Assembly (NCBI GenBank): GCA_014377445.1
Contig: JACMPP010000097.1
Coordinates: 1-64,000, forward strand
Origin: Oligoflexus sp.
Lineage (GTDB): Bacteria > Bdellovibrionota_B > Oligoflexia > Oligoflexales > Oligoflexaceae
Length of the DNA: 64,000 nucleotides
Reading direction: 5' to 3'
Part shown: one piece after another, positions 1 to 64,000 of the stretch
Layout: each line of letters starts with the position of its first letter
How positions within the stretch are numbered: the first letter of the stretch is position 1
Notes under the pieces: model-generated
What the model was told of the DNA's origin: nothing
What the model saw: the letters and a program-made list of their open reading frames with translations, nothing else
Databases searched by the model: none
Made by a program: the position numbers and the translations under genes

Positions 1-3
1 AGA

Positions 4-79
4 TGGTCGGGGCGACAGGATTCGAACCTGCGACCTCATGGTCCCAAACCACGCGCGCTACCAACTGCGCTACGCCCCG
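4..79 (-). tRNA. tRNA-Pro (anticodon UGG)
   Basis: Read on the minus strand this 76-base segment folds as a cloverleaf. A 7-bp acceptor stem (CGGGGCG paired with CGCCCCG) is followed by discriminator A and an encoded CCA at positions 6-4. The anticodon stem CGTGG/CCATG encloses the loop TTTGGGA, giving anticodon UGG (proline). The T arm carries GGTTCGAATCC. The gene is divergent from the methyltransferase gene starting at 218. A second proline tRNA (GGG) lies at 44854-44930 and shares nearly the same acceptor and T-arm halves. Confidence 0.96.
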
Positions 80-217
80 TTTCTTAGGAAACATCTTGTA
101 CCAAATAACTTCCGCGCTCGTCAACAGATGAGAATCAAAAAGCACTCGCAAGATCCTAGATTTGATTCTAAGAAAGAAATACTGGCGCTCAAGCTATGTC
201 AGAGATGAGGTATAGCT

Positions 218-946
218 GTGAAAAGCTTCAAAATCGATCAGGTGCTTACAGATGATGGAAGCTTCACCATACGCCATCCTGTCTATGATGAGGAATTTCA
301 CTCCAAGACCGGCGCCAGGCGCGAGACCCTCGAACTCTACATGATGGCTAGCGGCTATGCGGACTGCCTGCAGGATTGCCATAATCCCATCGCTGTCCTC
401 GATGTGGGCTTGGGCTTGGGCTACAACGCCCTCATGACAATTGAGTTCTGGATGAAAAGCCCTGGGTTCTCCGATCTCAGCATGTTGAGCCTTGAGCATA
501 CCGAGGAGCTTCTGGAGGCCATGACGGCCCCTGACACAGCCTGGAAGGAAGGTTGGTCAGACGAATGGAAGCTCTGGTCCAGCCAGTTGCTGAAGCAAGC
601 CGATGGCAGCTGGAGGGCTTCGTTCACTCATCCTATGACCCAGAAGACATTTTCATGGTCGACCCAGGTTGTGGATGGAACGTTGGCAAATTTCACTGGC
701 TATAGCTTTGACTTCGTCTGGCAAGATGCTTTCTCATCGAAGAAGAATCCCGAACTTTGGACTTCGGAGTGGTTTGCCAAGATCGCTGCAGCCTCGAGCA
801 CGAATGTCAGTCTCGTGACCTATAGTGTCGCGCGTTTGGTCCGCGATAATCTCGAGGCCTCGGGCTGGAAGCAGGAACGCATCGAAGCCGGAGGCACAAA
901 ACGCCAATGGTTGAGAGCGACGCCCCAGACTGGATCGGTCTGTTGA
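218..946 (+). CDS. mnmD: MnmD/MnmC-like tRNA uridine methyltransferase domain protein
   Basis: A 242-residue SAM-dependent methyltransferase of the MnmC N-domain family (formerly DUF752). In this family the enzyme methylates the 5-aminomethyl group on the wobble uridine of certain tRNAs to finish mnm5(s2)U. The SAM-binding glycine loop is VLDVGLGLGYN at about residues 60-70. The family signature appears as WQDAFSSKKNPELWT at about 168-182, followed by the TYS..RLVRDNL strand/helix and a KRQWLRA tail near the C-terminus. There is no C-terminal FAD oxidase domain, so this is the stand-alone MnmD form rather than the bifunctional MnmC. It sits next to a tRNA gene but is divergently transcribed. 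The partner oxidase or MnmEG is not in the window. Confidence 0.82.
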   Translation: MKSFKIDQVLTDDGSFTIRHPVYDEEFHSKTGARRETLELYMMASGYADCLQDCHNPIAVLDVGLGLGYNALMTIEFWMKSPGFSDLSMLSLEHTEELLEAMTAPDTAWKEGWSDEWKLWSSQLLKQADGSWRASFTHPMTQKTFSWSTQVVDGTLANFTGYSFDFVWQDAFSSKKNPELWTSEWFAKIAAASSTNVSLVTYSVARLVRDNLEASGWKQERIEAGGTKRQWLRATPQTGSVC

Positions 947-1056
947 CGCCGGCAGGAAATTTTGCGACGAAGAGCTTGCCGTTTTCATCTTTCAGGATTT
1001 GGGCGCGTGATTATCCGCAAAATATTCATTGTGAAAAAATATAGGATCATAATGTA

Positions 1057-1485
1057 TTATCCACTTATCCGCTCTTTGAGCTCTTTCGTCGATTCATTCA
1101 AGAGCCTCACGTACTTGGAGGCTTCGTCAATAGCCTGCTTCAGACCGTCGAAGTTTACTGGCTTTTGCAGAAAGTTGAAAGCGCCGTGCTTGAGGAGTTG
1201 AATTAATTCGTCTCTCGATCCAAATCCTGAAAGTACAATAAAAGGCCTTGAAAAGCCGATTTTCCGAAGCTCTTCAATTAATTGTGAGCCTGACATGTAA
1301 GGCATATTCAGATCGGAAAGAACTATGTCTACTTTTACGGTTTGCGCTTTGACGAAAGCAAGGGCCTCGCGGCCATTGAGAGCGTGAAAGACGCTGTAAC
1401 CCATTTCATTCAAGTCATCCTGAAGAGCCTGCGCCAAATCCGGTTCATCTTCGACGAGCAGTATATGTATGCGCTCCACTTTCAA
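1057..1485 (-). CDS. single-domain response regulator (CheY-like receiver)
   Basis: A 142-residue protein made only of a receiver domain. The acidic pocket is VEDE at residues 11-14, the phosphoacceptor is Asp58 in VLSDLNMP, the switch Ser is in VLSG near 86, and the conserved Lys is K108 in FLQKPV. No output domain follows; the last ~30 residues are a helical tail. Its start codon lies inside the end of the histidine kinase gene (4-base overlap at 1482-1485). Kinase and receiver are therefore translationally coupled, and the receiver is the probable phosphotransfer partner. A decayed copy of a closely similar receiver lies just upstream of the kinase at 2776-3040. Confidence 0.9.
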   Translation of the reverse strand: MKVERIHILLVEDEPDLAQALQDDLNEMGYSVFHALNGREALAFVKAQTVKVDIVLSDLNMPYMSGSQLIEELRKIGFSRPFIVLSGFGSRDELIQLLKHGAFNFLQKPVNFDGLKQAIDEASKYVRLLNESTKELKERISG

Positions 1486-2753
1486 ACTCCTCTGACATTT
1501 TTAGGCAAAGATAGGACAAAACAGGTATTGGGCTGAGCATCATCGATATAGAGCGATCCCCTTTGCCCCTTGGCGAGGTTTGATGAAATGCTCAAACCCA
1601 GTCCTGTGCCCTTTCCAACCGGTTTCGTTGTGTAAAAAGGCTGCATGATTTTCTGTCGGAACTCAGGGAGTATGCCCAGTCCGGAGTCGATCACATAGAT
1701 TTCTGCGAAATCTTCGGTCTTGCTGGCGCGCGTACCGATTTTTATCCACTTGTCCTCAAGGCCAATGACCGCATCGCGGGCGTTGCTTAGTAGATTGGTG
1801 ACAATTTGCAGGGTTTTCTGTAACGAGCAGCGAAGATTCACATCCTCAAACCCATCGATGATAATTTCGACACCGATCTGATTGGAATTGCCGCGAAGAA
1901 GAGAGACAGCGCTATTGATGATCTGGGAAGCAAGGATGGAATCGATGTCATCGACCGCTCCATCGCGCGAAAAGAGCAGCATGCCTTTGATGATCTCCGA
2001 GATCCGCGTGACGGTCTTCGTGATCTTGGCCAGTTTATCGAGGAGTTCCTGATGATCGGGATCAAGACTGCTTTCCAGACGTCGCGTGATGAATCCGGCA
2101 TTGAATTGAATAACCGAAAGCGGGGTGTTGATCTCATGAGCGATTCCGCCGGCTATTTCACCGAGGGATTTCAGCTTTTCCGCCCGAATGAGCTGGGCTT
2201 TTTGTTCTTCAACTTTCTTACTGCTGTTTTGCAGCTGGATGAAAAGTTCTTTGGAAGACTTCAGCGATTTGCGAGATTCGAATTCGCGCATTACGATTTT
2301 GGAAAGGCTTTCCAAAGCCAGCTTTTGCTCGACAGTTAAGGCTCCGGGTTTGGGAGCTATCACGCAGAGGGTGCCGATGGAAGTGCCGGTCGGTGTGAGC
2401 AGGGGGGCACCTGCATAGAAACGTACAGCTGGGCCGCCTGTGACCAAAGGATTATCAGCGAATCGTGGATCGAGGCTTGCGTCTCCAATTTCAAAAATGC
2501 CCTGATTGTTGATGGCGTGACCGCAGAAAGAGATGTCGCGAGATGTCTCGGAGGAGTCGATGCCCACCCGGGCTTTAAACCATTGACGATCCTCGTCCAC
2601 CAGAGAGATGAGGGCCACCGGCGTCCCACATATCTGAGAGGCCAGCCTAACAATGTCCTCATAGGAAGACTCAGGCTCGGTGTCGAGAATCTCGTATTCG
2701 AGCAGATCTCGAAGGCGGACACTCTCGTTGGCGGGACGTTGCGGTTTTTGCAT
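1482..2753 (-). CDS. GAF-domain sensor histidine kinase
   Basis: A 423-residue soluble kinase. The N-terminal GAF domain (about residues 20-160) has the typical run LVDEDRQWFKA and the C-terminal GAF strand GTLCVI. A short coiled coil (about 165-195) leads into a HisKA-type dimerisation helix with the phosphoacceptor His206 in GGIAHEINTP. The catalytic ATPase domain shows an N box (NLLSNARDAV), a G1 box (IDSGLGI), an F region (QPFYTTKPVG) and a G2 box (GTGLGLSIS). No membrane segment is visible, so it should sense a cytoplasmic signal through GAF. It is the first intact gene of a two-gene unit with the receiver at 1057-1485. The start at 2753 gives a full GAF domain. Confidence 0.92.
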   Translation of the reverse strand: MQKPQRPANESVRLRDLLEYEILDTEPESSYEDIVRLASQICGTPVALISLVDEDRQWFKARVGIDSSETSRDISFCGHAINNQGIFEIGDASLDPRFADNPLVTGGPAVRFYAGAPLLTPTGTSIGTLCVIAPKPGALTVEQKLALESLSKIVMREFESRKSLKSSKELFIQLQNSSKKVEEQKAQLIRAEKLKSLGEIAGGIAHEINTPLSVIQFNAGFITRRLESSLDPDHQELLDKLAKITKTVTRISEIIKGMLLFSRDGAVDDIDSILASQIINSAVSLLRGNSNQIGVEIIIDGFEDVNLRCSLQKTLQIVTNLLSNARDAVIGLEDKWIKIGTRASKTEDFAEIYVIDSGLGILPEFRQKIMQPFYTTKPVGKGTGLGLSISSNLAKGQRGSLYIDDAQPNTCFVLSLPKNVRGV

Positions 2754-2775
2754 TAAGTTCCATCCAAATGGTTTC

Positions 2776-3040
2776 TCAGCGACGCCTTGTCGCTTCGATG
2801 CGGGCTAGGGCATAAACGGCTTCTTCGAGCTGACCATTGATTTTCTGGTCGCCCACACCGAGCGAAAGTTTCACTTCTTCGCGGGCGTTGTTCAAAATAT
2901 TTCGCGGTCTTAGAGAGAGTGCCCTTCAGATCTTCAAAAGCGACAGGCTTGTTTAAGAAAGTATACGCACTTAGGCGGAGAAGTTCTACCGCTTCATCTC
3001 CAGTCCCGAATCCGGACAAGACGATGAAGGGCTCGAGCAA
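2776..3040 (-). pseudogene. remnant of a response-regulator gene (C-terminal half, frameshifted)
   Basis: The minus-strand frame from 3040 encodes LEPFIVLSGFG, then a helix and FLNKPV. This is the second half of a receiver domain and closely parallels residues 80-110 of the intact receiver at 1057-1485. The first ~78 residues, including the phosphoacceptor aspartate, are missing. After AKYFEQ the frame shifts: a different frame continues plausibly (LNNAREEVKLSL to IEATRRR) and stops at 2776. It is most simply a duplicated receiver gene that lost its 5' half and acquired an indel. It ends 23 bases before the histidine kinase start, suggesting an ancestral receiver-kinase-receiver operon. Confidence 0.72.
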
Positions 3041-3151
3041 TTTCTAAAATATCTTGACAAATCTATACACTGATACTAGTCAGCGACCAGTACTTAAATA
3101 TGGCTAAAGTATTCGTTAATCGAGCATCTCATTCAGTCGTTATTCATCTTT

Positions 3152-3185
3152 AAAAAAGCCTCGGAGACTTTCATCTCCGAGGCTT
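3152..3185 (-). terminator. rho-independent terminator of the RNA helicase gene
   Basis: A 12-bp perfect stem (AAGCCTCGGAGA / TCTCCGAGGCTT) with a 6-base loop lies 16 bases beyond the helicase stop. On the minus strand it is followed by a run of six T. It separates the helicase from the decayed receiver gene. Confidence 0.88.
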
Positions 3186-3200
3186 AGTAACTTCTAAACA

Positions 3201-4790
3201 TTATTCCCAGCGAAAGAGTGTCGCGAGACGAGACTTCTTAGGAGCCTCGGCCTTAGGACTTGCACCCTTGTCATCAGCAGGACGTTCGTTGCGACGAGGC
3301 TTCGTTGCACCTAGATCGAAGCTCTCTTGAGGGCGACCGCGGCTGATGCCTTTGTCGGCTGGAGCAGCTGCGGCTGCGACGGGAGGACGAGCGCCGCGTG
3401 TGCGGGAGTCTTGACGATCGCCGCGGGGAGCCGATGGACGACCTCCACGGGAATCAGAAGCAGGACTGCGGGAATCACCACGAGGAGCTGCTGCTGCCAC
3501 AGGACGATCCCGTCTTTGGCCTTCCGAGCGAGGACGTTCGCCACGGCCTTCAGAACCGCCGAATGCGCGACCGCGACTTGTCTCAGGACGACGGCCGCTT
3601 GGAGCGCCCGACGAAGGACGACGATCATCACGACCGCTGCGTGAACGACCTCGCTCACCGCCTCCTCCACCAACACTGCCGCTGCTTGGGCCGCGACGTG
3701 ATGGGTAGGATTCTGGGTCGAGCAAACGCATGAGGCGCATATCTTCATAGGTTACGAAGTTAATCGCGATACCTGTACGACCATAACGACCGGTACGGCC
3801 GATGCGGTGAATATAGTCTTCGTGAGTCTTAGGCATATCGAAGTTCACAACGAACTCGATATCATCGATATCGATACCACGACCCGCGATATCCGTAGCG
3901 ACGAGAATTTGAGTCTCGCCTTTGCGGAAGTTCTCGAGAGCGCGTTTACGCTGCATATGGGTACGGCCGCCGTGAAGGCGATCCGCGCGGTATCCGGCAG
4001 CGCGAACGACCTTGGCCAAACGCTCTGTACCGTGTTGAGTTTTAACAAACACGATCGCTTTGCCCTGGATCGAAACAAGTTCTTTCAAGAGGAGCTCTTG
4101 CTTGGAATCCTGTTGAGTCTGAATCATTTTTTGCTCAACCGTCGTGGCAGCTACGAGTTGTTCGCCAACTGTAACGCGGACCGGGTTGTGCAAATAACTT
4201 TCAGCAAGCTTCATGATTTCAGGCGGCAATGTTGCCGAGAAAAGCATGGTTTGACGTTCAGAGGGCAAATGCGGAACGATCTGCTCAAGCTGAGGCGCAA
4301 AACCCATATCAAGCATACGATCGACTTCATCGAGAACCAGGATTCCGACGTTGCCAAGAGCGACTTTACGCTGCCCCAGAAGGTCGATCAAACGGCCTGG
4401 CGTTGCAACGATGATGCGAGCGCCCTGGCTCATCATACGAATCTGCTGGCCTTGGGAAGCGCCACCGATGATCAAAGCAATACGGAGACCGTAGGAGCTG
4501 AAGGCCATCGAAGCGAGGTTACGGTTGATCTGATCAGCGAGCTCACGTGTCGGAGCCAGGATCAGAGCTTTTTTATCGGGATTGAGGAGCAAATACTGGA
4601 TGAGGGGAATACCGAATGCACCGGTTTTACCCGTACCTGTTTGCGCGCAACCAAGAATGTCACGCCCTTGAAGAGCCGATTGAATCGTTTGTTGTTGGAT
4701 GGGAGTGGGCTCGAGAAAACCCATTTTGTCGAGAGCGTTGGTCAGGGATTCTTCGAGATTCAGTTCGTGGAAAGTAGAAAAACTGGTCAT
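3201..4790 (-). CDS. DEAD-box ATP-dependent RNA helicase, RhlE-like, with RG-rich tail
   Basis: A 529-residue helicase that should unwind or remodel RNA duplexes (ribosome assembly, mRNA decay, cold adaptation). From the chosen Met at 4790 (MTSFSTF) it has the Q motif (FLEPTPIQ), Walker A AQTGTGKT at 49-56, motif Ib TPGR near 130, motif II LDEVDRMLDMGF at 153-164, motif III SAT at 185-187, ARGxD-like AGRGID, and motif VI HRIGRTGR. Motif II reads DEVD rather than DEAD. The last ~160 residues are low-complexity Arg/Gly/Ser/Pro-rich, typical of an RNA-binding disordered tail. A longer in-frame start at 4838 exists, but its added residues have no family character. A hairpin terminator follows. 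Confidence 0.93.
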   Translation of the reverse strand: MTSFSTFHELNLEESLTNALDKMGFLEPTPIQQQTIQSALQGRDILGCAQTGTGKTGAFGIPLIQYLLLNPDKKALILAPTRELADQINRNLASMAFSSYGLRIALIIGGASQGQQIRMMSQGARIIVATPGRLIDLLGQRKVALGNVGILVLDEVDRMLDMGFAPQLEQIVPHLPSERQTMLFSATLPPEIMKLAESYLHNPVRVTVGEQLVAATTVEQKMIQTQQDSKQELLLKELVSIQGKAIVFVKTQHGTERLAKVVRAAGYRADRLHGGRTHMQRKRALENFRKGETQILVATDIAGRGIDIDDIEFVVNFDMPKTHEDYIHRIGRTGRYGRTGIAINFVTYEDMRLMRLLDPESYPSRRGPSSGSVGGGGGERGRSRSGRDDRRPSSGAPSGRRPETSRGRAFGGSEGRGERPRSEGQRRDRPVAAAAPRGDSRSPASDSRGGRPSAPRGDRQDSRTRGARPPVAAAAAPADKGISRGRPQESFDLGATKPRRNERPADDKGASPKAEAPKKSRLATLFRWE

Positions 4791-5131
4791 AGGATCTTTC
4801 TGGCAGGACGTATAACGTCTACCTGGTCGAAGGCGCACTTCGAACCATATGCGGACTGAGGACTTGCGTGTTTAAGGTCGACCAGGCCTAGTTTGGAGAA
4901 ATTAAATAGAGCTGTAGCTGGAATATTCAACGCTCTTACTTAGGATTAACTCCAAGGACACGCAGGGCGCTGAAAATACACGTTACCCATTCGGGCTTAG
5001 TTTGATAACACAGTTTGTTGGAGAAGTATCGCCTTATATGTAAAGCTGAGGCTAGAAAGTGCGGGACTTCTTGAAGGAAATTGCGCGGTCTAGACTGGGA
5101 AGACCCCTGTATGGAAGGGGCCTATACCGAC
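4791..5131. other. intergenic stretch upstream of the helicase gene
   Basis: About 340 bases between the helicase start and the thioredoxin stop, both on the minus strand. No convincing reading frame is present. It should hold the helicase promoter and leader. A weak CCCCT/AGGGG hairpin near 5103-5122, just past thioredoxin, has no T run and is not called a terminator. Confidence 0.5.
4903..4930 (-). promoter_or_regulatory. possible sigma70-type promoter for the helicase gene
   Basis: On the minus strand TTGAAT (4930-4925) is followed after 16 bases by TATTTA (4908-4903). This is about 115 bases upstream of the helicase start, which would leave a fairly long leader. It was found by eye and is weak; other A/T-rich hexamers occur nearby. 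Confidence 0.3.
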
Positions 5132-5458
5132 TCAAACAAATTTTTCGATCAATTTCTGAAGGTTTTGGGGCGGCTGTGCACCAATGACGCTTTCAGCCAC
5201 TTTGCCTTCTTTGAACATAACAAGGAAAGGAATCGAACGAACGCCGTAACGAGCTGAGACTTCTGGATTCTCATCGACGTTAACTTTGACGATCTTCACT
5301 TTGCCCTGAAATTGTTCTGCTAATTTTTCGAGGCTTGGCCCGATCGACAGACATGGACCACACCAAGGTGCCCAAAAGTCAACGAGAACGGGTTCTTGCG
5401 ATTTCAATACTGTTGATTCGAAATCTGAATCACCAACCGGTTTTGTAAATGTAGCCAT
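5132..5458 (-). CDS. trxA: thioredoxin
   Basis: A 108-residue thioredoxin, the usual size. The redox motif WCGPC is at residues 32-36 after VDFWAP, and the cis-proline region reads VRSIPF near residue 75. No signal peptide is present, so it acts in the cytoplasm as a general disulfide reductant supplied by thioredoxin reductase (not in this window). The residue after the active-site Cys is Leu (CGPCLS), where many thioredoxins have Lys. It is likely transcribed alone: 113 bases separate it from the opp operon upstream. Confidence 0.95.
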   Translation of the reverse strand: MATFTKPVGDSDFESTVLKSQEPVLVDFWAPWCGPCLSIGPSLEKLAEQFQGKVKIVKVNVDENPEVSARYGVRSIPFLVMFKEGKVAESVIGAQPPQNLQKLIEKFV

Positions 5459-5571
5459 GTAGTTCCAACCTTCTTCTGTAGCCTTAAGGGGCGTGACCTA
5501 AGCTCTGTTAGTAGAGTAAGTCCGGGACAGCTTCTGTCAAGCTATGATCTACTTATCGGATTTTTGACCAA

Positions 5572-6552
5572 TTAGTGTACTAGTTTCGGATCGAGCGCAT
5601 CACGGAGGGCATCACCCACAACGTTTAGTGCATATAATATCAGGAACATAGCCACTGTTACACTAAGAAGGGGCCACCAGATTCCGTTGCTCAATTCTCC
5701 TGTTGCGTACTGAATCATCATACCCCAACTCCCATCACCTTTTACACCCACACCGAGGTAAGTGAGAATCACTTCGAACTTGATTGCGCCCAACATACTG
5801 AGGGATGCACTCACGATTGCGAGGTGAAAAACGTTCGGGAGAATGTGACGGAAGATAATCTGCGCGTCGCTTGCACCGAGAAGTCGAACCGCTAGTACGT
5901 ATTCCATGTTCTTATGCTTAAGAACTTCGGCGCGAATCAGACGGCAAAGCCCGACCCAACCCAGGACTCCCATCGCGATACACATGGAAACGAGACCGAG
6001 ATCGACCGTGTCGGCGGTTGCGGCGGCTGTTGGATCCTGACCAAAACTCGAACGAACAGCGTAGGAGATTCCCACCAGCAGGAGAATGTTCGGGATCGAA
6101 GAAAGGATTGTGTAAGTCCAGGCGATCAACGCATCGAGTTTGCCGCCGTAGTAGCCGGCCAGTGCGCCGAGAGTCATGCCTACAGGAATGCTGATAGCGG
6201 TTACAAACAAGGCGATAGTCATCGCGGTTTTGGTTCCGGCCAGTACTTTATAAAGGATCGATCGACCAAAGATATCAGTGCCGAGAATTTTAGCAAAGTC
6301 GAGGCTTGGCGGCTCATAGGTCGCGGCTACCCTTTGTTGATAATCAGGCAGGAGATGAGCGTAGCCTGCAAGCGCGATCAGAAAATAGAGAGCCATAATC
6401 GCGAGGCATACGACCGTCATCTTCTTGCCCAGCAGGCGCCTTATCGCGCGTTGCGTGACGCTCTCGCCCTCTTGCTTCAAGACTTGGGCGCTGATGCCGT
6501 CGTTCACATCCTGATTTTCTGTTGCAGCCGTCACTGAACTCTTCCTTCTCAA
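5572..6552 (-). CDS. oppC: oligopeptide ABC transporter permease, OppC/DppC type
   Basis: A 326-residue inner-membrane permease of the BPD_transp_1 family. A hydrophilic N-terminus of ~40 residues precedes the first membrane helix (TVVCLAIMALYFLIALAGY), followed by a long periplasmic loop with the OppC-type phrase GTDIFGRSI. Further helices and an EAA-type loop (EVLKHKNMEYV...GASDAQIIFRHILPN, in parts) contact the ATPases. It is the last gene of the oppDFABC unit, 34 bases after oppB. It should pair with OppB to form the peptide channel. Confidence 0.93.
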   Translation of the reverse strand: MRRKSSVTAATENQDVNDGISAQVLKQEGESVTQRAIRRLLGKKMTVVCLAIMALYFLIALAGYAHLLPDYQQRVAATYEPPSLDFAKILGTDIFGRSILYKVLAGTKTAMTIALFVTAISIPVGMTLGALAGYYGGKLDALIAWTYTILSSIPNILLLVGISYAVRSSFGQDPTAAATADTVDLGLVSMCIAMGVLGWVGLCRLIRAEVLKHKNMEYVLAVRLLGASDAQIIFRHILPNVFHLAIVSASLSMLGAIKFEVILTYLGVGVKGDGSWGMMIQYATGELSNGIWWPLLSVTVAMFLILYALNVVGDALRDALDPKLVH

Positions 6553-6586
6553 AGTCTTGTCGTTAACTCATCGCCCGAAACAAAGT

Positions 6587-7519
6587 TCAATCGAGCTGAA
6601 CCCTCGGATCCACGTAGGCATAGAGGAGGTCGGTGATGAGGTTAAACAGAGTAAAGGCTATCGCAATCAATATGGTCATGCCTTTGATTACGGGAAAATC
6701 ACCATTGTTGATGGCTGTGATCAAAATGTCTCCGGTGCCGGGGATCGAGAAGAAACGCTCCATGAGAAACGCACCCAGGATCAGGGCAGGGATTTCGATC
6801 ACAGTATAAGTAAGGATGGGGATCAGCGCATTGCGCATGATGTGTTTGAACATCACCTGACGTGGAGAACAGCCCTTGGCCGTTGCCGTGCGTACATAAT
6901 CCGCGCGGGTTTCGTCGAGGAACACAGTCCGGAAGAGCCGAATCTCTGGCCCGGAAGTGACGACGATCGTAATGATCCAAGGGAGGATCAGATAAGGTAT
7001 GGCATCCAAACCCGGTTCATATCCATTGATTGGAAACCACCCGAGCAGATACGAAAAGATATATTGAAACGACATAATATAGACGAGGTAGGAGATGCTC
7101 ATACCCGCCACAAAGAGGATTGTACTGTAGCGATCGATCCACGAGCCCCGGTAAAAGGCGATGAGCACAGCGAGCGAGACGTTCAGGAGAAGTCCCGCTA
7201 AAAAGGGTGGGACCGTCAGAGAAAGGGAGACAATAGCTCCGTTGGCAAAGGTGTCGCTCAACTTCTCGTGCGTGGCGTAGGACTCGCCGAAATCAAAAGT
7301 CACGATCTGCTTCAGGAAGTTTAAGTACTGAATGGGCATCGGTTGATCGAGACCCCATTTGGCACTTAAGGTCGCTATAGCTTCAGGTGTCGCGTGAGTC
7401 CCGAGCGCAACCCGCACAGGATCCTCGCCCACCTTCGTGAACAAGAGAAAGACGATGAGGGAGACCCCTAGTAGAATAGGGATCATCTGCAACAGACGCC
7501 GAGCGATATAAGCGAGCAT
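6587..7519 (-). CDS. oppB: oligopeptide ABC transporter permease, OppB/DppB type
   Basis: A 310-residue permease with the characteristic N-terminal helix MLAYIARRLLQMIPILLGVS, five further membrane segments, and the EAA loop with ADYVRTATAKG and VMFKHIMRNALIP. This is the standard OppB/DppB length. The gene begins 9 bases after the oppA stop, so the two are cotranscribed. With OppC it forms the transmembrane pore for peptides delivered by the lipoprotein OppA. Confidence 0.94.
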   Translation of the reverse strand: MLAYIARRLLQMIPILLGVSLIVFLLFTKVGEDPVRVALGTHATPEAIATLSAKWGLDQPMPIQYLNFLKQIVTFDFGESYATHEKLSDTFANGAIVSLSLTVPPFLAGLLLNVSLAVLIAFYRGSWIDRYSTILFVAGMSISYLVYIMSFQYIFSYLLGWFPINGYEPGLDAIPYLILPWIITIVVTSGPEIRLFRTVFLDETRADYVRTATAKGCSPRQVMFKHIMRNALIPILTYTVIEIPALILGAFLMERFFSIPGTGDILITAINNGDFPVIKGMTILIAIAFTLFNLITDLLYAYVDPRVQLD

Positions 7520-7528
7520 AGCCTACCC

Positions 7529-9313
7529 TTATTCTTTCAGGTCGAAGTACTTGTAAGGATATTCGGACATCATATTACGCTTAAAGTTCTTCACATTATT
7601 CTGCGTCATACCCATGGCCAATTGCGTAAAGGTATTGATCAATGGAACTTCGTCTTTGACGATAGCGTCCATCTCCGCAAAGATCTTGTAACGCTCAGGA
7701 CCGTTCGGCATATCGCGTGACTTCAGGTAAAGCTCGTCGTATTTCGCGTTCTCAAAGACACCATCGTTTGGCAACGGCGCTTTGTTCGGCCCATATAGAA
7801 GAGCATAGAAGTTTTCGGCATCGGGATAGTCTGCATTCCAACCGAAGTCAGCGATTTGAAAGTTGCCCGAAGTCGATTTTTCAAGAAAGTTTGAGAAGGT
7901 TTGAAAGTTGCCGTTCACAGTGATGCCAACTTTCGCCAGCTCATTGCGGGTAAATTCAAAAGCCTGACGCTGGTCTTTGGTTGAGGCACGATATTCGATC
8001 GTGAAAGCAGGAAGACCTTTGCCTCCTGGAAAGCCGGCTTCTACCAGTTTCTTCTTGGCCAGTTCAAGATTTACCTCGGTGTAACCCTTAGACCCTGTGT
8101 CGCGAGCTGCACCAGCGATTTCAACAGGCACGATGGAATTTGAAAGGATGCCGCGGCCATTAAGAATCAATTCCACATAGCCAGCGGTGTTGAGGGAGAG
8201 AGCAATCGCCTGACGCAATGCCTTGTTCTTGCCCAGGAGAGGATCGCGCATACCAAACTTCAGGAAGCTGGTGGACAACATCGGTGCGAAGTAGAGCGAG
8301 AAGTCTTTATTGAATTCCGGCTTCAAAGAGAAATCTTTAGTGCCCGGGGCATGCTGCACAAAGCTGCCGAAGTCATCTTTACCAATAGCCACCCAATGCA
8401 GCTGGCCTTTTTTGAACTTGAGCATCGCCGGTTGTGTCTCTTCGATCAGAGGCAAATGAACTTCGTCGACGAAGGGCAGTTGTTTGCCACCCGCATCCGC
8501 GATCGTGTCTTTGTCGCTTTCCTGACCCTGGGTTGGGAACTTTTCCCAGTAGTTGGGGTTACGGGCCAGAACTGTGGTTCCGCGGCGTGAGTAACTCTTC
8601 ATAATGAAAGGTCCGGTTCCGACAGGATTTTTTGCGAAATCGTCACCGTATTTTTCAACCGCTTCATGCGGAACGATAGACATGGGCGTCGCAGCCAAAG
8701 GGAAAATATTCAAAGGCGAATCTTTGGTGAACTTGATTTTGAAGGTATAGGCATCAACTTTCTTGATACCGGCGATTTCGTTTTTGGCATAATCGAAAGG
8801 TTTTGGCGCCTTTTTGGAAAGCTCGCGGAAAGCATCCATTCCGTCGATAACACCCTGCATCAGGGAGTAACTGCGATCGTTGACATTGGCATCGGCAAAA
8901 CGCTTCAGAGTGAAGATGGCGTCGTCCGAACTCAACTCACGCCCTTTGCCGCCTGGGAAAGCTGCGTTGTCATGAAACTTGACACCTTTTCTTATGGTGA
9001 AGAGATAAGTTCCATCCGCCTGCTTCTCAGGCATTTTTTCAAGTAGGGCTGGCTCAAGCTCATAGGGGCGCTTGAGATAATTATATTGTACGAGAGTATC
9101 GTAAAGGTTTTCCACAAGCTGCGCCGAGATCGAATCGAACTGACGCTGAGGATCGATCGTCTTCGCTTCCTGTAGCATGTAGTGATAGAAAATCTTAGGG
9201 GCTTTGCCACCTGAAAGTTCTGAAGGCTTTTTCTTCGTACAAGCCGAAGAGAAAGACATGCCTAGGGTGAGGCCAAGAGTTAGACAAAGAGTCCGACGGT
9301 TTAGGTATTTCAT
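7529..9313 (-). CDS. oppA: oligopeptide-binding lipoprotein (extracellular solute-binding family 5)
   Basis: A 594-residue substrate-binding protein. The N-terminus is a lipoprotein signal with the lipobox SSAC and the lipidated Cys at residue 25, so it should be membrane-anchored in the periplasm. SBP family 5 hallmarks follow: the early TIDPQRQFDS segment, YEFTIRKGVKFHD-like strand (seen as YLFTIRKGVKFHD), NPVGTGPFIMKSY and a C-terminal domain with LRQAIALSLN. It captures oligopeptides for OppBC-DF. Its start overlaps the oppF stop region at 9313. It is longer than E. coli OppA (543 residues), with extra residues around the mid-domain. Confidence 0.93.
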   Translation of the reverse strand: MKYLNRRTLCLTLGLTLGMSFSSACTKKKPSELSGGKAPKIFYHYMLQEAKTIDPQRQFDSISAQLVENLYDTLVQYNYLKRPYELEPALLEKMPEKQADGTYLFTIRKGVKFHDNAAFPGGKGRELSSDDAIFTLKRFADANVNDRSYSLMQGVIDGMDAFRELSKKAPKPFDYAKNEIAGIKKVDAYTFKIKFTKDSPLNIFPLAATPMSIVPHEAVEKYGDDFAKNPVGTGPFIMKSYSRRGTTVLARNPNYWEKFPTQGQESDKDTIADAGGKQLPFVDEVHLPLIEETQPAMLKFKKGQLHWVAIGKDDFGSFVQHAPGTKDFSLKPEFNKDFSLYFAPMLSTSFLKFGMRDPLLGKNKALRQAIALSLNTAGYVELILNGRGILSNSIVPVEIAGAARDTGSKGYTEVNLELAKKKLVEAGFPGGKGLPAFTIEYRASTKDQRQAFEFTRNELAKVGITVNGNFQTFSNFLEKSTSGNFQIADFGWNADYPDAENFYALLYGPNKAPLPNDGVFENAKYDELYLKSRDMPNGPERYKIFAEMDAIVKDEVPLINTFTQLAMGMTQNNVKNFKRNMMSEYPYKYFDLKE

Positions 9314-10308
9314 CAGTGGATAGCCTCCTTCATTAATTCTTCAGCAAAGTGACAAGCGACCAGATGCGCGGAATCTCCGCGAAATGGCCGGGGCAAAGGG
9401 AGTTCGGATCTGCAGCGCCCTTGAGCGAAGGGACAGCGGGTGTGGAACGGACATCCGGAGGGCGGACGACTCGGACTGGGGACATCCCCTTCGAGCATTG
9501 CGGTGATCGCTGTCTTGCGTGGATCGGGCACAGGTGCTGCGGCCATTAGGGCTTTAGTGTAGGGATGAGCGGGTTGACGATAAATCTCGTCTGACTTCGC
9601 CAGCTCCATCACGCGCCCGAGATACATGACCGCGACCCGATCCGATATGTAGCGCACGACGTTTAAATCGTGGGAAATAAAGATATACGTGAGTTTGAGC
9701 TTTCGCTGAAGCTCGATCAGCAGATTGAGAATCTGCGCTTGAATCGAAACATCGAGAGCCGAAACGGCCTCGTCACACACGATAAGACTGGGATTGAGCG
9801 CGAGGGCTCGTGCAATACCAATACGCTGACGCTGACCGCCGGAGAATTCGTGCGGAAACTTATTTATATCCGTGACCCGCAACCCGACCAGAGCCATGAG
9901 TTCCTTGACCTTCGCTTTGCGCTCGGTCGAATTCCCAATGCCATGAAGACTAAAGGGTTCTTCTAGGATTGAGGCGATGGTCATCCGTGGGTTGAGGGAG
10001 GCATAGGGATCTTGAAAAATCATCTGGATTTGACGACGAAAATCCTTCAGTTCCTTCTTCTTGAAGCTCGCGATATCGACGCCATTGAAGTTTACCGTTC
10101 CCGAAGTTGGGTCGTAGAGGCGAACGATAGTCCGCCCCAAGGTTGATTTCCCGCAACCGGATTCACCGACGACGCCGAAGGTCTCACCTGCCTCTAGCTG
10201 AAAGGACACATCATTTACAGCATAAACATTCCCGACTTTTCGCTTGAGAAGTCCCCCGCGAATCGGAAAGTGCATATTGAGATTTTTGACTTCAAGAAGA
10301 GTGCTCAT
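9313..10308 (-). CDS. oppF: oligopeptide ABC transporter ATPase, OppF/DppF type
   Basis: A 331-residue ATPase with Walker [11 protein letters not shown] loop MIFQDPYASLNPRM, signature FSGGQRQRIGIARAL and Walker B LIVCDEAVSALDVS followed by an H-loop FISHDL. The C-terminal oligopeptide-transporter extension contains the CPFHTRCPFA cysteine pattern known to hold an Fe-S cluster in some family members. PSRPPSGCPF is typical of OppF. It works as a heterodimer with OppD. There are 6 bases to oppD upstream, and the stop overlaps the oppA start. Confidence 0.95.
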   Translation of the reverse strand: MSTLLEVKNLNMHFPIRGGLLKRKVGNVYAVNDVSFQLEAGETFGVVGESGCGKSTLGRTIVRLYDPTSGTVNFNGVDIASFKKKELKDFRRQIQMIFQDPYASLNPRMTIASILEEPFSLHGIGNSTERKAKVKELMALVGLRVTDINKFPHEFSGGQRQRIGIARALALNPSLIVCDEAVSALDVSIQAQILNLLIELQRKLKLTYIFISHDLNVVRYISDRVAVMYLGRVMELAKSDEIYRQPAHPYTKALMAAAPVPDPRKTAITAMLEGDVPSPSRPPSGCPFHTRCPFAQGRCRSELPLPRPFRGDSAHLVACHFAEELMKEAIH

Positions 10309-10314
10309 AGCGTC

Positions 10315-11298
10315 TTAAACCTTATCTGCAAAATAACAAGCAACCTTATGGCCTCCCGCGAGTGTCTCGAGAGGAGGATGCTGCTCAAAGCAGATACCTT
10401 TCGCCAATGGACAGCGCGTATTGAAGCGGCAGCCTTTAGGCAGATTGCGGAGACTCGGCACAGTTCCTTCGATCGTGTAGAGCCGATCCTTCTTGGTGAT
10501 CGTCGATGAAGGGATCGAAGCCAGCAGTCCCTTGGTGTAGGGGTGCTTGGGGGTTTCGAAGATCTCAAAGACGTTGCCATGCTCGACAGCTTTGCCGGCA
10601 TACATAACGACGACATGATCCGCCATCTCCGCAACGATACCGAGATCGTGGGTGATGAAGATGATGGCCGTGTGCTTTTCTTTTTGGAGCTCTTTCATCA
10701 GACGAAGAATTTGCGCCTGAATCGTCACGTCGAGAGCGGTCGTCGGCTCGTCAGCGATCAACAGACTGGGTTCGCAGGCGAGAGCCATCGCGATCATCAC
10801 ACGCTGCCGCATGCCGCCTGACATTTGAAAGGGATATTCGTTGATGCGTTTTTCAGGATCGGGAATATGCACAAGCTTCAGCATGCGCAGCGCTTCGCCC
10901 ATCGCCTGACGGCTGGACATGCCCCGGTGATTCCGAAACACTTCGGCGATCTGATCACCGACGGTATAAACGGGATTCAGAGCTGTCATCGGCTCCTGAA
11001 AGATCATCGAAATACGATTGCCTCGTATCTTGCGCATTTTATCTTTGGAATAGGTAGCGAGGTCTTCGCCTTCGAAGAGGATGCTGCCGCCCTCGATAAA
11101 GCCGTTCGCATCTTGTACGAGACCCATAATGGACATCGCGGTCACGGATTTTCCGCAACCGGACTCACCAACCACAGCAAGCGTTTTGCCACGCTCCACT
11201 TCGAAGCTCACGCCGTCGAGAGCGCGAACCTGGCCTGACTCGGTATTAAACGCAGTCTGAAGATTGCGTACTTGCAGCAACGCATTCGATTCTTGCAT
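10315..11298 (-). CDS. oppD: oligopeptide ABC transporter ATPase, OppD/DppD type
   Basis: A 327-residue ATPase that opens the opp operon. Walker A is GESGCGKSV, the Q loop [20 protein letters not shown], the signature [14 protein letters not shown] and Walker [15 protein letters not shown]. The C-terminal domain has [14 protein letters not shown], the OppD cysteine cluster. The start at 11298 is chosen because the sequence upstream reads AGGGACAGG with good spacing; a longer in-frame start at 11328 adds ten residues of no family character. Upstream lies a long non-coding region that must carry the operon promoter. Confidence 0.93.
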
Positions 11299-11873
11299 TA
11301 GCCTGTCCCTATTGGCTTGTGAGACCACCCATTTGGTGACATTCCTTCTAATCTATTTTAAAGGGACTTGCAAACAGGATGCACAGCCAGTCAGTAGGCT
11401 ATTCGATGAGAAAAACTCATAGTTGACGGTAACTTGCTCGCAGTGAGCATTTCCCACTGGTCGCCAAAAATGATGATAAATGACGGGTTTTTTTAGGTTT
11501 GAGCCGATGTTTGTTCACCTAAGCGCGGGAAACGATTAAACACGGCTGCAATTACAGCGGGAGCCTAGATTCTCAATCAAGGAAAAATCCAGTCTTATTG
11601 GCTATGATATCTGTCCCGGTTTTTAGATTCCGGGTCGGAAGTGTTTTTAGATAAGTGTCATGACGAACTAAAAAATGGGCATTTAAGCCAAGGTGGCAGT
11701 GCCGAGTCCTTCCAGCCATTCGGATCCCAGACAACAAAGTCATGCAAATCGTCTGGAAATAGATGACGAGCAGGTCGGGTAAAGAATTTTTCCAAAAGAA
11801 AGACACGCTTCCTAGCGTTTTTGCTTTGTTTTTCTTCGACACTCCGCTAATTTTATAGTGGCGAAAGATATTA
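11299..11873. other. non-coding stretch between divergent opp and protease-lexA transcription units
   Basis: About 575 bases with no reading frame of convincing character. A 111-codon minus-strand frame at 11573-11908 has an implausible composition and overlaps the promoter of the protease gene. A small hairpin (TGCTC-GCAG-TGAGCA) near 11429-11443 is the only local structure noted. The stretch should hold the promoters of both divergent units. Confidence 0.55.
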
Positions 11874-11904
11874 TTGACGCACCATACTCTTGAATGCCTT
11901 CTAT
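11874..11904 (+). promoter_or_regulatory. candidate promoter with LexA-like half-site for protease-lexA
   Basis: TTGACG at 11874-11879 is followed about 19 bases later by TTCTAT at 11899-11904. Between them lies ACCATAC-TCTT-GAATGCC (11881-11898). The first arm is identical to the left arm of the perfect palindrome upstream of imuA (ACCATAC-CTTT-GTATGGT), and the second matches it at 4 of 7 positions. A repressor bound here would cover the promoter spacer. This is an inference from two sites; binding by LexA is not shown. Confidence 0.42.
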
Positions 11905-11927
11905 GCACCTAGCGAGGACTTAGCTTT

Positions 11928-13187
11928 ATGCTTTCAACTCTCCTTCTTGCTTTCATCGTCCTGCGCATCTTGCAGCAGGTCATCGAGTCGGCGCTCGCTT
12001 ACCTGAACGTCAAATACGTTTCGAATCCTGCAAATCAGGTTGAAGCGAAAGAGTATCTTTCCATAAGCACGGAGAGCATTGGTAAAAGTCTTGCGTACGC
12101 CAGGGATCGCTTCAGCTATGGACAATTCTCCGCCTGGGTTCAACTCGGTTACACACTCATCTTTTTGGCTCTCGGTGGTCTTGGATATGTTGAACGCATC
12201 GTGCTTCACACTTTCCCCGGCGAGCAGCCTATTCTTCACGGCCTTGCGGTTTTTGCTATTCTCGGAGGCTTGAGCTTTGTTGCCAGCATCCCATTCGGCT
12301 ACTACCACACCTTCGTGATCGAAGAACGTCATGGATTTAACCGGCAGACGAAAAAAGGTTTTTGGCTTGATCAGGCCAAAGGCCTTGCCTTGGGCGCGGT
12401 TTTTGGCGGCCTTCTTCTCGCCGTTCTTTTGGGAATCATGGAACGCATGGGATCCTCCTGGTGGTGGATCGCCTGGCTTGCAGTCTTCGGCTTTAGTCTT
12501 CTCACAGCCTGGCTCTACCCGACGCTCCTCGCACCGCTTTTCAATAAGTTCAGTCCGTTGGATGAAGGCGACCTGAAGACTGAGATCTTTCGTCTCGCAC
12601 AGAAAATCGAATTTCAGGCCGAAGGTATTTCCATCATGGATGCCTCGACCCGGTCCTCTCACGGCAATGCCTACTTCACCGGTGTCTTCGGCAAGAAGCG
12701 GATCGTTTTATTTGACAATCTCGTGAAGTCGATGAGTCTTACAGAAGTTGTCGCTGTTCTCGCCCACGAACTGGGTCACTTCAAATTGCATCATGTCCGC
12801 TGGGGTCTTGTGCGCGGGTTCTTTACCACAGGCCTGATGTTCTATGCCCTGAGCCTCTGCATTCCTCTTTTGCCTTTTTACGAGAGCTTTGGCCTCGTCG
12901 GCGTGACCAATTACGGCGCGCTCATCGTTTTCTCCATGTGGTTTGGACTTCTTGGATTCGTGCTGCAACCCATCTCGTCTTTGATTTCGCGTCGTCATGA
13001 ATTCCAGGCCGATGCCTTTGCCCTGAAGAATATCGAAGATCAAAGGGCCCTTGGCGATGCGCTTCTAAAATTGCGCGAAACCAGTCATTCCATGCCAATC
13101 ACTCATCCTTGGTATTCAGCCTTTTATCACTCTCATCCTCCATTGCTTGAACGGTTGAAAGCAATGAATTACATTGGCGGTAGGTAA
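11928..13187 (+). CDS. M48-family membrane zinc endopeptidase, Ste24/CAAX-protease-like
   Basis: A 419-residue integral membrane protease. Zinc-binding HELGH is at residues 280-284 (VLAHELGHFKLHH) with the third ligand Glu358 in RRHEFQADAFAL. Multiple hydrophobic helices precede the active site, and the N-terminal M48_N-like phrases EERHGFNRQT and NKFSPL identify the Ste24 branch rather than HtpX, which is shorter (~290 residues). Bacterial members are thought to act in membrane-protein quality control; the substrate here is unknown. The stop is 26 bases before the lexA start and no terminator lies between, so the two are probably cotranscribed. Confidence 0.92.
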   Translation: MLSTLLLAFIVLRILQQVIESALAYLNVKYVSNPANQVEAKEYLSISTESIGKSLAYARDRFSYGQFSAWVQLGYTLIFLALGGLGYVERIVLHTFPGEQPILHGLAVFAILGGLSFVASIPFGYYHTFVIEERHGFNRQTKKGFWLDQAKGLALGAVFGGLLLAVLLGIMERMGSSWWWIAWLAVFGFSLLTAWLYPTLLAPLFNKFSPLDEGDLKTEIFRLAQKIEFQAEGISIMDASTRSSHGNAYFTGVFGKKRIVLFDNLVKSMSLTEVVAVLAHELGHFKLHHVRWGLVRGFFTTGLMFYALSLCIPLLPFYESFGLVGVTNYGALIVFSMWFGLLGFVLQPISSLISRRHEFQADAFALKNIEDQRALGDALLKLRETSHSMPITHPWYSAFYHSHPPLLERLKAMNYIGGR

Positions 13188-13213
13188 GCGCCCGATTGAA
13201 CAAGGAAGTCAAT

Positions 13214-13906
13214 ATGCAAAAGCTGACCTCACGACAAACCAAAGCCTTTGACTTTATCCGTTCGCATAGCGACGAGCATGGATACGCTCCGACCTTGCGA
13301 GAACTCTGTGAGTATATGGGATATAAGGCCGTTGGTTCTGCCCAGGACGTGATCGCATCCCTTCGTAGGAAGGGTTATATCATCACGCCGAACAAACAAA
13401 CGGCAAGGTCTCTGGCTCTTACGGACCGCAGCAAAGAGTTCTACAATGTTCAACTCGAACATCAGTGGGACAACTCGCTGCTCGTCCCCCGTCTTGGTTC
13501 TGTTCCAGCTGGTACCCCGATCGAATCGGTTGAAGACTTTTCCGGTGCCATTCGCGTTTCAAGCAATATGTTGCCCCGATGGGCCGCTAATAAGCCTGAA
13601 AAACTCTTCGCTTTGCAGGCCAAGGGCGAAAGCATGGTTTACGCGGGGATTTTGGATGGCGACTGGCTGATCGTATCGCAGCAGAATGATGCTCCAAGCG
13701 GCACGATCATCGTCGCCGATGCGCAAGGCAGCTCGACTGTGAAGCGTTTGATGCATGATGCTGAGAATGGTTGGTATCTCAAGCCAGAGAACCCGGCTTT
13801 CAAGAATCTCTACGCGAAGGACGAAGCCTTTACGATCCTCGGCCGCGTCGTCGCTCTTCAACGCATGATGCCCGACACGTTTTCAACGGCAAGTGCGCGG
13901 CGCTAA
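13214..13906 (+). CDS. lexA: LexA repressor (SOS regulator, S24 autoprotease)
   Basis: A 230-residue LexA. The N-terminal winged helix (residues 1-65) starts LTSRQTKAFDFI, and its recognition region reads PTLRELCEYMGY. The self-cleavage site is Ala99-Gly100 (SVPAGTPIE). The catalytic dyad is Ser140 (AKGESM) and Lys177 (STVKRL). The start at 13214 is preferred because AAGGAAG precedes it at proper spacing and LexA proteins begin this way; an in-frame ATG/AUG-like start six codons earlier is weaker. It lies downstream of a membrane protease. A candidate operator is at 11881-11898, and a better copy is in front of imuA at 31090-31107. Confidence 0.95.
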   Translation: MQKLTSRQTKAFDFIRSHSDEHGYAPTLRELCEYMGYKAVGSAQDVIASLRRKGYIITPNKQTARSLALTDRSKEFYNVQLEHQWDNSLLVPRLGSVPAGTPIESVEDFSGAIRVSSNMLPRWAANKPEKLFALQAKGESMVYAGILDGDWLIVSQQNDAPSGTIIVADAQGSSTVKRLMHDAENGWYLKPENPAFKNLYAKDEAFTILGRVVALQRMMPDTFSTASARR

Positions 13907-13928
13907 GTTGAATAGGGCTTAGCTTTTT
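13902..13928 (+). terminator. short rho-independent terminator after lexA
   Basis: GCTAAG (13902-13907, overlapping the lexA stop) pairs with CTTAGC (13918-13923) across a 10-base loop and is followed by five T. The stem is only 6 bp, so it may be a modest terminator. Confidence 0.5.
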
Positions 13929-15989
13929 TCAAGCGGCCTTTACGCTAGACTCAGTCTTGGTTTTGACCATGAGGAGGGACCTGTCGTCCTCGAGACGGAA
14001 GAGCTTCCCAACTTCATCCAACATGACCTGCAGATCGGAGAATTGAGGGGCCTCGTCCATTGTCCCAAGTTTGGTGATGAGACGTCTGAAAGCCCTTGCT
14101 CCCTCCATATACCCATCGGTAAAGGTAAAGAGAAAGCAGCCTGGCGTGAGCGTGATTTTTTGACGTGCAAAATAAGCCTCAGGACTCATGCCCAAGGTCG
14201 ACGAACGCATGGATATATGCCGGGCCTTGCCTTCGCCACGGAAGAACCAACCGGGGGATCCGGCATTGTAGAGTTCGATTTCCATCGTATCTTTCATGAC
14301 GATCGCTGAAGCACTGCAGGTGATCTGCTTGCCAAAGAGTTCAATGATACGGCGGTTGAGATAATGGAAGGTTGCCTCCATATCCATCGCGACCTTCTCG
14401 CACTCCCCTAGAATACCTATGAGGATCGCGACGGGAATGGCAGCCGAAGGCCCCTTACCCACGACGTCGCCGATGATAACTCTTTTTTCTCCGTCCTTAC
14501 CTTCCCAGACATAGACCCAGTCGCCGCTCATCTCCTGATTCGGGATGTAGCTCATCGCAAAGCTAAAAGCACCGTGATCCTGCGCGCCAAGCGGCGGCAG
14601 AAGAATCTGCTGAATGGCTCGACCGAGGTTGAGGCGTTCGGCGAGTTGGAGGTTGGTTTTCTCTTCTTCGAGGCGAAGGGCGCGTTCGACGAGGAGCTGG
14701 TTTTCGGTTTCGATACCTTTGAGTTCGCTGCCGAGACGCTGCTTCACATACTGTATCGTTCCGGCTCCGACGAGACCGAGAAGAGGTAGAACCCACGAGA
14801 GCATTGCATCTTTATAGGCGAAGAGATAGATGGCGAAGGCAAAGTAGAGAAGGCTGACACCGAGAATCGCCGCCCAGTACATCACCAGCCCTGTCGAGCG
14901 GGCCAGAGCCACACCCAGAAGACTCAGGATCAGGATCAACAATGAAGCGTGTCCCAGCGGAGTGATCCAACGGTTTTCCAGTACGGAGTCGACGAGAGTG
15001 GAAACGAGAAGACCACCTGGGAGGTTCCCGAAAGGAGCTTCTTCAAGGAAGTCTGTTGAACCTGTGTAGAAGTTAAAGAGAACGACGACGACATCACCTT
15101 CGTTGATCCAAAGCTCTGGTTCACCGGCGCGAGCGCGTCTCACACCATGCTCGAGACTCTTCATATGCTCGATGCCGTCAGGACCTTTGGTGTAAAAGTT
15201 GGATGGAGGCCTGTGGTTCACGACGACCGCACCACGATCCGTGAGCGGCACCTTATGATCGTTCACCCAAAGGTTGTTATCTTTGATGGCAACGGATTCA
15301 GCGCTGTACATGGAGAGATGAGGAATCAGGCGGTCGCCGGCAACGACGAGGGGATAGACACTGCCGACGCGATCGAAGGTGATGTGGCCCATGGACTGGA
15401 ACATACCTTCGTAGGCTGCGTTATAGCCATATTTATAGCCTTTGAAATTATGGAGCGAGTCTTTGAGGAACAACTCCGAATCTTTTGGATTGCCTGGAAT
15501 GAAGCGCTTGAGACCAAATTTCTCTTCACTGAGTATGTTTTCCGCACGATAACGAATCTCGGTTGGACTCAAGGAAAGACCGTTGTAAACGGGAATATTC
15601 AACTTGACTATGGCGTCGACATACTTCATAGCGGTGGGATCAGAAGGAGCCATGGCGAAGAGTTTATCGAAGAGAATCGCCTTAGGCTTCTGACGTGCGA
15701 TATTAGCGAGGAAAAGACTGAGGTCCTTATTGTCGATTTCGGGCGCACCTAGAAATCCGATGCTGCGGTCATCAAGGCCGAAAATTTTGAGTCGCGGAGA
15801 TATCGGTGGCGTTCTCTTGAGGTACTCGCGGGTTTTGAAAAACACGGGATCAGAAAACGAAGCCTGGATGTTCTCGTATACCGAACTCGATGCGATCCCG
15901 AGGAGCGTTACGACCCAAAAAAACCACATCAGCGTAAAGAGACGTTGGGTCCCTTTTCTAAGTTGATGCTGACCGTTTAGGTTATCCAC
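13929..15989 (-). CDS. CHASE2-domain membrane sensor with SpoIIE-type PP2C phosphatase output
   Basis: A 686-residue sensor. One membrane helix (about residues 16-36) precedes an extracytoplasmic CHASE2 domain (about 40-330, with LKIFGLDDRSI and PKAILFDKLF). Three closely spaced membrane helices (about 335-410) and a coiled coil (about 415-455) follow. The C-terminal SpoIIE/RsbU-like Ser/Thr phosphatase domain (about 460-680) keeps metal-binding motifs SGDWVYV, GDVVGKGPSAA and FTDGYMEG. Such proteins usually dephosphorylate an anti-sigma-factor antagonist in partner-switching pathways. No such partner genes are nearby. The start is GTG at 15989, preceded by a strong GGAGG. The gene is convergent with lexA. 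Confidence 0.9.
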   Translation of the reverse strand: MDNLNGQHQLRKGTQRLFTLMWFFWVVTLLGIASSSVYENIQASFSDPVFFKTREYLKRTPPISPRLKIFGLDDRSIGFLGAPEIDNKDLSLFLANIARQKPKAILFDKLFAMAPSDPTAMKYVDAIVKLNIPVYNGLSLSPTEIRYRAENILSEEKFGLKRFIPGNPKDSELFLKDSLHNFKGYKYGYNAAYEGMFQSMGHITFDRVGSVYPLVVAGDRLIPHLSMYSAESVAIKDNNLWVNDHKVPLTDRGAVVVNHRPPSNFYTKGPDGIEHMKSLEHGVRRARAGEPELWINEGDVVVVLFNFYTGSTDFLEEAPFGNLPGGLLVSTLVDSVLENRWITPLGHASLLILILSLLGVALARSTGLVMYWAAILGVSLLYFAFAIYLFAYKDAMLSWVLPLLGLVGAGTIQYVKQRLGSELKGIETENQLLVERALRLEEEKTNLQLAERLNLGRAIQQILLPPLGAQDHGAFSFAMSYIPNQEMSGDWVYVWEGKDGEKRVIIGDVVGKGPSAAIPVAILIGILGECEKVAMDMEATFHYLNRRIIELFGKQITCSASAIVMKDTMEIELYNAGSPGWFFRGEGKARHISMRSSTLGMSPEAYFARQKITLTPGCFLFTFTDGYMEGARAFRRLITKLGTMDEAPQFSDLQVMLDEVGKLFRLEDDRSLLMVKTKTESSVKAA

Positions 15990-16139
15990 GCTTTTGTCCT
16001 CCGAGAGTCATGGGCTTCATCGGCAGAATAGTTGGGATTATTGATCTTATTGTGGGCTGTGGGTTTGGGTGGAGTGGATAATTGGGGGAGGGAGGGGTTT
16101 GGTATTAGGGGGATAGAGGGCGGAGAAGATGTCTAGGAA

Positions 16140-16445
16140 GTGAATAGAGTCCTTTGCGCTGAGATCAATAACTATCTTCGGAAAAAGGCGCGAAAATTTG
16201 GTATCAGAGCTGGTGAAAGGGGTATCGCTTCCTATTTGCAGCGGGCCGGATCTGCGCTGAATCTTAATCTTCACTTTCATCTTTTGGCCTTGGACGGCAT
16301 CTATGCGGTGGATGAAGGAGGTGACGCGATTTTTCACAAAGTCACAGGAATCCATGAGCACGAGGTTTCTCGTGTGTTAGAAGGAGTATCCCGTCGAGTC
16401 ATAATGCATTTGCGAAAATCGAGAAAACTCTCTTCGGAAGCGTAG
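16140..16445 (+). pseudogene. IS91/Y2-type transposase fragment
   Basis: The frame encodes about 100 residues resembling an internal segment of IS91-family (Y2, HUH) transposases: KARKFGIRAGERG, then QRAGSALNLNLHFHLLALDG. The His-hydrophobic-His pair (HFH) matches the HUH motif. The N-terminal zinc-binding part and the catalytic tyrosines are missing and no start with a ribosome site is present, so it is a dead fragment. It marks the left edge of a 14-kb accessory region. Confidence 0.7.
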
Positions 16446-16481
16446 AACGTCTATACTGGCGATCAAACGGATGATCTGGAT

Positions 16482-16822
16482 TTGACTCTGTCCCATTTAA
16501 AAAGAGCATCAATCTCCAGCCGCATAGCCAAATCTAAGTCACGCAATCTGCTGGAACGCCTACGTGACTTTGAAACCGAGACGCTGAGATTCATGACCAA
16601 CAAGATCGTGCCGTTTACGAACAATCAGAGTGAAAACGATATTCGCATGACGAAGGTTCAGCAAAAGATCTCTGGTTGTTTTCGGTCCTTTGAAGGAGCG
16701 AAAATCTTCTGCCGGGTGAGAAGTTATCTTTCAACCTGCCGAAAGCACGGCATCAGGCCGACCAGGCCCTAGAGATGCTGTTCTCCGGACGTCTCCCCGA
16801 TTTCCTCGTCAAGCTGGAATAA
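16482..16822 (+). pseudogene. IS66-family transposase (TnpC) C-terminal fragment
   Basis: The frame encodes the conserved C-terminal part of IS66 Tnp[12 protein letters not shown], then [13 protein letters not shown] (containing the catalytic Glu region), [12 protein letters not shown] and [20 protein letters not shown]. After HGI the frame shifts and the family tail resumes ([18 protein letters not shown]) to a stop at 16822. The upstream ~80% of the transposase is absent. Another IS66 fragment, in the opposite orientation, is at 29863-29961. Confidence 0.85.
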
Positions 16823-16829
16823 AAAATCA

Positions 16830-16915
16830 GGCGCGAAAGTTGGCTGCGATCAGGTGGCACAACATGACGAATCATGCTGGATGCTCATCGCCCGGTCGCG
16901 GCCAACTTTCGCGCC
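16830..16915. repeat. long inverted repeat (15-bp perfect arms) after the IS66 fragment
   Basis: GGCGCGAAAGTTGGC at 16830-16844 is exactly complementary to GCCAACTTTCGCGCC at 16901-16915. A wobble pair and a further GCGA/TCGC pairing extend the arms inward, leaving a loop of about 45 bases. There is no T run, so it does not look like a terminator. It could be a remnant of a transposon end or a stable RNA hairpin. Confidence 0.75.
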
Positions 16916-17242
16916 GCCCCGGCCTTTGCATCTGCCAAGTACTGAATAGTTACTTGTCTAAAATGATTGTGCATTTTACCTTGAGATATACTCTTTAATA
17001 TACCTTTTATGTCGTAATGACATTATATAATTGCATCCAGAGAGGTATTTTCGTCAAGACTGAGTGGTATGGGAACACGACGATGATGCTAGGTGGAAGG
17101 AATGTACTTGCGATAGAAACGGAGCGGCTAATCTGCAGCTTTTGAAAATTCTGTTTCGCCATACTTTGCTGCCATAGGTACGGCGTTCCTATCGGTATGC
17201 CGCGAATCTCGGCTAAGCTCTGTTAGGTCAACGCCTTGCTTC
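16916..17242. other. A/T-rich non-coding stretch in the IS-debris zone
   Basis: About 330 bases between the inverted repeat and the next transposase fragment. No credible reading frame, RNA gene or terminator was seen. Composition is more A/T-rich than the flanking housekeeping regions. Confidence 0.5.
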
Positions 17243-18225
17243 ATGAGTTCTACAACTCGCATTCAGCGCGAGCCTTTGGAAGGACGGAAGCTACTCAAGC
17301 CCATCCCCTCCGATACTTCGACCATGATTATTTCCATTCTTTTGATCGTTAATGCGCGTATATCTTTTCGCGCTGTCCCTCGAGTCCTTTCCTGTCCTGG
17401 CTTTGAGGGTTGGATTCCTCATTTCAGCTCGACAATTAACTGGGTCTGCCGGGTGGGGTTGGCCTCGCTTCGATACATGAAGGCCCCCAAAGAGGATTGG
17501 ATTGCCATCATAGATATGACTCTGGTATCGCATACAAAAAGGCTTTGGTCGTCTTAAGGCTTCCTCTGGCGATCTACCTTAAGCGAGAAGGCTCGGTCAC
17601 ACTTGAAGATGTGACTTGTGCTGGAATAGTCGTGAGAGGATCACGGAAGAGTGAGGACGTAGCCGAAGCCCTGCATGGCTTATTGGGCGATGAACCTCAT
17701 CTGAAAGCCATCATGAAAGATGGGGGCTATGACCTCGCCAAAGGCGTTCGACTCTGGAAAGCTGAGGCCAAGCGAAAAGATATTGCCGTCATCAGCGACA
17801 TCATTCATGAGGCTTCAAATGCCTTGAAAGAGGATTTTATAAACAAAAAATCGTTCCAGCAGCTTACGAGAAAGTTAAAAAATAATGCGACTAAAATCTA
17901 TCAGTCACCTCTCGCATACCTTGCTCCGCTCAAGCTTCGGCCAAAGGGAAGATTCATGGGAATATCGCGTTTGGGACGGTGGCTCGAAAAAATTCAAGAG
18001 TTGATAGGCGGCGCAGGCCGGGCGGAGAAAGGATCTCTGGCTTCTGACCTTAGAAAATTGTTTGGCGGCCTTACATACATCACAGGTGGACTATGCAAAA
18101 GATCAGTGATCTTAGCCGAGATGATGGATCTTCTAAAGGTCAAGGGACTCAATCGAGTGACCGGACATTTTCCCTCTGTTTTAAGTACGGGACATTATCC
18201 CTCTGTATCTTCAGGCATGTTGTAG
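17243..18225 (+). pseudogene. broken DDE-type transposase gene (family not recognised)
   Basis: Two overlapping frames join into one ~325-residue product. Frame one (17243-17557) ends after DWIAIIDMTLVSHTK. The second (from about 17535) continues KALVVLRLPLAIYLKREG, then VTLEDVTCAGIV, MKDGGYDLAKGVRLW, ISDIIHEASNAL and LRPKGRFMGISRLGRW. Acidic residues in IDMT, MKDGGYD and ISDI are plausible catalytic positions of an RNase-H-like transposase. The shift occurs at ACAAAAAGG, so it is either a one-base indel or a frameshift window. Its location among other IS fragments and the lack of terminal repeats upstream favour a decayed element. The IS family could not be named. Confidence 0.55.
18163..18206 (+). 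repeat. two 17-bp direct repeats, IS-end-like
   Basis: GGACATTTTCCCTCTGT (18163-18179) and GGACATTATCCCTCTGT (18190-18206) differ at one base and are 27 bases apart. They resemble the multiple GGACATTTTC-type repeats found at the ends of IS21-family elements, but no istA/istB genes are present. They overlap the 3' end of the broken transposase frame. Confidence 0.55.
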
Positions 18226-18365
18226 AACTTTACCCGAAAATGGAGCTTAAAAGCGACCCGAACCGGCTTCCAATGCGTTAATATTTCTATACATTTTAAA
18301 TTTCCTTGCCAATGAACTTAATTTTCTTAGAAAAATGACGAAGCTGGGTTCATGCGAGGGAAGCC

Positions 18366-21300
18366 ATGCACAAGCATCTGCGAGTCTTTTTAGGTCTGAT
18401 CATCCTGCTCTTCGCTTGTCAGGACAAGCTCGAGTACGAAGTCGTCGATTTAAATCGGCCTCAGGCTGAATTCGCGATTCAAAGCGAAGCGAATCTGGTT
18501 ATCAACAGTGACTACACCGTAGTTTGGGCAGAAGTGCCCAAAGCCAAGAGCTACTCGGTGAGCATCGCCAGCGATCCCGAGTGCACCCAAGAAATTCTCC
18601 GTAAAGACGGCATCACCACCACCAGTCTTACGCTGAGCTCTTTGAACGACGGGACATACTACATCTGTGTTTTTGCGACTATTCGAAAAAAGATAGTCCC
18701 GGCTCTCAACAATGGGATCTTGCTGTCCATCGATCGCATCCGCCCGGTCGTGCAGACGACTTCAGAGGTAAAAGTCTATGCCTTGCCCTTCGATCCGGAA
18801 ATGGCAATCATCGATACGTCTCATGTTTCCATGGTCTGGTCGCAAACGGCTGGCAGAGGCAAGATAAGTTTTGCTGACTCTCATTCGAATCATCCTCAAA
18901 TAAGTGCGGATCAGATCGGAGCCTATACAGCATCTGCTGAAATTATCGATGAAGCTGGCAACCGTACAACGCAGAATTTTCAATTTATTTGGGACCCGAG
19001 CCTACCCATTTTCCGAAGCTTTGCCTTCCTGGACGCTGCCAGTGATGGGTACATCAACGCGCAGGATAGTCTGATGGCCGAGGCTCCAGTCGGTGAGCTT
19101 TCCGCTGCCGCTTTCGAAAGTGCTGCCTATGTCGTCGTGGAAGCTTCCACAGCCTGTACGAAAGATCTTAGCTACAGCAAAGGTGCTCCGACAATCTTGG
19201 CTTTCACCTCAGGCATCGATGGGACGAGAAAGGTCTGTATCTTATTAAAGGCAGCCTCTGGACTTGTGACCGTCGCTTCCAGTGGGCCTCTGATCGTGGA
19301 TCGCGTGTCGCCTGTCTTCAGCTCCATTCCGCTTGCTGGGGAGGCGACAGATGGCAATATATCGATTGCTGAGCATGCGCAGACCGGTCCTATCGTTGGC
19401 AAGCTCGTCGCTCAAGATGCGGCCCTCATTGAATACGCATTGACGACAGAAGGAACGTCCTGCGGAGGTCCACTGGCTTATGTCTCCACTATTCCTAAAA
19501 GTGATGACGCTCGCCTGACAACTCGTGCTGCCTATCGCATTTGTCTCCGGCTCACCGATGCGGCTCAGAATCTACCGACTTATGGCCTAAGCCCCCTGTT
19601 TACCTACAATAGTGTTCTGCCTACTTTTGGATCGCTTGCTAAAACAGCTGAGGGACTGGACGGTTATGTCGGTAACATTGAGAAAAATGCAGTCCAGGCA
19701 CTTTGGACGCTAAGCGCATTTGGCTCCAACACTACGACCTATACAATTCCTCTCAACGATGCGGGCAACGCCCTCGTCTGTGACGGGTCGAAAAATTATG
19801 ACCAGACTTCCATAGCCACGGCTCTCGCTCTTCCTAGCGATGGCAGCTGGGCGATCTGTGTGAAGCTGGATGCTGGGTTAGGAGCTGTGACCTACGGAAA
19901 ATCTGAGCTGATCATCCGTGATACGGTAGCGCCTAGTTTCACGTCCCTCGTCAATGCCTCTGCAGCCAGTGACGGCTATCTGAATGAAGCCGAACGCCTC
20001 TTGGTCTCTCCCGCCTGGACGCTGACGGCCTCAGGTCATTCCTCGGCGCTCTACACTTTGCCCCTTGCCGATGCCACGAACACGGTCGTCTGCGATGCTG
20101 CTCAAATCTACAATCAGGCTACCGTACCGTCGCCTTCTACTTTCACTGTCGATGGAAGTTTTATCATCTGTGTGCAGCTGAGAGATCTGGCCTCGAATGT
20201 GACCCATGGAAAGTCTCAGACCCTTATCCGCGATACGATTGTGCCCGTCTTTACGTCCCTGGCCGCTATCAACGAAGCCAGTGACCTTTACATCAATAAT
20301 GCGGAGAAGAATTCAAGTGCTCTACTCTTCAGCTTGAGCGCTTCAGGATTTGTGAGCAGCGCCTTTAGTCTGCCGCAAAACAATAGTGGTAGTAGCCTTG
20401 TCTGCGATAGCAGCCTGGTTTATAGCGAGTCGAGTCTTCCGCTTATATCGTCTTTGACCACGGATGGTGCGTATGCAATCTGTGTGAAACTCACCGATGT
20501 TGCCGCTAACGTAACTTATGGCAAATCTGCCTCCGTTATACGCGATCTTGTGGCACCGATCATTACCTCGGTGCTGGGGGCAAATGAAGCGACGGATGGC
20601 TACATAGGGCCTACAGAGATAGCTTCCGTTCGTCCTGCTTGGGTGGTTAATGGCAGCGGTATCGACAATGTGAAATCAACAGCATTGCAATATGATGACG
20701 AATATTTGACTTGCGATGAGACTCAAACTTACTCATTAAATGCCATTCCGCTCATCAATTCTTTTCCTTATGAGGACAGATTTGCAATCTGCGTGAAAGT
20801 CACAGATTCTGCTGGAAACATTGCTTATGCGAAAAGTTCACGAGTATACAAAGACACGACGAATCCTGATATCTACGGAATTTATGTAACGAATGCAGCC
20901 AATGACAGCTACATAAACGATAGTGAGAAACTCCTTATCTCACCCATGTGGAGAACTGGCGCTTATGACGATTCACCTCTCACTTATTTGTACAGCGTTC
21001 CCGTTGAAGATAGTGGCGCTTCGCTGGTCTGTGATGCATCCAAAGTATACAATCTAACAACTATTCCTTCTCCCTCTATTCTCACAGCTGATGGTCTCTA
21101 CCGGTTTTGTGCTTTAGCAACGGATGGTGCGGGCAATAAAGCCTATAAAATTTCGGACCCCGTCACCCGGGATACTGTCTACCCTATCTTGACTTCCTTC
21201 AACGCCGTCGGGGTAGCCAGCGATCTCATCATATCGGTCGACGAAGAGCTCTCGACTGCAGCCGTATACAGCCTCGTCTCATCAGGATCCAATTACGCAC

Positions 21301-24300
21301 CCGTGTTCACCCAAGCGCTCAAGGACAGTCCAAGCGCTATCGCCTGTGATTGGAGACAAAACTACCTCAGCACCACTGTGCCCCTGATCAACAGTATGAC
21401 GACCGATGGTGATTATGCAGTCTGCGTTAAGCTTGAGGATACCGCACATAATCGACTCTATGCCAAGTCTCAGCGGGTCACGCGATCATCAACCGTGGCC
21501 ACGACCAATGGGCCGCTGGTATTCAGCTCCTTAGATCTCATTGGTTCTGCTGCGGATGGCTTCATAAATGCGGCTGAGCGCGCTGCGGCCGCGAGCGACT
21601 TGGGCGGCAATCTTCTCGCCAGTGGGTACACGACGGCTGGCTATGTACTCGTAACCAGTGGTCAGGCCTGTTCTTCGAGCTCTTTGGTTTATGGAGTCAT
21701 GCCCAAGTCGGATTCGAGTGCTCTCTCAGTGGCCGGGTCCTACAAAATTTGTGTCAAGCTCGATAATGGTTCGGGGACGATAACTTATGGATCGTCAGCC
21801 GTCTTAATCTACGATGACAGCCCACCAACTTTCAGCGGAGTAGGGCAAGTATTTTTAAGCTCGAGTGGTACGGATGCGACTGTCTTCTGGCCCGTGGCGA
21901 GCGATAATCTAAGCCTTCGTTCCGATATGAGCTATCAAATTTGCATGAGCACTATAGCGGGTGATTGTGCGGCGAACTTCACCGCCAATTTTAGCGTCGG
22001 TGCCAACCTTTGGGACAAGAAAATTACTGGACTCAGCCCCGGAACGACCTATGAGTTTTTAGTGCGAGCAGTCGACAAAGCCGGCAATCGGAATTCTAAC
22101 ACTAAAGTATTGAATAACGCGGCAGGTCCTACAATTTCCATGTTGAGTGTCGGGCCTAGTCATAGCTGTGCGCTTTTTACCGATACGACTGTTAAATGCT
22201 GGGGATCAAACTATGCCGGACAATTGGGTCAGGGAGTCTATACGGATTTTGAAGGGCCAGCAACTGTCCCGGGTTTAGGCGGAGTTGTATCGGTTAAAGT
22301 AGGGGGTTCTCATACCTGTGTACTCTTGAATAATGGCAATGTCCATTGCTGGGGCCAACACGGTAGCGGGCAGTTGGGTCGAGGAACGCAGTCGTACACT
22401 TATAGTGCATTTATCCGCTTTGCGGTGACGACCAATGCTGTAGCCATTGAACTGTCGAACGATAACAGTTGCGCAATCTTGGCCAATGGCACAGCCCAGT
22501 GTTGGGGAGCAAATTGGTCCGGTCAGGTGGGCGATGGGACGACTGTGGACAAAAATGTTCCCACTCTCGTCTCTGGATTGTCAGGAGTAACTTCCTTGAC
22601 CTCCGCAGACTATCATAGCTGCGCCCTGTTAGGAGACAAAACAATTCGCTGTTGGGGATATAACTATCAGGGCCAGTTAGGCAACGGTACGACGACGAAT
22701 AGTTTGCTCCCAGCCGCGGTTATAGGAATTGGCAACGCTTCCGCAATAAGTTTAGGCAGCAGTTTTAGCTGTGCTCTTTTAGACGATCAAACCGTCAAAT
22801 GCTGGGGCAATAACTCATCCGGTCAGTTAGGCAATAATTCTACAACCAGCTCCTCACTGGCTGTTGCCGTCACGGGCCTATCGACTGTCATGAGTATAGT
22901 TGCTGGAAATAATCTGGCATGTGGGCTGCTCAGCGACCAGACTGTTAAATGCTGGGGTAGTGGTTTTGGCAGTACACCATCGGGCGTTGCGAATTTAAGC
23001 GGCGTGTTGGCCTTTCAGGGAAGTTATGACAGTTTTTGTGCGAGACTCCTCGATTCTACTGCCAAATGCTGGGGAAATAATTCCTCGATGCAGCTTGGTG
23101 ATGGCACGAATACAAGTTCTTACAGTACTGCGGTCGTCGTCGCGGGCCTGACCAATATTATTGGCCTGCCGAACCGATTAAAAAATTACAACTTGAATTG
23201 TTTCATAATATCGGGCCAGAAAGTTCGATGTTTCGGATCCACTTCCAATATGGGAACCAATATCAATGCCTCAGCGCCTTCACAAATCCGAGGCCTTGCC
23301 ACTGTCACATCCATTGCAACGGGAAGCGGTCATGGCTGTGCCCTATTGCAAGATGGAACTGCGAAGTGTTGGGGCAGCAATAGTTACGGGCAATTGGGAA
23401 TCGGGGTGAACGGTAAACTGTTAACAAGCCCAGCTTCGGTAAGAAGCTCATCCACTGACCCAACAGCCCTCGCTAACATAATCCAAGTCGTGAGCGGTGC
23501 GGATCACAGCTGTGCCTTGCTCAGCAACGGAACCGTAGAATGTTGGGGCAATGGTTTATACGGACAACTGGGTGACGGCACGGTCGTTTCCAAAAACAGT
23601 CCAGTCCTGGTAAGCGGTCTCAGTGCTGTGACGCGAATCGCTGCGGGCGCCTATCACAACTGTGCTTTTCTCAACGATCTTACTGTCAAATGCTGGGGAT
23701 ATAACGGGAATGGTCAACTTGGGAATGGGAATACGATTACCCAGTCTGTACCCGACCTAGTACTCGGCTTGAGCAATGTTAGCAAAATTTCTGCTGGATC
23801 CGATCATAGCTGTGCCACTTTGCAAAGTGGCGAAGTAAAATGCTGGGGAGATAACTATTATGGTCAACTTGGTGATGGTAACTCAAGCTCCACCAACACA
23901 CTCAGCCCAAACCTAGCCGTTTTAAATATCTCCAATCCTACTGCCCTTTCCCTCGGTAGCACCCATAGCTGTGCAATATTAAGCAGCGGTGGAGTCAAAT
24001 GCTGGGGATATAACGGAGGCCAAACCACAAACACTCTAGGAGCGGCACTCTCCGAATACATGAGGGAGATTCCAGTGAACGTAAACAATGTTGCCAATGA
24101 GTCTTCGTTAAGTGCCGGCTACAATCACAGCTGCGTCGCCTTGATAGATGGCACCGCCAAGTGCTGGGGAACGAACGACAGTTACCAACTGGGCAATGGC
24201 AGCATCACAGCCTCTTCAGAAACAAACGATGTCCTAGGGCTTAAAAATGTAACAAAAATTGGATCGGGAAATTACTTCAGCTGCGCAGTGCTCAGCGACC

Positions 24301-24380
24301 AGACGGTTCGATGCTGGGGGGCGAACGATAATGGTCAATCGGCGCCTGAGAAGGTTTTGGGTGGTATTCCGGTCTTATGA
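18366..24380 (+). CDS. giant Ig-repeat/RCC1-repeat lipoprotein
   Basis: A 2004-residue exported protein. The signal peptide (HLRVFLGLIILLFAC) ends in a lipobox with Cys at about residue 18. A fibronectin-like segment (about 35-125) precedes nine Ig-like units of ~100 residues (about 214-1155). Each opens with a P-x-F-x-S-x(n)-A-S-D-G-Y-I-like phrase, and most carry a pair of cysteines (VCD... and ICVKL). One FN3 domain follows (about 1157-1255). Fifteen RCC1 repeats fill residues ~1258-2004, each around HSCALL...VKCWG...GQLGNG with a conserved Cys pair; one variant has CFG and one lacks GQLG. Fifteen repeats suggest two seven-bladed propellers. Likely a surface adhesin or binding scaffold; no enzyme motif was seen. 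The start at 18366 fits the signal peptide. Confidence 0.88.
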   Translation: MHKHLRVFLGLIILLFACQDKLEYEVVDLNRPQAEFAIQSEANLVINSDYTVVWAEVPKAKSYSVSIASDPECTQEILRKDGITTTSLTLSSLNDGTYYICVFATIRKKIVPALNNGILLSIDRIRPVVQTTSEVKVYALPFDPEMAIIDTSHVSMVWSQTAGRGKISFADSHSNHPQISADQIGAYTASAEIIDEAGNRTTQNFQFIWDPSLPIFRSFAFLDAASDGYINAQDSLMAEAPVGELSAAAFESAAYVVVEASTACTKDLSYSKGAPTILAFTSGIDGTRKVCILLKAASGLVTVASSGPLIVDRVSPVFSSIPLAGEATDGNISIAEHAQTGPIVGKLVAQDAALIEYALTTEGTSCGGPLAYVSTIPKSDDARLTTRAAYRICLRLTDAAQNLPTYGLSPLFTYNSVLPTFGSLAKTAEGLDGYVGNIEKNAVQALWTLSAFGSNTTTYTIPLNDAGNALVCDGSKNYDQTSIATALALPSDGSWAICVKLDAGLGAVTYGKSELIIRDTVAPSFTSLVNASAASDGYLNEAERLLVSPAWTLTASGHSSALYTLPLADATNTVVCDAAQIYNQATVPSPSTFTVDGSFIICVQLRDLASNVTHGKSQTLIRDTIVPVFTSLAAINEASDLYINNAEKNSSALLFSLSASGFVSSAFSLPQNNSGSSLVCDSSLVYSESSLPLISSLTTDGAYAICVKLTDVAANVTYGKSASVIRDLVAPIITSVLGANEATDGYIGPTEIASVRPAWVVNGSGIDNVKSTALQYDDEYLTCDETQTYSLNAIPLINSFPYEDRFAICVKVTDSAGNIAYAKSSRVYKDTTNPDIYGIYVTNAANDSYINDSEKLLISPMWRTGAYDDSPLTYLYSVPVEDSGASLVCDASKVYNLTTIPSPSILTADGLYRFCALATDGAGNKAYKISDPVTRDTVYPILTSFNAVGVASDLIISVDEELSTAAVYSLVSSGSNYAPVFTQALKDSPSAIACDWRQNYLSTTVPLINSMTTDGDYAVCVKLEDTAHNRLYAKSQRVTRSSTVATTNGPLVFSSLDLIGSAADGFINAAERAAAASDLGGNLLASGYTTAGYVLVTSGQACSSSSLVYGVMPKSDSSALSVAGSYKICVKLDNGSGTITYGSSAVLIYDDSPPTFSGVGQVFLSSSGTDATVFWPVASDNLSLRSDMSYQICMSTIAGDCAANFTANFSVGANLWDKKITGLSPGTTYEFLVRAVDKAGNRNSNTKVLNNAAGPTISMLSVGPSHSCALFTDTTVKCWGSNYAGQLGQGVYTDFEGPATVPGLGGVVSVKVGGSHTCVLLNNGNVHCWGQHGSGQLGRGTQSYTYSAFIRFAVTTNAVAIELSNDNSCAILANGTAQCWGANWSGQVGDGTTVDKNVPTLVSGLSGVTSLTSADYHSCALLGDKTIRCWGYNYQGQLGNGTTTNSLLPAAVIGIGNASAISLGSSFSCALLDDQTVKCWGNNSSGQLGNNSTTSSSLAVAVTGLSTVMSIVAGNNLACGLLSDQTVKCWGSGFGSTPSGVANLSGVLAFQGSYDSFCARLLDSTAKCWGNNSSMQLGDGTNTSSYSTAVVVAGLTNIIGLPNRLKNYNLNCFIISGQKVRCFGSTSNMGTNINASAPSQIRGLATVTSIATGSGHGCALLQDGTAKCWGSNSYGQLGIGVNGKLLTSPASVRSSSTDPTALANIIQVVSGADHSCALLSNGTVECWGNGLYGQLGDGTVVSKNSPVLVSGLSAVTRIAAGAYHNCAFLNDLTVKCWGYNGNGQLGNGNTITQSVPDLVLGLSNVSKISAGSDHSCATLQSGEVKCWGDNYYGQLGDGNSSSTNTLSPNLAVLNISNPTALSLGSTHSCAILSSGGVKCWGYNGGQTTNTLGAALSEYMREIPVNVNNVANESSLSAGYNHSCVALIDGTAKCWGTNDSYQLGNGSITASSETNDVLGLKNVTKIGSGNYFSCAVLSDQTVRCWGANDNGQSAPEKVLGGIPVL

Positions 24381-24559
24381 GGGTCGACTTCACATGGTCG
24401 CCAATGCTTGGGTCGGACCCAATAGAACTCTCATTATAGCCTAGACAGTGTTTTGTTTTTATCCCTAATCATCTCGATGGCTTTGCCAAAAATATTCTAA
24501 AACCTTAATGTTTGCAGGCAGAAAGCCGATGTTCTAGATACGACAAAGGTGGGGATCTC

Positions 24560-26092
24560 ATGATAAAGGCCGTCTCTCTGATCTTGAATGTTACACTCTC
24601 GCTTGGCCTCTTAGGCTGTGAGGGTAATGTTGACCTTGCAGCAGTCAGGAACGCCAATACCAATAAGCAGAGCCCCCTCAAATATCGACCCGGAGCAAAA
24701 ATCGTTGTGGAACCAAAGGAAGGTGAAACAGCAGTAAGCTATCCAGTCAGCCTCCTCGATCCCGCCCTGGTTTGCACCAACGTCACCTTCTATAACAAGG
24801 ACGGCGAAGTCGTGCAGGGAACCCGCATTTGTGATGGATCTCCCCTCTTAGGGTTGGACCCAAATCTTAAAGCCGAAAATATCAAAGCTGGGATAAGCAT
24901 CGGCAAAATTGTAGGGACTCTCAGGGCCAGACCTGAAGACTGCGGTTCTGATGGATCTATGGATTGTGTCGTCATCGGCCCTACGTATGCAGCTGCCATC
25001 ACCTCAAATATTGCTGCGAAGGTGGTATCAGGCCAATCCGTGGCGGGTATCTTAGGTTCGGCTACGCCTCCCCTCCCTAACTGTTCTGCCGACGGTCAGA
25101 CCAACTGCGTGGCGATTTCCAGCTATCCAGCTTTGCAATTATCCCTTCTTACGCCAGGAGTCTTGAAAAGCGGGACAGTGATCAACTCTGTGACAGGAGC
25201 TTATCCGAATGCGACTTATCCCCTGGCAGCAGGCGATGCTTACGTGGATCTTGACGCTGCGACTTTTAATGCCAAGGTGAAGGCTTCTGCCAACTTTGGA
25301 TGGTTTGATAGAAATGGCACTCGCTACAGTGCTGTGGGAGATACGGATATTACATCTGCGAATATAAAATCGGGGATAGATATCTTCAATAGTAACGGTA
25401 ATTTCGGCGGGAACTGCACGGCCGATGGGCAGTTGGGATGTTTGACGAATGGCCCTTATAGGTCCGTGGATACCTCAGCGCTTTCTACCTGGGATATACG
25501 GGCGGGTAAGACGGCAGGTGCGATATCCGGGAGTCTGAGCTTTTATAAAAACTTGGCACAACTTACGACCTTCAACCGGACAACTGGAACCGACTCTAAC
25601 GCCAGTACCACCGTTGCAGACATTTACGATACGATCGATGACTATAATAGTGCCGGAGCGATGCCTAGCCAAGTCCCGACTGGTTTTACGGCGCCTGGCT
25701 CCAACTGGTTACGTGACAGCCTCTCAGACAGCAATGCAAATGGGACCTGTGACGGTAGCGAAGCTTGCGTCTATAAAGATTTGACCACAGGTCTGTTATG
25801 GGCCAAAGATGATACCTCAACCTACACTTGGGAAAATGCGATCAGCTATTGTGCTGGTTTAAATTATGGTAGCTACACGGGCTGGCGCTTACCGACCCAG
25901 AAAGAGCTGACGCAATCTTACATCAATGGGATATGGGCTCAAAATACGCCCCTTAGTTTATCATCTAATTACTATTGGTCGTCCTCAACCCGTTCCAACT
26001 TTACGACCAACGCCTGGGTTGTATACCAGAGCCTTGGAAGTGTGAACTACGCTCCTAACAGCAATTATTTCCGGGTACTTTGTGTTCGATGA
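24560..26092 (+). CDS. DUF1566 (Lcl C-terminal domain) lipoprotein
   Basis: A 510-residue lipoprotein. The start at 24560 is chosen because a lipoprotein signal follows at once (MIKAVSLILNVTLSLGLLGC, lipidated Cys at 20) and AGGTGGGG lies upstream. The middle holds three spaced Cys modules: CGSDGSMDC, CSADGQTNC and CTADGQLGC, each followed by a ~60-residue beta-rich stretch. The C-terminal DUF1566/Lcl domain (about residues 390-510) shows VYKDLTTGLLWAKDD, WRLPTQKEL, YYWSSSTRS and a final FRVLCVR. This domain is related to C-type-lectin-like folds and is common in surface proteins. Same strand as the giant RCC1 lipoprotein 179 bases upstream. Function unknown; adhesion or carbohydrate binding is a guess. 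Confidence 0.87.
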   Translation: MIKAVSLILNVTLSLGLLGCEGNVDLAAVRNANTNKQSPLKYRPGAKIVVEPKEGETAVSYPVSLLDPALVCTNVTFYNKDGEVVQGTRICDGSPLLGLDPNLKAENIKAGISIGKIVGTLRARPEDCGSDGSMDCVVIGPTYAAAITSNIAAKVVSGQSVAGILGSATPPLPNCSADGQTNCVAISSYPALQLSLLTPGVLKSGTVINSVTGAYPNATYPLAAGDAYVDLDAATFNAKVKASANFGWFDRNGTRYSAVGDTDITSANIKSGIDIFNSNGNFGGNCTADGQLGCLTNGPYRSVDTSALSTWDIRAGKTAGAISGSLSFYKNLAQLTTFNRTTGTDSNASTTVADIYDTIDDYNSAGAMPSQVPTGFTAPGSNWLRDSLSDSNANGTCDGSEACVYKDLTTGLLWAKDDTSTYTWENAISYCAGLNYGSYTGWRLPTQKELTQSYINGIWAQNTPLSLSSNYYWSSSTRSNFTTNAWVVYQSLGSVNYAPNSNYFRVLCVR

Positions 26093-26163
26093 GTTGGGCA
26101 CAGTCAGCTCATTTATGTCCTTTCGCAGCAGCGTCTCTATTTGCAAAATAGCATATAAATCCG

Positions 26164-27852
26164 ATGGACCAAGAGTCATTCCCGACCAAAGGCGATCTGT
26201 TTTTAAATCAGCTTCCCCAGTATTTACATAAACTCGAGAGTCTCTGCTGGTGCAATATCGCCAGGTATTCGAAATGTTCAGCATTCCTGCGCGTAAGAAT
26301 AATTAGACATAAAGGCTTAGGGCCTGTTAAAATAGGGCGACTTGATCGAGAGGAACGCCCCATCTATCTTCGACTCTACATCGCTGTCGCCATTATACAG
26401 CTTTTGACAGGCTCCATCGCAAGTGCACGTCCATCCTCTGAGCTGAGGCTGGATGCGACGATACGCTTTGAATCTGTATTTGATAACCGTGATGATTTTA
26501 AAAGTCAGTGGAATCAATTTTGCGAGAATTTTGGAAAGAACTTACTGATCAACCAGCATGGATTTCTCACGACATTTACCTGTATGTCTTTGACTCATAC
26601 CCACGCTAAAGAAAGTGATTGGGACATCCTCTTCACTGAAAATGCCGATGGTTTGCAAGTGCGTGTGAAGCAAAATCGAAAGGATGGAGTGGCTATCTCA
26701 AAGACCTACGAGTTTCCGACTTATGGTCAAGTCCTTCCGCATCTGACAGGTCGAATTTTGCCGCTTGCTATGAGCCGCCTTCTCATCGAGTCCTTGCCAT
26801 TCGGCATGGCGTTCAAGGTGAACGGGAAGTCTGTCTTCTTTCCGAGGTCTAATGATCTTCCCCCTCACTCTAAAGAACTCATAGTCTATGGCCTTCGCTT
26901 TGATGAGAAGAGTCAGTTATGGATGCCCAAAATCTATGCCTATCTGAAGAGGTTGGAACCCTTAGACGGAGACAAAGCAATCCAAGGAGATGAGTATGAA
27001 TGGACTGAAAACCGAAAGCCATTGGAGAAGAACAAAATCTATTGGGCTCAGGACAGCCAGGGTCTTGGCCAGCGTAGTGCGGACTACGAGGTAGTTATCA
27101 ATAAGCTGCTGCATAAGTCGGCAGGTTCTGGCAGCAATTTTATGAGCCAGATTTTTTTTGAAAGCTTTCGTTCGAGTTATACAGGAATTCGCTTCGGAAA
27201 ATCGCTACTTGGCTCTGGTTCGATTGTCACTGAGGGCAACTTGGTTTCGGGATTAGTGGAAATTCGCGGAGGTCCACTCACGGGTCTGCGAAGTTATTAC
27301 GATATCGTACCCCTAGTCTCCAGGAATGAGGGTTCAGAAGAAGAGCATTTTAGCCTCAAACGGGCCTCTATCGGTTGGTGCTTCAGTGCTTTGATGCCTA
27401 AATCATACCGCTTCCTTTTAAGCAGTGTGGACGTTCAACCCAAGCTGGGTCTACTCGATATCGATTCCCGATTTCGTATCAATCCCGAGGAAAGCGATTC
27501 GGCCCTTAGTTTTAAGGCAAAGAATATATATGACCTAGCCTTAGAGTTTGGCATAGAAAGATCAAGTCTTTACTATCGCACCCGTCTCTGGGCTTCGATC
27601 GATGCGGCTCCTTCCGTCCTATCCGCAAAACAGGGGCTCTCAGTTCTAAGTACTCGTGCGGGTCTTGATTCATACATTAATATTTTTGAATCGAGAGGCG
27701 GAGGGAATGTGAATATTCTAGCCTTCGCTCTAGCCGAAAACCTGGCGCTCACGAAAGAACGAGTCAACGCCAATGAGGATGAAGATCTGGCTGTTTCAAA
27801 ATTAAAGTTTCAGCTCTTTTTTGTAGGGCTCGGGTTTACGGTCTCGTGGTGA
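26164..27852 (+). CDS. unrecognised envelope protein, possibly outer-membrane
   Basis: A 562-codon frame with no family recognised. A signal-peptide-like hydrophobic run (LRLYIAVAIIQLLTGSIASA) appears at about residues 70-90 of the longest frame, with a plausible cleavage after ASA. A start shortly before it would be expected, but no ATG, GTG or TTG lies in frame there; only the distant ATG at 26164 is available. The mature part is rich in beta-type alternation, and the protein ends LKFQLFFVGLGFTVSW with a terminal aromatic residue, as in outer-membrane barrels. It follows the DUF1566 gene on the same strand. The exact start is uncertain. Confidence 0.6.
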   Translation: MDQESFPTKGDLFLNQLPQYLHKLESLCWCNIARYSKCSAFLRVRIIRHKGLGPVKIGRLDREERPIYLRLYIAVAIIQLLTGSIASARPSSELRLDATIRFESVFDNRDDFKSQWNQFCENFGKNLLINQHGFLTTFTCMSLTHTHAKESDWDILFTENADGLQVRVKQNRKDGVAISKTYEFPTYGQVLPHLTGRILPLAMSRLLIESLPFGMAFKVNGKSVFFPRSNDLPPHSKELIVYGLRFDEKSQLWMPKIYAYLKRLEPLDGDKAIQGDEYEWTENRKPLEKNKIYWAQDSQGLGQRSADYEVVINKLLHKSAGSGSNFMSQIFFESFRSSYTGIRFGKSLLGSGSIVTEGNLVSGLVEIRGGPLTGLRSYYDIVPLVSRNEGSEEEHFSLKRASIGWCFSALMPKSYRFLLSSVDVQPKLGLLDIDSRFRINPEESDSALSFKAKNIYDLALEFGIERSSLYYRTRLWASIDAAPSVLSAKQGLSVLSTRAGLDSYINIFESRGGGNVNILAFALAENLALTKERVNANEDEDLAVSKLKFQLFFVGLGFTVSW

Positions 27853-27964
27853 TTCTCTTGCGCAAGCAGCCCCCTCAAATCATGAACAAGAAATGGAATC
27901 CTGAATAAGTAGACCAACAGCAGTTGCATTACATCCAATCCGCATTGGGCTTGCTCTTTTAATC

Positions 27965-28333
27965 GTGTTGGCACTCATCGCCGAGGCATGCCTTCAATTT
28001 CCAGTTTATTTTGCCTTGTCCTTTAGCCTTCTTTGCCTACCGACCCTAGCACTCATTTACGCCAAGGTGCTTCCTCCGTTTTACAAAAAATACTTCTCAC
28101 CTATCAAAATGCTATCGGTCGCTTTCCCCGTCTTATTGCCGGCAACGGTTATTCTCAACATTGTCAGCATTAAGTCGCTCGAGATGATTCTGCTCGTGAC
28201 CTTAGCGCTCAACATACTGGAAGCCGCGTTGACAGATTTCAAAGGGGGAAGTAAATTTAATGCCCTCACCGGACTGGTTTTGATCGCGTTGATTCCATCG
28301 TGCATCCACTTCAGCTGGACTGAAAGTTACTAA
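27965..28333 (+). CDS. small polytopic membrane protein, unknown
   Basis: A 122-residue hydrophobic protein with about four membrane segments (near residues 2-20, 22-40, 50-70 and 75-118, the last region probably two helices separated by a basic loop with DFKGGSKFN). The start is GTG at 27965. No ATG is available upstream in frame before a stop, although the upstream codons also read as hydrophobic, so a non-standard earlier start is possible. No family was recognised. It lies downstream of the unknown envelope gene on the same strand and may be cotranscribed with it. Confidence 0.55.
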   Translation: MLALIAEACLQFPVYFALSFSLLCLPTLALIYAKVLPPFYKKYFSPIKMLSVAFPVLLPATVILNIVSIKSLEMILLVTLALNILEAALTDFKGGSKFNALTGLVLIALIPSCIHFSWTESY

Positions 28334-28481
28334 CTCATAGACAAGCCCGCCGCGATTTATTGGATTCTCGGTAACACTTGTGATGACTGGACTCGAATAA
28401 ATAAGTCATACTTCGTTGTAACTTAGACTCGCATTATGCGCGAATTTAAGGACATCTCGCCATTCCCTTGCAGTTCATGAT

Positions 28482-29865
28482 GTGCATTGGCTAGCAGGCA
28501 GTGACGCGAATTTGAGTGGGTATCGGAGTAAGGTCTGTTCGGATTCGGCTTGTTCGCTTGCCTGTAGCACCGCAAATGCTTTGAGTCCTTCGCTTACGGC
28601 TACAAAATCAAGTGTCGATGGGACTTCTTACTTTGCCTGTGTGCAAGCGGAAGACTTGGCCGCTAATACGAGTGCCTGGGTCTCATCGATCGCAGCTGTG
28701 ACGGTTCAGACATCGGCCTCGGTTGTCAGTTCGGTGGCGAGTCCTATGGCGAACGGCTTTTTTAAGCTCGGAGATGTCATTCCAATTCAGGTCATCTACT
28801 CGAGCAATGTTCATGTGACGAACGGCAATGATTTTACCTTGACCCTTGAGACGGAGGCGACCGATAGAAATGCTCTCTATAGTGCGGGGAGCGGCACGAA
28901 TACGCTTACATTTCTATATAGCGTTCAGGCCGGTGATACGGCGAGTGATCTGAACTATATTTCGGCAGGGGCTCTGAGTTGGGGGAGTTCGGGCGCTCTG
29001 AAAGCCGCTTCGGGAGTGCTGCTGCAGGATCCTTGGGGGACTCTGAAGAATTTTGTCATCGATACGACGCCTCCTGCCTTGCCAAGTTCGGTTGGTTTTG
29101 GATCAGCGTTTAGTACAACGACCAACCTTAACTTAAGCTGGAGCGATATTACAGATACCAACGCTCGCTATCATAAACTCAAGATCTGTGCTGCGAAGGA
29201 CTGTACTTCGGGCTGTATCGGTTCAACGACTAATGTGTCGTCGCCGCTCATCATTGCAGGGGTAAATGGTTCGACCTATTACGGCTGTGTTCAGGGAGAA
29301 GATCTCGCGGGTAATGTAACTCCTTGGGTATCTTCACTGAGCAGCGTGACGATCGATACGACTCTGCCGACGGTGACGACTATTTCAAGTCCCACAGCGG
29401 ATGGTTTTTATAAGGTCGGTAATACGGTTTTAGTCGATCTGAGCTTCTCGGAGCCTGTCTATGTCACGTTCGGCGGCACTCACGCTGCGACTCTTCAAAA
29501 ACACCAGGTCTTTTATAGTGCAAATTCTACTTATGGATCTTTTGATCTCTCCAATCCAATTGCCACAATTAACTACGGGGATGCGCCTTACGATGCCACT
29601 CCCACCGATACCAAGGTCCTCGTCTCTGTACCCATTGCCAGTTTGAAGGACGGCTACTATTACGTCCGCTACTACGATGTAAATGGGAAATATGTGGACC
29701 CCAATCGGTCGGTCTCAAGCATCGTCTCCGTTTTGAAGGGCACGCCGGGCTATACCCTCATCCCCAAAAAATTCTCTAGTCTTGCTTACGATTATTACAT
29801 CATGCGTTACGAGGCTTCGCTTTCTTCCAGCGGAAGCAATGCCGGTGGCGATACCGTTACGACTA
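28482..29865 (+). pseudogene. truncated Ig/FN3-repeat surface protein gene
   Basis: The open frame begins in the middle of an FN3-like unit (WLAGSDANLSGYRSKVCSD) with no signal peptide. It continues through repeat units with Cys pairs (KVCSDSACSLAC, KICAAKDCTSGC), with calcium-binding-like SPTADGFYKVGNTV segments between them. The last recognisable part reads YDYYIMRYEASLSSSG, the start of a domain often seen after such repeats. The coding sequence then runs at about 29865 into the reverse complement of an IS66 gene fragment, which adds a meaningless tail to 29963. Both ends are therefore missing. It is related in style to the giant lipoprotein at 18366 but is not a direct copy. Confidence 0.75.
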
Positions 29866-29961
29866 CTTCAATTCGTCAGGAACGGCTTCGCGGACGTGAC
29901 GCTTGCGCTTACGCCAACCAACATAGGCCTTTTCAAGCTGATCTAAGCTCTCTACTTTCAT
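29863..29961 (-). pseudogene. IS66 accessory gene (TnpA/orf1) 5' fragment
   Basis: The minus strand encodes 32 residues from ATG at 29961: MKVESLDQLEKAYVGW, then RKRKRHVREAVP. This is the start typical of the small IS66-family protein TnpA, preceded by GAGAGGG as a ribosome site. The sequence stops at 29863, where the truncated Ig-repeat gene begins on the other strand. The fragment marks an IS66 insertion followed by deletion. Confidence 0.7.
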
Positions 29962-30001
29962 AACTTGCCCTCTCGATGACTGCATTGTCACCTGCGCAAG
30001 T

Positions 30002-30337
30002 TTACCTTCGATGCTGAGCTGAATCGGCTAGGTTTGCCAGAACAGTAGAATTGACGGAATTCTTTATTCTTTGAATGGCATCTTCGGGCGGAATGCCTTT
30101 AATTATAGCATCAATATCACTCGTAAACCTTGGTGACTGGTAAACACGAAGGGCTACATAACCTCCCTTAAATATCAAATGCTGTTGAAGCATTGAATCC
30201 ATAAGCATCCGAGCCGTTGCTCTTTCCAAAAGAAAAAGTGTTCGCGCTTCCATAGACGATCGACCCGTTGCACGGGCAATATTCAGTATTTTTGCTTCGA
30301 TTGATTTTATCTGTGAGCTGGACAATGAAGTTTTCAT
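30002..30337 (-). pseudogene. AbiEii-type nucleotidyltransferase toxin, 3'-truncated
   Basis: About 111 residues from the ATG at 30337, which overlaps the stop of the upstream antitoxin fragment (ATGA). It contains the N-terminal part of type IV AbiEii toxins: a helical start, LIFKGGYVALRVY, then SPRFTSDIDAI with the DxD-type nucleotidyltransferase acidic pair. Full-length members are ~230-300 residues. Here the frame ends in unrelated sequence (ADSAQHRR) near the IS66 fragment, so the toxin is very probably inactive. Confidence 0.72.
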
Positions 30338-30627
30338 TTGGTCGTAATTGCCTCCCAGTGTCTTGTCATTAGAGGCCACAGATCTAGTCTCTTCGCAGCT
30401 TTGTGCAGCTTATCTTCTGTGGTCTTTTCTTCAACTAAGGCACTTCGGGCTGCGGTCAAAGCCGTTTGATATCCTATCTTTGTGGAATAGGCAAAGGCTT
30501 CGAGAATTGATCGTTCGACATTAACCATTCTCCAGGTCTTATGATTTTCTATCTCAATTTTCGGATCATGCTTAGTTCTTAGGATGCGATAGTTTGGATA
30601 GGTGCCACGGTTTGAATTTGGAACCAT
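30334..30627 (-). pseudogene. AbiEi-type antitoxin, 5'-truncated
   Basis: A 97-codon frame matching in style the C-terminal part of AbiEi-like antitoxins: WRMVNVERSILEAFAYS, then LTAARSALVEEKTTEDKL and LDLWPLM. The N-terminal winged-helix DNA-binding domain expected in this family is absent, so the gene is probably cut at its 5' end. It overlaps the toxin fragment by 4 bases (ATGA), the usual arrangement of abiEi-abiEii. Confidence 0.6.
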
Positions 30628-31089
30628 TACTCACATTTGTGTGGGAACTTGCTCGGCAAGCGCTTAATAAAACTACTTTCCCTAGCGTAATATTTCGAAA
30701 ACCGGATTTTATGCACGCCTAAGCCCTCAATTCCAAAATGGTTTAGATTACCCAAAATTTTTATCTTCAATACCCCTGCTTTCCACCGATAGGCTCACTC
30801 TAACTTGCGGGTTGTCCAATGCTCCCTCACATCCTTTCCATCGCAGCATTCGTTACCGCCTTCCTTACGGAGGCGATGCGATCGAAATTATTTTTCACGA
30901 TGCTCGGCCTTCTGCCGATCGCTGTCTTCTTTGGAAAAGTGTTGCTGCAGGTACGTGAAAAATAATCTGACATATCTTCTCGCACAGTCCTTCTGGCAAC
31001 TGACTTCCGCCTAAAAAATAAGCTAATAAATACCGCTCTCCCCAAAAACTGCACAAAGAACCGCTTGACCCGCTTCGCCCTCTCTCATT
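30628..31089. other. mostly non-coding stretch left of imuA
   Basis: About 460 bases between the antitoxin remnant and the imuA operator. It holds one short candidate gene (30819-30965) and otherwise A/T-rich sequence. No further RNA gene or terminator was recognised. Confidence 0.5.
30819..30965 (+). CDS. candidate 48-residue hydrophobic small membrane protein
   Basis: An ATG-initiated frame of 48 codons reads MLPHILSIAAFVTAFLTEAM, then a short basic turn RSK, then LFFTMLGLLPIAVFFGKVLL and a QVREK end. This gives two predicted membrane helices with a positively charged turn and tail, as in many small membrane proteins. The ribosome site is weak (GCGGGTTG). It lies 158 bases upstream of imuA on the same strand, but the imuA operator sits after it, so there is no evidence for SOS control. 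Confidence 0.4.
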   Translation: MLPHILSIAAFVTAFLTEAMRSKLFFTMLGLLPIAVFFGKVLLQVREK

Positions 31090-31107
31090 ACCATACCTTT
31101 GTATGGT
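31090..31107 (+). promoter_or_regulatory. perfect palindrome upstream of imuA, proposed LexA operator
   Basis: ACCATAC-CTTT-GTATGGT has two exact 7-base arms and a 4-base spacer, the architecture of a repressor dimer site. It ends 16 bases before the chosen imuA start. imuA-imuB-dnaE2 operons are classically LexA-controlled, and lexA lies in this window. The left arm recurs exactly at 11881-11887 in front of protease-lexA. Confidence 0.65.
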
Positions 31108-31123
31108 TTTAGGGGTACGATGC

Positions 31124-31753
31124 ATGGAAACAAATAGCTTCAATAGACTTCAAGAGTTAAAGCTCGCGCCGCAGTTTAACCGCCGGCTGTTGAGCGGTTT
31201 GACAGCCCTCGACTCGATGCTGGACGGGGGTTTGACCGAAGGTGAGCTTAGCGAATGGGGAATGCCATGGGGACAGGGTCTCCGGGAGTTGATGCTGCCA
31301 TTTTTGGCGCGGGCGCAACGTGATTATTCTTATTGGGTACTCTGGGTTTACGGCCGGCAACACGTCGCTATCAATCCCTGGGCCTGGCATGCACGCGCCA
31401 TCGATCTAAACTCGACCCGCTTCGTTTACAGCCAAGATCCTATGCAGGAGCTCAGAGCGCTCTTTCTCTCCGACTTTTTTCGCGTGATCGTTTTGGATCA
31501 GGTTCCCCATCTGAAAGAAGAGGACTGCCAACATCTGGCGCGTAACGCCCGAACCTATGGTCAAAGCATTATCATCTTACGCCCTGGTCTTCTTACGCAT
31601 GAGCAAGGGAATATCTGGACGCGTCTTCGTCTGAATTGCCATTACGACTTTGAGAGTCAGAGGATTGCAGTTCATGTTTTGAAGGGACGCGCCCCGAGAA
31701 CAATTTCTATTTTTCCGTCAGACCTTGCCGCTCTTTCACGAAACATTGTGTGA
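31124..31753 (+). CDS. imuA: ImuA, RecA-like mutasome accessory protein
   Basis: A 209-residue protein of the ImuA/SulA-like group, a RecA-fold protein that together with ImuB loads the error-prone polymerase DnaE2. The family opening is LDSMLDGGLTEGELSEWG followed by GQGLREL in place of a true Walker A, and the middle contains the VLDQVPHL-type Walker B strand. The start at 31124 (METNSF) is chosen because AGGGG precedes it and the alternative ATG at 31103 lies inside the palindrome. First gene of imuA-imuB-dnaE2; 12 bases to imuB. Confidence 0.82.
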   Translation: METNSFNRLQELKLAPQFNRRLLSGLTALDSMLDGGLTEGELSEWGMPWGQGLRELMLPFLARAQRDYSYWVLWVYGRQHVAINPWAWHARAIDLNSTRFVYSQDPMQELRALFLSDFFRVIVLDQVPHLKEEDCQHLARNARTYGQSIIILRPGLLTHEQGNIWTRLRLNCHYDFESQRIAVHVLKGRAPRTISIFPSDLAALSRNIV

Positions 31754-31765
31754 AGGAATAGATTC

Positions 31766-33199
31766 ATGGCCGCCGTTCTCAGTTTATCACCAAGCTCACC
31801 ACGCGATCAGAATGATGAAATTCTAGCGTTTATTGCGATTTTTTGTAGCAATGAAAAGCAAGCTGACGTCCTACAAAACCTCAGTCCCAAAACGATGCTT
31901 TGGGTGGATAGCGACAACTTGCGTTTGATAGACATGCGCGCCTGTTCTGATTTCTGGCGGCACAGCGCTCGGCAGCGCGGCATGGACGTTTCTTTATACG
32001 TTCAACAGCAGATCAGCGAGATTTTTGCGGGTGAAGATTATTATGGAGCGGCGGCCTTTACACCCTGGGAAGCCTTGTTGCTGGCGAAAGCTGCGCGTGA
32101 AAAAGGTTTTCGCGGCCTGATTCATTTCTCAAGTCGTCTGGGAAAGAACCTTCTGCGTGGTCTCTCTTGGGATTTGTGGTGGGAGAGCTGTGGAGAATAT
32201 GCGCTGCGGAAAAAAATCCCGGATTCACTTTTAAATAAAGCGAAAAGCGCCATGTCGATAGCAATGCGGCGCCTCGGCTGTCAACGTCCGGAGCAGCTTC
32301 GCACACTGCCAAGTCCTCATATTCGCCGGCGATTTGGGAGTTTGGTCGCCGAGGTTTGGCAGCTTTCGTTTCCTGAGCGCCAGGGCCTCGAAAGAAAAGA
32401 TGCCATAAGCTTTTTCCCTTGGGAGGCCTATACAACAAGCCAAAGCCCTTGCGTGAAGCGTCATCTCGATCATGAACTTCGCGAATGGAATTCGATTGAA
32501 GAGTTATTGCGGGAAGATTTAAATCGTCTCTGCGTCTTAGGATCTTTTAAGAAAGAAGAGCGTATCCTAATTTTGGAGTGGCGGATTGTCCTCTGCAACC
32601 TCCAAGTCTACCCAATCGTAATCCTCTTTCGCCATCCTCATAGTCTTCATCAAGACTGCCCAAGCCAGAGGACAGCTCTACTCCAGATCAACTATGCTTT
32701 TGAAAAAAACTTTTCCCTTAAGGCCAGCTCACTGGAGACCGGCCTCATTTCTTGGCAAATCGAAATCATGGAAAAAGCTCCGGCGCGCCTACGGCAAGGG
32801 AGCCTTTTTCATGAAAGTAGTGATGACCTGCAATGCCTTAAACAACTCGAAAACATGATCAAAAAACCTCTCGAATTCTTCACCTTATCGGATGACTGGT
32901 TGGCTGAAGACTCCTTTCACAAAGAGGCGTCTTCCCTTTCCGTCGAAGCCTCCGAAGAATCCACCACCAACTATCTTCCGCTCGCGGCCGGTCGCCCGCT
33001 CTTCCTCTACCCCGATGCCCAAAATTTTCTTTGCGATCAGCTCACACGTGTAGGTCATTTCCAAGAACGCACGATGGATAAATGGTGGAAGAGTGGCAAT
33101 CGAAGTCGCGATTACTATCGAATGACCCAAAACGAAACCATGCTTTGGGTTTACCGCGACCAACAGGGAAGCTGGTACACGCAAGGCATTTATGGATAA
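31766..33199 (+). CDS. imuB: ImuB, catalytically degenerate Y-family polymerase-like protein
   Basis: A 477-residue protein assigned mainly by position and by its C-terminus. That end has the ImuB signature RPLFLYPDAQNF, then KWWKSGNRSRDYYRM and LWVYRDQQGSWYTQGIYG. ImuB bridges the beta clamp, ImuA and DnaE2 and lacks polymerase activity. No Y-family acidic triad could be found, as expected. The N-terminal half is strongly diverged: the usual GxxxGM..A.A motif is not apparent, and a helix-hairpin-helix-like PDSLLNKAKSAMSIAMRRLG region is followed by PEQLRTLP. The stop overlaps the dnaE2 start by 8 bases. Confidence 0.8.
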   Translation: MAAVLSLSPSSPRDQNDEILAFIAIFCSNEKQADVLQNLSPKTMLWVDSDNLRLIDMRACSDFWRHSARQRGMDVSLYVQQQISEIFAGEDYYGAAAFTPWEALLLAKAAREKGFRGLIHFSSRLGKNLLRGLSWDLWWESCGEYALRKKIPDSLLNKAKSAMSIAMRRLGCQRPEQLRTLPSPHIRRRFGSLVAEVWQLSFPERQGLERKDAISFFPWEAYTTSQSPCVKRHLDHELREWNSIEELLREDLNRLCVLGSFKKEERILILEWRIVLCNLQVYPIVILFRHPHSLHQDCPSQRTALLQINYAFEKNFSLKASSLETGLISWQIEIMEKAPARLRQGSLFHESSDDLQCLKQLENMIKKPLEFFTLSDDWLAEDSFHKEASSLSVEASEESTTNYLPLAAGRPLFLYPDAQNFLCDQLTRVGHFQERTMDKWWKSGNRSRDYYRMTQNETMLWVYRDQQGSWYTQGIYG

Positions 33200-36100
33200 G
33201 AGCTTTATTTGGCATGAATGGATCTGCCACAGCAACTACAGCTTTCTCAAAGGAGCATCTTACCCAGCGGAGTTTGTGCATCGCGCAGCGGGCCTGGGTT
33301 ATCGCGGCGTTGGTATTTGCGATTACAACGGCGTCTATGGACTCGTTCAGGCTTTTCAGGCTCACAAGAAGAGCCTTGAGTACTCTTCTCTCAAGCTCTT
33401 TCATGGCATTGAATTCTCGCTCCGTCATGAACCCACTCAGGCTCTGAGTCTGCAAGAGACCCTGGTGCTCAAGGCGACGACCCGAAGAGGTTATCAAACC
33501 CTCTGTTCTCTCGCCACGATCGCGCACCAGGACGGTGAAAAGAAGCCTCAGATCCCCCTTGATGTCATCGCCGCCGCTCCCAAGGATGGGCTCATCTGTC
33601 TACAGCCCATGCGCGGCTATATTCGTACGCATAGCCCTGAGGCGACTGCACTCTATTACAAGCGGCTCAAGGACATCTTTGGCCCAAACCTTTATCTCGT
33701 TTTGAGTCGCCATCTCAATCCGATCGAGGATCGTTGGATTCAGCTCACCCTCGCCTTGAGCCAGCAATTGGGCATCACCTGCCTTTTCAGTCAGGACGCC
33801 TACTTCCATCGCCCCGAAGATAAATATCTTCACGACGTCCTGCAGGCGATTCGCCTCAATCAGCCCATCGATACGATCGTGCCGCAACTCTTTGTCAACG
33901 AGGAGCGTTGCCTCAGAGACCTGGACACACTCGCCCATCGTTATCAGCCCTTCGCGGACTGCTCGCGCATTCTCAGAAATGGGGAAGAACTCGCCGAGAC
34001 CTTCGATTTCTCTCTGAGCCACCTCCGCTATCATTATCCCAAGGAATTTATTCCCGAAGCTTATACCTCGCAGACCTTTCTCGAGAAGCTGGTGCACGAA
34101 GGGGTCGCGAAGCGTTATCCCGAAGGCCATTCCAGCAAGATCACCAAGATGATCGAGAAGGAATTGATCCTGATCAACCTGCTGGGTTTCGCTGATTATT
34201 TTCTAACCGTTTGGGACATTGTGCGTTGGGCGAAAGAGCAAAATATCCTCTGCCAGGGACGGGGTTCGGCCGCCAACTCGGTGACCTGCTATGTCCTGCA
34301 CGTCACCGCACTCGATCCCATGGCCAGCGATCTTCTCTTTGAACGCTTCTTAAGCCAGGAGCGCGGCGAGCCACCGGATATCGACATCGACTTCGAACAC
34401 GAACGGCGCGAGGAGGTGATCCAGTACATCTACCAACGCTACGGCCGCAATCGGGCGGCGATGGTGGCCAACGTGATTTGCTTTCGCGGCAAAAGTGCCT
34501 TTCGTTCGATCGGCAAGGCCTTTGGCGTGCCCGATGCCTGGATCGGACAGATCGCCGAACACAAAAGCCTCTATCGCCGCGAACAGGAAAAACCCAAGCT
34601 GCCCGACGATCTACAGGCCGGGGTCGCGCCTTATTGCGATTGGGAGCTCTGGCAAACGCTGAGCCAGCGCATCGAAGGTTTTCCTCGCCACCTCGGCATC
34701 CACTCCGGTGGCTTCGTCATCAGCAATGAGGTGATGGACACGATCTGCGGCCAAGAGCCTGCGACTATGCCCGGTAGAACCGTGATCCAGTGGAGCAAAG
34801 ATGATATCGAGGCTCTCAATATTTTCAAAATTGATGTCCTGGCCCTCGGCATGCTCACTGTGCTGCGCAAAGGCTTCGCCACGATCCGCGAGCACTATCA
34901 TCGGGAACTCTATCTTCACACGGTCCCAAGTCAGGATCCCAAGACCTTTGCCATGATCCAAAAGGGCGATACGGTCGGCACCTTTCAGATCGAATCCCGT
35001 GCGCAGATGTCGATGCTCCCACGCCTCAAACCTGAGACCTTCTATGATCTGGTGGTGCAGGTCGGCATCATTCGGCCCGGACCGATACAGGGCGGTTTGA
35101 TTCATCCTTACATCCGGCGGCGGCAGGGTCTTGAACCGGTGCATTTCCCGGATCCAAGGCTTATTCCTATTCTCCATCGTACGCTGGGCATCCCCATCTT
35201 TCAGGAACAGATCATGCGCGTGGCGATGAAGATCGGCGACTTCACACCCGGGGAAGCGGATGAGTTGCGCAAGAAAATTGGGTCCTGGTCGCTCAGCAAA
35301 GATCTCGAGGAACTCGTGGCCAAGCTCCTTAAGGGCATGCTCAAAAATGGAGTCGATCCGGCTTTTGCCGAGCAGATCGTAGGCTATCTCCAAGGCTTTG
35401 CGAGCTATGGTTTCCCTGAGTCTCATGCCGCCTCCTTCGCCCTGCTCGCCTATGCTTCGAGCTACATGAAATGTCATTTCCCAGAAGCCTTCTATATGGC
35501 TCTTCTCAATTCGCAGCCTATGGGTTTCTATTCGACCCATGCCCTTATTCAAAGCGCAAAGCGCGAAGGCCTGGCTTTCCTGCCGCCTGATATCAATCTT
35601 TCCCATTGGGATTCCAGTCTTGAGAAGATCGGAAGTAGCGATCGCTTTGCCATACGCCTGGGCTTTCACCTGATCAAGGGCCTTGCAAAAGGCACGATGG
35701 AAGAACTGCTTAAGCGTCGCCAAAAACAGGTGTATTGGTCCACGCTGCAAAAATTTATGAACGATGCCGAAGGCACGAGCCGTCGCGATCTCAGCGCTCT
35801 TGCCGCCGCCGATACCCTTCAGGGTTTTCGCATCGATCGTCGCGAAGCCCTCTGGCTGATGGAGACCTTTCCACGCGCGCCCCTGCTCGAGACAGAGTGG
35901 CCTTATCAATTTGAGTCCGAAACTGCGCTGGAGAAGATGGAACGCGATTTCGAATCCTTCACGAGCAGTCTCGAGGCGCATCCAACTGTGCTGATCAAAC
36001 GCTTCGCCTGGCGTTATTCCCTAAGACCGAATCAACTCCTGCGTGCCAAAGACCTTCTTGATGCGCGCGCGAACGATACGATCAAGGTCTTTGGTATGGT

Positions 36101-36404
36101 GCTCATTCGCCAATCCCCGCCAACGGCGAAGGGCATACTCTTCATCACGCTCGAAGACGATACGGGTTTCATCAACCTGGTTTGCAAACCCAAGACGATC
36201 GATCTCTTCCGAGAAATTCTCTGGCAGCATAGCTTTATCTGTGTGAGCGGGCGTTTACAGAGGGATAAGGATAGCATTTCGATTCTGGTGGAGCAGGCCT
36301 ATCGACCCGTTTCGGATATTCGTCCGATTCAGCAGGAACAAAACCAAGGCCAGACAAGTGTCGAGCATTGGGAACAGATCCCACCGGTCAGAAACTTTCG
36401 TTGA
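33192..36404 (+). CDS. dnaE2: error-prone DNA polymerase DnaE2 (ImuC)
   Basis: A 1070-residue C-family polymerase for translesion synthesis and damage-induced mutagenesis. The N-terminal PHP domain opens WICHSNYSFLKGASYPAEF; its phrase CDYNGVYG departs from the usual TDxDGLYG. The polymerase core has LCQGRGSAANS, then the catalytic PDIDIDFEHERREEV, FPRHLGIHSGG and RPGPIQGG. The region QGFASYGFPESHAASF and a C-terminal OB fold (IKVFGMVLIRQ...GILFITLEDDTG, in parts) follow. The length and GFPESHA context fit DnaE2 rather than DnaE1. Overlaps imuB by 8 bases. Its TGA is directly abutted by the PilZ gene stop on the other strand. Confidence 0.95.
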   Translation: MDKSFIWHEWICHSNYSFLKGASYPAEFVHRAAGLGYRGVGICDYNGVYGLVQAFQAHKKSLEYSSLKLFHGIEFSLRHEPTQALSLQETLVLKATTRRGYQTLCSLATIAHQDGEKKPQIPLDVIAAAPKDGLICLQPMRGYIRTHSPEATALYYKRLKDIFGPNLYLVLSRHLNPIEDRWIQLTLALSQQLGITCLFSQDAYFHRPEDKYLHDVLQAIRLNQPIDTIVPQLFVNEERCLRDLDTLAHRYQPFADCSRILRNGEELAETFDFSLSHLRYHYPKEFIPEAYTSQTFLEKLVHEGVAKRYPEGHSSKITKMIEKELILINLLGFADYFLTVWDIVRWAKEQNILCQGRGSAANSVTCYVLHVTALDPMASDLLFERFLSQERGEPPDIDIDFEHERREEVIQYIYQRYGRNRAAMVANVICFRGKSAFRSIGKAFGVPDAWIGQIAEHKSLYRREQEKPKLPDDLQAGVAPYCDWELWQTLSQRIEGFPRHLGIHSGGFVISNEVMDTICGQEPATMPGRTVIQWSKDDIEALNIFKIDVLALGMLTVLRKGFATIREHYHRELYLHTVPSQDPKTFAMIQKGDTVGTFQIESRAQMSMLPRLKPETFYDLVVQVGIIRPGPIQGGLIHPYIRRRQGLEPVHFPDPRLIPILHRTLGIPIFQEQIMRVAMKIGDFTPGEADELRKKIGSWSLSKDLEELVAKLLKGMLKNGVDPAFAEQIVGYLQGFASYGFPESHAASFALLAYASSYMKCHFPEAFYMALLNSQPMGFYSTHALIQSAKREGLAFLPPDINLSHWDSSLEKIGSSDRFAIRLGFHLIKGLAKGTMEELLKRRQKQVYWSTLQKFMNDAEGTSRRDLSALAAADTLQGFRIDRREALWLMETFPRAPLLETEWPYQFESETALEKMERDFESFTSSLEAHPTVLIKRFAWRYSLRPNQLLRAKDLLDARANDTIKVFGMVLIRQSPPTAKGILFITLEDDTGFINLVCKPKTIDLFREILWQHSFICVSGRLQRDKDSISILVEQAYRPVSDIRPIQQEQNQGQTSVEHWEQIPPVRNFR

Positions 36405-36758
36405 TCAGAGCTTGCCTCTTTGGATGAGCAGGCGCTGTTCTTCCATGATCTTCGCGAGGGGTATACGCGTGTTGGCTAAAAGCTTAATCGCAATATCAGA
36501 GGGTGTCACACGAATGATGACACCCTTGACTTCGATCACACCTCGTTTATCTGGAAAGATAATTCTGCCTGAGATCGTGTCTTTTTCAAAAAAAGTCATA
36601 CCCTTTTTTGGTGAGAACTTAACGCCGGCCTCGGAAAGATCGAGGACAATAAATTTATTTTTATCACACTCGAACATAGGAGCTTCCGCTGGACGATAGG
36701 AAATACGGAAATATTCCCTGGCGTTCTTTTCATCATTGGATTTCTTATCGTTGCTCAT
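36405..36758 (-). CDS. PilZ-domain protein (probable c-di-GMP binding)
   Basis: A 117-residue stand-alone PilZ domain. The c-di-GMP motifs are present in shortened form: an Arg-rich REYFRISYR (residues ~14-22, matching RxxxR) and DLSEAGVKF (about 39-47, matching D/NxSxxG). The rest is the beta barrel plus a C-terminal helix EEQRLLIQR. Such proteins act as cytoplasmic adaptors for motility or envelope machines. It is 24 bases downstream of a lipoprotein gene on the same strand, so the two likely form an operon. Confidence 0.85.
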   Translation of the reverse strand: MSNDKKSNDEKNAREYFRISYRPAEAPMFECDKNKFIVLDLSEAGVKFSPKKGMTFFEKDTISGRIIFPDKRGVIEVKGVIIRVTPSDIAIKLLANTRIPLAKIMEEQRLLIQRGKL

Positions 36759-36782
36759 AGCCTCGCCTCACTCCTTTCTTAT

Positions 36783-37643
36783 CTAGCGTTTGCCGCCGTT
36801 GACCTTGACCGTTTTCTTCTGCACAGGGGCACGCGGCGGAGGATATGGCAACTTGATCACCATAGAATCCACCTGGTCCATTCTCAGTACCGATTGAAAC
36901 GCTAAGTAATAATAACCTCGATTGGACATTTGGGCTCTAAAAATTCCTGATTCCGAGGTGGCCGGAAAATCAAAGTCATCGATAAGAGACGGAAGGTTCG
37001 ATCCAGCCTGCCAGTGGAGGTAGACCATTCGCCCTTTGGGCTCCATCGAACGGGATGCAAAAAGAATCTTGGGTGCGTTAGGGGCCGCTACGAGACCGAT
37101 GCGGGATTTGTTCAGATGAAAGCGACCTAAGAAGACTTTCTTGCCTTCGAACATTTTACGGCAGAGAGGGACCTGCGACTGAGGCACTTCAACACCAAGC
37201 TTGGATACAACTTTTAAGTTGAGGTCCATATTGGGTTCGAGTTTGACAGGGACCTGAGGCGGCAAACCTTCCGTAAGCTTGATCCACTGACCTGCCAGCA
37301 GATAGCGATCGACCTGAATGGGTCCGGTGATCAGCGTAAAGCGACAATCCCCCATCTGCACGCTGATGCGGGAATCGACGCCTTGTCTGGCCATCGCGGG
37401 AATCGCATCGAAGGGATCGGCAGTCTTACCTACGCGCAGAGGCAAAGGCAGGGACGATTCGAAGGAAACCGAAGACTCACTTCGCTTCAAATCGTCGAAA
37501 TAGGCTTTGTCATCAACCTTCACGCCTGTCGGTTCGTTCGATAATCCGAAGTCGGCAATTTCATCAAAGCCGCCCTTAGGCTTGCGCGATGCGCAGGCCC
37601 AGAACAGTGACGAAATTAAGGCTATGAGTAACAGCCGAACCAT
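36783..37643 (-). CDS. lipoprotein of unknown function
   Basis: A 286-residue protein with a lipoprotein signal (VRLLLIALISSLFWAC, lipidated Cys at about residue 17) followed by a hydrophilic linker and a beta-rich domain. Recognisable phrases are VPLCRKMFEGKKVFLGRF and a Pro-rich basic end (PYPPPRAPVQKKTVKV). No family was recognised. It is the first gene of a two-gene unit with the PilZ protein, which hints at a role in the envelope linked to c-di-GMP; that is only contextual. Confidence 0.75.
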   Translation of the reverse strand: MVRLLLIALISSLFWACASRKPKGGFDEIADFGLSNEPTGVKVDDKAYFDDLKRSESSVSFESSLPLPLRVGKTADPFDAIPAMARQGVDSRISVQMGDCRFTLITGPIQVDRYLLAGQWIKLTEGLPPQVPVKLEPNMDLNLKVVSKLGVEVPQSQVPLCRKMFEGKKVFLGRFHLNKSRIGLVAAPNAPKILFASRSMEPKGRMVYLHWQAGSNLPSLIDDFDFPATSESGIFRAQMSNRGYYYLAFQSVLRMDQVDSMVIKLPYPPPRAPVQKKTVKVNGGKR

Positions 37644-37841
37644 CGAGACTCCAGATAGAGAGATACGGGAATAGCTTCGGACAAAAACGTAAAGAATTTA
37701 ATGGGATACAGCTAGCGAGACCTTGGGGATTTCGCCATACCACTGGGGATTTTGCAAGGGGATCAAGAAGTTAGGGTGCTGCACAAAAACTGGGGAAAGT
37801 CTTTGATTAAAGGCAAAGAAGCGGAAAAAGCAGCTATGAAA

Positions 37842-38657
37842 TCAAACGAGACGACCACATCCCAACTTATGTTGCCGGGTGTACTCGCCAACCAGGATTC
37901 CAGTCGCTGCCGCTACGTTTAGGCTCTCAACTTGTCCTGTGGTGGGGATCGCGAGCCTCTGATCGACTTTGCGCTCGACCTCTTTCGACATCCCGTGAAC
38001 CTCGTGACCAAGCACGAGAGCGACACGGTCCGGAAGCCTTGTTTCATAGAGCGAACTCGCTTCGTGGCTCGATGTACCCAGAACCGAATAGCCCAAAGAT
38101 TTGGCCCATTCGCAGAACGCGACGCCCGATTCTGCTACAAAAACCTCGACAAATTCAGCTCCGCCCTCACTCATACGGGCTGCGGCCGCTGACATGGGAG
38201 CCATGGTTTTGGGTCCGATGATGTAAGGCCAGCCGAAGCTTGCCATCACGCGCATGATCGTTCCGATATTGTGCGGATTTTGTACACCATCGAGATAAAT
38301 CAAAGGCACAGCTTCTTTGTGTTTCGCGAGGATTTGTTCGAGATCGCGGAGAGGACGGTAAGGCGCCTGCCTAGCAAGAATAGCTACGCCTTCATGATGC
38401 ACAGAGCCAGTAATCTTCTCGAGCTCTTTGCCTGTGACGGTGTGGTAGGCCTTACGGTTCGCAGCGCACCATTGCAAAAGAGGCTTAAATTCCCGCATCG
38501 TCTCTTCGGTGACATAAACCCGAATGATATCTGGCCGACGCTTGTCATTGCTGCCAAGCTTTTCGCAGATATGGAGCCCGTAATAGAGCAACTCAGGAAC
38601 CTGAGGTTTTTTGACTTGATTACGGGGGATGATGGTTTTACTCAATTTGCAACTCAC
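37842..38657 (-). CDS. SpoU-family RNA 2'-O-methyltransferase (TrmH/RlmB-like)
   Basis: A 271-residue SPOUT methyltransferase. The N-terminal part resembles the RNA-binding L30e-like substrate domain (about residues 25-105, with VHHEGVAIL). The catalytic trefoil-knot domain follows: motif 1 LDGVQNPHNIGTIMRVMASF at about 122-141, motif 2 ALVLGHEVHGMS and motif 3 IPTTGQVESLNVAAATGI. It should methylate a ribose in rRNA or tRNA using SAM; which one cannot be told. The start is GTG at 38657 (a TTG a few codons later is possible). Located 61 bases downstream of the persulfide dioxygenase gene. Confidence 0.9.
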   Translation of the reverse strand: MSCKLSKTIIPRNQVKKPQVPELLYYGLHICEKLGSNDKRRPDIIRVYVTEETMREFKPLLQWCAANRKAYHTVTGKELEKITGSVHHEGVAILARQAPYRPLRDLEQILAKHKEAVPLIYLDGVQNPHNIGTIMRVMASFGWPYIIGPKTMAPMSAAAARMSEGGAEFVEVFVAESGVAFCEWAKSLGYSVLGTSSHEASSLYETRLPDRVALVLGHEVHGMSKEVERKVDQRLAIPTTGQVESLNVAAATGILVGEYTRQHKLGCGRLV

Positions 38658-38718
38658 AGACTAGCAATGGAAGACGACTTCTACCCAATGCCTTCTGGAA
38701 TTGCAAAGACGAAACGTA

Positions 38719-39417
38719 TCAGGAGACCGCTGGACGCTTCCCGCAGGCCAGGTTCGCTGGCAGAGCTTCGTGCAGCTTCTTCGGTACAGGGAGACCAAGA
38801 TCAGCCATGATCTTCACGAATTCCTCGCGGCTGACACCATCCTTCAGACGAGGATTATGGACCTTCTCCATAGCGATCGAACTGCTCGTATGACCTTTGT
38901 AATCATGTGCAGGATAAACGATGGTCTCAGGAGGAAGGGCAAAGAGCTTCTCTCGAACGTTGTCATAAAGTTGTTCCGCACTGCCGTTTTGAAAATCCGT
39001 GCGCCCACAGCCTCGAACCAGGAGTGTGTCGCCCGTAAAAACGCGATCGGGAAGGACGAAGCACAGGGAGCACGAGCTGTGTCCCGGCGTCTCCAAAACT
39101 TTCAGAGAGTAGGCTCCAAACTTGACGAAATCACCATCTTTCAAAGCGATGTCCGCGCAGGGCAAAGACGCATTCCTGGACACGCAAGTCTTGGCGCCGA
39201 GACGCGATCGCAATTCGTCGGCCGCTGTGATGTGATCGGCGTGCACATGCGTGTCGCAAACATATTTGAGGTCGAGACCATATTCTTGAATGAGTTTGAT
39301 ATCACGTTCTATCGTATCGATGACCGGATCGATCAATATGGCTTCCCGTGTCGCAGGATCGGCCAGAAGATAGGTGTAGGTCGAGGATTCAGGCTCGAAT
39401 AGCTGATGAAATAGCAT
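38719..39417 (-). CDS. ETHE1-like persulfide dioxygenase (metallo-beta-lactamase fold)
   Basis: A 232-residue enzyme of the ETHE1 group, which oxidises glutathione persulfide to sulfite using a single iron. The metal motif THVHADH covers His57, His59, Asp61 and His62. Later ligands appear in LETPGHSSCSLCF, FTGDTLLVRGCGRTDFQ (a typical ETHE1 phrase) and YPAHDYKG. The start at 39417 follows CGGAGTCG at good spacing; the in-frame extension to 39477 overlaps the upstream regulatory region of the divergent GFA gene. No rhodanese domain is fused. Confidence 0.9.
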   Translation of the reverse strand: MLFHQLFEPESSTYTYLLADPATREAILIDPVIDTIERDIKLIQEYGLDLKYVCDTHVHADHITAADELRSRLGAKTCVSRNASLPCADIALKDGDFVKFGAYSLKVLETPGHSSCSLCFVLPDRVFTGDTLLVRGCGRTDFQNGSAEQLYDNVREKLFALPPETIVYPAHDYKGHTSSSIAMEKVHNPRLKDGVSREEFVKIMADLGLPVPKKLHEALPANLACGKRPAVS

Positions 39418-39511
39418 AAAACGACTCCGAAAAATGGGTGCTGGCTTGCCGAATGGAATCGTTGTGATTATGCTCAAGCTTACAATAATTTTCCAGGAGA
39501 GAAGCTACCGA

Positions 39512-39868
39512 ATGGAATTTCCAAAGCATGCAGGCGGATGTCACTGCCAAAACGTTCGCTACGAAGTGCAGATCGACTTAACACAAATCATTAGCTGTAA
39601 TTGCTCAATTTGTCACAAACGGGGCAGTGTTCTGGGCTTTGTCGCGGAAAGCCAGTTTAAGCTCCTGAAGGGCCAGGACGCACAAACTGACTATCAATTT
39701 AACAAGAAAAATATCCATCACCTTTTCTGCAAGACCTGCGGGATCATGTCTTACGGAACAGGCACAGGACCGGATGGAATGAAAATGATCGCCATCAATG
39801 TTCGCTGTTTGGACGGAATCGATGTGTCTGAACTCGATCCCGTCTCTGTCGATGGCAAACTTTTCTAA
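39512..39868 (+). CDS. GFA/Mss4-like zinc-binding protein
   Basis: A 118-residue protein of the glutathione-dependent formaldehyde-activating (GFA) family, a Mss4-like zinc fold. Cysteines are placed as in the family: Cys10 and Cys12 (GGCHCQ), Cys29/31/34 (SCNCSICHKRG) and Cys74/77 (FCKTCGI). The family name overstates what is known; many members have no proven formaldehyde activity. The start at 39512 follows CAGGAG. It is divergent from the ETHE1-like gene and convergent with the acyl-CoA synthetase gene, with only two bases between their stops. Confidence 0.88.
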   Translation: MEFPKHAGGCHCQNVRYEVQIDLTQIISCNCSICHKRGSVLGFVAESQFKLLKGQDAQTDYQFNKKNIHHLFCKTCGIMSYGTGTGPDGMKMIAINVRCLDGIDVSELDPVSVDGKLF

Positions 39869-39870
39869 AA

Positions 39871-41472
39871 TTACTTCTCCCACTTCCAGTCTTTGAACAT
39901 TTCGCGAAGTTCTGTCTTTTTAAACTTGCCGGCAGAAGTACGCGGAATGGTATCGAGGTAGACGAAAGCATCCGGGAGCCAAAGATTAGCGAATTGTGGA
40001 GCGATAAAGGCTCTGAGTTCGTCGGCCGAGGCTTTCATATCCGGTTTCAAAACGATCGCCGCTAAGGGTCTCTCGCTCCACTTTTCGTGAGGCACACCAA
40101 TCACTGCCGCTTCGCGCACAGCGGGATGGCCCATCAAGGCGTTTTCGAGCTGTTGGCTGGCAATCCATTCCCCACCGGATTTGATGAGGTCAGCGATGCG
40201 ATCGTTGATTTGTACGTAGCCTAGAGGACAGCGAGTCGCGATATCACCGGTTCGGAAATAACCGTCCTTGGTCCAGCGATCCTTCGAATCATTCGAAGCA
40301 TAGCTTTGGGTGACCCAAGGCGCACGGATCTGGATTTCCCCACTGGTTTTGCCGTCGTTCGGCACCTCACCGCTATCATTACAAACACGCACTTGCACAA
40401 AAGGTGGCGGAAGCCCCTGCTTCGCCCGCATGTGATACTGCTCATCCAGACTCTTGCCCTTCGCTTCCGGGCTGAGTTTGGCAACCAGACCAATCGGCGA
40501 GGTCTCGGTCATACCCCAGGCGTGAATCAATTCCAAACCGTGGCGATCAAAATCACGAATAAGCTGTTCAGGAGCAGCGGAGCCACCCACGACCATGCGC
40601 GCCTTCAAATTGCGAGGCTTCGCATCAAGAGCTTCTCTCATCCCCATCCAAATCGTGGGAACACCCGCTGCAACAGTCACTTTCTCTTCTTCCATCAGAT
40701 CAAGCAGGCTGGTCGGATCCAGGAATGGCCCCGGCAGAACCTGTTTCGCCCCAACGAGAAGAGCCGTATAGGGAAGGCCCCAGGCGTTGACGTGAAACAT
40801 GGGTACAACCGCCATGAGGCAGTCGGTGAAGGAAAGCTGCAGCGAATCTGGCAAAGCCGAGACAACGGAATGCAGAAGAGTCGAACGATGCGAATAGACC
40901 ACACCTTTGGGACGGCCAGTAGTTCCGCTGGTGTAGCAAGACCCAAGAGCATCGGTTTCTTTGAGTTCGGGTAGAGGCGTATCCTTCGGAGCCGCTTTGA
41001 GTAGAGCTTCGTAGTCGACACGACCTTCCGTCAAAGCTTTGGTTGAATCGACAACAATGACTTTTTCGAAAGGATATTTGCCCTTGAAGGCATCAAAGAG
41101 AGGCAGAAGGACTTCGTCGATGAGGAGCCAACGATCTTTGGCATCCTCGGCGATGTAAGCAATCTCATCGGGATGGAGCCGAAGATTCAGCGTGTGAATG
41201 ACGGCGCCGGCCATGGGAATTCCGAGGTAGGCCTCAAGATGCGAAGAATGATTCCACATGAGAGTGGCGATCCGATCGCCTTTTTTAATACCGCCAGCCA
41301 AAAGCGCTCGCGAGAGCTGCAAGGCTCTCTCAGCGACTTTTCCATAGGTCGAGCGATGGAGACTCCGGTCCGCTTGGCGGGAAACAACCTCAACATGAGA
41401 GCTCACAGTCTGGGCTCTTTGGATCAAAATATCGATTGTCAGAGGCATATTCATCATCGTCGATTCAAACAT
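39871..41472 (-). CDS. long-chain acyl-CoA synthetase (AMP-forming)
   Basis: A 533-residue member of the ANL superfamily that activates fatty acids as acyl-AMP and transfers them to CoA. The P-loop-like motif is [11 protein letters not shown] (A3). Further motifs are [11 protein letters not shown], the A5 motif [10 protein letters not shown], the A8 hinge YFRTGDIA...[16 protein letters not shown] (in parts) and the A10 lysine region [13 protein letters not shown]. The MFHVNAW and GEWIAS phrases are those of medium/long-chain fatty acyl-CoA ligases. Several Met codons cluster at the N-terminus; the first (41472) has GGGAG upstream. Confidence 0.92.
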
Positions 41473-41575
41473 TAACAGCTCCCTGCTTTACAAATAATAC
41501 TTGGAGTCTGAAAACTCCCTGGTTAAGATGTCTTGATTTGACGGTCCAAGGCCCTTTGCATGAAGGAATGCCGCA

Positions 41576-41932
41576 TTGAAAAACCAATCATTTTTTACTC
41601 GATTCGGTTTCGCAGCAGCTGGCATAAAAACAGCGATTCGAGGCGAATCAAGCTTTCAAATTCAGGTCAGTATAACCGTTATAGTGCTGCTTGCACTGGG
41701 AATTTTGCAAGCCACAACTCTTTGGTGGGCCATCATTACCCTTTGTATTGCGATGGTTTTAACGGCCGAGATGTTCAATACTGCACTCGAACATCTGATT
41801 GATCATATTCACCCCGATCGGCATACTGCTATAGGCGTCGCGAAGGACTGTGCAGCCGGAGCTGTATTGATCAGTAGCCTCGCCTCCGTAGTGATCTTTG
41901 GCTTCTTTCTCATCGATCGATTTAGCAACTAG
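41576..41932 (+). CDS. dgkA: diacylglycerol kinase, DgkA family
   Basis: A 118-residue small integral kinase with three membrane helices. An N-terminal amphipathic helix (FFTRFGFAAAGIKTAIRGE) precedes the first helix. The catalytic signature reads TAEMFNTALEHLIDHI, corresponding to E-x-x-N-[ST]-A-[IL]-E with the essential Glu and Asn. The last part is DCAAGAVLISSLASVVIFG. DgkA phosphorylates diacylglycerol, or undecaprenol in Gram-positive relatives, in the inner membrane. The start is TTG at 41576 with GAAGGAATG just upstream. Confidence 0.92.
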   Translation: MKNQSFFTRFGFAAAGIKTAIRGESSFQIQVSITVIVLLALGILQATTLWWAIITLCIAMVLTAEMFNTALEHLIDHIHPDRHTAIGVAKDCAAGAVLISSLASVVIFGFFLIDRFSN

Positions 41933-42092
41933 ATGTCATCTCATAAATGGAGATCAAGGCGGGAGGAAGGGTGAGGACGGAGTTTGCTACTGCAAATGAG
42001 GATCGGCATCCGACGACCAACCCTAAAGGGCTTCACTCCGGGTCGCGGAGCGATCGTATTTATGAGACGACTTCTAAGATCCGGAGTATAAT

Positions 42093-42536
42093 ATGCGATC
42101 AATTACTCTCATTCCTGCGACTGAGTCGGACCTCGACCGAATTGATCTCTGCCGTGGGTACATTGATGATCTGGTAAAAAGCGATCTCTACGATCTCGCC
42201 TCAGCCACGCGCAAAGCCAAAAAAGAAATCGATGACATTCTCAAGAGACCGACAGCCTCCTTTATGCTCTGCTTTGAGGAGGAGGAAGAAGAAGTCGGCC
42301 ACATCCTGATGAATATCACTCCTACCGATCTCTTCATCTTCAATATGGAAGTTTATGAAGAATTTAGGGGGCAAGGCTACGGTAAATCAATCCTTTTGGC
42401 GGTTGAACAGCTCGCAATTGAGAAAGATCTGAACCGAATGACACTGAGTGTGTCGCCTTTAAACAAGCGGGCGCTGAAGCTCTACAAGAACTCGGGCTTC
42501 TCCGAACTCTTCGTGCACATGGAAAAACGCCTTTAG
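42093..42536 (+). CDS. GNAT-family N-acetyltransferase
   Basis: A 147-residue acetyltransferase. Motif A is VYEEFRGQGYGKSILLAVEQ at about residues 87-106, containing the acetyl-CoA pyrophosphate loop (R/QxxGxG/A as RGQGYG). Motif B follows as MTLSVSPLNKRALKLYKNSGF. The substrate cannot be predicted from sequence. The start at 42093 follows CCGGAG. It ends at a hairpin shared with the convergent DUF1993 gene. Confidence 0.87.
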   Translation: MRSITLIPATESDLDRIDLCRGYIDDLVKSDLYDLASATRKAKKEIDDILKRPTASFMLCFEEEEEEVGHILMNITPTDLFIFNMEVYEEFRGQGYGKSILLAVEQLAIEKDLNRMTLSVSPLNKRALKLYKNSGFSELFVHMEKRL

Positions 42537-42612
42537 GCATTAGGCCACTATTAAGCCAAAAGAGACCGGTTGCTGCGGATTTTCGCAAGATTGCTTTTAA
42601 TCGAACACAAGT

Positions 42613-42651
42613 AAAAAGCCTGGCCTTAGCAAAGAGCAAAGTCAGGCTTTT
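42613..42651. terminator. bidirectional terminator between convergent GNAT and DUF1993 genes
   Basis: AAAAGCCTG (42614-42622) pairs with CAGGCTTTT (42643-42651), with A's on the left and T's on the right arm, so both strands gain a U tract. The loop is about 20 bases, longer than usual. Confidence 0.7.
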
Positions 42652-42681
42652 CTACTATTCGACGTCTGTAAAGAGACATTC

Positions 42682-43188
42682 TTATTTTTTATAAGGCATT
42701 TTTCCAAGGAAGTCTTTTTTGCCAACGTCAACGCCGTTATGTCTCAAGATCGCATAGGCGGTGGTGATGTGGAAATAGAAGTTTGGAATCATGTGGTGAA
42801 GGGCATACTCAGTCCCGAAGAGGTATTGGCCATCCCAACGAGGTTGAGTGATATGGCGGGTTTCTGCTTCTGCAAAATCCTTCGCCGTAAACTTCTCGAG
42901 ATAAGCGATCACGCTTTCGATACGAGTCTTGATTGCTGGCAAAGTCTTTTCGCTATCATCATGCACAGGTGCATCTTTAGCGGTCAAACGAGACACGCCC
43001 AGCTTTGCTGTATCGCAAGCGATTTGAACCTGACGGATGAAATTGAATTGATCGGGCGCAAGACGCGAATTCATCAAGACTTCGACATCGAATTTTTTCG
43101 CTTCGGCGGTAGTGCTCGCCTTGTCCAGAAAAGTCGAAAGCTGCTGAAGACCTTTGATGAACTGGGGAACGGTAATATCGTAAAGCAT
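42682..43188 (-). CDS. DUF1993 family protein
   Basis: A 168-residue protein of the DUF1993 family, predicted to be an all-helical four-helix-bundle fold related to DinB-like proteins. The start MLYDITVPQFIKGLQQL and the later FNFIRQVQIACDTAK and HITTAYAILRHNGVDVGKKDFLG (in parts) are typical. A strong ribosome site (AAGGAGAG) supports the start. Function unknown. Confidence 0.88.
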   Translation of the reverse strand: MLYDITVPQFIKGLQQLSTFLDKASTTAEAKKFDVEVLMNSRLAPDQFNFIRQVQIACDTAKLGVSRLTAKDAPVHDDSEKTLPAIKTRIESVIAYLEKFTAKDFAEAETRHITQPRWDGQYLFGTEYALHHMIPNFYFHITTAYAILRHNGVDVGKKDFLGKMPYKK

Positions 43189-43241
43189 AAACTCTCCTTT
43201 TTGATAGGAAAGAGCTAAGCAGAGGCCCTTGGGAATGACAA

Positions 43242-43588
43242 GTGTATTCGAATGTTAAGGTGCAGATTGGACATATAGACGTGACATGGGACCTCCTTCG
43301 GCCGACACTCCGAAATTCTGCAATTCATACCTTTCCAAATCGGGGCGATTCAATCATAGGTTTTTATAGCTTTGCGGATGCTACCCTAGGCAAGGAATTG
43401 AATAACTTCTGGATCGCGAAATCTGAAATTGGCCGAGGCATGGCAAGCTTCTCTGGGCCCATGCATTAACTCGCGCAGAGAGCAAAGGATGGACAGAATT
43501 TTTCATATTGCCTGATCCAGGCGCAGAAGGATTTTATCTACATTTGGGAGCCAAGGACAATAGCGAGATGCCATCAAGAACGCGGTGA
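43242..43588 (+). pseudogene. GNAT acetyltransferase gene with a frameshift
   Basis: The first frame encodes IIGFYSF, then LGKELNNFWIAKSEIGRGM, and runs into a stop at 43469. A second frame continues without loss from KLLWAHALTRAESKGW to FFILPDPGAEGFYLHLGAK, ending at 43588. Together they form a normal small GNAT with the GRGxGK-type acetyl-CoA loop interrupted. The break is a one-base change near 43440 (after GGCATGGC). The N-terminus may also be incomplete. Confidence 0.75.
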
Positions 43589-43701
43589 AGATCACGCACT
43601 GATTGCTTCTTCGAAGGAAATCGGGGTCTCAGGTAGGAAAGATTTTCCCAACAATCTGGCCTATTCTATAGGTACGCACTCCTAGATCCCGGGGGACCCT
43701 C

Positions 43702-44370
43702 ATGGGCTGCAAGAAGACTATTCCCGAGTTAACCGACAAGGAACTTATCAGCGCCTGGAAAGAGGCTGATGAAGATCAGGATCCACGATTTTTTGCTGAA
43801 GTCGCCGTTGAAGTCCAGAAGCGATTTGGGGATTATCAGTCGGTATTTCGCCTGGCCCTAATCTTCCCGATCTTTGGTATCGGCTTGTTTATGGAAGAGG
43901 ACTTTTCCACAGGCACCATCATCACCTTCGCCACCCTCAGCATCGCCATCCCCCTTGTCGTGTGGTCCTACGGACGATGGCAGATATCACGCGTGCTGTT
44001 AAAAACTGGTCATACCTGGTTTCAATTGCCCTATATCGATTCCGAAAAGCTCGCCGAACTTCGCAAGAGGCAATCCAAGACACGTACCCGGGTTCCCGTG
44101 ATCGATGTCGATAGCCTGGAAAAACCGCAAATCGGTGAAAACATCGATCCTCGAGGGCCCCGAGCCGCAGTCATCGCCATCCCTCTGACTTTAAGCTTAT
44201 GGCTCGCCTGCTACATCTTCATCATCAACGGAACACTTCTGGAAAAGCTTGGCGTCGAGATTCACACGCACACCAAATTCAAAGTCGCTATGGTGATCAT
44301 CTTCGCCTTTCACTGCCCTTTGCAGCTATGGTTGCGCTTTCGAACGCCTGAGCTGGACCGAAAGGACTGA
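43702..44370 (+). CDS. membrane protein of unknown function
   Basis: A 222-residue protein. A soluble N-terminus (about 45 residues, acidic, with ELTDKELISAWKEADED) precedes two membrane helices (about 50-85). A cytoplasmic loop rich in Lys/Arg (LRKRQSKTRTRVP) follows, then two more helices (about 150-210). No family was recognised. It is convergent with the phnA-like gene, with three bases between their stops. Confidence 0.7.
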   Translation: MGCKKTIPELTDKELISAWKEADEDQDPRFFAEVAVEVQKRFGDYQSVFRLALIFPIFGIGLFMEEDFSTGTIITFATLSIAIPLVVWSYGRWQISRVLLKTGHTWFQLPYIDSEKLAELRKRQSKTRTRVPVIDVDSLEKPQIGENIDPRGPRAAVIAIPLTLSLWLACYIFIINGTLLEKLGVEIHTHTKFKVAMVIIFAFHCPLQLWLRFRTPELDRKD

Positions 44371-44373
44371 GAG

Positions 44374-44730
44374 TCAGGATTTCTTGATAAACTCCGATTT
44401 CAAATTCATCGCCCCAAATCCTTCGATCTTGCAACCGATATTGTGGCCATCATCGCTTTCAATCAAACGGATGCCCTTCACTTTAGTTCCGACCTTCACA
44501 ACCGCCGATGATCCCTTCACCTTCAAATCCTTGATGACCGTTACCGAATCACCATCCTGCAAGACCTTGCCGTGGGCATCCTTTACGACAAATGCCGCCG
44601 CAGCCCCCTCATCACCCTCAGCTTCGGCCTTAGCCCCCCATTCGTTTCCGCATTCAGGACAAATCCAAAGGTTGCGATCCTGGTAGCTGTGTTCTGAGTT
44701 GCATTTGGGGCACTTTGGATCTGCTGTCAT
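44374..44730 (-). CDS. phnA: PhnA/YjdM family zinc-ribbon protein
   Basis: A 118-residue protein with an N-terminal zinc ribbon ([10 protein letters not shown]...CPECGNEW, Cys at about 7, 10, 24 and 27) and a C-terminal PhnA domain. The C-terminal part contains [20 protein letters not shown], then [10 protein letters not shown]-like sequence and [14 protein letters not shown]. The name PhnA comes from 'alkylphosphonate utilisation', but no link to phosphonate breakdown is established for YjdM. No phosphonate genes are near. Confidence 0.93.
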
Positions 44731-44810
44731 GGGTCACCGTTATGTAAAATAATGTATATTTTGACTTGTACTAAAACGTCAACCCAAGTCCTGACGACGT
44801 GTAGAAATGG

Positions 44811-44849
44811 AAAAAAGCCGGGTCACTGTTAAGTGAACTCGGCTTTTCC
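44811..44849 (-). terminator. terminator downstream of tRNA-Pro(GGG)
   Basis: A stem of AAAAGCCG(A/G)G-type arms with inner TCAC/GTGA pairing (44816-44848) is followed on the minus strand by six T. It lies directly after the tRNA 3' end. Confidence 0.75.
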
Positions 44850-44853
44850 TTAA

Positions 44854-44930
44854 TGGTCGGGGCGACAGGATTTGAACCTGCGACCCTTTGCCCCCCAGAC
44901 AAATGCGCTACCAGGCTGCGCTACGCCCCG
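44854..44930 (-). tRNA. tRNA-Pro (anticodon GGG)
   Basis: A 77-base cloverleaf on the minus strand: acceptor stem CGGGGCG/CGCCCCG with encoded CCA, D arm with GCCTGGTAGC, anticodon stem TTTGT/GCAAA and loop CTGGGGG giving anticodon GGG, and T arm GGTTCAAATCC. It is the second proline tRNA in the window and has its own terminator. Confidence 0.95.
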
Positions 44931-45143
44931 ACTACGAGGGAAGCATGCTTTTTATAGGTTTATGAGCCCGTGGTAAATCTGTTTTTTTGACAGCTAGGTT
45001 TTAAATTGCCTAGCTCCACCAAACCCTTATCCAGAGCCTCCTGAACGGCAAAGCGGTCAAGATATTGGCGGCCTAGTACGGACTATGGTGCATAGCTAAA
45101 ATGGCACTAGGTGTCTATTGCGAGCCAACAAAAGGTCAGAGCT

Positions 45144-46352
45144 ATGCGTCATGCTACTCTTACATTACTCCTTGCGAGTATGATGTTCTCCAGTTTTGGC
45201 TTTGCCCAAAACCAGGCGGACCCGTTCCCGGTCAGCCCCATCGTTCGCCTTCAGGCGGATTTCTGGGAGAAAATTTTCAGACGTTATAAAAGCTCTGCTT
45301 TTGTGATTCATGACCCCGAGTTAGTCGACATCATCATCGATGTGGTGGACTACGATGCTTTTGCGAAAAAGTATAATAAGGGCAAGCCCTACACGCGTCG
45401 CGAACGCAAAGAGCTCCTGAATCGATATACAGATCGCTATCAGCTCGCCATCAACCGTCTCCAAAAACTCGGCAAAAAAGCCTTAGAATATGGGCCTATG
45501 GAAAAGCGCGTGCTGGAAGTCTACAGTCGCCGCAAGGAAGCCCTCAATCGATTGTTCACCGAAGAGATTTATCTCCGCACTCAACAAGGGCTATCTGATG
45601 AATTCGTCCGAGCTTCTCATCGTGCTCAGCAATATCTCCCTTATATGGAAAATATATTCCGGAATAGGGGCCTTCCAGCCGAGCTCACACGCATTGCGTT
45701 TGTGGAATCTATGTTTAACAAAGAGGCTTATTCTAAAGTAGGGGCCTCGGGGATGTGGCAGTTCATGCCAGGCACCGCCCGCCTCTACATGACCGTGAAT
45801 CCCTTCGTGGATGAACGTCTCTCCCCTCTTAAAGCTTCCTACGGCGCCGCCGTGATGCTGGGTGAGAACAAACGCCTTCTCAAAGAATGGCCTTTGGCGG
45901 TTACGGCCTATAACCACGGTCCCGGCGGAATGAAGAAAGCTGTCCGGACTGTTGGGACGACCGACATGGACAAAATTCTTCGCCGTTACCAGAACCCGAC
46001 CTTTGGTTTTGCGAGCCGCAACTTCTACAGCGAATTCATCGCGGCGCGAAATGTCTATCGTGATATCTACCAAGCTGGTCACGCCAAGGCCTCCAACCCT
46101 ATGCGCATCGATCATATTCGCATCGAAAAAGCGATGAGTGTGGATCAATTGGTAAGCATGACTCCAATCGACGAAAAGACTCTCAAAGAATATAACGAAT
46201 GCCTGCTGCCCAACGCTTTCAGCTCGCATCGCAGCAAGCTCCTGCCTGCCGGATTCGAAATCATCGTCCCTCAGTCCATCTCTGAGAAGACCAAGCGGGC
46301 GATCCGAAGCTTTAACCCTGGCAACGTCGCAATCTACAAGGCTCGCAAATGA
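45144..46352 (+). CDS. MltD-like lytic transglycosylase (SLT domain), exported
   Basis: A 402-residue periplasmic enzyme that should cleave peptidoglycan glycan strands to form anhydro-muropeptides. A signal peptide (MRHATLTLLLASMMFSSFGF, cleavage near AQ) supports the start at 45144 over an in-frame ATG at 45111. The SLT domain is near residues 160-300, with catalytic Glu188 in FVES and the family phrases GASGMWQFMPGTAR and AYNHGPGGM. The last ~40 residues (LLPAGFEIIVP) resemble a partial LysM-like strand, not a full LysM. First gene of a five-gene overlapping unit; the stop overlaps the next start (ATGATG). Confidence 0.88.
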   Translation: MRHATLTLLLASMMFSSFGFAQNQADPFPVSPIVRLQADFWEKIFRRYKSSAFVIHDPELVDIIIDVVDYDAFAKKYNKGKPYTRRERKELLNRYTDRYQLAINRLQKLGKKALEYGPMEKRVLEVYSRRKEALNRLFTEEIYLRTQQGLSDEFVRASHRAQQYLPYMENIFRNRGLPAELTRIAFVESMFNKEAYSKVGASGMWQFMPGTARLYMTVNPFVDERLSPLKASYGAAVMLGENKRLLKEWPLAVTAYNHGPGGMKKAVRTVGTTDMDKILRRYQNPTFGFASRNFYSEFIAARNVYRDIYQAGHAKASNPMRIDHIRIEKAMSVDQLVSMTPIDEKTLKEYNECLLPNAFSSHRSKLLPAGFEIIVPQSISEKTKRAIRSFNPGNVAIYKARK

Positions 46353-47062
46353 TGCAAAACATCGCCCTAGGCCTCGCCTTAACCCTATTCACCGCCGGCA
46401 ATCTCTTAGCGGCGGATTCCAGCATTCAAGCGATGGACTCGGTCCTGGACCGTCTGGAGCACAAACTCATGGAGCAGGAAGCTTCCAGCCTGAAAATCGA
46501 ACCCATCAATCCCTCGCCTAAGGCTGATCAGAAGATCAAGGTACCGGCAAGCAAGTTCGAAGGCCGCCTGCCCGGCTCGGACGACTTTGCTGGTCTTGAG
46601 AAGCAAATCGCCGGTCTTGAAAAAGAAGCGGACGAACTTTCCGGCCAGATCGAAGGCATGAAGGGTGAACTCCTCAATCAAGCGACGAAGGGGAGCCTCA
46701 TTGAAATAGCCGCGGCGATCGAAGACCCGGACCTCACCTCGATTAGGGAACTCACATTCTTTCTCGACGGCACCAAAATCTACTCGATGGATGGAGGCGA
46801 GTGGACTCCAAGCTCTGAAGTCCCTTTTTTCTTAGGTCCATTGGAAGCCGGCGAACACACACTCAAGCTAGAAGCGCGAACGATCCGTCGACGTGAGAAG
46901 ACCCTTCCTCTCGATCAGAACATCTACCATCGTTACGATCAGAGCTTTAAGATCCAGGTCCAGGCCGGTGTCTACCACAAAGGTTACCGCATGCGCCTCG
47001 TCCGTCCTGAGCAGCAAAATACCAGAGCGTTAGCGAGCTTGGAGTCCTATGATATTCCTTAA
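46349..47062 (+). CDS. periplasmic coiled-coil protein of the TPR operon, unknown
   Basis: A 237-residue exported protein. A signal peptide (NIALGLALTLFTAGNLLA) is followed by a linker, a predicted coiled coil (about residues 85-115, LEKQIAGLEKEADELSGQIEG) and a C-terminal beta domain (about 120-225). That domain has phrases FFLDGTKIYS and LGPLEAGEHTLKLEAR, as in Ig-like PEGA-type domains. Proteins of this shape sit in TPR envelope clusters of deltaproteobacterial type, sometimes misnamed dihydrolipoamide acetyltransferase. It overlaps the transglycosylase by 4 bases and the next gene by 14, implying translational coupling. Confidence 0.72.
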   Translation: MMQNIALGLALTLFTAGNLLAADSSIQAMDSVLDRLEHKLMEQEASSLKIEPINPSPKADQKIKVPASKFEGRLPGSDDFAGLEKQIAGLEKEADELSGQIEGMKGELLNQATKGSLIEIAAAIEDPDLTSIRELTFFLDGTKIYSMDGGEWTPSSEVPFFLGPLEAGEHTLKLEARTIRRREKTLPLDQNIYHRYDQSFKIQVQAGVYHKGYRMRLVRPEQQNTRALASLESYDIP

Positions 47063-49304
47063 GGCGAAACGATCTATTCTCCTCTTGGCGCTTTGCGGCA
47101 ATCCAGGCCTAAGCCTTGCTGGAGAGGCGTCTTTGCGCCAGGATCTCTTACGTCTTGAGGACAAGCTATCGACGGCTCAGGTCAGCGACAGCCAGGTTGC
47201 GCCAGGGGTTCAAGCCCAACAGGCCAACGCGCTCTTTCTAAGGGCGGAAGCAAGCTTTCGCGCCAGGGAATATCTCGATACTGTCAGAACTCTCAATCAG
47301 GTTCTCAACGCATCCCCTAAAACCGATCGCTACCTTGAATCTCAATATTACCTGGGCCGCTCCTATGAAGAACTTCATTACCCAGCGCGTTCGATCAAAG
47401 CCTATTTACGCTTTTTGAGCAGCTTCGCAAGTCGTAATGATTATTCGAATCCTCGCCTGCTCGAAGTCATCAATCGCCTCCTCATCCAAAAAGAGGACAT
47501 GCTTGCAGCGGAAGGCGAAGGCTTTGACCGCCTGCTCGCCAGTTTGATCAGCCTCACCGGCATCCCCTCAGCAAAGCGCGATGCGATCAAACTTCTCGCT
47601 GCGAAGAGTGCCTATCATGGCAATAAGATGAGCCTCGCGGAGGAATGGTTGAACGACCTTCTCAAGAAGGACGCTTCGCCCAATATCCAGGCTAATGCTC
47701 AGTTCTACCTGGCCCTCGTCAAACTCAAAACAGGCTACTACGACAGGAGTGAAGAGCTCTTTCTCAAACTGGCCGAAAGCAAAAATTCCGAGCATTACCT
47801 CGTTCAGCAACTGGCCCGACTTAACCTGGCCCGACTCTTTGCAGCGCGGAATCTACAGAAACATGCCTGGACCTGGTATCAAAAGGTACAAGGCCCTGGC
47901 GAGAGCCAAAGGCTGGCCCTCTACGAAAGCGTGACCCTCCTCATGCAATCGGAGGACTTTGCCAAAGCCCGGCAGTTGGCGGAGAGTTATCTCAAGGCCT
48001 ACCCCAATTCCAAAGAAGCAGCCTATCTCAAAGAGAGAATGGCCTTCCTTCAACTTTCCAGTGGACGATTTGAAGCCGCCGAAAGTAGTCTTTACAGTCG
48101 CGAGAAAGAGCTCCAGAACCTCGATCAACGCCTCTTGAAGCAATATGAAGGCAAGTTTGTCATCAAAGACGTTGAACTTGATGAGACCCGTCAGGCTCTT
48201 GGTGCCATGAACATCGAATCTCCGGTCCTCGAAAGAGCCGCGGCCTTGAATCATCGCCTCAGTAAAGCCCGGAGCATGATCAAAGAACATCGTCAGGAGA
48301 TTCGTTCCCTGCAATACACACTGGGGCGCATCAGCGATGCCCGTCTGCAGCCTGCCCTCCTGGCCAAGGATGAGCAGTACTGGAACTATATCGAAGATCT
48401 AAGTGCGATCGGCGAAGGCATGCTCGACCATGAGCTCACCTTTTACCGATGGTCCGAAGCACAGCAACTCAGCTTCGTCAAAGCCAAAGAGCGAAGAAAG
48501 AGAATTCTTGAAGACCAGACCTTTCGTCCATCGAAATGGCAAAACACCTATCAGCTCGCCCTCCTCGAAAGCCGAGCTGCAAAGCTGAATGATCGCATTC
48601 TCAAAGATCGTGCGAAGCTCGCTGGGGCCATTTACCAGGGATCGCGCGGCAGCCAGGCTCAGAAGGATCTAGCTGTTCAGGCCAATGACCGCATCAAGGA
48701 ACTGAATCATCTCACAGTGAAACTCCAATCGGCCGTCGAAGATCAAAAATCCTTCTGGCTAGCCGGTTACAAAAGCAATTCCCCTCTGCTCAAAACACGA
48801 AAACACTTTCTCCTCCTCAGTCAGGAGTTTCTTGAAAGCAACTCGCAACTGCAGGAACAGCGGGATCAGTATTCCGACCCCGCCACCAAACATATCCAGG
48901 AAGACTTTGCAAGCAACTGGTTGATCTGGCCTCGCATCGCCGGCAAGGTCCTGAAGTTGATTAATACGACTGAAAAACAAGAACAGGACTGGCTCCTAGC
49001 TCAACAGAATGCGCAGTCGGCCGCCCGTGAAAACGCCGACCGCCTGTCAGCGAGTGAAGAGACTCTTCGCTTCTCCATGGCAAAAGCCACGGGCAAGGCC
49101 TTTCCCGACGTCTTGCATTACCTGCGCTATACGATCAACGACCAAGCCGCACGTGGCAAAAAATGGTTAGCGGATGTTGAGTGGCAACGCTTCCTCCGCG
49201 AGACCCAAGAGAAGTCGAAACAACAAGCCAAACAGGTTCTCAATGAACAAGAAATCAAAGAGAACATTCGCGATACTGAGATCGAAAGGGCCCTTCATGA
49301 ATAA
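47049..49304 (+). CDS. large periplasmic TPR protein (751 residues)
   Basis: A 751-residue exported protein with a signal peptide (SILLLALCGNPGLSLAG). Helical tetratricopeptide-type repeats fill roughly residues 50-360 (for example ANALFLRAEASFRAREYLDT, then ESQYYLGRSYEELHY and AQFYLALVKLKTGYYDRSEE). The C-terminal half is long-helical and probably coiled coil. The start at 47049 overlaps the upstream gene by 14 bases, and its stop overlaps the next gene by 8. No catalytic motif is visible, so it is probably a scaffold. The architecture resembles TPR components of the Agl/Glt gliding machinery; orthology is not shown. Confidence 0.78.
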   Translation: MIFLKAKRSILLLALCGNPGLSLAGEASLRQDLLRLEDKLSTAQVSDSQVAPGVQAQQANALFLRAEASFRAREYLDTVRTLNQVLNASPKTDRYLESQYYLGRSYEELHYPARSIKAYLRFLSSFASRNDYSNPRLLEVINRLLIQKEDMLAAEGEGFDRLLASLISLTGIPSAKRDAIKLLAAKSAYHGNKMSLAEEWLNDLLKKDASPNIQANAQFYLALVKLKTGYYDRSEELFLKLAESKNSEHYLVQQLARLNLARLFAARNLQKHAWTWYQKVQGPGESQRLALYESVTLLMQSEDFAKARQLAESYLKAYPNSKEAAYLKERMAFLQLSSGRFEAAESSLYSREKELQNLDQRLLKQYEGKFVIKDVELDETRQALGAMNIESPVLERAAALNHRLSKARSMIKEHRQEIRSLQYTLGRISDARLQPALLAKDEQYWNYIEDLSAIGEGMLDHELTFYRWSEAQQLSFVKAKERRKRILEDQTFRPSKWQNTYQLALLESRAAKLNDRILKDRAKLAGAIYQGSRGSQAQKDLAVQANDRIKELNHLTVKLQSAVEDQKSFWLAGYKSNSPLLKTRKHFLLLSQEFLESNSQLQEQRDQYSDPATKHIQEDFASNWLIWPRIAGKVLKLINTTEKQEQDWLLAQQNAQSAARENADRLSASEETLRFSMAKATGKAFPDVLHYLRYTINDQAARGKKWLADVEWQRFLRETQEKSKQQAKQVLNEQEIKENIRDTEIERALHE

Positions 49305-52300
49305 GCACTTCCTGGTTTTATCCTTGCTCTTCTCCGGCATGCCCCTGCATGCCCAGGACCTTCGAGAAGAACCGGTCGAAGACAAATCACTCGAGGCCTT
49401 CGGTGACTACTGGCGCGCATTCGACGATTACGAAAATCATAAATTCGTCACGAGTAAAGGTCAGCAGTTCGAAGCCTGGGACAAGCTCAAGACCGAATGG
49501 CGTTCGCAAGAACGCGCTTTGACCCAAGCGCAAATGGACGATCTTAAAAGCGCAATTAAACGCTATGAAAATCAACTCAAAGAGCATCCAACCGCATCGA
49601 GCACGCCTTACGCACGAATGAATCTCGCACAGGTCCTGACCAAAGCGGGCTCTCTTCAAGAAAGCGAGAAATCGGCTGAGATCTATCACAAGCAGGCTCT
49701 TGCCGTACTTGCTGACCTCAACAAGAACATGCCAGGCTTCACACTCAACGACGAAGCCCTTTACCTCCGTGCGACCATACTCGAAAATTTGAACAATCAG
49801 GAAGCGGCTCTCAATGTCTGGCAAAGCCTGGCGCGCGATGGCAAAGACAGTATCTACACCGTTCATGCCAACATCGCGATCGGTGACAGTAACTTTGGCA
49901 AAGAAAAGGCGGTCAACGCTCTCAAGTCTTACAAAGCTGCAAGCGCCGTCCTCGGTCGCATTCGTTCGCCGGAAGCGGACTTTGAAAAACTGCGTGTGAA
50001 CTATCGCCTAGCCTGGGCCGCCTATCGAACGGCTGATCTGAACGAATCTTTGGTCGCCGCCCAAAACCTTTTGCACCCGGAATCCGATTTCAAACGCATC
50101 AGTCTGCAAAAACGCATGACGGCCGATGCCTGTGATCTGATCGGTGACACGCTCTTCGAACAAGACAAGACCAACAAGACGATGGACTTCCTCCAAAAGG
50201 ATATTCTTCGCCCTTATGCAAGCACCATCGGTCTTCGCGTCCTGAGTCGATTGGCAAGCAATCCAACACCGACTGCGAGCATCGAGCTTGCGGACTTTCT
50301 TCTCGACAAATATCCTGCGGCGAAGGAAGCCCCCGAGATCGCCACGATCCTGGCCGACGTCTATCGCAAGACCAGACAGGAACAGAAATACATCGCGACT
50401 CTTGAACGCCTCTCCCTCATGCTACCCCGCACGAGTGTCTGGCGCGTGCAGCACAAAAACGACCCCAATCTTCTCGCTAATATGGAGGGTAAAGCTCTCA
50501 ACGCCAACCAACTCCTGGCCGGAAAATTCTATGAAAATGGTATGGTGCAGGGCAGTCAGTCGAGCTTTGAAACAGCGCGAACCTATTATGACGCCCTTTT
50601 GAAATTCAATCCTCAGCATGCCGAAGCGGAAACCTGGGAATTGCGTCGCGCGCACTGTCTCTACTTCGCCAATCATTTCGAAGATGCGGACAAAGCTTAC
50701 GAAGCCTTCAAGGAGCGCGGCACAGTCACGGCGGAAAATCTCGAAGTCGCTTTCTATCAGCAGACCCTCAGTCGCGAAAAAGTATGGCGCCAGTCTCTCG
50801 CCAAATTTGATGAATCGGGCACCAAACCGAACGCCAGCAGCATGGCCAAACTCCATAAACTTCAGGACAACATCAGCGCCTTCGCCGATCGTTTTCCCAA
50901 TCGTTCGCACGTCGTCGATCTTCTGCTCCTCGCAGCTTCAGCCAACCGTGATCTCAACGATTTCACTTCGGCGGAAGGTTTTTGGAACCGCGCGCTCCTC
51001 TCCGAGCCATCACAGGCGCAAAGAACTTTGGCCATTCGTGGCCTTGTTCAATCCAAAATCAAAGGGGGCAAGGCCGAAGAGACTTTGGCCCTTACGCGCA
51101 ATTACCTCAAGCTTGAGAACTTCGATCAACTGGGTGTTGGCTTTCAAGGCGAACTCATCGGTGTCGTAGCGACTTCGGTCAAAGAAACGGCAGCGAACCT
51201 CAATGCCAAAGGTAAAATTTTTGAGGCGGGCCAGCTCCTCCTCGCTGTGGCCAATGAATTCCCTTCAATACCGGATCACGATGTGATCTACCGCGATGGA
51301 GCCTACTACATGGCTCTTGCCGGCAACTGGAAAGAATCAGAAACCGCAGCCAACCAATACCTGGCTGAACGGAAACCCAAAGGCAATACGGAAGACCTCC
51401 TCTATCTCAAAGCGCGCGCCTTGGAATACCAGCTCCGTTTCCATAAAGCTGCGGAAGCCCATCTCGCTCTTGCTCAGGAATATCCAAAGTACGCCAAAGC
51501 CCTGCCAGCCGCTCAAAGAGCTGAAGGCCTGGCGGCTGCGGAAGACGACTACAAACTCGCCGGCAAGGCCGCAAGCCTGGTCAGTAACTATCAGACAACA
51601 CCCGAAGGCAAGACCGAAGCCCTCCTTCGCTCAGCCGACTATTACGCCAAGGCCAAAGCTTGGCCGGAATCCCTTCAGATCCTCGCCAAAGCCGAGAATC
51701 AAAGCCGTTCTCCCAGTTATAAACTCAAGGCGGAACTGCAGGTGGCCAAGGTATGGAATGCTCAGGGTCAGACCGAAAAGGCTCTCGCGACCTACAAACG
51801 CCTTGCTGTCGATACCGAAAACCGCAAAGAGGATCTTGATAAGAGCCTCTATCGCAGCATCATCGGCGAGTCGAACTTTCTGCTCGGCGAAGCTCTGCAA
51901 AAGGACTTTGAGAAGGTCGATGAAGCCGGCAATTCCAATAGCCTGAATCGTCTCAAATTCAAAGGCGGCAAGCTCGAAGAAAGCCTCAAGCTTTACAACA
52001 AGGCCATCGCCGCAGATGACAGCGAATGGTCGAGTCGCGCGCGCTTCAACGCCGCCCAGCTCGCTGAGAATATGTCTCAGGCTATCCGCAATGTGATCGC
52101 CAAGAGCGATTCGAAGACGGACCGCACCCTCGATGACCAAGCCAAACGCTGGCTTCAGGTCTCTCAGCAGTACCATACCCAAAACCTCATGGCGAGACAG
52201 AAGGACCCGTATCGCTATCGCGATATCGTCTGGATCGAACGCTCTGCCTTGAAAGCCAGTGGTCTTCAACCCCAGCTTGAACCGGCATCCCGCAGCCTAC

Positions 52301-52344
52301 CGAGTGCTCTCGATACGACTCAACCCTACCAATGGAGTCACTAA
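49297..52344 (+). CDS. very large periplasmic TPR protein (1015 residues)
   Basis: From ATG at 49297 the product has a signal peptide (NKHFLVLSLLFSGMPLHAQ) with cleavage after HAQ. The upstream in-frame extension to 49174 lies inside the preceding gene and has no signal character, so it was not used. Almost the whole length is TPR-like helix pairs: for example ARMNLAQVLTKAGSLQESEK, YLRATILENLNNQEAALNVW, and ARTYYDALLKFNPQHAEAE. The number of repeats was not counted exactly. AgmK/GltI-like TPR proteins of gliding bacteria have a similar size and plan. The stop TAA overlaps the next ATG by one base. Confidence 0.8.
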   Translation: MNKHFLVLSLLFSGMPLHAQDLREEPVEDKSLEAFGDYWRAFDDYENHKFVTSKGQQFEAWDKLKTEWRSQERALTQAQMDDLKSAIKRYENQLKEHPTASSTPYARMNLAQVLTKAGSLQESEKSAEIYHKQALAVLADLNKNMPGFTLNDEALYLRATILENLNNQEAALNVWQSLARDGKDSIYTVHANIAIGDSNFGKEKAVNALKSYKAASAVLGRIRSPEADFEKLRVNYRLAWAAYRTADLNESLVAAQNLLHPESDFKRISLQKRMTADACDLIGDTLFEQDKTNKTMDFLQKDILRPYASTIGLRVLSRLASNPTPTASIELADFLLDKYPAAKEAPEIATILADVYRKTRQEQKYIATLERLSLMLPRTSVWRVQHKNDPNLLANMEGKALNANQLLAGKFYENGMVQGSQSSFETARTYYDALLKFNPQHAEAETWELRRAHCLYFANHFEDADKAYEAFKERGTVTAENLEVAFYQQTLSREKVWRQSLAKFDESGTKPNASSMAKLHKLQDNISAFADRFPNRSHVVDLLLLAASANRDLNDFTSAEGFWNRALLSEPSQAQRTLAIRGLVQSKIKGGKAEETLALTRNYLKLENFDQLGVGFQGELIGVVATSVKETAANLNAKGKIFEAGQLLLAVANEFPSIPDHDVIYRDGAYYMALAGNWKESETAANQYLAERKPKGNTEDLLYLKARALEYQLRFHKAAEAHLALAQEYPKYAKALPAAQRAEGLAAAEDDYKLAGKAASLVSNYQTTPEGKTEALLRSADYYAKAKAWPESLQILAKAENQSRSPSYKLKAELQVAKVWNAQGQTEKALATYKRLAVDTENRKEDLDKSLYRSIIGESNFLLGEALQKDFEKVDEAGNSNSLNRLKFKGGKLEESLKLYNKAIAADDSEWSSRARFNAAQLAENMSQAIRNVIAKSDSKTDRTLDDQAKRWLQVSQQYHTQNLMARQKDPYRYRDIVWIERSALKASGLQPQLEPASRSLPSALDTTQPYQWSH

Positions 52345-53480
52345 TGCGATCAGCCCTTATCAGCCTTCTCTTCCTGGGCGCCGCCTGCAGTCATACTCAG
52401 GCGCGCAACGAACTCGATATCGATCCCAATGTCAAAGCCAGCTTTCAAGGCGCGGATCCCTCGAAGCTCAGTTCGGATAAAATCTTTGAATGGCAAAAAT
52501 ACTATAAAACGCCGCCTGCTGGTACCGAACGCGATGAAGTCGCCGTGACTCTCGCCAAGACAGGCAAGAATGCTTCGGCGGATGACAAACTCAAAGCGGC
52601 CCGCAACGCCCTGGCGATTGGTGAACGCAGCAAATCCAAAGAAATCTATACTGAAGTCTTGAAGGCCGATTCTGAGCAGCTCGATGCCCAATTGGAAATG
52701 GCTCATATTTATCTGGCAGAAAATGATGTCGAGAGAACCTTCGATTACCTGACCTCGGTCAAAAAAATTCTCGAAAAGACCGAGCGCCCTGACCAAGACT
52801 ATACAATCCGCTACCGCTACGCCCTTGCCCAGGCGTATATCAAAGGTCAGAACCGCAGCCAAGGCCATCAGATCCTCACCGATCTGATCGAAGCTGAGCC
52901 TAAGTTCTCGATGGCCTATGCGGCCCTTGCTCAATCCTATCTTGAGAACGGCAAAACCGATCTCGCTGAGTTCGTGATCAAACGCGGCCTCGATCAGGAT
53001 GGTCACGATCCACGTCTTCTCAATCTTCTGGCTGTCCTCCATCTCAAGGCTGGTCGACTTCCCGACGCCCGCGACTGGATAAACAAGTCTCTGGATCAAG
53101 ATCCCAACTTTGTGCCAGCCCTGGTCAACCGAGCCCAGCTCTCCATGCAACGCCGGGAATACGCTTTAGCTGAAAACGACCTTAAGAAGGCCTGTGAGCT
53201 CGAACCCCTTAATCCGGAAGCCCAGATTACTACGGGCATCCTCTTCCGTCAGACGGGTCGCATTACGGCCTCCAAGGGTGCTTTCGAACGAGCGATCGAA
53301 ATTTCACCCTTGAATTCGTTGGCCCGCTATCAGTTGGCCAGCCTCCTCCAGGACGAGTTCAAGGACAAGACGACCGCCCTTCAGCTCTATTACGATGTCC
53401 TCCAGGCACAGGACCAGGAGTTAAAGAATTTGGCAAATATCCAGATACAATCCATTCGTGACAGCCGCTTATATCAATAA
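52344..53480 (+). CDS. TPR lipoprotein (378 residues)
   Basis: From ATG at 52344 (GGAG upstream) the protein begins MRSALISLLFLGAACSHTQA, a lipoprotein signal with the lipobox GAAC and lipidated Cys at residue 15. TPR units occupy about residues 80-370, such as YTEVLKADSEQLDAQLEMAH, LLNLLAVLHLKAGRLPDA and FERAIEISPLNSLARYQLAS. It is the last gene of the overlapping envelope operon. A TPR lipoprotein of this sort could anchor the complex in the outer membrane. Confidence 0.82.
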   Translation: MRSALISLLFLGAACSHTQARNELDIDPNVKASFQGADPSKLSSDKIFEWQKYYKTPPAGTERDEVAVTLAKTGKNASADDKLKAARNALAIGERSKSKEIYTEVLKADSEQLDAQLEMAHIYLAENDVERTFDYLTSVKKILEKTERPDQDYTIRYRYALAQAYIKGQNRSQGHQILTDLIEAEPKFSMAYAALAQSYLENGKTDLAEFVIKRGLDQDGHDPRLLNLLAVLHLKAGRLPDARDWINKSLDQDPNFVPALVNRAQLSMQRREYALAENDLKKACELEPLNPEAQITTGILFRQTGRITASKGAFERAIEISPLNSLARYQLASLLQDEFKDKTTALQLYYDVLQAQDQELKNLANIQIQSIRDSRLYQ

Positions 53481-53587
53481 GCCATCGCTTCCCTTTGGAT
53501 ATTTATTCGTTTTTAATTTTAGTTATGTCCAAACGCTCCGATTACAAGTTGAAGTCTCTTAGATGTGTGTGAGTAGGAGTTTTTACT

Positions 53588-54124
53588 ATGACTATCCAAG
53601 ATCGCGTATACAACCGATCATCCCATATCCTCGTCGTTGACGACGATGACACCCTACTCAAATTTTTTAAGATTCATCTTAATAAATTCTTTTCTCGCGT
53701 CCTGGTCGTTCATAGCGCTCATGATGCTGTCGAAGCTCTCAAAGAAAAAGAGATCGATCTCGTCATCAGCGACATCCGTATGCCGCGCGTCGACGGCCTC
53801 CAACTGATGAAGAAGGTCAAAAACTTTGATCCCACGATCCCAGTCTTCCTGATCAGCGGTGCCCTTCTTGACGAAGATCAAAAAGAAACCGTCGGCGCAA
53901 AAGCGGACGGTTACCTGAAAAAACCTTTCACAATCGAAGAGCTTCATGATTATGTCGATCGTGGAATGAAGATTCGTGATGCCTACAAAGAACTCTACGC
54001 TCTCGTGCAGGATAAGAAGAAGTTCCTCGAGTTGATCCAGGGCAAACGCCAGCTTCGTTTTATTAAAGACGAAGAAAGCCGTAACAAAGCCCAGAAAATC
54101 CTCGAAGATCTCAAAGCCGGCTGA
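53588..54124 (+). CDS. single-domain response regulator with helical C-terminal extension
   Basis: A 178-residue protein. The receiver domain (about residues 12-130) has acidic VDDDD at 17-21, phosphoacceptor Asp62 in VISDIRMPRVDG and Lys112 in YLKKPF. The final ~45 residues are charged and helical (LVQDKKKFLELIQGKRQL) with no DNA-binding motif. It starts 107 bases after the TPR lipoprotein gene and lies on the same strand. It could transmit a signal to the envelope machine upstream; that is contextual inference. Confidence 0.88.
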   Translation: MTIQDRVYNRSSHILVVDDDDTLLKFFKIHLNKFFSRVLVVHSAHDAVEALKEKEIDLVISDIRMPRVDGLQLMKKVKNFDPTIPVFLISGALLDEDQKETVGAKADGYLKKPFTIEELHDYVDRGMKIRDAYKELYALVQDKKKFLELIQGKRQLRFIKDEESRNKAQKILEDLKAG

Positions 54125-54135
54125 TCTCCATTCAT

Positions 54136-54891
54136 CTAATCAATCATCTGAACAAGCGGTTGCCCCCTGGCGACCGCTTGTAACATTTCCCAGGCCTCCA
54201 CGCTCGCTGTCCCATACCAGGACAACAGCCGGCCGTCGATTTTCAAAATCTCCGGGCTTTCCGGCCACTCTGCACGAAGTCTGTGCGCGTCGCGCTTGCG
54301 AAAGGGATAGGGTTCGGTACTGAACAAACAAGTGTCCAGCTTCATCGCTTTCATCTGATCGACGGTAATCTGCGGATACCGCTCGTCACCGTCGTAGGCA
54401 TTGATCCAGCCAAAGCACTCCAGAAATCGAGAAATATAGGTATCACGACCCACAAGCATGTAAGGCTCGCGCCAGATGAAATAGAGAAATTGCTTTGGGG
54501 TCGGCATCGCAATAAGCGATCGAAAGTGTGATTCCAGCGACTGGGCCAGCGCTTCAAAGCGATCCTTGCTGTCAAGGAAACGATCCATATCACGCAACAT
54601 GCCCGGCACGTCGTAGGGGCTTTTAGGAAAGGTCAGAAGGAGAGGAAATTCTTTCTGGAGAACCTCGATCAGTTCACGGGGATTCTCTTCCTGGTTGGCA
54701 AGAATATGTGTCGGCTTAAGCGCACGGATTTGATCAAGATCAAAATCCTTGGTGCCGCCCACCACCTTGGCCGTCCGATGCAGATCGGCCGGCTCCACAC
54801 AGAACTGCGTGCAGCCGAGCAGTTCGTCGCGCATCCCCACAGTCACGATCGTTTCACTCAGACTCGGAACCAGGGATACAATACGATTCAT
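54136..54891 (-). CDS. BtuF-like helical-backbone metal/cobalamin-binding protein without signal peptide
   Basis: A 251-residue protein of the periplasmic-binding-protein type III fold: MNRIVSLVPSLSETIVTVG, then LGCTQFCVEP, KVVGGTKDFDLDQIRALKP and ILANQEENPRELIEVL. This is the pattern of BtuF/corrinoid-binding proteins. From the start at 54891 there is no signal peptide; the longer frame to 54951 would overlap the upstream gene and adds no real signal. It is encoded behind a small membrane protein and rppH. No permease or ATPase is adjacent. Stand-alone cytoplasmic members exist in many bacteria with unknown role. Confidence 0.8.
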   Translation of the reverse strand: MNRIVSLVPSLSETIVTVGMRDELLGCTQFCVEPADLHRTAKVVGGTKDFDLDQIRALKPTHILANQEENPRELIEVLQKEFPLLLTFPKSPYDVPGMLRDMDRFLDSKDRFEALAQSLESHFRSLIAMPTPKQFLYFIWREPYMLVGRDTYISRFLECFGWINAYDGDERYPQITVDQMKAMKLDTCLFSTEPYPFRKRDAHRLRAEWPESPEILKIDGRLLSWYGTASVEAWEMLQAVARGQPLVQMID

Positions 54892-54904
54892 TGCGATCTC
54901 AATA

Positions 54905-55333
54905 TTAAGCTTTAATCGTGCGATAAACGAGAGCTGCTGAATGACTGGCAAGAGTCACCAGAGAAAGCGAGAGCAAAGCTCCGATCAGAAGCCCCATGCC
55001 TTCAAGCGAGGCGCTCGGTCCGTAGGAAGCCCGTATCATCATCAAGGGTCCCATCGCAATTACGCCCGCAAAGAGCCCTGCGGTTTGCAGCGCCTTCCAT
55101 TTAGAGGCGAGCGGAGAATAGGGGAAAGTCAATCCCAACGCAATGTGCAGGATACCAAAGAGATTCGTGTGTCCATGGGCACTCGCCAGGAGAGTCGCCT
55201 GCCAGGTATGAAGCATCGCCGTATCTTTGAGATAAGCCTCCGTCATATCAAAGGATACGAAAGCACCGGCACAGGCCGCGAAAAACAACACCATAAAGCC
55301 GATGGCCATATTGAAAATACTGAGTCGCGGCAT
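54905..55333 (-). CDS. four-helix membrane protein, unknown
   Basis: A 142-residue hydrophobic protein with four predicted membrane helices (about residues 5-27, 55-75, 82-102 and 110-132). Conserved-looking histidines occur in ASAHGHTNLFGILHIALG. It is tightly spaced: 13 bases after rppH and 13 before the BtuF-like gene, so the three form an operon. No family was recognised with confidence. Confidence 0.75.
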   Translation of the reverse strand: MPRLSIFNMAIGFMVLFFAACAGAFVSFDMTEAYLKDTAMLHTWQATLLASAHGHTNLFGILHIALGLTFPYSPLASKWKALQTAGLFAGVIAMGPLMMIRASYGPSASLEGMGLLIGALLSLSLVTLASHSAALVYRTIKA

Positions 55334-55346
55334 GATTTTCTTCCTC

Positions 55347-55793
55347 TTACAAAAGCCCGAATGCGGTGAGTCCGAGAAGATAGGCTTCCTTCTTCCAGTA
55401 CACAGTTCCTTCCAGAAGATCTTTCGGGGACAACCATTTCAGGGCCCTGAATTCCCCTTCAGAAAGCTCCAGTTTCGCTGATTCGCCCGGCTTGAATTTG
55501 AGGAGAAACCATTGCTGCTCCTGGCCAGCCCACTGGGCCATTCGGCCAGTCGCAAACTCAGGCGGAAAATTGTAACGAATCCATTCTCCGTGAGTCCCCA
55601 CAACATCCAGAGCATTGGTTCCGATCTCCTCATGCAATTCGCGCATGACGGCAATGAGAGGGGATTCACCTGGGTCTATTCCCCCTTGGGGCAACTGCCA
55701 GGATCCGGATTGGTCGGCTCTTTCACCGGCTAAGATCTGACCTTTTTCATTCTGTATGACCGCGACGACACAAGGGCGAAAAGGCTTTTCCAT
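55347..55793 (-). CDS. rppH: Nudix hydrolase, RppH-type RNA pyrophosphohydrolase
   Basis: A 148-residue Nudix enzyme. The Nudix box GGIDPGESPLIAVMRELHEE plus IG spans residues 37-58 with the metal-binding REL.EE helix. The phrase SWQLPQGGID before it and GQEQQWFLLKF after it are characteristic of RppH, which removes pyrophosphate from 5'-triphosphate mRNA to trigger decay. RppH usually starts FRPCVG; here FRPCVVAVI. First gene of a three-gene minus-strand unit. Confidence 0.9.
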   Translation of the reverse strand: MEKPFRPCVVAVIQNEKGQILAGERADQSGSWQLPQGGIDPGESPLIAVMRELHEEIGTNALDVVGTHGEWIRYNFPPEFATGRMAQWAGQEQQWFLLKFKPGESAKLELSEGEFRALKWLSPKDLLEGTVYWKKEAYLLGLTAFGLL

Positions 55794-55966
55794 GGGTTAT
55801 CCTAACGTCAAAACATTGACCGTGCATACGTACATGGTTATGCCGTGCTACGATTTCATAGAGTCAGCATAGCATGATAAAAATCGCCTGGCATTCGAAG
55901 AACCTCTCGCCTGCCTTTGCAATCTCTGCGACTCATTCAGCATTTATAGCATTGAGGACCTGATGT

Positions 55967-56584
55967 ATGCGCTTTTTTTTACTGGCACTCTCACTCCTTG
56001 CAACTTTGCTGCTGAGCGCCTTTTTTTCCTCGACTTCTGCATTCGCCGGTATCCAGATCAATCTTTCGGGCTCCAATGCAACCTCCTCCAACAACCTTGA
56101 AAAATCCACGACACATGCTGTCAGCGGAAATATCGGCCTTGGTCTCGGGGATTTCGCTTCCATTGGATTGACGCATCGCCGCTCTTACATCAACAACACA
56201 GGCTTTAAAAAGGGTCGTTCTGCGGACGGCACGGCCTACGTATACAATCCCTTCAGGGAGCGCACGGAGTCGATCACGAGCTCGGTCGATCTAACCCTGA
56301 TTCCTTTCTCAGGAACGGTCTCCCCCTTTATCTTTGGTGGAGTAGCCCGTCGCGACTACTACAATCAGTTCGATTATCAAGGCAGCCGAATCACCAGCAC
56401 CCAGACCCTCTACCCCGTTCCCAACTACGGCGGTGGCGTCGCGATTCAACTTGGCGGAAGCTTCCAACTCAAGATCACGCAGACCTTTTCCCCGGGGAAA
56501 CAAACCTCGGTTAACGACGGCGTCGAGTCTGAAAAAGAAGTTCGGGATTCTTACACCGAACTTTGGCTTGGCTATAAACTCTGA
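55967..56584 (+). CDS. probable outer-membrane beta-barrel protein
   Basis: A 205-residue exported protein. The signal peptide (FFLLALSLLATLLLSAFFSS to AFA) is cleaved near residue 27. The mature part alternates polar and hydrophobic residues in eight or so short strands (for example GNIGLGLGDFASIGLTHRRS, VSPFIFGGVARRDYY, TELWLGYKL). It ends in Leu rather than the classical Phe. No family was recognised. Confidence 0.72.
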   Translation: MRFFLLALSLLATLLLSAFFSSTSAFAGIQINLSGSNATSSNNLEKSTTHAVSGNIGLGLGDFASIGLTHRRSYINNTGFKKGRSADGTAYVYNPFRERTESITSSVDLTLIPFSGTVSPFIFGGVARRDYYNQFDYQGSRITSTQTLYPVPNYGGGVAIQLGGSFQLKITQTFSPGKQTSVNDGVESEKEVRDSYTELWLGYKL

Positions 56585-56688
56585 GATTCATTTACATTTC
56601 AATTATTTCATTGGCTTACCAATATACCCGCTAAGTTGTTGAAAAAAACCTCCGATACCTGAGCTACAGGATAAGGAGTGTCCGAATA

Positions 56689-58446
56689 ATGCGGGTGACG
56701 ACCCTATTAGCAGTTATCGCTATAGCGCTAACGATCGCATATCTGATCTGGCAGTTGGTTAATTCCAAACTGGCTGGACATGCGCGTCGCAACAATCAGA
56801 AGCGCACATCGGACAAGGTCAAACTCAAAGGCGCTGACAAAGCCGCTTATCGCCAGGCTCAAAAGCTCTACCAGGAAGGCAACTTCCGGGGATCATCGAA
56901 GATACTTGAATCGATGGGCCTGGTCCGCGAAGCGATCACCATTCTTGAAAAATCCGGATTTATCCGCGAAGCGGCTGATACTCTCATCAGAATTCAACGC
57001 CCCAACCGTGCCGGTTCTCTCCTCGCCCGTAACGGGATGTGGAAAGAGGCGATGGAATGCTTTAAGAAGGCTAATCTCTCTCTCGAAGTCGGTCGTTGCG
57101 CCCGTGAACTCGGTGATCTCCCGACCGCCATCCCTTACTTCCTCGAAGCGAAAGCCAACAGCGAAGCCGCCGAATGCTATCTCGAACTCGGGAAGCATCA
57201 TGAAGCGGCAAAAATATTCTTCCGCATCAAAGAATTCGACCGCGCGATCGAGCAGTATGTAAACTTCGTCGATAACTATCAAGACATCGAAAAAGTAAGC
57301 TTCACTGACCAGGAACTCGACTTCATTCTCAAAAAGCTCGTGGAAGATCGCGTCGACACGCGTCTCGCTGACATTCTTATCGCCAAGAAGCGCTTGCCGC
57401 AGTTGATCGTCGAACTGCTCCGCTCGAACAATCTTCGCTCCGCAACCGCAGCCTTTATGCGCAATACCATCGACATCGGCCCAGAACTCATTGCCTTCAA
57501 CGACTTCAAGCGCGAAGAAAACATGCTCCTCGCCGCTCTGTTCAGCAATGTCGGAGCCTACGAATACAGCGGTATGGTCTACGAGCGAATGGAAGAGTTC
57601 GACAAAGCCGGCGAGTCTTTTGAAAAAGGCGAACTCTACGAACGAGCCATTTACTGCTTTGAACGCATCCAAAATAAAGCCAAAGCCACCGAGATGCGAA
57701 TCCTCGTGGCGACCCACGGGACATCTCCCAGTAAATCCTCTCGGCCTCCGGCCGCCAACGACAAACCTACAGCTCATATTCCGGACCAGACCTCGCCTAT
57801 CCCACAACCTCAGCGCCCGTCGAACCCCTTTAGTATCCAGGATACTTCGACCGACGCGATGAAAGAACCGCAACTGGCCGAAGGCAAAGCCATCGCCGCC
57901 AAAGCGAAGAAAGATTCCGTGCCTCCACCCTCGGCGGCTTATCTCGGTGGAATATCCCTCCCTACTAAGCACGATGAACCCATGCCCGATCCCAAAGTGG
58001 ATTGGGATCCCTTTTTTAGAGCTGAGTTTCTGGTCGACTTGAGTTCCGCGGAACAAAAGCTCCTCCAAAACATCTGTGTCGTCCGAGATTTCCCCAAAAG
58101 CTCTGTAATCCTTGATTACAATCAGGCCCCAGCGGGTATCTACTTCATACTTGGCGGCAGAGTTACTGTCTTCAAGATCGATAAGGAAGGCGATGAAATC
58201 CCTGCCGATGAACTTCAAGCCTCAGATACTTTTGGCGAACTTTGGCTCCTCAAGGATCAACCCACCAAGGTTAAATTCACCGCCACCAGTCCTGCGACCC
58301 TTGGCTGTATCAAGCGAGCAGAGTTTGAACAGTTGATGGATCAGAACGGGGCTATTGCCCGAAAACTTTACAGACGCTACGCCCACAAACTCCTCTCGAA
58401 GCTCCTAAACGAGCAACATCGCTTGAAGAAAAAAGTCGCCTCCTGA
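56689..58446 (+). CDS. membrane-anchored TPR protein with C-terminal cyclic-nucleotide-binding domain
   Basis: A 585-residue protein. A single N-terminal membrane helix (TTLLAVIAIALTIAYLIWQL) is followed by a basic linker. TPR/SEL1-like helical repeats come next (about residues 45-345, for example LYQEGNFRGSSKILESMG and RAGSLLARNGMWKEAMECF). A Pro/Ser-rich linker spans about 345-440. The cNMP-binding domain is at about 445-575, with PAGIYFILGGRVTVFKI and the phosphate-binding-cassette-like FGELWLLKDQPTKVKFTA. The cassette keeps GEL but has no clear R-A pair, so ligand binding is uncertain. No DNA-binding domain follows. The combination suggests a signal-responsive membrane scaffold. Confidence 0.85.
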   Translation: MRVTTLLAVIAIALTIAYLIWQLVNSKLAGHARRNNQKRTSDKVKLKGADKAAYRQAQKLYQEGNFRGSSKILESMGLVREAITILEKSGFIREAADTLIRIQRPNRAGSLLARNGMWKEAMECFKKANLSLEVGRCARELGDLPTAIPYFLEAKANSEAAECYLELGKHHEAAKIFFRIKEFDRAIEQYVNFVDNYQDIEKVSFTDQELDFILKKLVEDRVDTRLADILIAKKRLPQLIVELLRSNNLRSATAAFMRNTIDIGPELIAFNDFKREENMLLAALFSNVGAYEYSGMVYERMEEFDKAGESFEKGELYERAIYCFERIQNKAKATEMRILVATHGTSPSKSSRPPAANDKPTAHIPDQTSPIPQPQRPSNPFSIQDTSTDAMKEPQLAEGKAIAAKAKKDSVPPPSAAYLGGISLPTKHDEPMPDPKVDWDPFFRAEFLVDLSSAEQKLLQNICVVRDFPKSSVILDYNQAPAGIYFILGGRVTVFKIDKEGDEIPADELQASDTFGELWLLKDQPTKVKFTATSPATLGCIKRAEFEQLMDQNGAIARKLYRRYAHKLLSKLLNEQHRLKKKVAS

Positions 58447-58533
58447 TTTGCCAGGCCTTGGCACAGTCCCTGCTTCTATTCCTTTGTAGACCACGCTGTT
58501 GTTGTTGAAACTTGCTGTTGCTGGAGTGGAAAA

Positions 58534-58725
58534 ATGGAAAAGATCGTCTGTATGCGTCACCCTAAATACGATGGTACTCAAAATCCAGAACTACGCTGTA
58601 AAGCGTGTTGCTCGATATTTGTGAACCGAATTAAAGCTATCAATGAGAAACGCGCGATGGATGTAGCCGCGTGGCTGGACACTAAAACTCAGAAAATTCA
58701 TTCAACTGGACTCACAGTTAAATGA
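58534..58725 (+). CDS. small Cys-rich protein (63 residues), unknown
   Basis: A 63-residue protein with a CM-R-HPKYDG start and then PELRCKACCSIFV. Cysteines at about 6, 22, 25 and 26 plus His9 could bind a metal. The start has GGAGTGG upstream, and a strong terminator follows 45 bases after the stop, so it looks like a real gene. No family was recognised. Confidence 0.65.
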   Translation: MEKIVCMRHPKYDGTQNPELRCKACCSIFVNRIKAINEKRAMDVAAWLDTKTQKIHSTGLTVK

Positions 58726-58769
58726 TGGTTCTCTTCTTCTCGAATTTTTAAACGACCCCCCCTTTTTCG

Positions 58770-58803
58770 AAGCCCCTTGTCACGCAAGGGGCTTCATTTT
58801 TTT
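58770..58803 (+). terminator. rho-independent terminator
   Basis: AAGCCCCTTG/CAAGGGGCTT, a 10-bp perfect stem with a 5-base loop, is followed by CA and eight T. It ends the small Cys-rich gene on the plus strand. Confidence 0.9.
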
Positions 58804-58820
58804 CGTCAAAATTCTTTTGA

Positions 58821-60002
58821 TTAAGCCATCTCAACGACGACCGCTGTCGCTTCACCGCCACCGATACAAATAGCCGCGAGACCGCGCTTTTCTTTGCGCT
58901 GACGAAGAGCGTGAATCAATGTCACGAGGATACGGGCACCGCTCGAACCGATCGGGTGACCCAAAGCCACAGCGCCGCCGTTGACGTTTACGCGGGTTGG
59001 ATCCAGCTCGAGATCTTTGATCGCAGCCATGGTCACGACCGCAAAGGCTTCGTTGATTTCGAAGAGATCGATATCCGAAACATTGAGTTCAGCTTTCTTC
59101 AGGACTTTCTTGATACAAGCGATCGGAGCTGTGGTGAACTGAACTGGATCCTGGGCAAACGACGCTTGCGCAACGATACGGGCCAAAGGCTTCAGACCGT
59201 GTTTCAACGCCGCTTCTTCCGAGCAAAGAACGAGGAGCGAAGCGCCGTCATTGATCGAGGAGGCATTGGCCGCCGTGATCGTGCCTTCTTTGGAGAAGGC
59301 CGGACGAAGCGACGAAATCCGATCGAGATCGACCGAGAAGGGCTCTTCATCGATATCGAAGTTTTTGGTGCCTTTACGATCCTGTACGGCGAAGGTCACG
59401 ACTTCGTCGCCAAACAAACCGGACTCAACAGCTTGGCGCGCACGGTGATAACTCTGTTGAGCGAATTCATCCTGGGCTTCACGCGTGAAACCATATTCCT
59501 TCGCGCAGATCTCTCCGCAGTTGCCCATCGGCATATTGTTGTAAGGATCCCAAAGTCCATCGATCTGCATCGAGTCTTTGACTTCGAAAGAGCCAAAGCG
59601 ATAACCAGTTCGTGAATTCGGCAAAATGTGCGGCGCAAGACTCATGTTCTCCTGGCCACCGGCAAAAATAATCTCGGCATCGCCCACACGAATCGCTTGA
59701 TCCGCAAGCATCACAGCCTTCATTCCACTGCCGCAAACTTTACCGAGGGTGCTGGCTGAAACTGAAATGGGAAGACCGCCGTAAATAGCCGTCTGTCTCG
59801 CGGGAGCTTGACCCACACCGGCTGTCAGAACCTGGCCCATAATAATCTCGTCGACAGCATCGCCTTTTAGGTTCAGTTTTTTCAAGGCGTCTTCGACCAA
59901 AGCCGCACCCAGACGGGGAGCTGGAGTACTGGCGAGGCTGCCACCCATTTTACCGATAGCTGTTCGACTGGCATAAGCTATGACAGTTTGTCTTGTTTTC
60001 AT
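58821..60002 (-). CDS. acetyl-CoA C-acetyltransferase (thiolase)
   Basis: A 393-residue thiolase. The nucleophile Cys90 is in GKVCGSGMKA, the His near 348 in ALGHPIGSSGAR and the second Cys near 379 in CIGGGEATAV. The other family phrases are GGQENMSLAPH and NGGAVALGHP. It condenses two acetyl-CoA (or splits acetoacetyl-CoA) in the cytoplasm; the biosynthetic type is favoured by the GGQENMS phrase. The start at 60002 follows AGGAG. It is divergent from carA. Confidence 0.95.
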   Translation of the reverse strand: MKTRQTVIAYASRTAIGKMGGSLASTPAPRLGAALVEDALKKLNLKGDAVDEIIMGQVLTAGVGQAPARQTAIYGGLPISVSASTLGKVCGSGMKAVMLADQAIRVGDAEIIFAGGQENMSLAPHILPNSRTGYRFGSFEVKDSMQIDGLWDPYNNMPMGNCGEICAKEYGFTREAQDEFAQQSYHRARQAVESGLFGDEVVTFAVQDRKGTKNFDIDEEPFSVDLDRISSLRPAFSKEGTITAANASSINDGASLLVLCSEEAALKHGLKPLARIVAQASFAQDPVQFTTAPIACIKKVLKKAELNVSDIDLFEINEAFAVVTMAAIKDLELDPTRVNVNGGAVALGHPIGSSGARILVTLIHALRQRKEKRGLAAICIGGGEATAVVVEMA

Positions 60003-60154
60003 GTATTTCAATCTCCTGTCCACTTCCGGGACGTCATAAATATCTCTTAGAGAATTTCAAAACGGACTAAAGCATAGCCAATTCCCGAACGATCGGCTAT
60101 CCTCGAGCAAATTTTTTTCTGGCCTATTTTTTCTACCCTTGGGGTGACCATAAC

Positions 60155-61270
60155 ATGCGCCAAAAATGTAAACTCGTCCTCTCCGACGGCACCAGCTTCT
60201 CGGGGGAACTCATTGGAGCTCCACTACGGGCGAGCGGTGAACTTGTTTTTACTACTGGAATGGTCGGGTATAGCGAAGCTATCACCGACCCTTCTTATTT
60301 TGGGCAGATTCTGTGCTTCACGTACCCCCTCATCGGCAATTACGGTATTCCCGACTTGCCTCGCGGGCTTGATCTGCCAATTCCTCGCGGATTTGAAAGT
60401 GCCAAAGCAAGAGCTGCAGCAGTCATTCTCGCCATCGACAGTTCGGAAGTATTCCACTGGAATAGCTTTCAGCCACTTGACGAATGGTTAACCTCCCAAG
60501 GCGTACCGGCCATTGTCGGCCTCGATACACGCCACCTCGTACATCTCATTCGATCGACTCCGAACCTTCTGGCTCGCATCGAACCCGAGCATCCCGAAGG
60601 CTATCGCGATATGGGCGCAGTTTTTCAGCCGAAAAATGCGACCAGTTTCTTCGATCCGGGCAATCACAATGTTCTTCCCGAGGTCTCGACCGACAAGAAG
60701 ATGATCTTCGGCAAAGGCAAGATTCGCGTTGGACTGGTCGACTGCGGTGTGAAGTGGAACATCATCCGTCAGTTCCTTGAGTATGACTGTGAAGTCCAAC
60801 TCCTTCCCTGGGACACACGTTTGAGCGATGTCGACTGTGATCTTTGGCTTCTATCCAACGGCCCTGGCGATCCAACGCGCACAGGTGACCTGGTGCAACA
60901 GGTCGAAGGGTTGCTAACGCAGGACCGTCCGATTCTCGGCATTTGTCTCGGTCATCAGATTCTTTCGCTTGCCGCTGGCGCCAACACAAGACGCATGGCT
61001 TACGGTCACCGCAGTCATAACCAACCCGTTTACGAAGTTGGCACGCGACGCGGCTATATCACGAGCCAAAATCATAGTTATGTCGTGGAAGACGCTTCCC
61101 TTCCGAGTGAATGGGATGCCTGGTTTAGAAACGTCAACGATCAGACGATCGAAGGCATCAAGCACAAGACCAAGCCTTTCCGCTCGGTGCAGTTCCACCC
61201 GGAAGCATCCGGCGGTCCTCGCGATACTTCATGGATTTTCGAACAGCTCTTGGCCGAGGTGAAAAAATAA
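60155..61270 (+). CDS. carA: carbamoyl-phosphate synthase small (glutaminase) subunit, eukaryote/Bacteroidota-like type
   Basis: A 371-residue glutamine amidotransferase subunit that supplies ammonia to CarB for pyrimidine and arginine synthesis. The N-terminal domain has VFTTGMVGYSEAITDPSY and LTYPLIGNYGIP-like sequence. The GATase triad is Cys264 (GICLGHQIL), His348 and Glu350 (FHPEASGGPRDT). The phrases FTTGMVGY, TYPLIGNYGIP and HW (residues 101-102) resemble CAD/CPS1-type glutaminase domains more than E. coli CarA (which reads FNTSMTGYQE and TYPHIGNVG). One base separates it from carB. Confidence 0.95.
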   Translation: MRQKCKLVLSDGTSFSGELIGAPLRASGELVFTTGMVGYSEAITDPSYFGQILCFTYPLIGNYGIPDLPRGLDLPIPRGFESAKARAAAVILAIDSSEVFHWNSFQPLDEWLTSQGVPAIVGLDTRHLVHLIRSTPNLLARIEPEHPEGYRDMGAVFQPKNATSFFDPGNHNVLPEVSTDKKMIFGKGKIRVGLVDCGVKWNIIRQFLEYDCEVQLLPWDTRLSDVDCDLWLLSNGPGDPTRTGDLVQQVEGLLTQDRPILGICLGHQILSLAAGANTRRMAYGHRSHNQPVYEVGTRRGYITSQNHSYVVEDASLPSEWDAWFRNVNDQTIEGIKHKTKPFRSVQFHPEASGGPRDTSWIFEQLLAEVKK

Positions 61271-61271
61271 T

Positions 61272-64000
61272 ATGCCTATGCTCAAACAACTGGCGAATCT
61301 AGGTCGTACACCCAAAGTCCTTATCCTGGGATCCGGCGGTCTTTCCATAGGTCAGGCGGGCGAATTCGATTATTCAGGAACACAGGCGATCAAGGCTTTG
61401 ATCGAAGAGAAGATTGAAGTCGTCGTGGTGAACCCGAACATCGCAACGGTTCAGACTAACCCGACAGCCGGCGTGAAGGTTTACCTTTATCCTGTTGAAG
61501 TGGATTGGGTGGAAAAAGTGATCGCTGCGGAACGCCCTGACGCGATCATAGCTGGTTTCGGCGGTCAAACCGCACTCAACTGCCTTATCAAACTCGATGA
61601 ACAAGGCATTCTCAAAAAACATAAAGTTATAAACCTCGGGACCCCAGCGTCGGTCCTTCGCCTCACTGAAGACAGAGATGAGTTTGCGCAAAAGATGCGC
61701 GAGATCTCGATGCCTGTCCCAGCGAGCTTTGCCTGCGAAGCATATCCGTCCGCACTCACCGCTGCCAATCGCATCGGCTATCCCGTGATCGTCCGAGCGG
61801 CTTTTGCCCTAGGTGGTCTCGGATCAGGCTTCGCCAACAATGATGAAGAACTCAAAGCCCTCGTGGTGCCAGCGCTCGCGTCCTCGCCTCAGGTTCTCGT
61901 TGAGAAATCATTGAAGGGCTGGAAAGAAGTCGAATACGAAGTGATGCGCGACTCCGAAGGCAACACGATCACGATCTGTAACATGGAAAACTTCGACCCT
62001 CTCGGTATCCATACCGGTGACTCGATCGTGGTTTGCCCCAGTCAGTCTCTAAGCGATGACGAATACCAGATCCTCCGCAACGCGGCGATCAAGATCGTAA
62101 GTTCGCTTGGCATCGTCGGTGAATGTAACGTTCAGTACGCACTCGACCCGCATTCTCTGAACTTCTACATCATCGAAGTCAACGCCCGTCTCTCGCGTTC
62201 GTCTGCGCTTGCTTCGAAGGCTTCGGGTTATCCTATTGCTTACATCGCAGCGAAAGTCGTCCTTGGTTACGATCTCCTCGAACTGAAGAATCCGGTGACA
62301 GGGATCACCTGCGCCTTCTTCGAGCCTGCGCTCGACTACATCACCATCAAGTTCCCTCGCTGGGACCTTTTGAAGTTCCAGGGCGTTGATCGCCACCTGG
62401 GTTCGACCATGAAATCGGTCGGAGAAGTCATGGCCATCGGCCGCAGCTTTCCCGAAGCTCTTCAAAAAGCCACCCGCATGGTGACCGAGCACCCCGAGGG
62501 CCTGAGCGCGCAACGATTCAAAGGCAGCGATGAGCAGCTTCGCGAGGAATTAAATTCTCCGACCGACAAACGTCTCTTTGCTGTCGTCGAAGCCTTCCGT
62601 CGTGGATGGAGCCTCGATCACCTGCGCGAGCTGAGTTCGATCGATCTCTGGTTTCTCTCAAACCTCAAAACGATGATGGCCACCGAAGCTGAAATCAGCA
62701 AGTACGGTGAGGGTTCCGAGAAACTTGAACGTGTCGACATGATGATCCTTCAGACCCTCGGCACAGTAAACGCTGAAACCTGGCGTCGCTGGAAAATCCA
62801 GGGCTTCGGTGATGAACAGATCGCTGGCCTCGTCCTCAGAGGCAAAGGCCTTGGCGCCGGTGCCCTTTGCAAAGCGTCGCACGGGGTTCGTAAACTGCGT
62901 CTCGAACACAACGTTCGCCCGGTCGTAAAAAAGATCGATACCACAGCGGGTGAATATCCTTCGCCTTCGAACTATCTGTATATGACCTACGGCGGAACTT
63001 TCAGCGAGACGCTTCCTGAGGACAACAAAGTCTTCTCGGCGGTCGTTCTTGGGGGCGGCTCCTACCGTATCGGTACATCGGTGGAATTCGACTGGTGCGC
63101 GGTCAGTTGCTCACGCAAACTTCAGGAATCCGGCTGGCGAAGCATTATCGTCAACTGCAATCCCGAAACGGTGTCGACCGACTACAACAGTAGCGATCGC
63201 CTCTACTTCGAAGAACTTTCAGTCGAACGCATCCTCGACATTACCGATATCGAACGACCTGTCGGCATTATCTGCTCGATGGGGGGTCAATTGCCAAACC
63301 GTTTGGCAAAGCCACTTTCCGAAGCGGGCCTCAAACTTCTCGGTCACCGAGCGGATTCCATCGATACGGCTGAAGATCGTGCGCGATTCTCCGCCCTTCT
63401 CGACAAGCTGGAAATCGGTCAGCCCCGTTGGGTAGCTGCGACCGGCAAAGACGAGATCAAACGATTTATCGATGATGTCGGCTTTCCCGTCCTCATCCGT
63501 CCCAGCTATGTTCTCTCCGGCGCGGCCATGAGCGTAGCCTACGACGATGAGTCTCTGCAATTCTGCCTCACCACGGCCAGCGATATTTCCCCTGATCACC
63601 CGGTTGTGATCTCGGAGTTTATTGTCGGCGCCCGTGAGATCGAACTCGATGGTGTCGCGAAGAACGGTGAAATCCTCACCGCCATCGTCAGCGAACACAT
63701 CGAAAACGCGGGTGTTCACTCCGGTGATGCAACCCTCGTCGTACCTGCGCAAAGACTCTATGTCGAAACCGTTCGCCGCGTGAAGCGTGCCGGCCGGGCG
63801 ATCGCTCAAGGTCTCAATCTGAACGGTCCCTTCAACATGCAGTTCCTGGCCAAGGAAAACGAAATCAAAGTGATCGAATGCAACGCTCGCGCGGCCCGTT
63901 CGTTCCCCTTTGTCTCCAAAGCTGTCGGACTGAACCTCGCTGACGTCGCCACAGACGTCATGATCGGTGTGAAACCCAACCTCTCTCGCTTCAACGAAGA
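61272..64000 (+). CDS. carB: carbamoyl-phosphate synthase large subunit, partial (runs off the window)
   Basis: About 909 codons are visible of an expected ~1070. It binds bicarbonate, ammonia and two ATP through paired ATP-grasp halves. Seen motifs include LGSGGLSIGQAGEFDYSG, GGQTALNC, NARLSRSSALASKA, GGGSYRIGTSVEFDWCAV, VVNCNPETVSTDYN-like and IECNARAARSFPFVSK. The second-half phrase YRIGTSVEFDWCAV is that of eukaryotic CAD/CPS1 and Bacteroidota, where E. coli has GGGPNRIGQGIEFDYC. It overlaps nothing but follows carA by one base. A second ATG is at 61278. Confidence 0.95.
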   Translation, partial: MPMLKQLANLGRTPKVLILGSGGLSIGQAGEFDYSGTQAIKALIEEKIEVVVVNPNIATVQTNPTAGVKVYLYPVEVDWVEKVIAAERPDAIIAGFGGQTALNCLIKLDEQGILKKHKVINLGTPASVLRLTEDRDEFAQKMREISMPVPASFACEAYPSALTAANRIGYPVIVRAAFALGGLGSGFANNDEELKALVVPALASSPQVLVEKSLKGWKEVEYEVMRDSEGNTITICNMENFDPLGIHTGDSIVVCPSQSLSDDEYQILRNAAIKIVSSLGIVGECNVQYALDPHSLNFYIIEVNARLSRSSALASKASGYPIAYIAAKVVLGYDLLELKNPVTGITCAFFEPALDYITIKFPRWDLLKFQGVDRHLGSTMKSVGEVMAIGRSFPEALQKATRMVTEHPEGLSAQRFKGSDEQLREELNSPTDKRLFAVVEAFRRGWSLDHLRELSSIDLWFLSNLKTMMATEAEISKYGEGSEKLERVDMMILQTLGTVNAETWRRWKIQGFGDEQIAGLVLRGKGLGAGALCKASHGVRKLRLEHNVRPVVKKIDTTAGEYPSPSNYLYMTYGGTFSETLPEDNKVFSAVVLGGGSYRIGTSVEFDWCAVSCSRKLQESGWRSIIVNCNPETVSTDYNSSDRLYFEELSVERILDITDIERPVGIICSMGGQLPNRLAKPLSEAGLKLLGHRADSIDTAEDRARFSALLDKLEIGQPRWVAATGKDEIKRFIDDVGFPVLIRPSYVLSGAAMSVAYDDESLQFCLTTASDISPDHPVVISEFIVGAREIELDGVAKNGEILTAIVSEHIENAGVHSGDATLVVPAQRLYVETVRRVKRAGRAIAQGLNLNGPFNMQFLAKENEIKVIECNARAARSFPFVSKAVGLNLADVATDVMIGVKPNLSRFNE

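Follow-up and report, generated by a model that had tools for sequence, protein, structure and literature searches.

The operon formed by genes A to E in the window (the whole 64,000-nucleotide stretch of DNA analyzed here) is, as judged by sequence comparison, a motorless variant of the Glt-type envelope complexes. Genes B-C-D-E probably encode a diverged, stand-alone paralogue of GltC-GltD-GltE that would serve as a passive periplasmic scaffold, anchored in the outer membrane and without force of its own, in flagellated cells; the scaffold is possibly flagellum-associated. Glt-type complexes have so far been described as outputs of the Agl motor, in gliding and in the spore coat. If a Glt set without any energy-coupling part is kept in two groups of the class and outlives the motor, the periplasmic arm must be able to work alone.

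Organization and conservation of the operon

Genes A-E are five consecutive open reading frames on the forward strand with overlapping ends, and the receiver gene F lies 3' of them (Table 1). The preliminary description had reported overlaps of 4, 14, 8 and 1 bases followed by a receiver, and both the coordinates and the junction sequences agree: A and B share 4 bases (ATGA), B and C share 14, C and D share 8, and D and E share 1 (TAATG). At this last junction an alternative in-frame ATG at 52332 would extend the overlap to 13 bases, which is the commonest spacing among relatives. The transglycosylase and TPR identities proposed in the same description are likewise borne out by the SLT and TPR domains that Pfam detects.

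Table 1. Genes A-G, with window coordinates and the evidence for each assignment
Gene	Product	Length (aa)	Coordinates	Strand	Evidence
A	MltD-like lytic transglycosylase, signal peptide	402	45144..46352	+	Pfam SLT 6.3e-22
B	Periplasmic protein	237	46349..47062	+	AlphaFold pLDDT 74.9; orthologues in order and sister family
C	Protein with GltC-matching N-terminal part	751	47049..49304	+	AlphaFold pLDDT 83.5; hhalign
D	Periplasmic TPR protein, GltD paralogue	1015	49297..52344	+	hhalign to GltD
E	TPR lipoprotein, GltE-like	378 (ATG 52344) or 382 (ATG 52332)	52344..53480	+	NF033758, hhalign
F	Stand-alone receiver with C-terminal extension	178	53588..54124	+	Response_reg 6.3e-25
G	TPR and cyclic-nucleotide-binding protein, N-terminal hydrophobic helix		56689..58446	+	cNMP_binding 5.9e-16

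The host genome (G000) is a metagenome-assembled genome of 4.76 Mb, and it was compared within a sample of 58 genomes of the phylum, with Myxococcota and Bdellovibrio proper lying outside the sample. Relative to a congener, the proteins of all these genes retain 73-95% identity despite synonymous sites that are saturated or nearly so, which indicates that the genes are real and constrained. The order A-B-C-D-E-F is kept in 14 further loci (L021-L028 and L030-L035 of those fetched), all from Oligoflexales, and other loci hold partial copies of the operon at contig ends. Since 14 other Oligoflexales genomes carry full-length orthologues arranged in this order, the arrangement is far beyond chance, and the translationally coupled envelope operon proposed from the window stands, its order and overlaps being kept in Oligoflexales. 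The sequences of B and C are poorly conserved (about 20% for C across families) although the gene order holds.

Scans for sigma-70 promoters and terminators gave scores no better than those of shuffled sequences, and the regions upstream of A in 15 loci yielded neither a sigma-54 nor a sigma-28 site. We found no paper on these operons in Oligoflexus or Silvanigrella.

The B-C-D-E core and its neighbors

B-C-D-E is found again in a sister family within the class (Silvanigrellales-like), at loci L093 and L110-L115, where gene order and overlaps are unchanged and no MltD gene adjoins the unit; the profile matches are 96.9 for B, 90.0 over 687 columns for C, 99.9 for D and 99.3 for E. Since this unit recurs without the transglycosylase, B-C-D-E represents the core. 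The link of MltD to the operon is confined to Oligoflexales, where MltD either was added locally or is an ancestral component that one branch has lost.

Gene A, for which a GTG at 45111 offers an alternative start, encodes an SLT domain at 174-277 with a catalytic-type glutamate (Glu188, in FVESMFN) that is invariant across 17 homologues. The SLT domain and the catalytic glutamate are common to A and MltD (NF008050), whereas A reaches 63 bits against this model, far under the cut-off of 508, and Pfam finds no LysM domain in it. The preliminary description had made a wall-cutting enzyme part of the complex. Within Oligoflexales the MltD gene is indeed coupled to B-E, but it is not an indispensable component: MltD does not adjoin B-C-D-E in the Silvanigrellales-like genomes, and in G008 and G016 it persists near F without an intact B-E. 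The same distribution weighs against the idea that the operon encodes an adaptor placing or controlling peptidoglycan hydrolases, foremost MltD, comparable to Pseudomonas LbcA with the protease CtpA. Although MltD is the first gene, with a 4-base coupling, and the TPR lipoprotein LbcA (7rqf) appears at rank 41 among the structural matches of C, that match is generic to TPR proteins and an adaptor has no need for a GltD-like part of 1000 residues; we regard this explanation as unlikely.

Gene F adjoins E in 14 or more genomes and is 95% identical to its counterpart in the congener; a receiver also follows E in two sister-family loci (L115 and L116). Its product is probably cytoplasmic. Gene G lies downstream of the operon in most loci across the order, and it is also syntenic in L118 and L119, which are without B-E. 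Comparison across these loci marks G as a conserved downstream neighbor at the order level, and as a candidate rather than an established member of the complex.

Predicted structures and a proposed arrangement

Signal peptides and the lipobox were predicted by reading the sequence, so that export is likewise a prediction; the lipobox cysteine of E (Cys15) is invariant among homologues. The AlphaFold models are of single chains, with a modest pTM of 0.53-0.56. For B, the model contains a conserved N-terminal helix (22-46), a coiled coil (77-114) and an eight-stranded Ig/FnIII-like domain (116-235); a weak Big_7 match falls under the Pfam cut-off, and a fold search with the model returned no PDB match below E 0.001. 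For C, a TPR solenoid (about 52-390) is followed by a helical bundle (392-605) and a single long helix (611-750). According to the model, this terminal helix of 140 residues, about 21 nm if straight, could span the periplasm. One TPR model exceeds the Pfam cut-off in C, E has many TPR matches, and D has weaker ones. The Foldseek matches listed for C, among them 9hmf_K, SprE and LbcA, are generic TPR proteins whose TM-scores are all low.

In the arrangement that we propose, the lipid of E would fix this protein in the outer membrane, D and C would stack on E as TPR solenoids, the C-terminal 140-residue helix of C would cross the periplasm, and B would join the complex through its coiled coil, while the gene overlaps would ensure stoichiometric production of the subunits. 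The MltD encoded next to B-E in Oligoflexales may open the peptidoglycan locally for placement of the scaffold. The complex itself would make no force; its part in flagellated cells would be that of a passive structural support.

Kinship with the Agl/Glt machinery

The reference for these comparisons was the Glt cluster of Oligoflexales, identified by the NCBIfam GltC and GltG models, rather than the proteins of Myxococcus xanthus; definitions of the Glt parts follow PMC3169522. A paralogue of D in the host genome led to contig C55, which carries a complete Agl/Glt core cluster (L051, 6734-18668) comprising AglR, two ExbD proteins, an OMP_myx_plus barrel, GltC (NF033756, 215.7 bits), a GltD-like protein of 1026 residues, a GltE-like lipoprotein, GltG (NF033760, with an AgmX/PglI tail) and a LysM-M23 peptidase.

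Profile alignment with hhalign matched D to GltD collinearly over 835 columns (probability 99.8, score 243), the N-terminal part of C to GltC over 295 columns (97.8, 107) and E to GltE over 179 columns (97.3, 89). The control pairs gave lower values (probability/score): 79/58 for D-C, 1.7/28 for D-GltC, 57/49 for C-GltD, 9.4/35 for E-GltD and 0.5/23 for D-GltE. Compared with these cross-pairs, the matched pairs appear specific, most strongly for D, partially for C and over a short stretch for E. Canonical GltD aligns less well with the D of the sister family (probability 93.8). Despite the profile match, C has no hit to the GltC family model NF033756 at E up to 1, against the 215.7 bits of the canonical protein. 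E matches the GltE model NF033758 (2.8e-16) with 59.5 bits against a cut-off of 225, and the model also recognizes unrelated TPR proteins and hits control genomes without Glt (12 of 14 controls). The E-GltE match may therefore partly represent generic TPR similarity, and this family model alone was rejected as proof of the kinship of E.

In a tree of D and GltD, D and its Silvanigrellales-like counterparts fall on one side and canonical GltD, together with GltD of a second Glt set, on the other, with long branches that make placement within the groups uncertain. The D-GltD, C-GltC and E-GltE matches indicate that the operon is probably a diverged paralogue of gltC-D-E, one that has no motor, GltG or outer-membrane barrel. 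The resemblance to Agl/Glt parts proposed in the preliminary description thus holds as homology, most firmly for D, and so does its view of a related but distinct system whose locus contains neither a motor gene nor one resembling GltJ. A lack of Agl/Glt homology together with dispersed orthologues, the outcome that would have spoken against that view, was looked for, and homology and synteny were found instead.

With the Agl/Glt machinery of M. xanthus the operon shares the C-D-E order, large periplasmic TPR proteins and a TPR lipoprotein; in contrast, its locus is without AglRQS, GltG, GltA/B/H and GltJ, it adds B and, in Oligoflexales, MltD, and C resembles GltC in its N-terminal part only. 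Pfam and NCBIfam find neither of the domains that mark GltG (FHA and myxo_SS_tail) in the operon, no AglRQS motor is present among the operon genes or the neighbors tested, and the locus holds neither an outer-membrane barrel nor a GltJ-like gene.

The host genome also carries a second set, OMP-GltC-GltD-GltE, at L089 (G000:C139, 8424-15180), with no motor gene recognized in the fetched stretch. This set is comparable to the operon in having no motor gene at the locus, but it lies nearer canonical GltD in the tree and keeps an outer-membrane barrel. Sets of this type also occur at L053, L056, L090-L092, L094 and L095 and are widespread in the class.

Independence from the Agl motor

Among the 58 genomes, D is present in 40, AglR in 48 and GltC in 48, and D shows no association with either AglR or PilT. 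In genus g30 of the sister family, seven of eight genomes carry D, and none of the eight carries AglR, GltC or PilT. Conversely, AglR occurs without an intact D in G008, G009, G011, G016, G017, G018, G019 and G028-G031. The operon thus neither needs nor implies the Agl motor, and a borrowed Agl motor was rejected on the g30 genomes.

This independence also counts against motor borrowing of the kind described for the Nfs spore-coat machine of M. xanthus, a Glt paralogue set likewise without its own motor, which uses AglRQS through NfsG (PMC3858216). By that precedent the operon would be another output module, powered in trans by AglRQS, for which the host genome does hold a single AglR, on a contig other than that of the operon. 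Nfs, however, retains NfsG as well as outer-membrane parts and depends on AglRQS, whereas the operon has neither a GltG/NfsG homologue nor an outer-membrane barrel and, as B-C-D-E, persists in g30 genomes without AglR, which makes this explanation very unlikely. The host genome has TolQR-type motor genes, and a TolQR-type motor could act on the scaffold in trans.

The preliminary description had further suggested a motility or adhesion machine. Homology to GltC, GltD and GltE would accord with an independent gliding or adhesion machine, but the operon lacks a motor, a GltG-type coupler and a surface barrel, the host genome already has a complete Agl/Glt core elsewhere, and the genes are kept in g30, where AglR and GltC are gone. 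This part of the description found no support, and we consider such a machine highly improbable.

Distribution across flagellated genomes

The distribution of D suggests a role in flagellated cells. FliG is present in 40 of 40 D-positive genomes and in 10 of the 18 D-negative ones, the remaining 8 being without FliG. Fisher's test gives 2e-5 by genome, 4e-4 by genus and 0.014 by family, values that carry no phylogenetic correction and are confounded by shared ancestry and genome reduction; most of the FliG-less genomes are small. FliG also occurs without D, in genomes that include G019, G028, G029, G031, G043 and G047-49. In the flagellum-less G008 and G016, a single protein of 213-216 residues lies between MltD and F (remnant-like proteins at L118, 3411-4061, and L119, 4236-4877). 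The one in G016 (L119) still matches the D profile with 51 bits, which suggests that B-E decayed where it stood.

In Campylobacter jejuni a flagellar motor is scaffolded by the periplasmic TPR proteins PflA and PflB, PflA combining TPRs with a beta-sandwich (PMC12222027). The operon could be read as encoding a scaffold accessory to the flagellar motor or to its outer-membrane passage, with a role like that of PflA/PflB in the proximal disk but built from Glt parts. Several observations are consistent with this: D shows with FliG an association not seen with AglR or PilT, B-E is reduced to one protein of about 215 residues in the two flagellum-less genomes, and the C. jejuni periplasmic scaffold 9hmf_K ranks third among the Foldseek matches of C. 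That match, however, has a TM-score of 0.24, typical of generic TPR proteins, and no sequence homology to PflA or PflB was found for the operon proteins. The genomes are, moreover, non-independent, some with FliG do without D, and the operon does not lie in a flagellar cluster, with no flagellar gene detected among the neighbors tested and no sigma-54 or sigma-28 site ahead of A. We therefore consider this specific motor role possible but doubtful, and favor the passive scaffold formed by the diverged GltC-GltD-GltE paralogue.

A broader reading is more tentative still: Oligoflexia would possess a dedicated flagellum-associated periplasmic scaffold made from GltC-D-E parts and uncoupled from the motor, so that one protein family would serve two unrelated motility systems. 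From the distribution, a flagellar role can be predicted and tested in lineages that include cultured members (Silvanigrellales), and a full flagellar gene set has been reported for a Silvanigrellales genome (PMC12321486).

Other observations

In many genomes (G020:C13, G024:C72, G041:C37 and others) a further MltD paralogue, possibly a flagellar transglycosylase, is encoded a few kb or less from fliG. Elsewhere in the window, the region 18366-27852 holds an open reading frame of 2004 residues, after which come an Lcl_C-domain protein and one of 562 residues that has no Pfam match. At about 44000, the GC skew shifts from a weakly positive value to about -0.10 and is negative from there to the end of the window.
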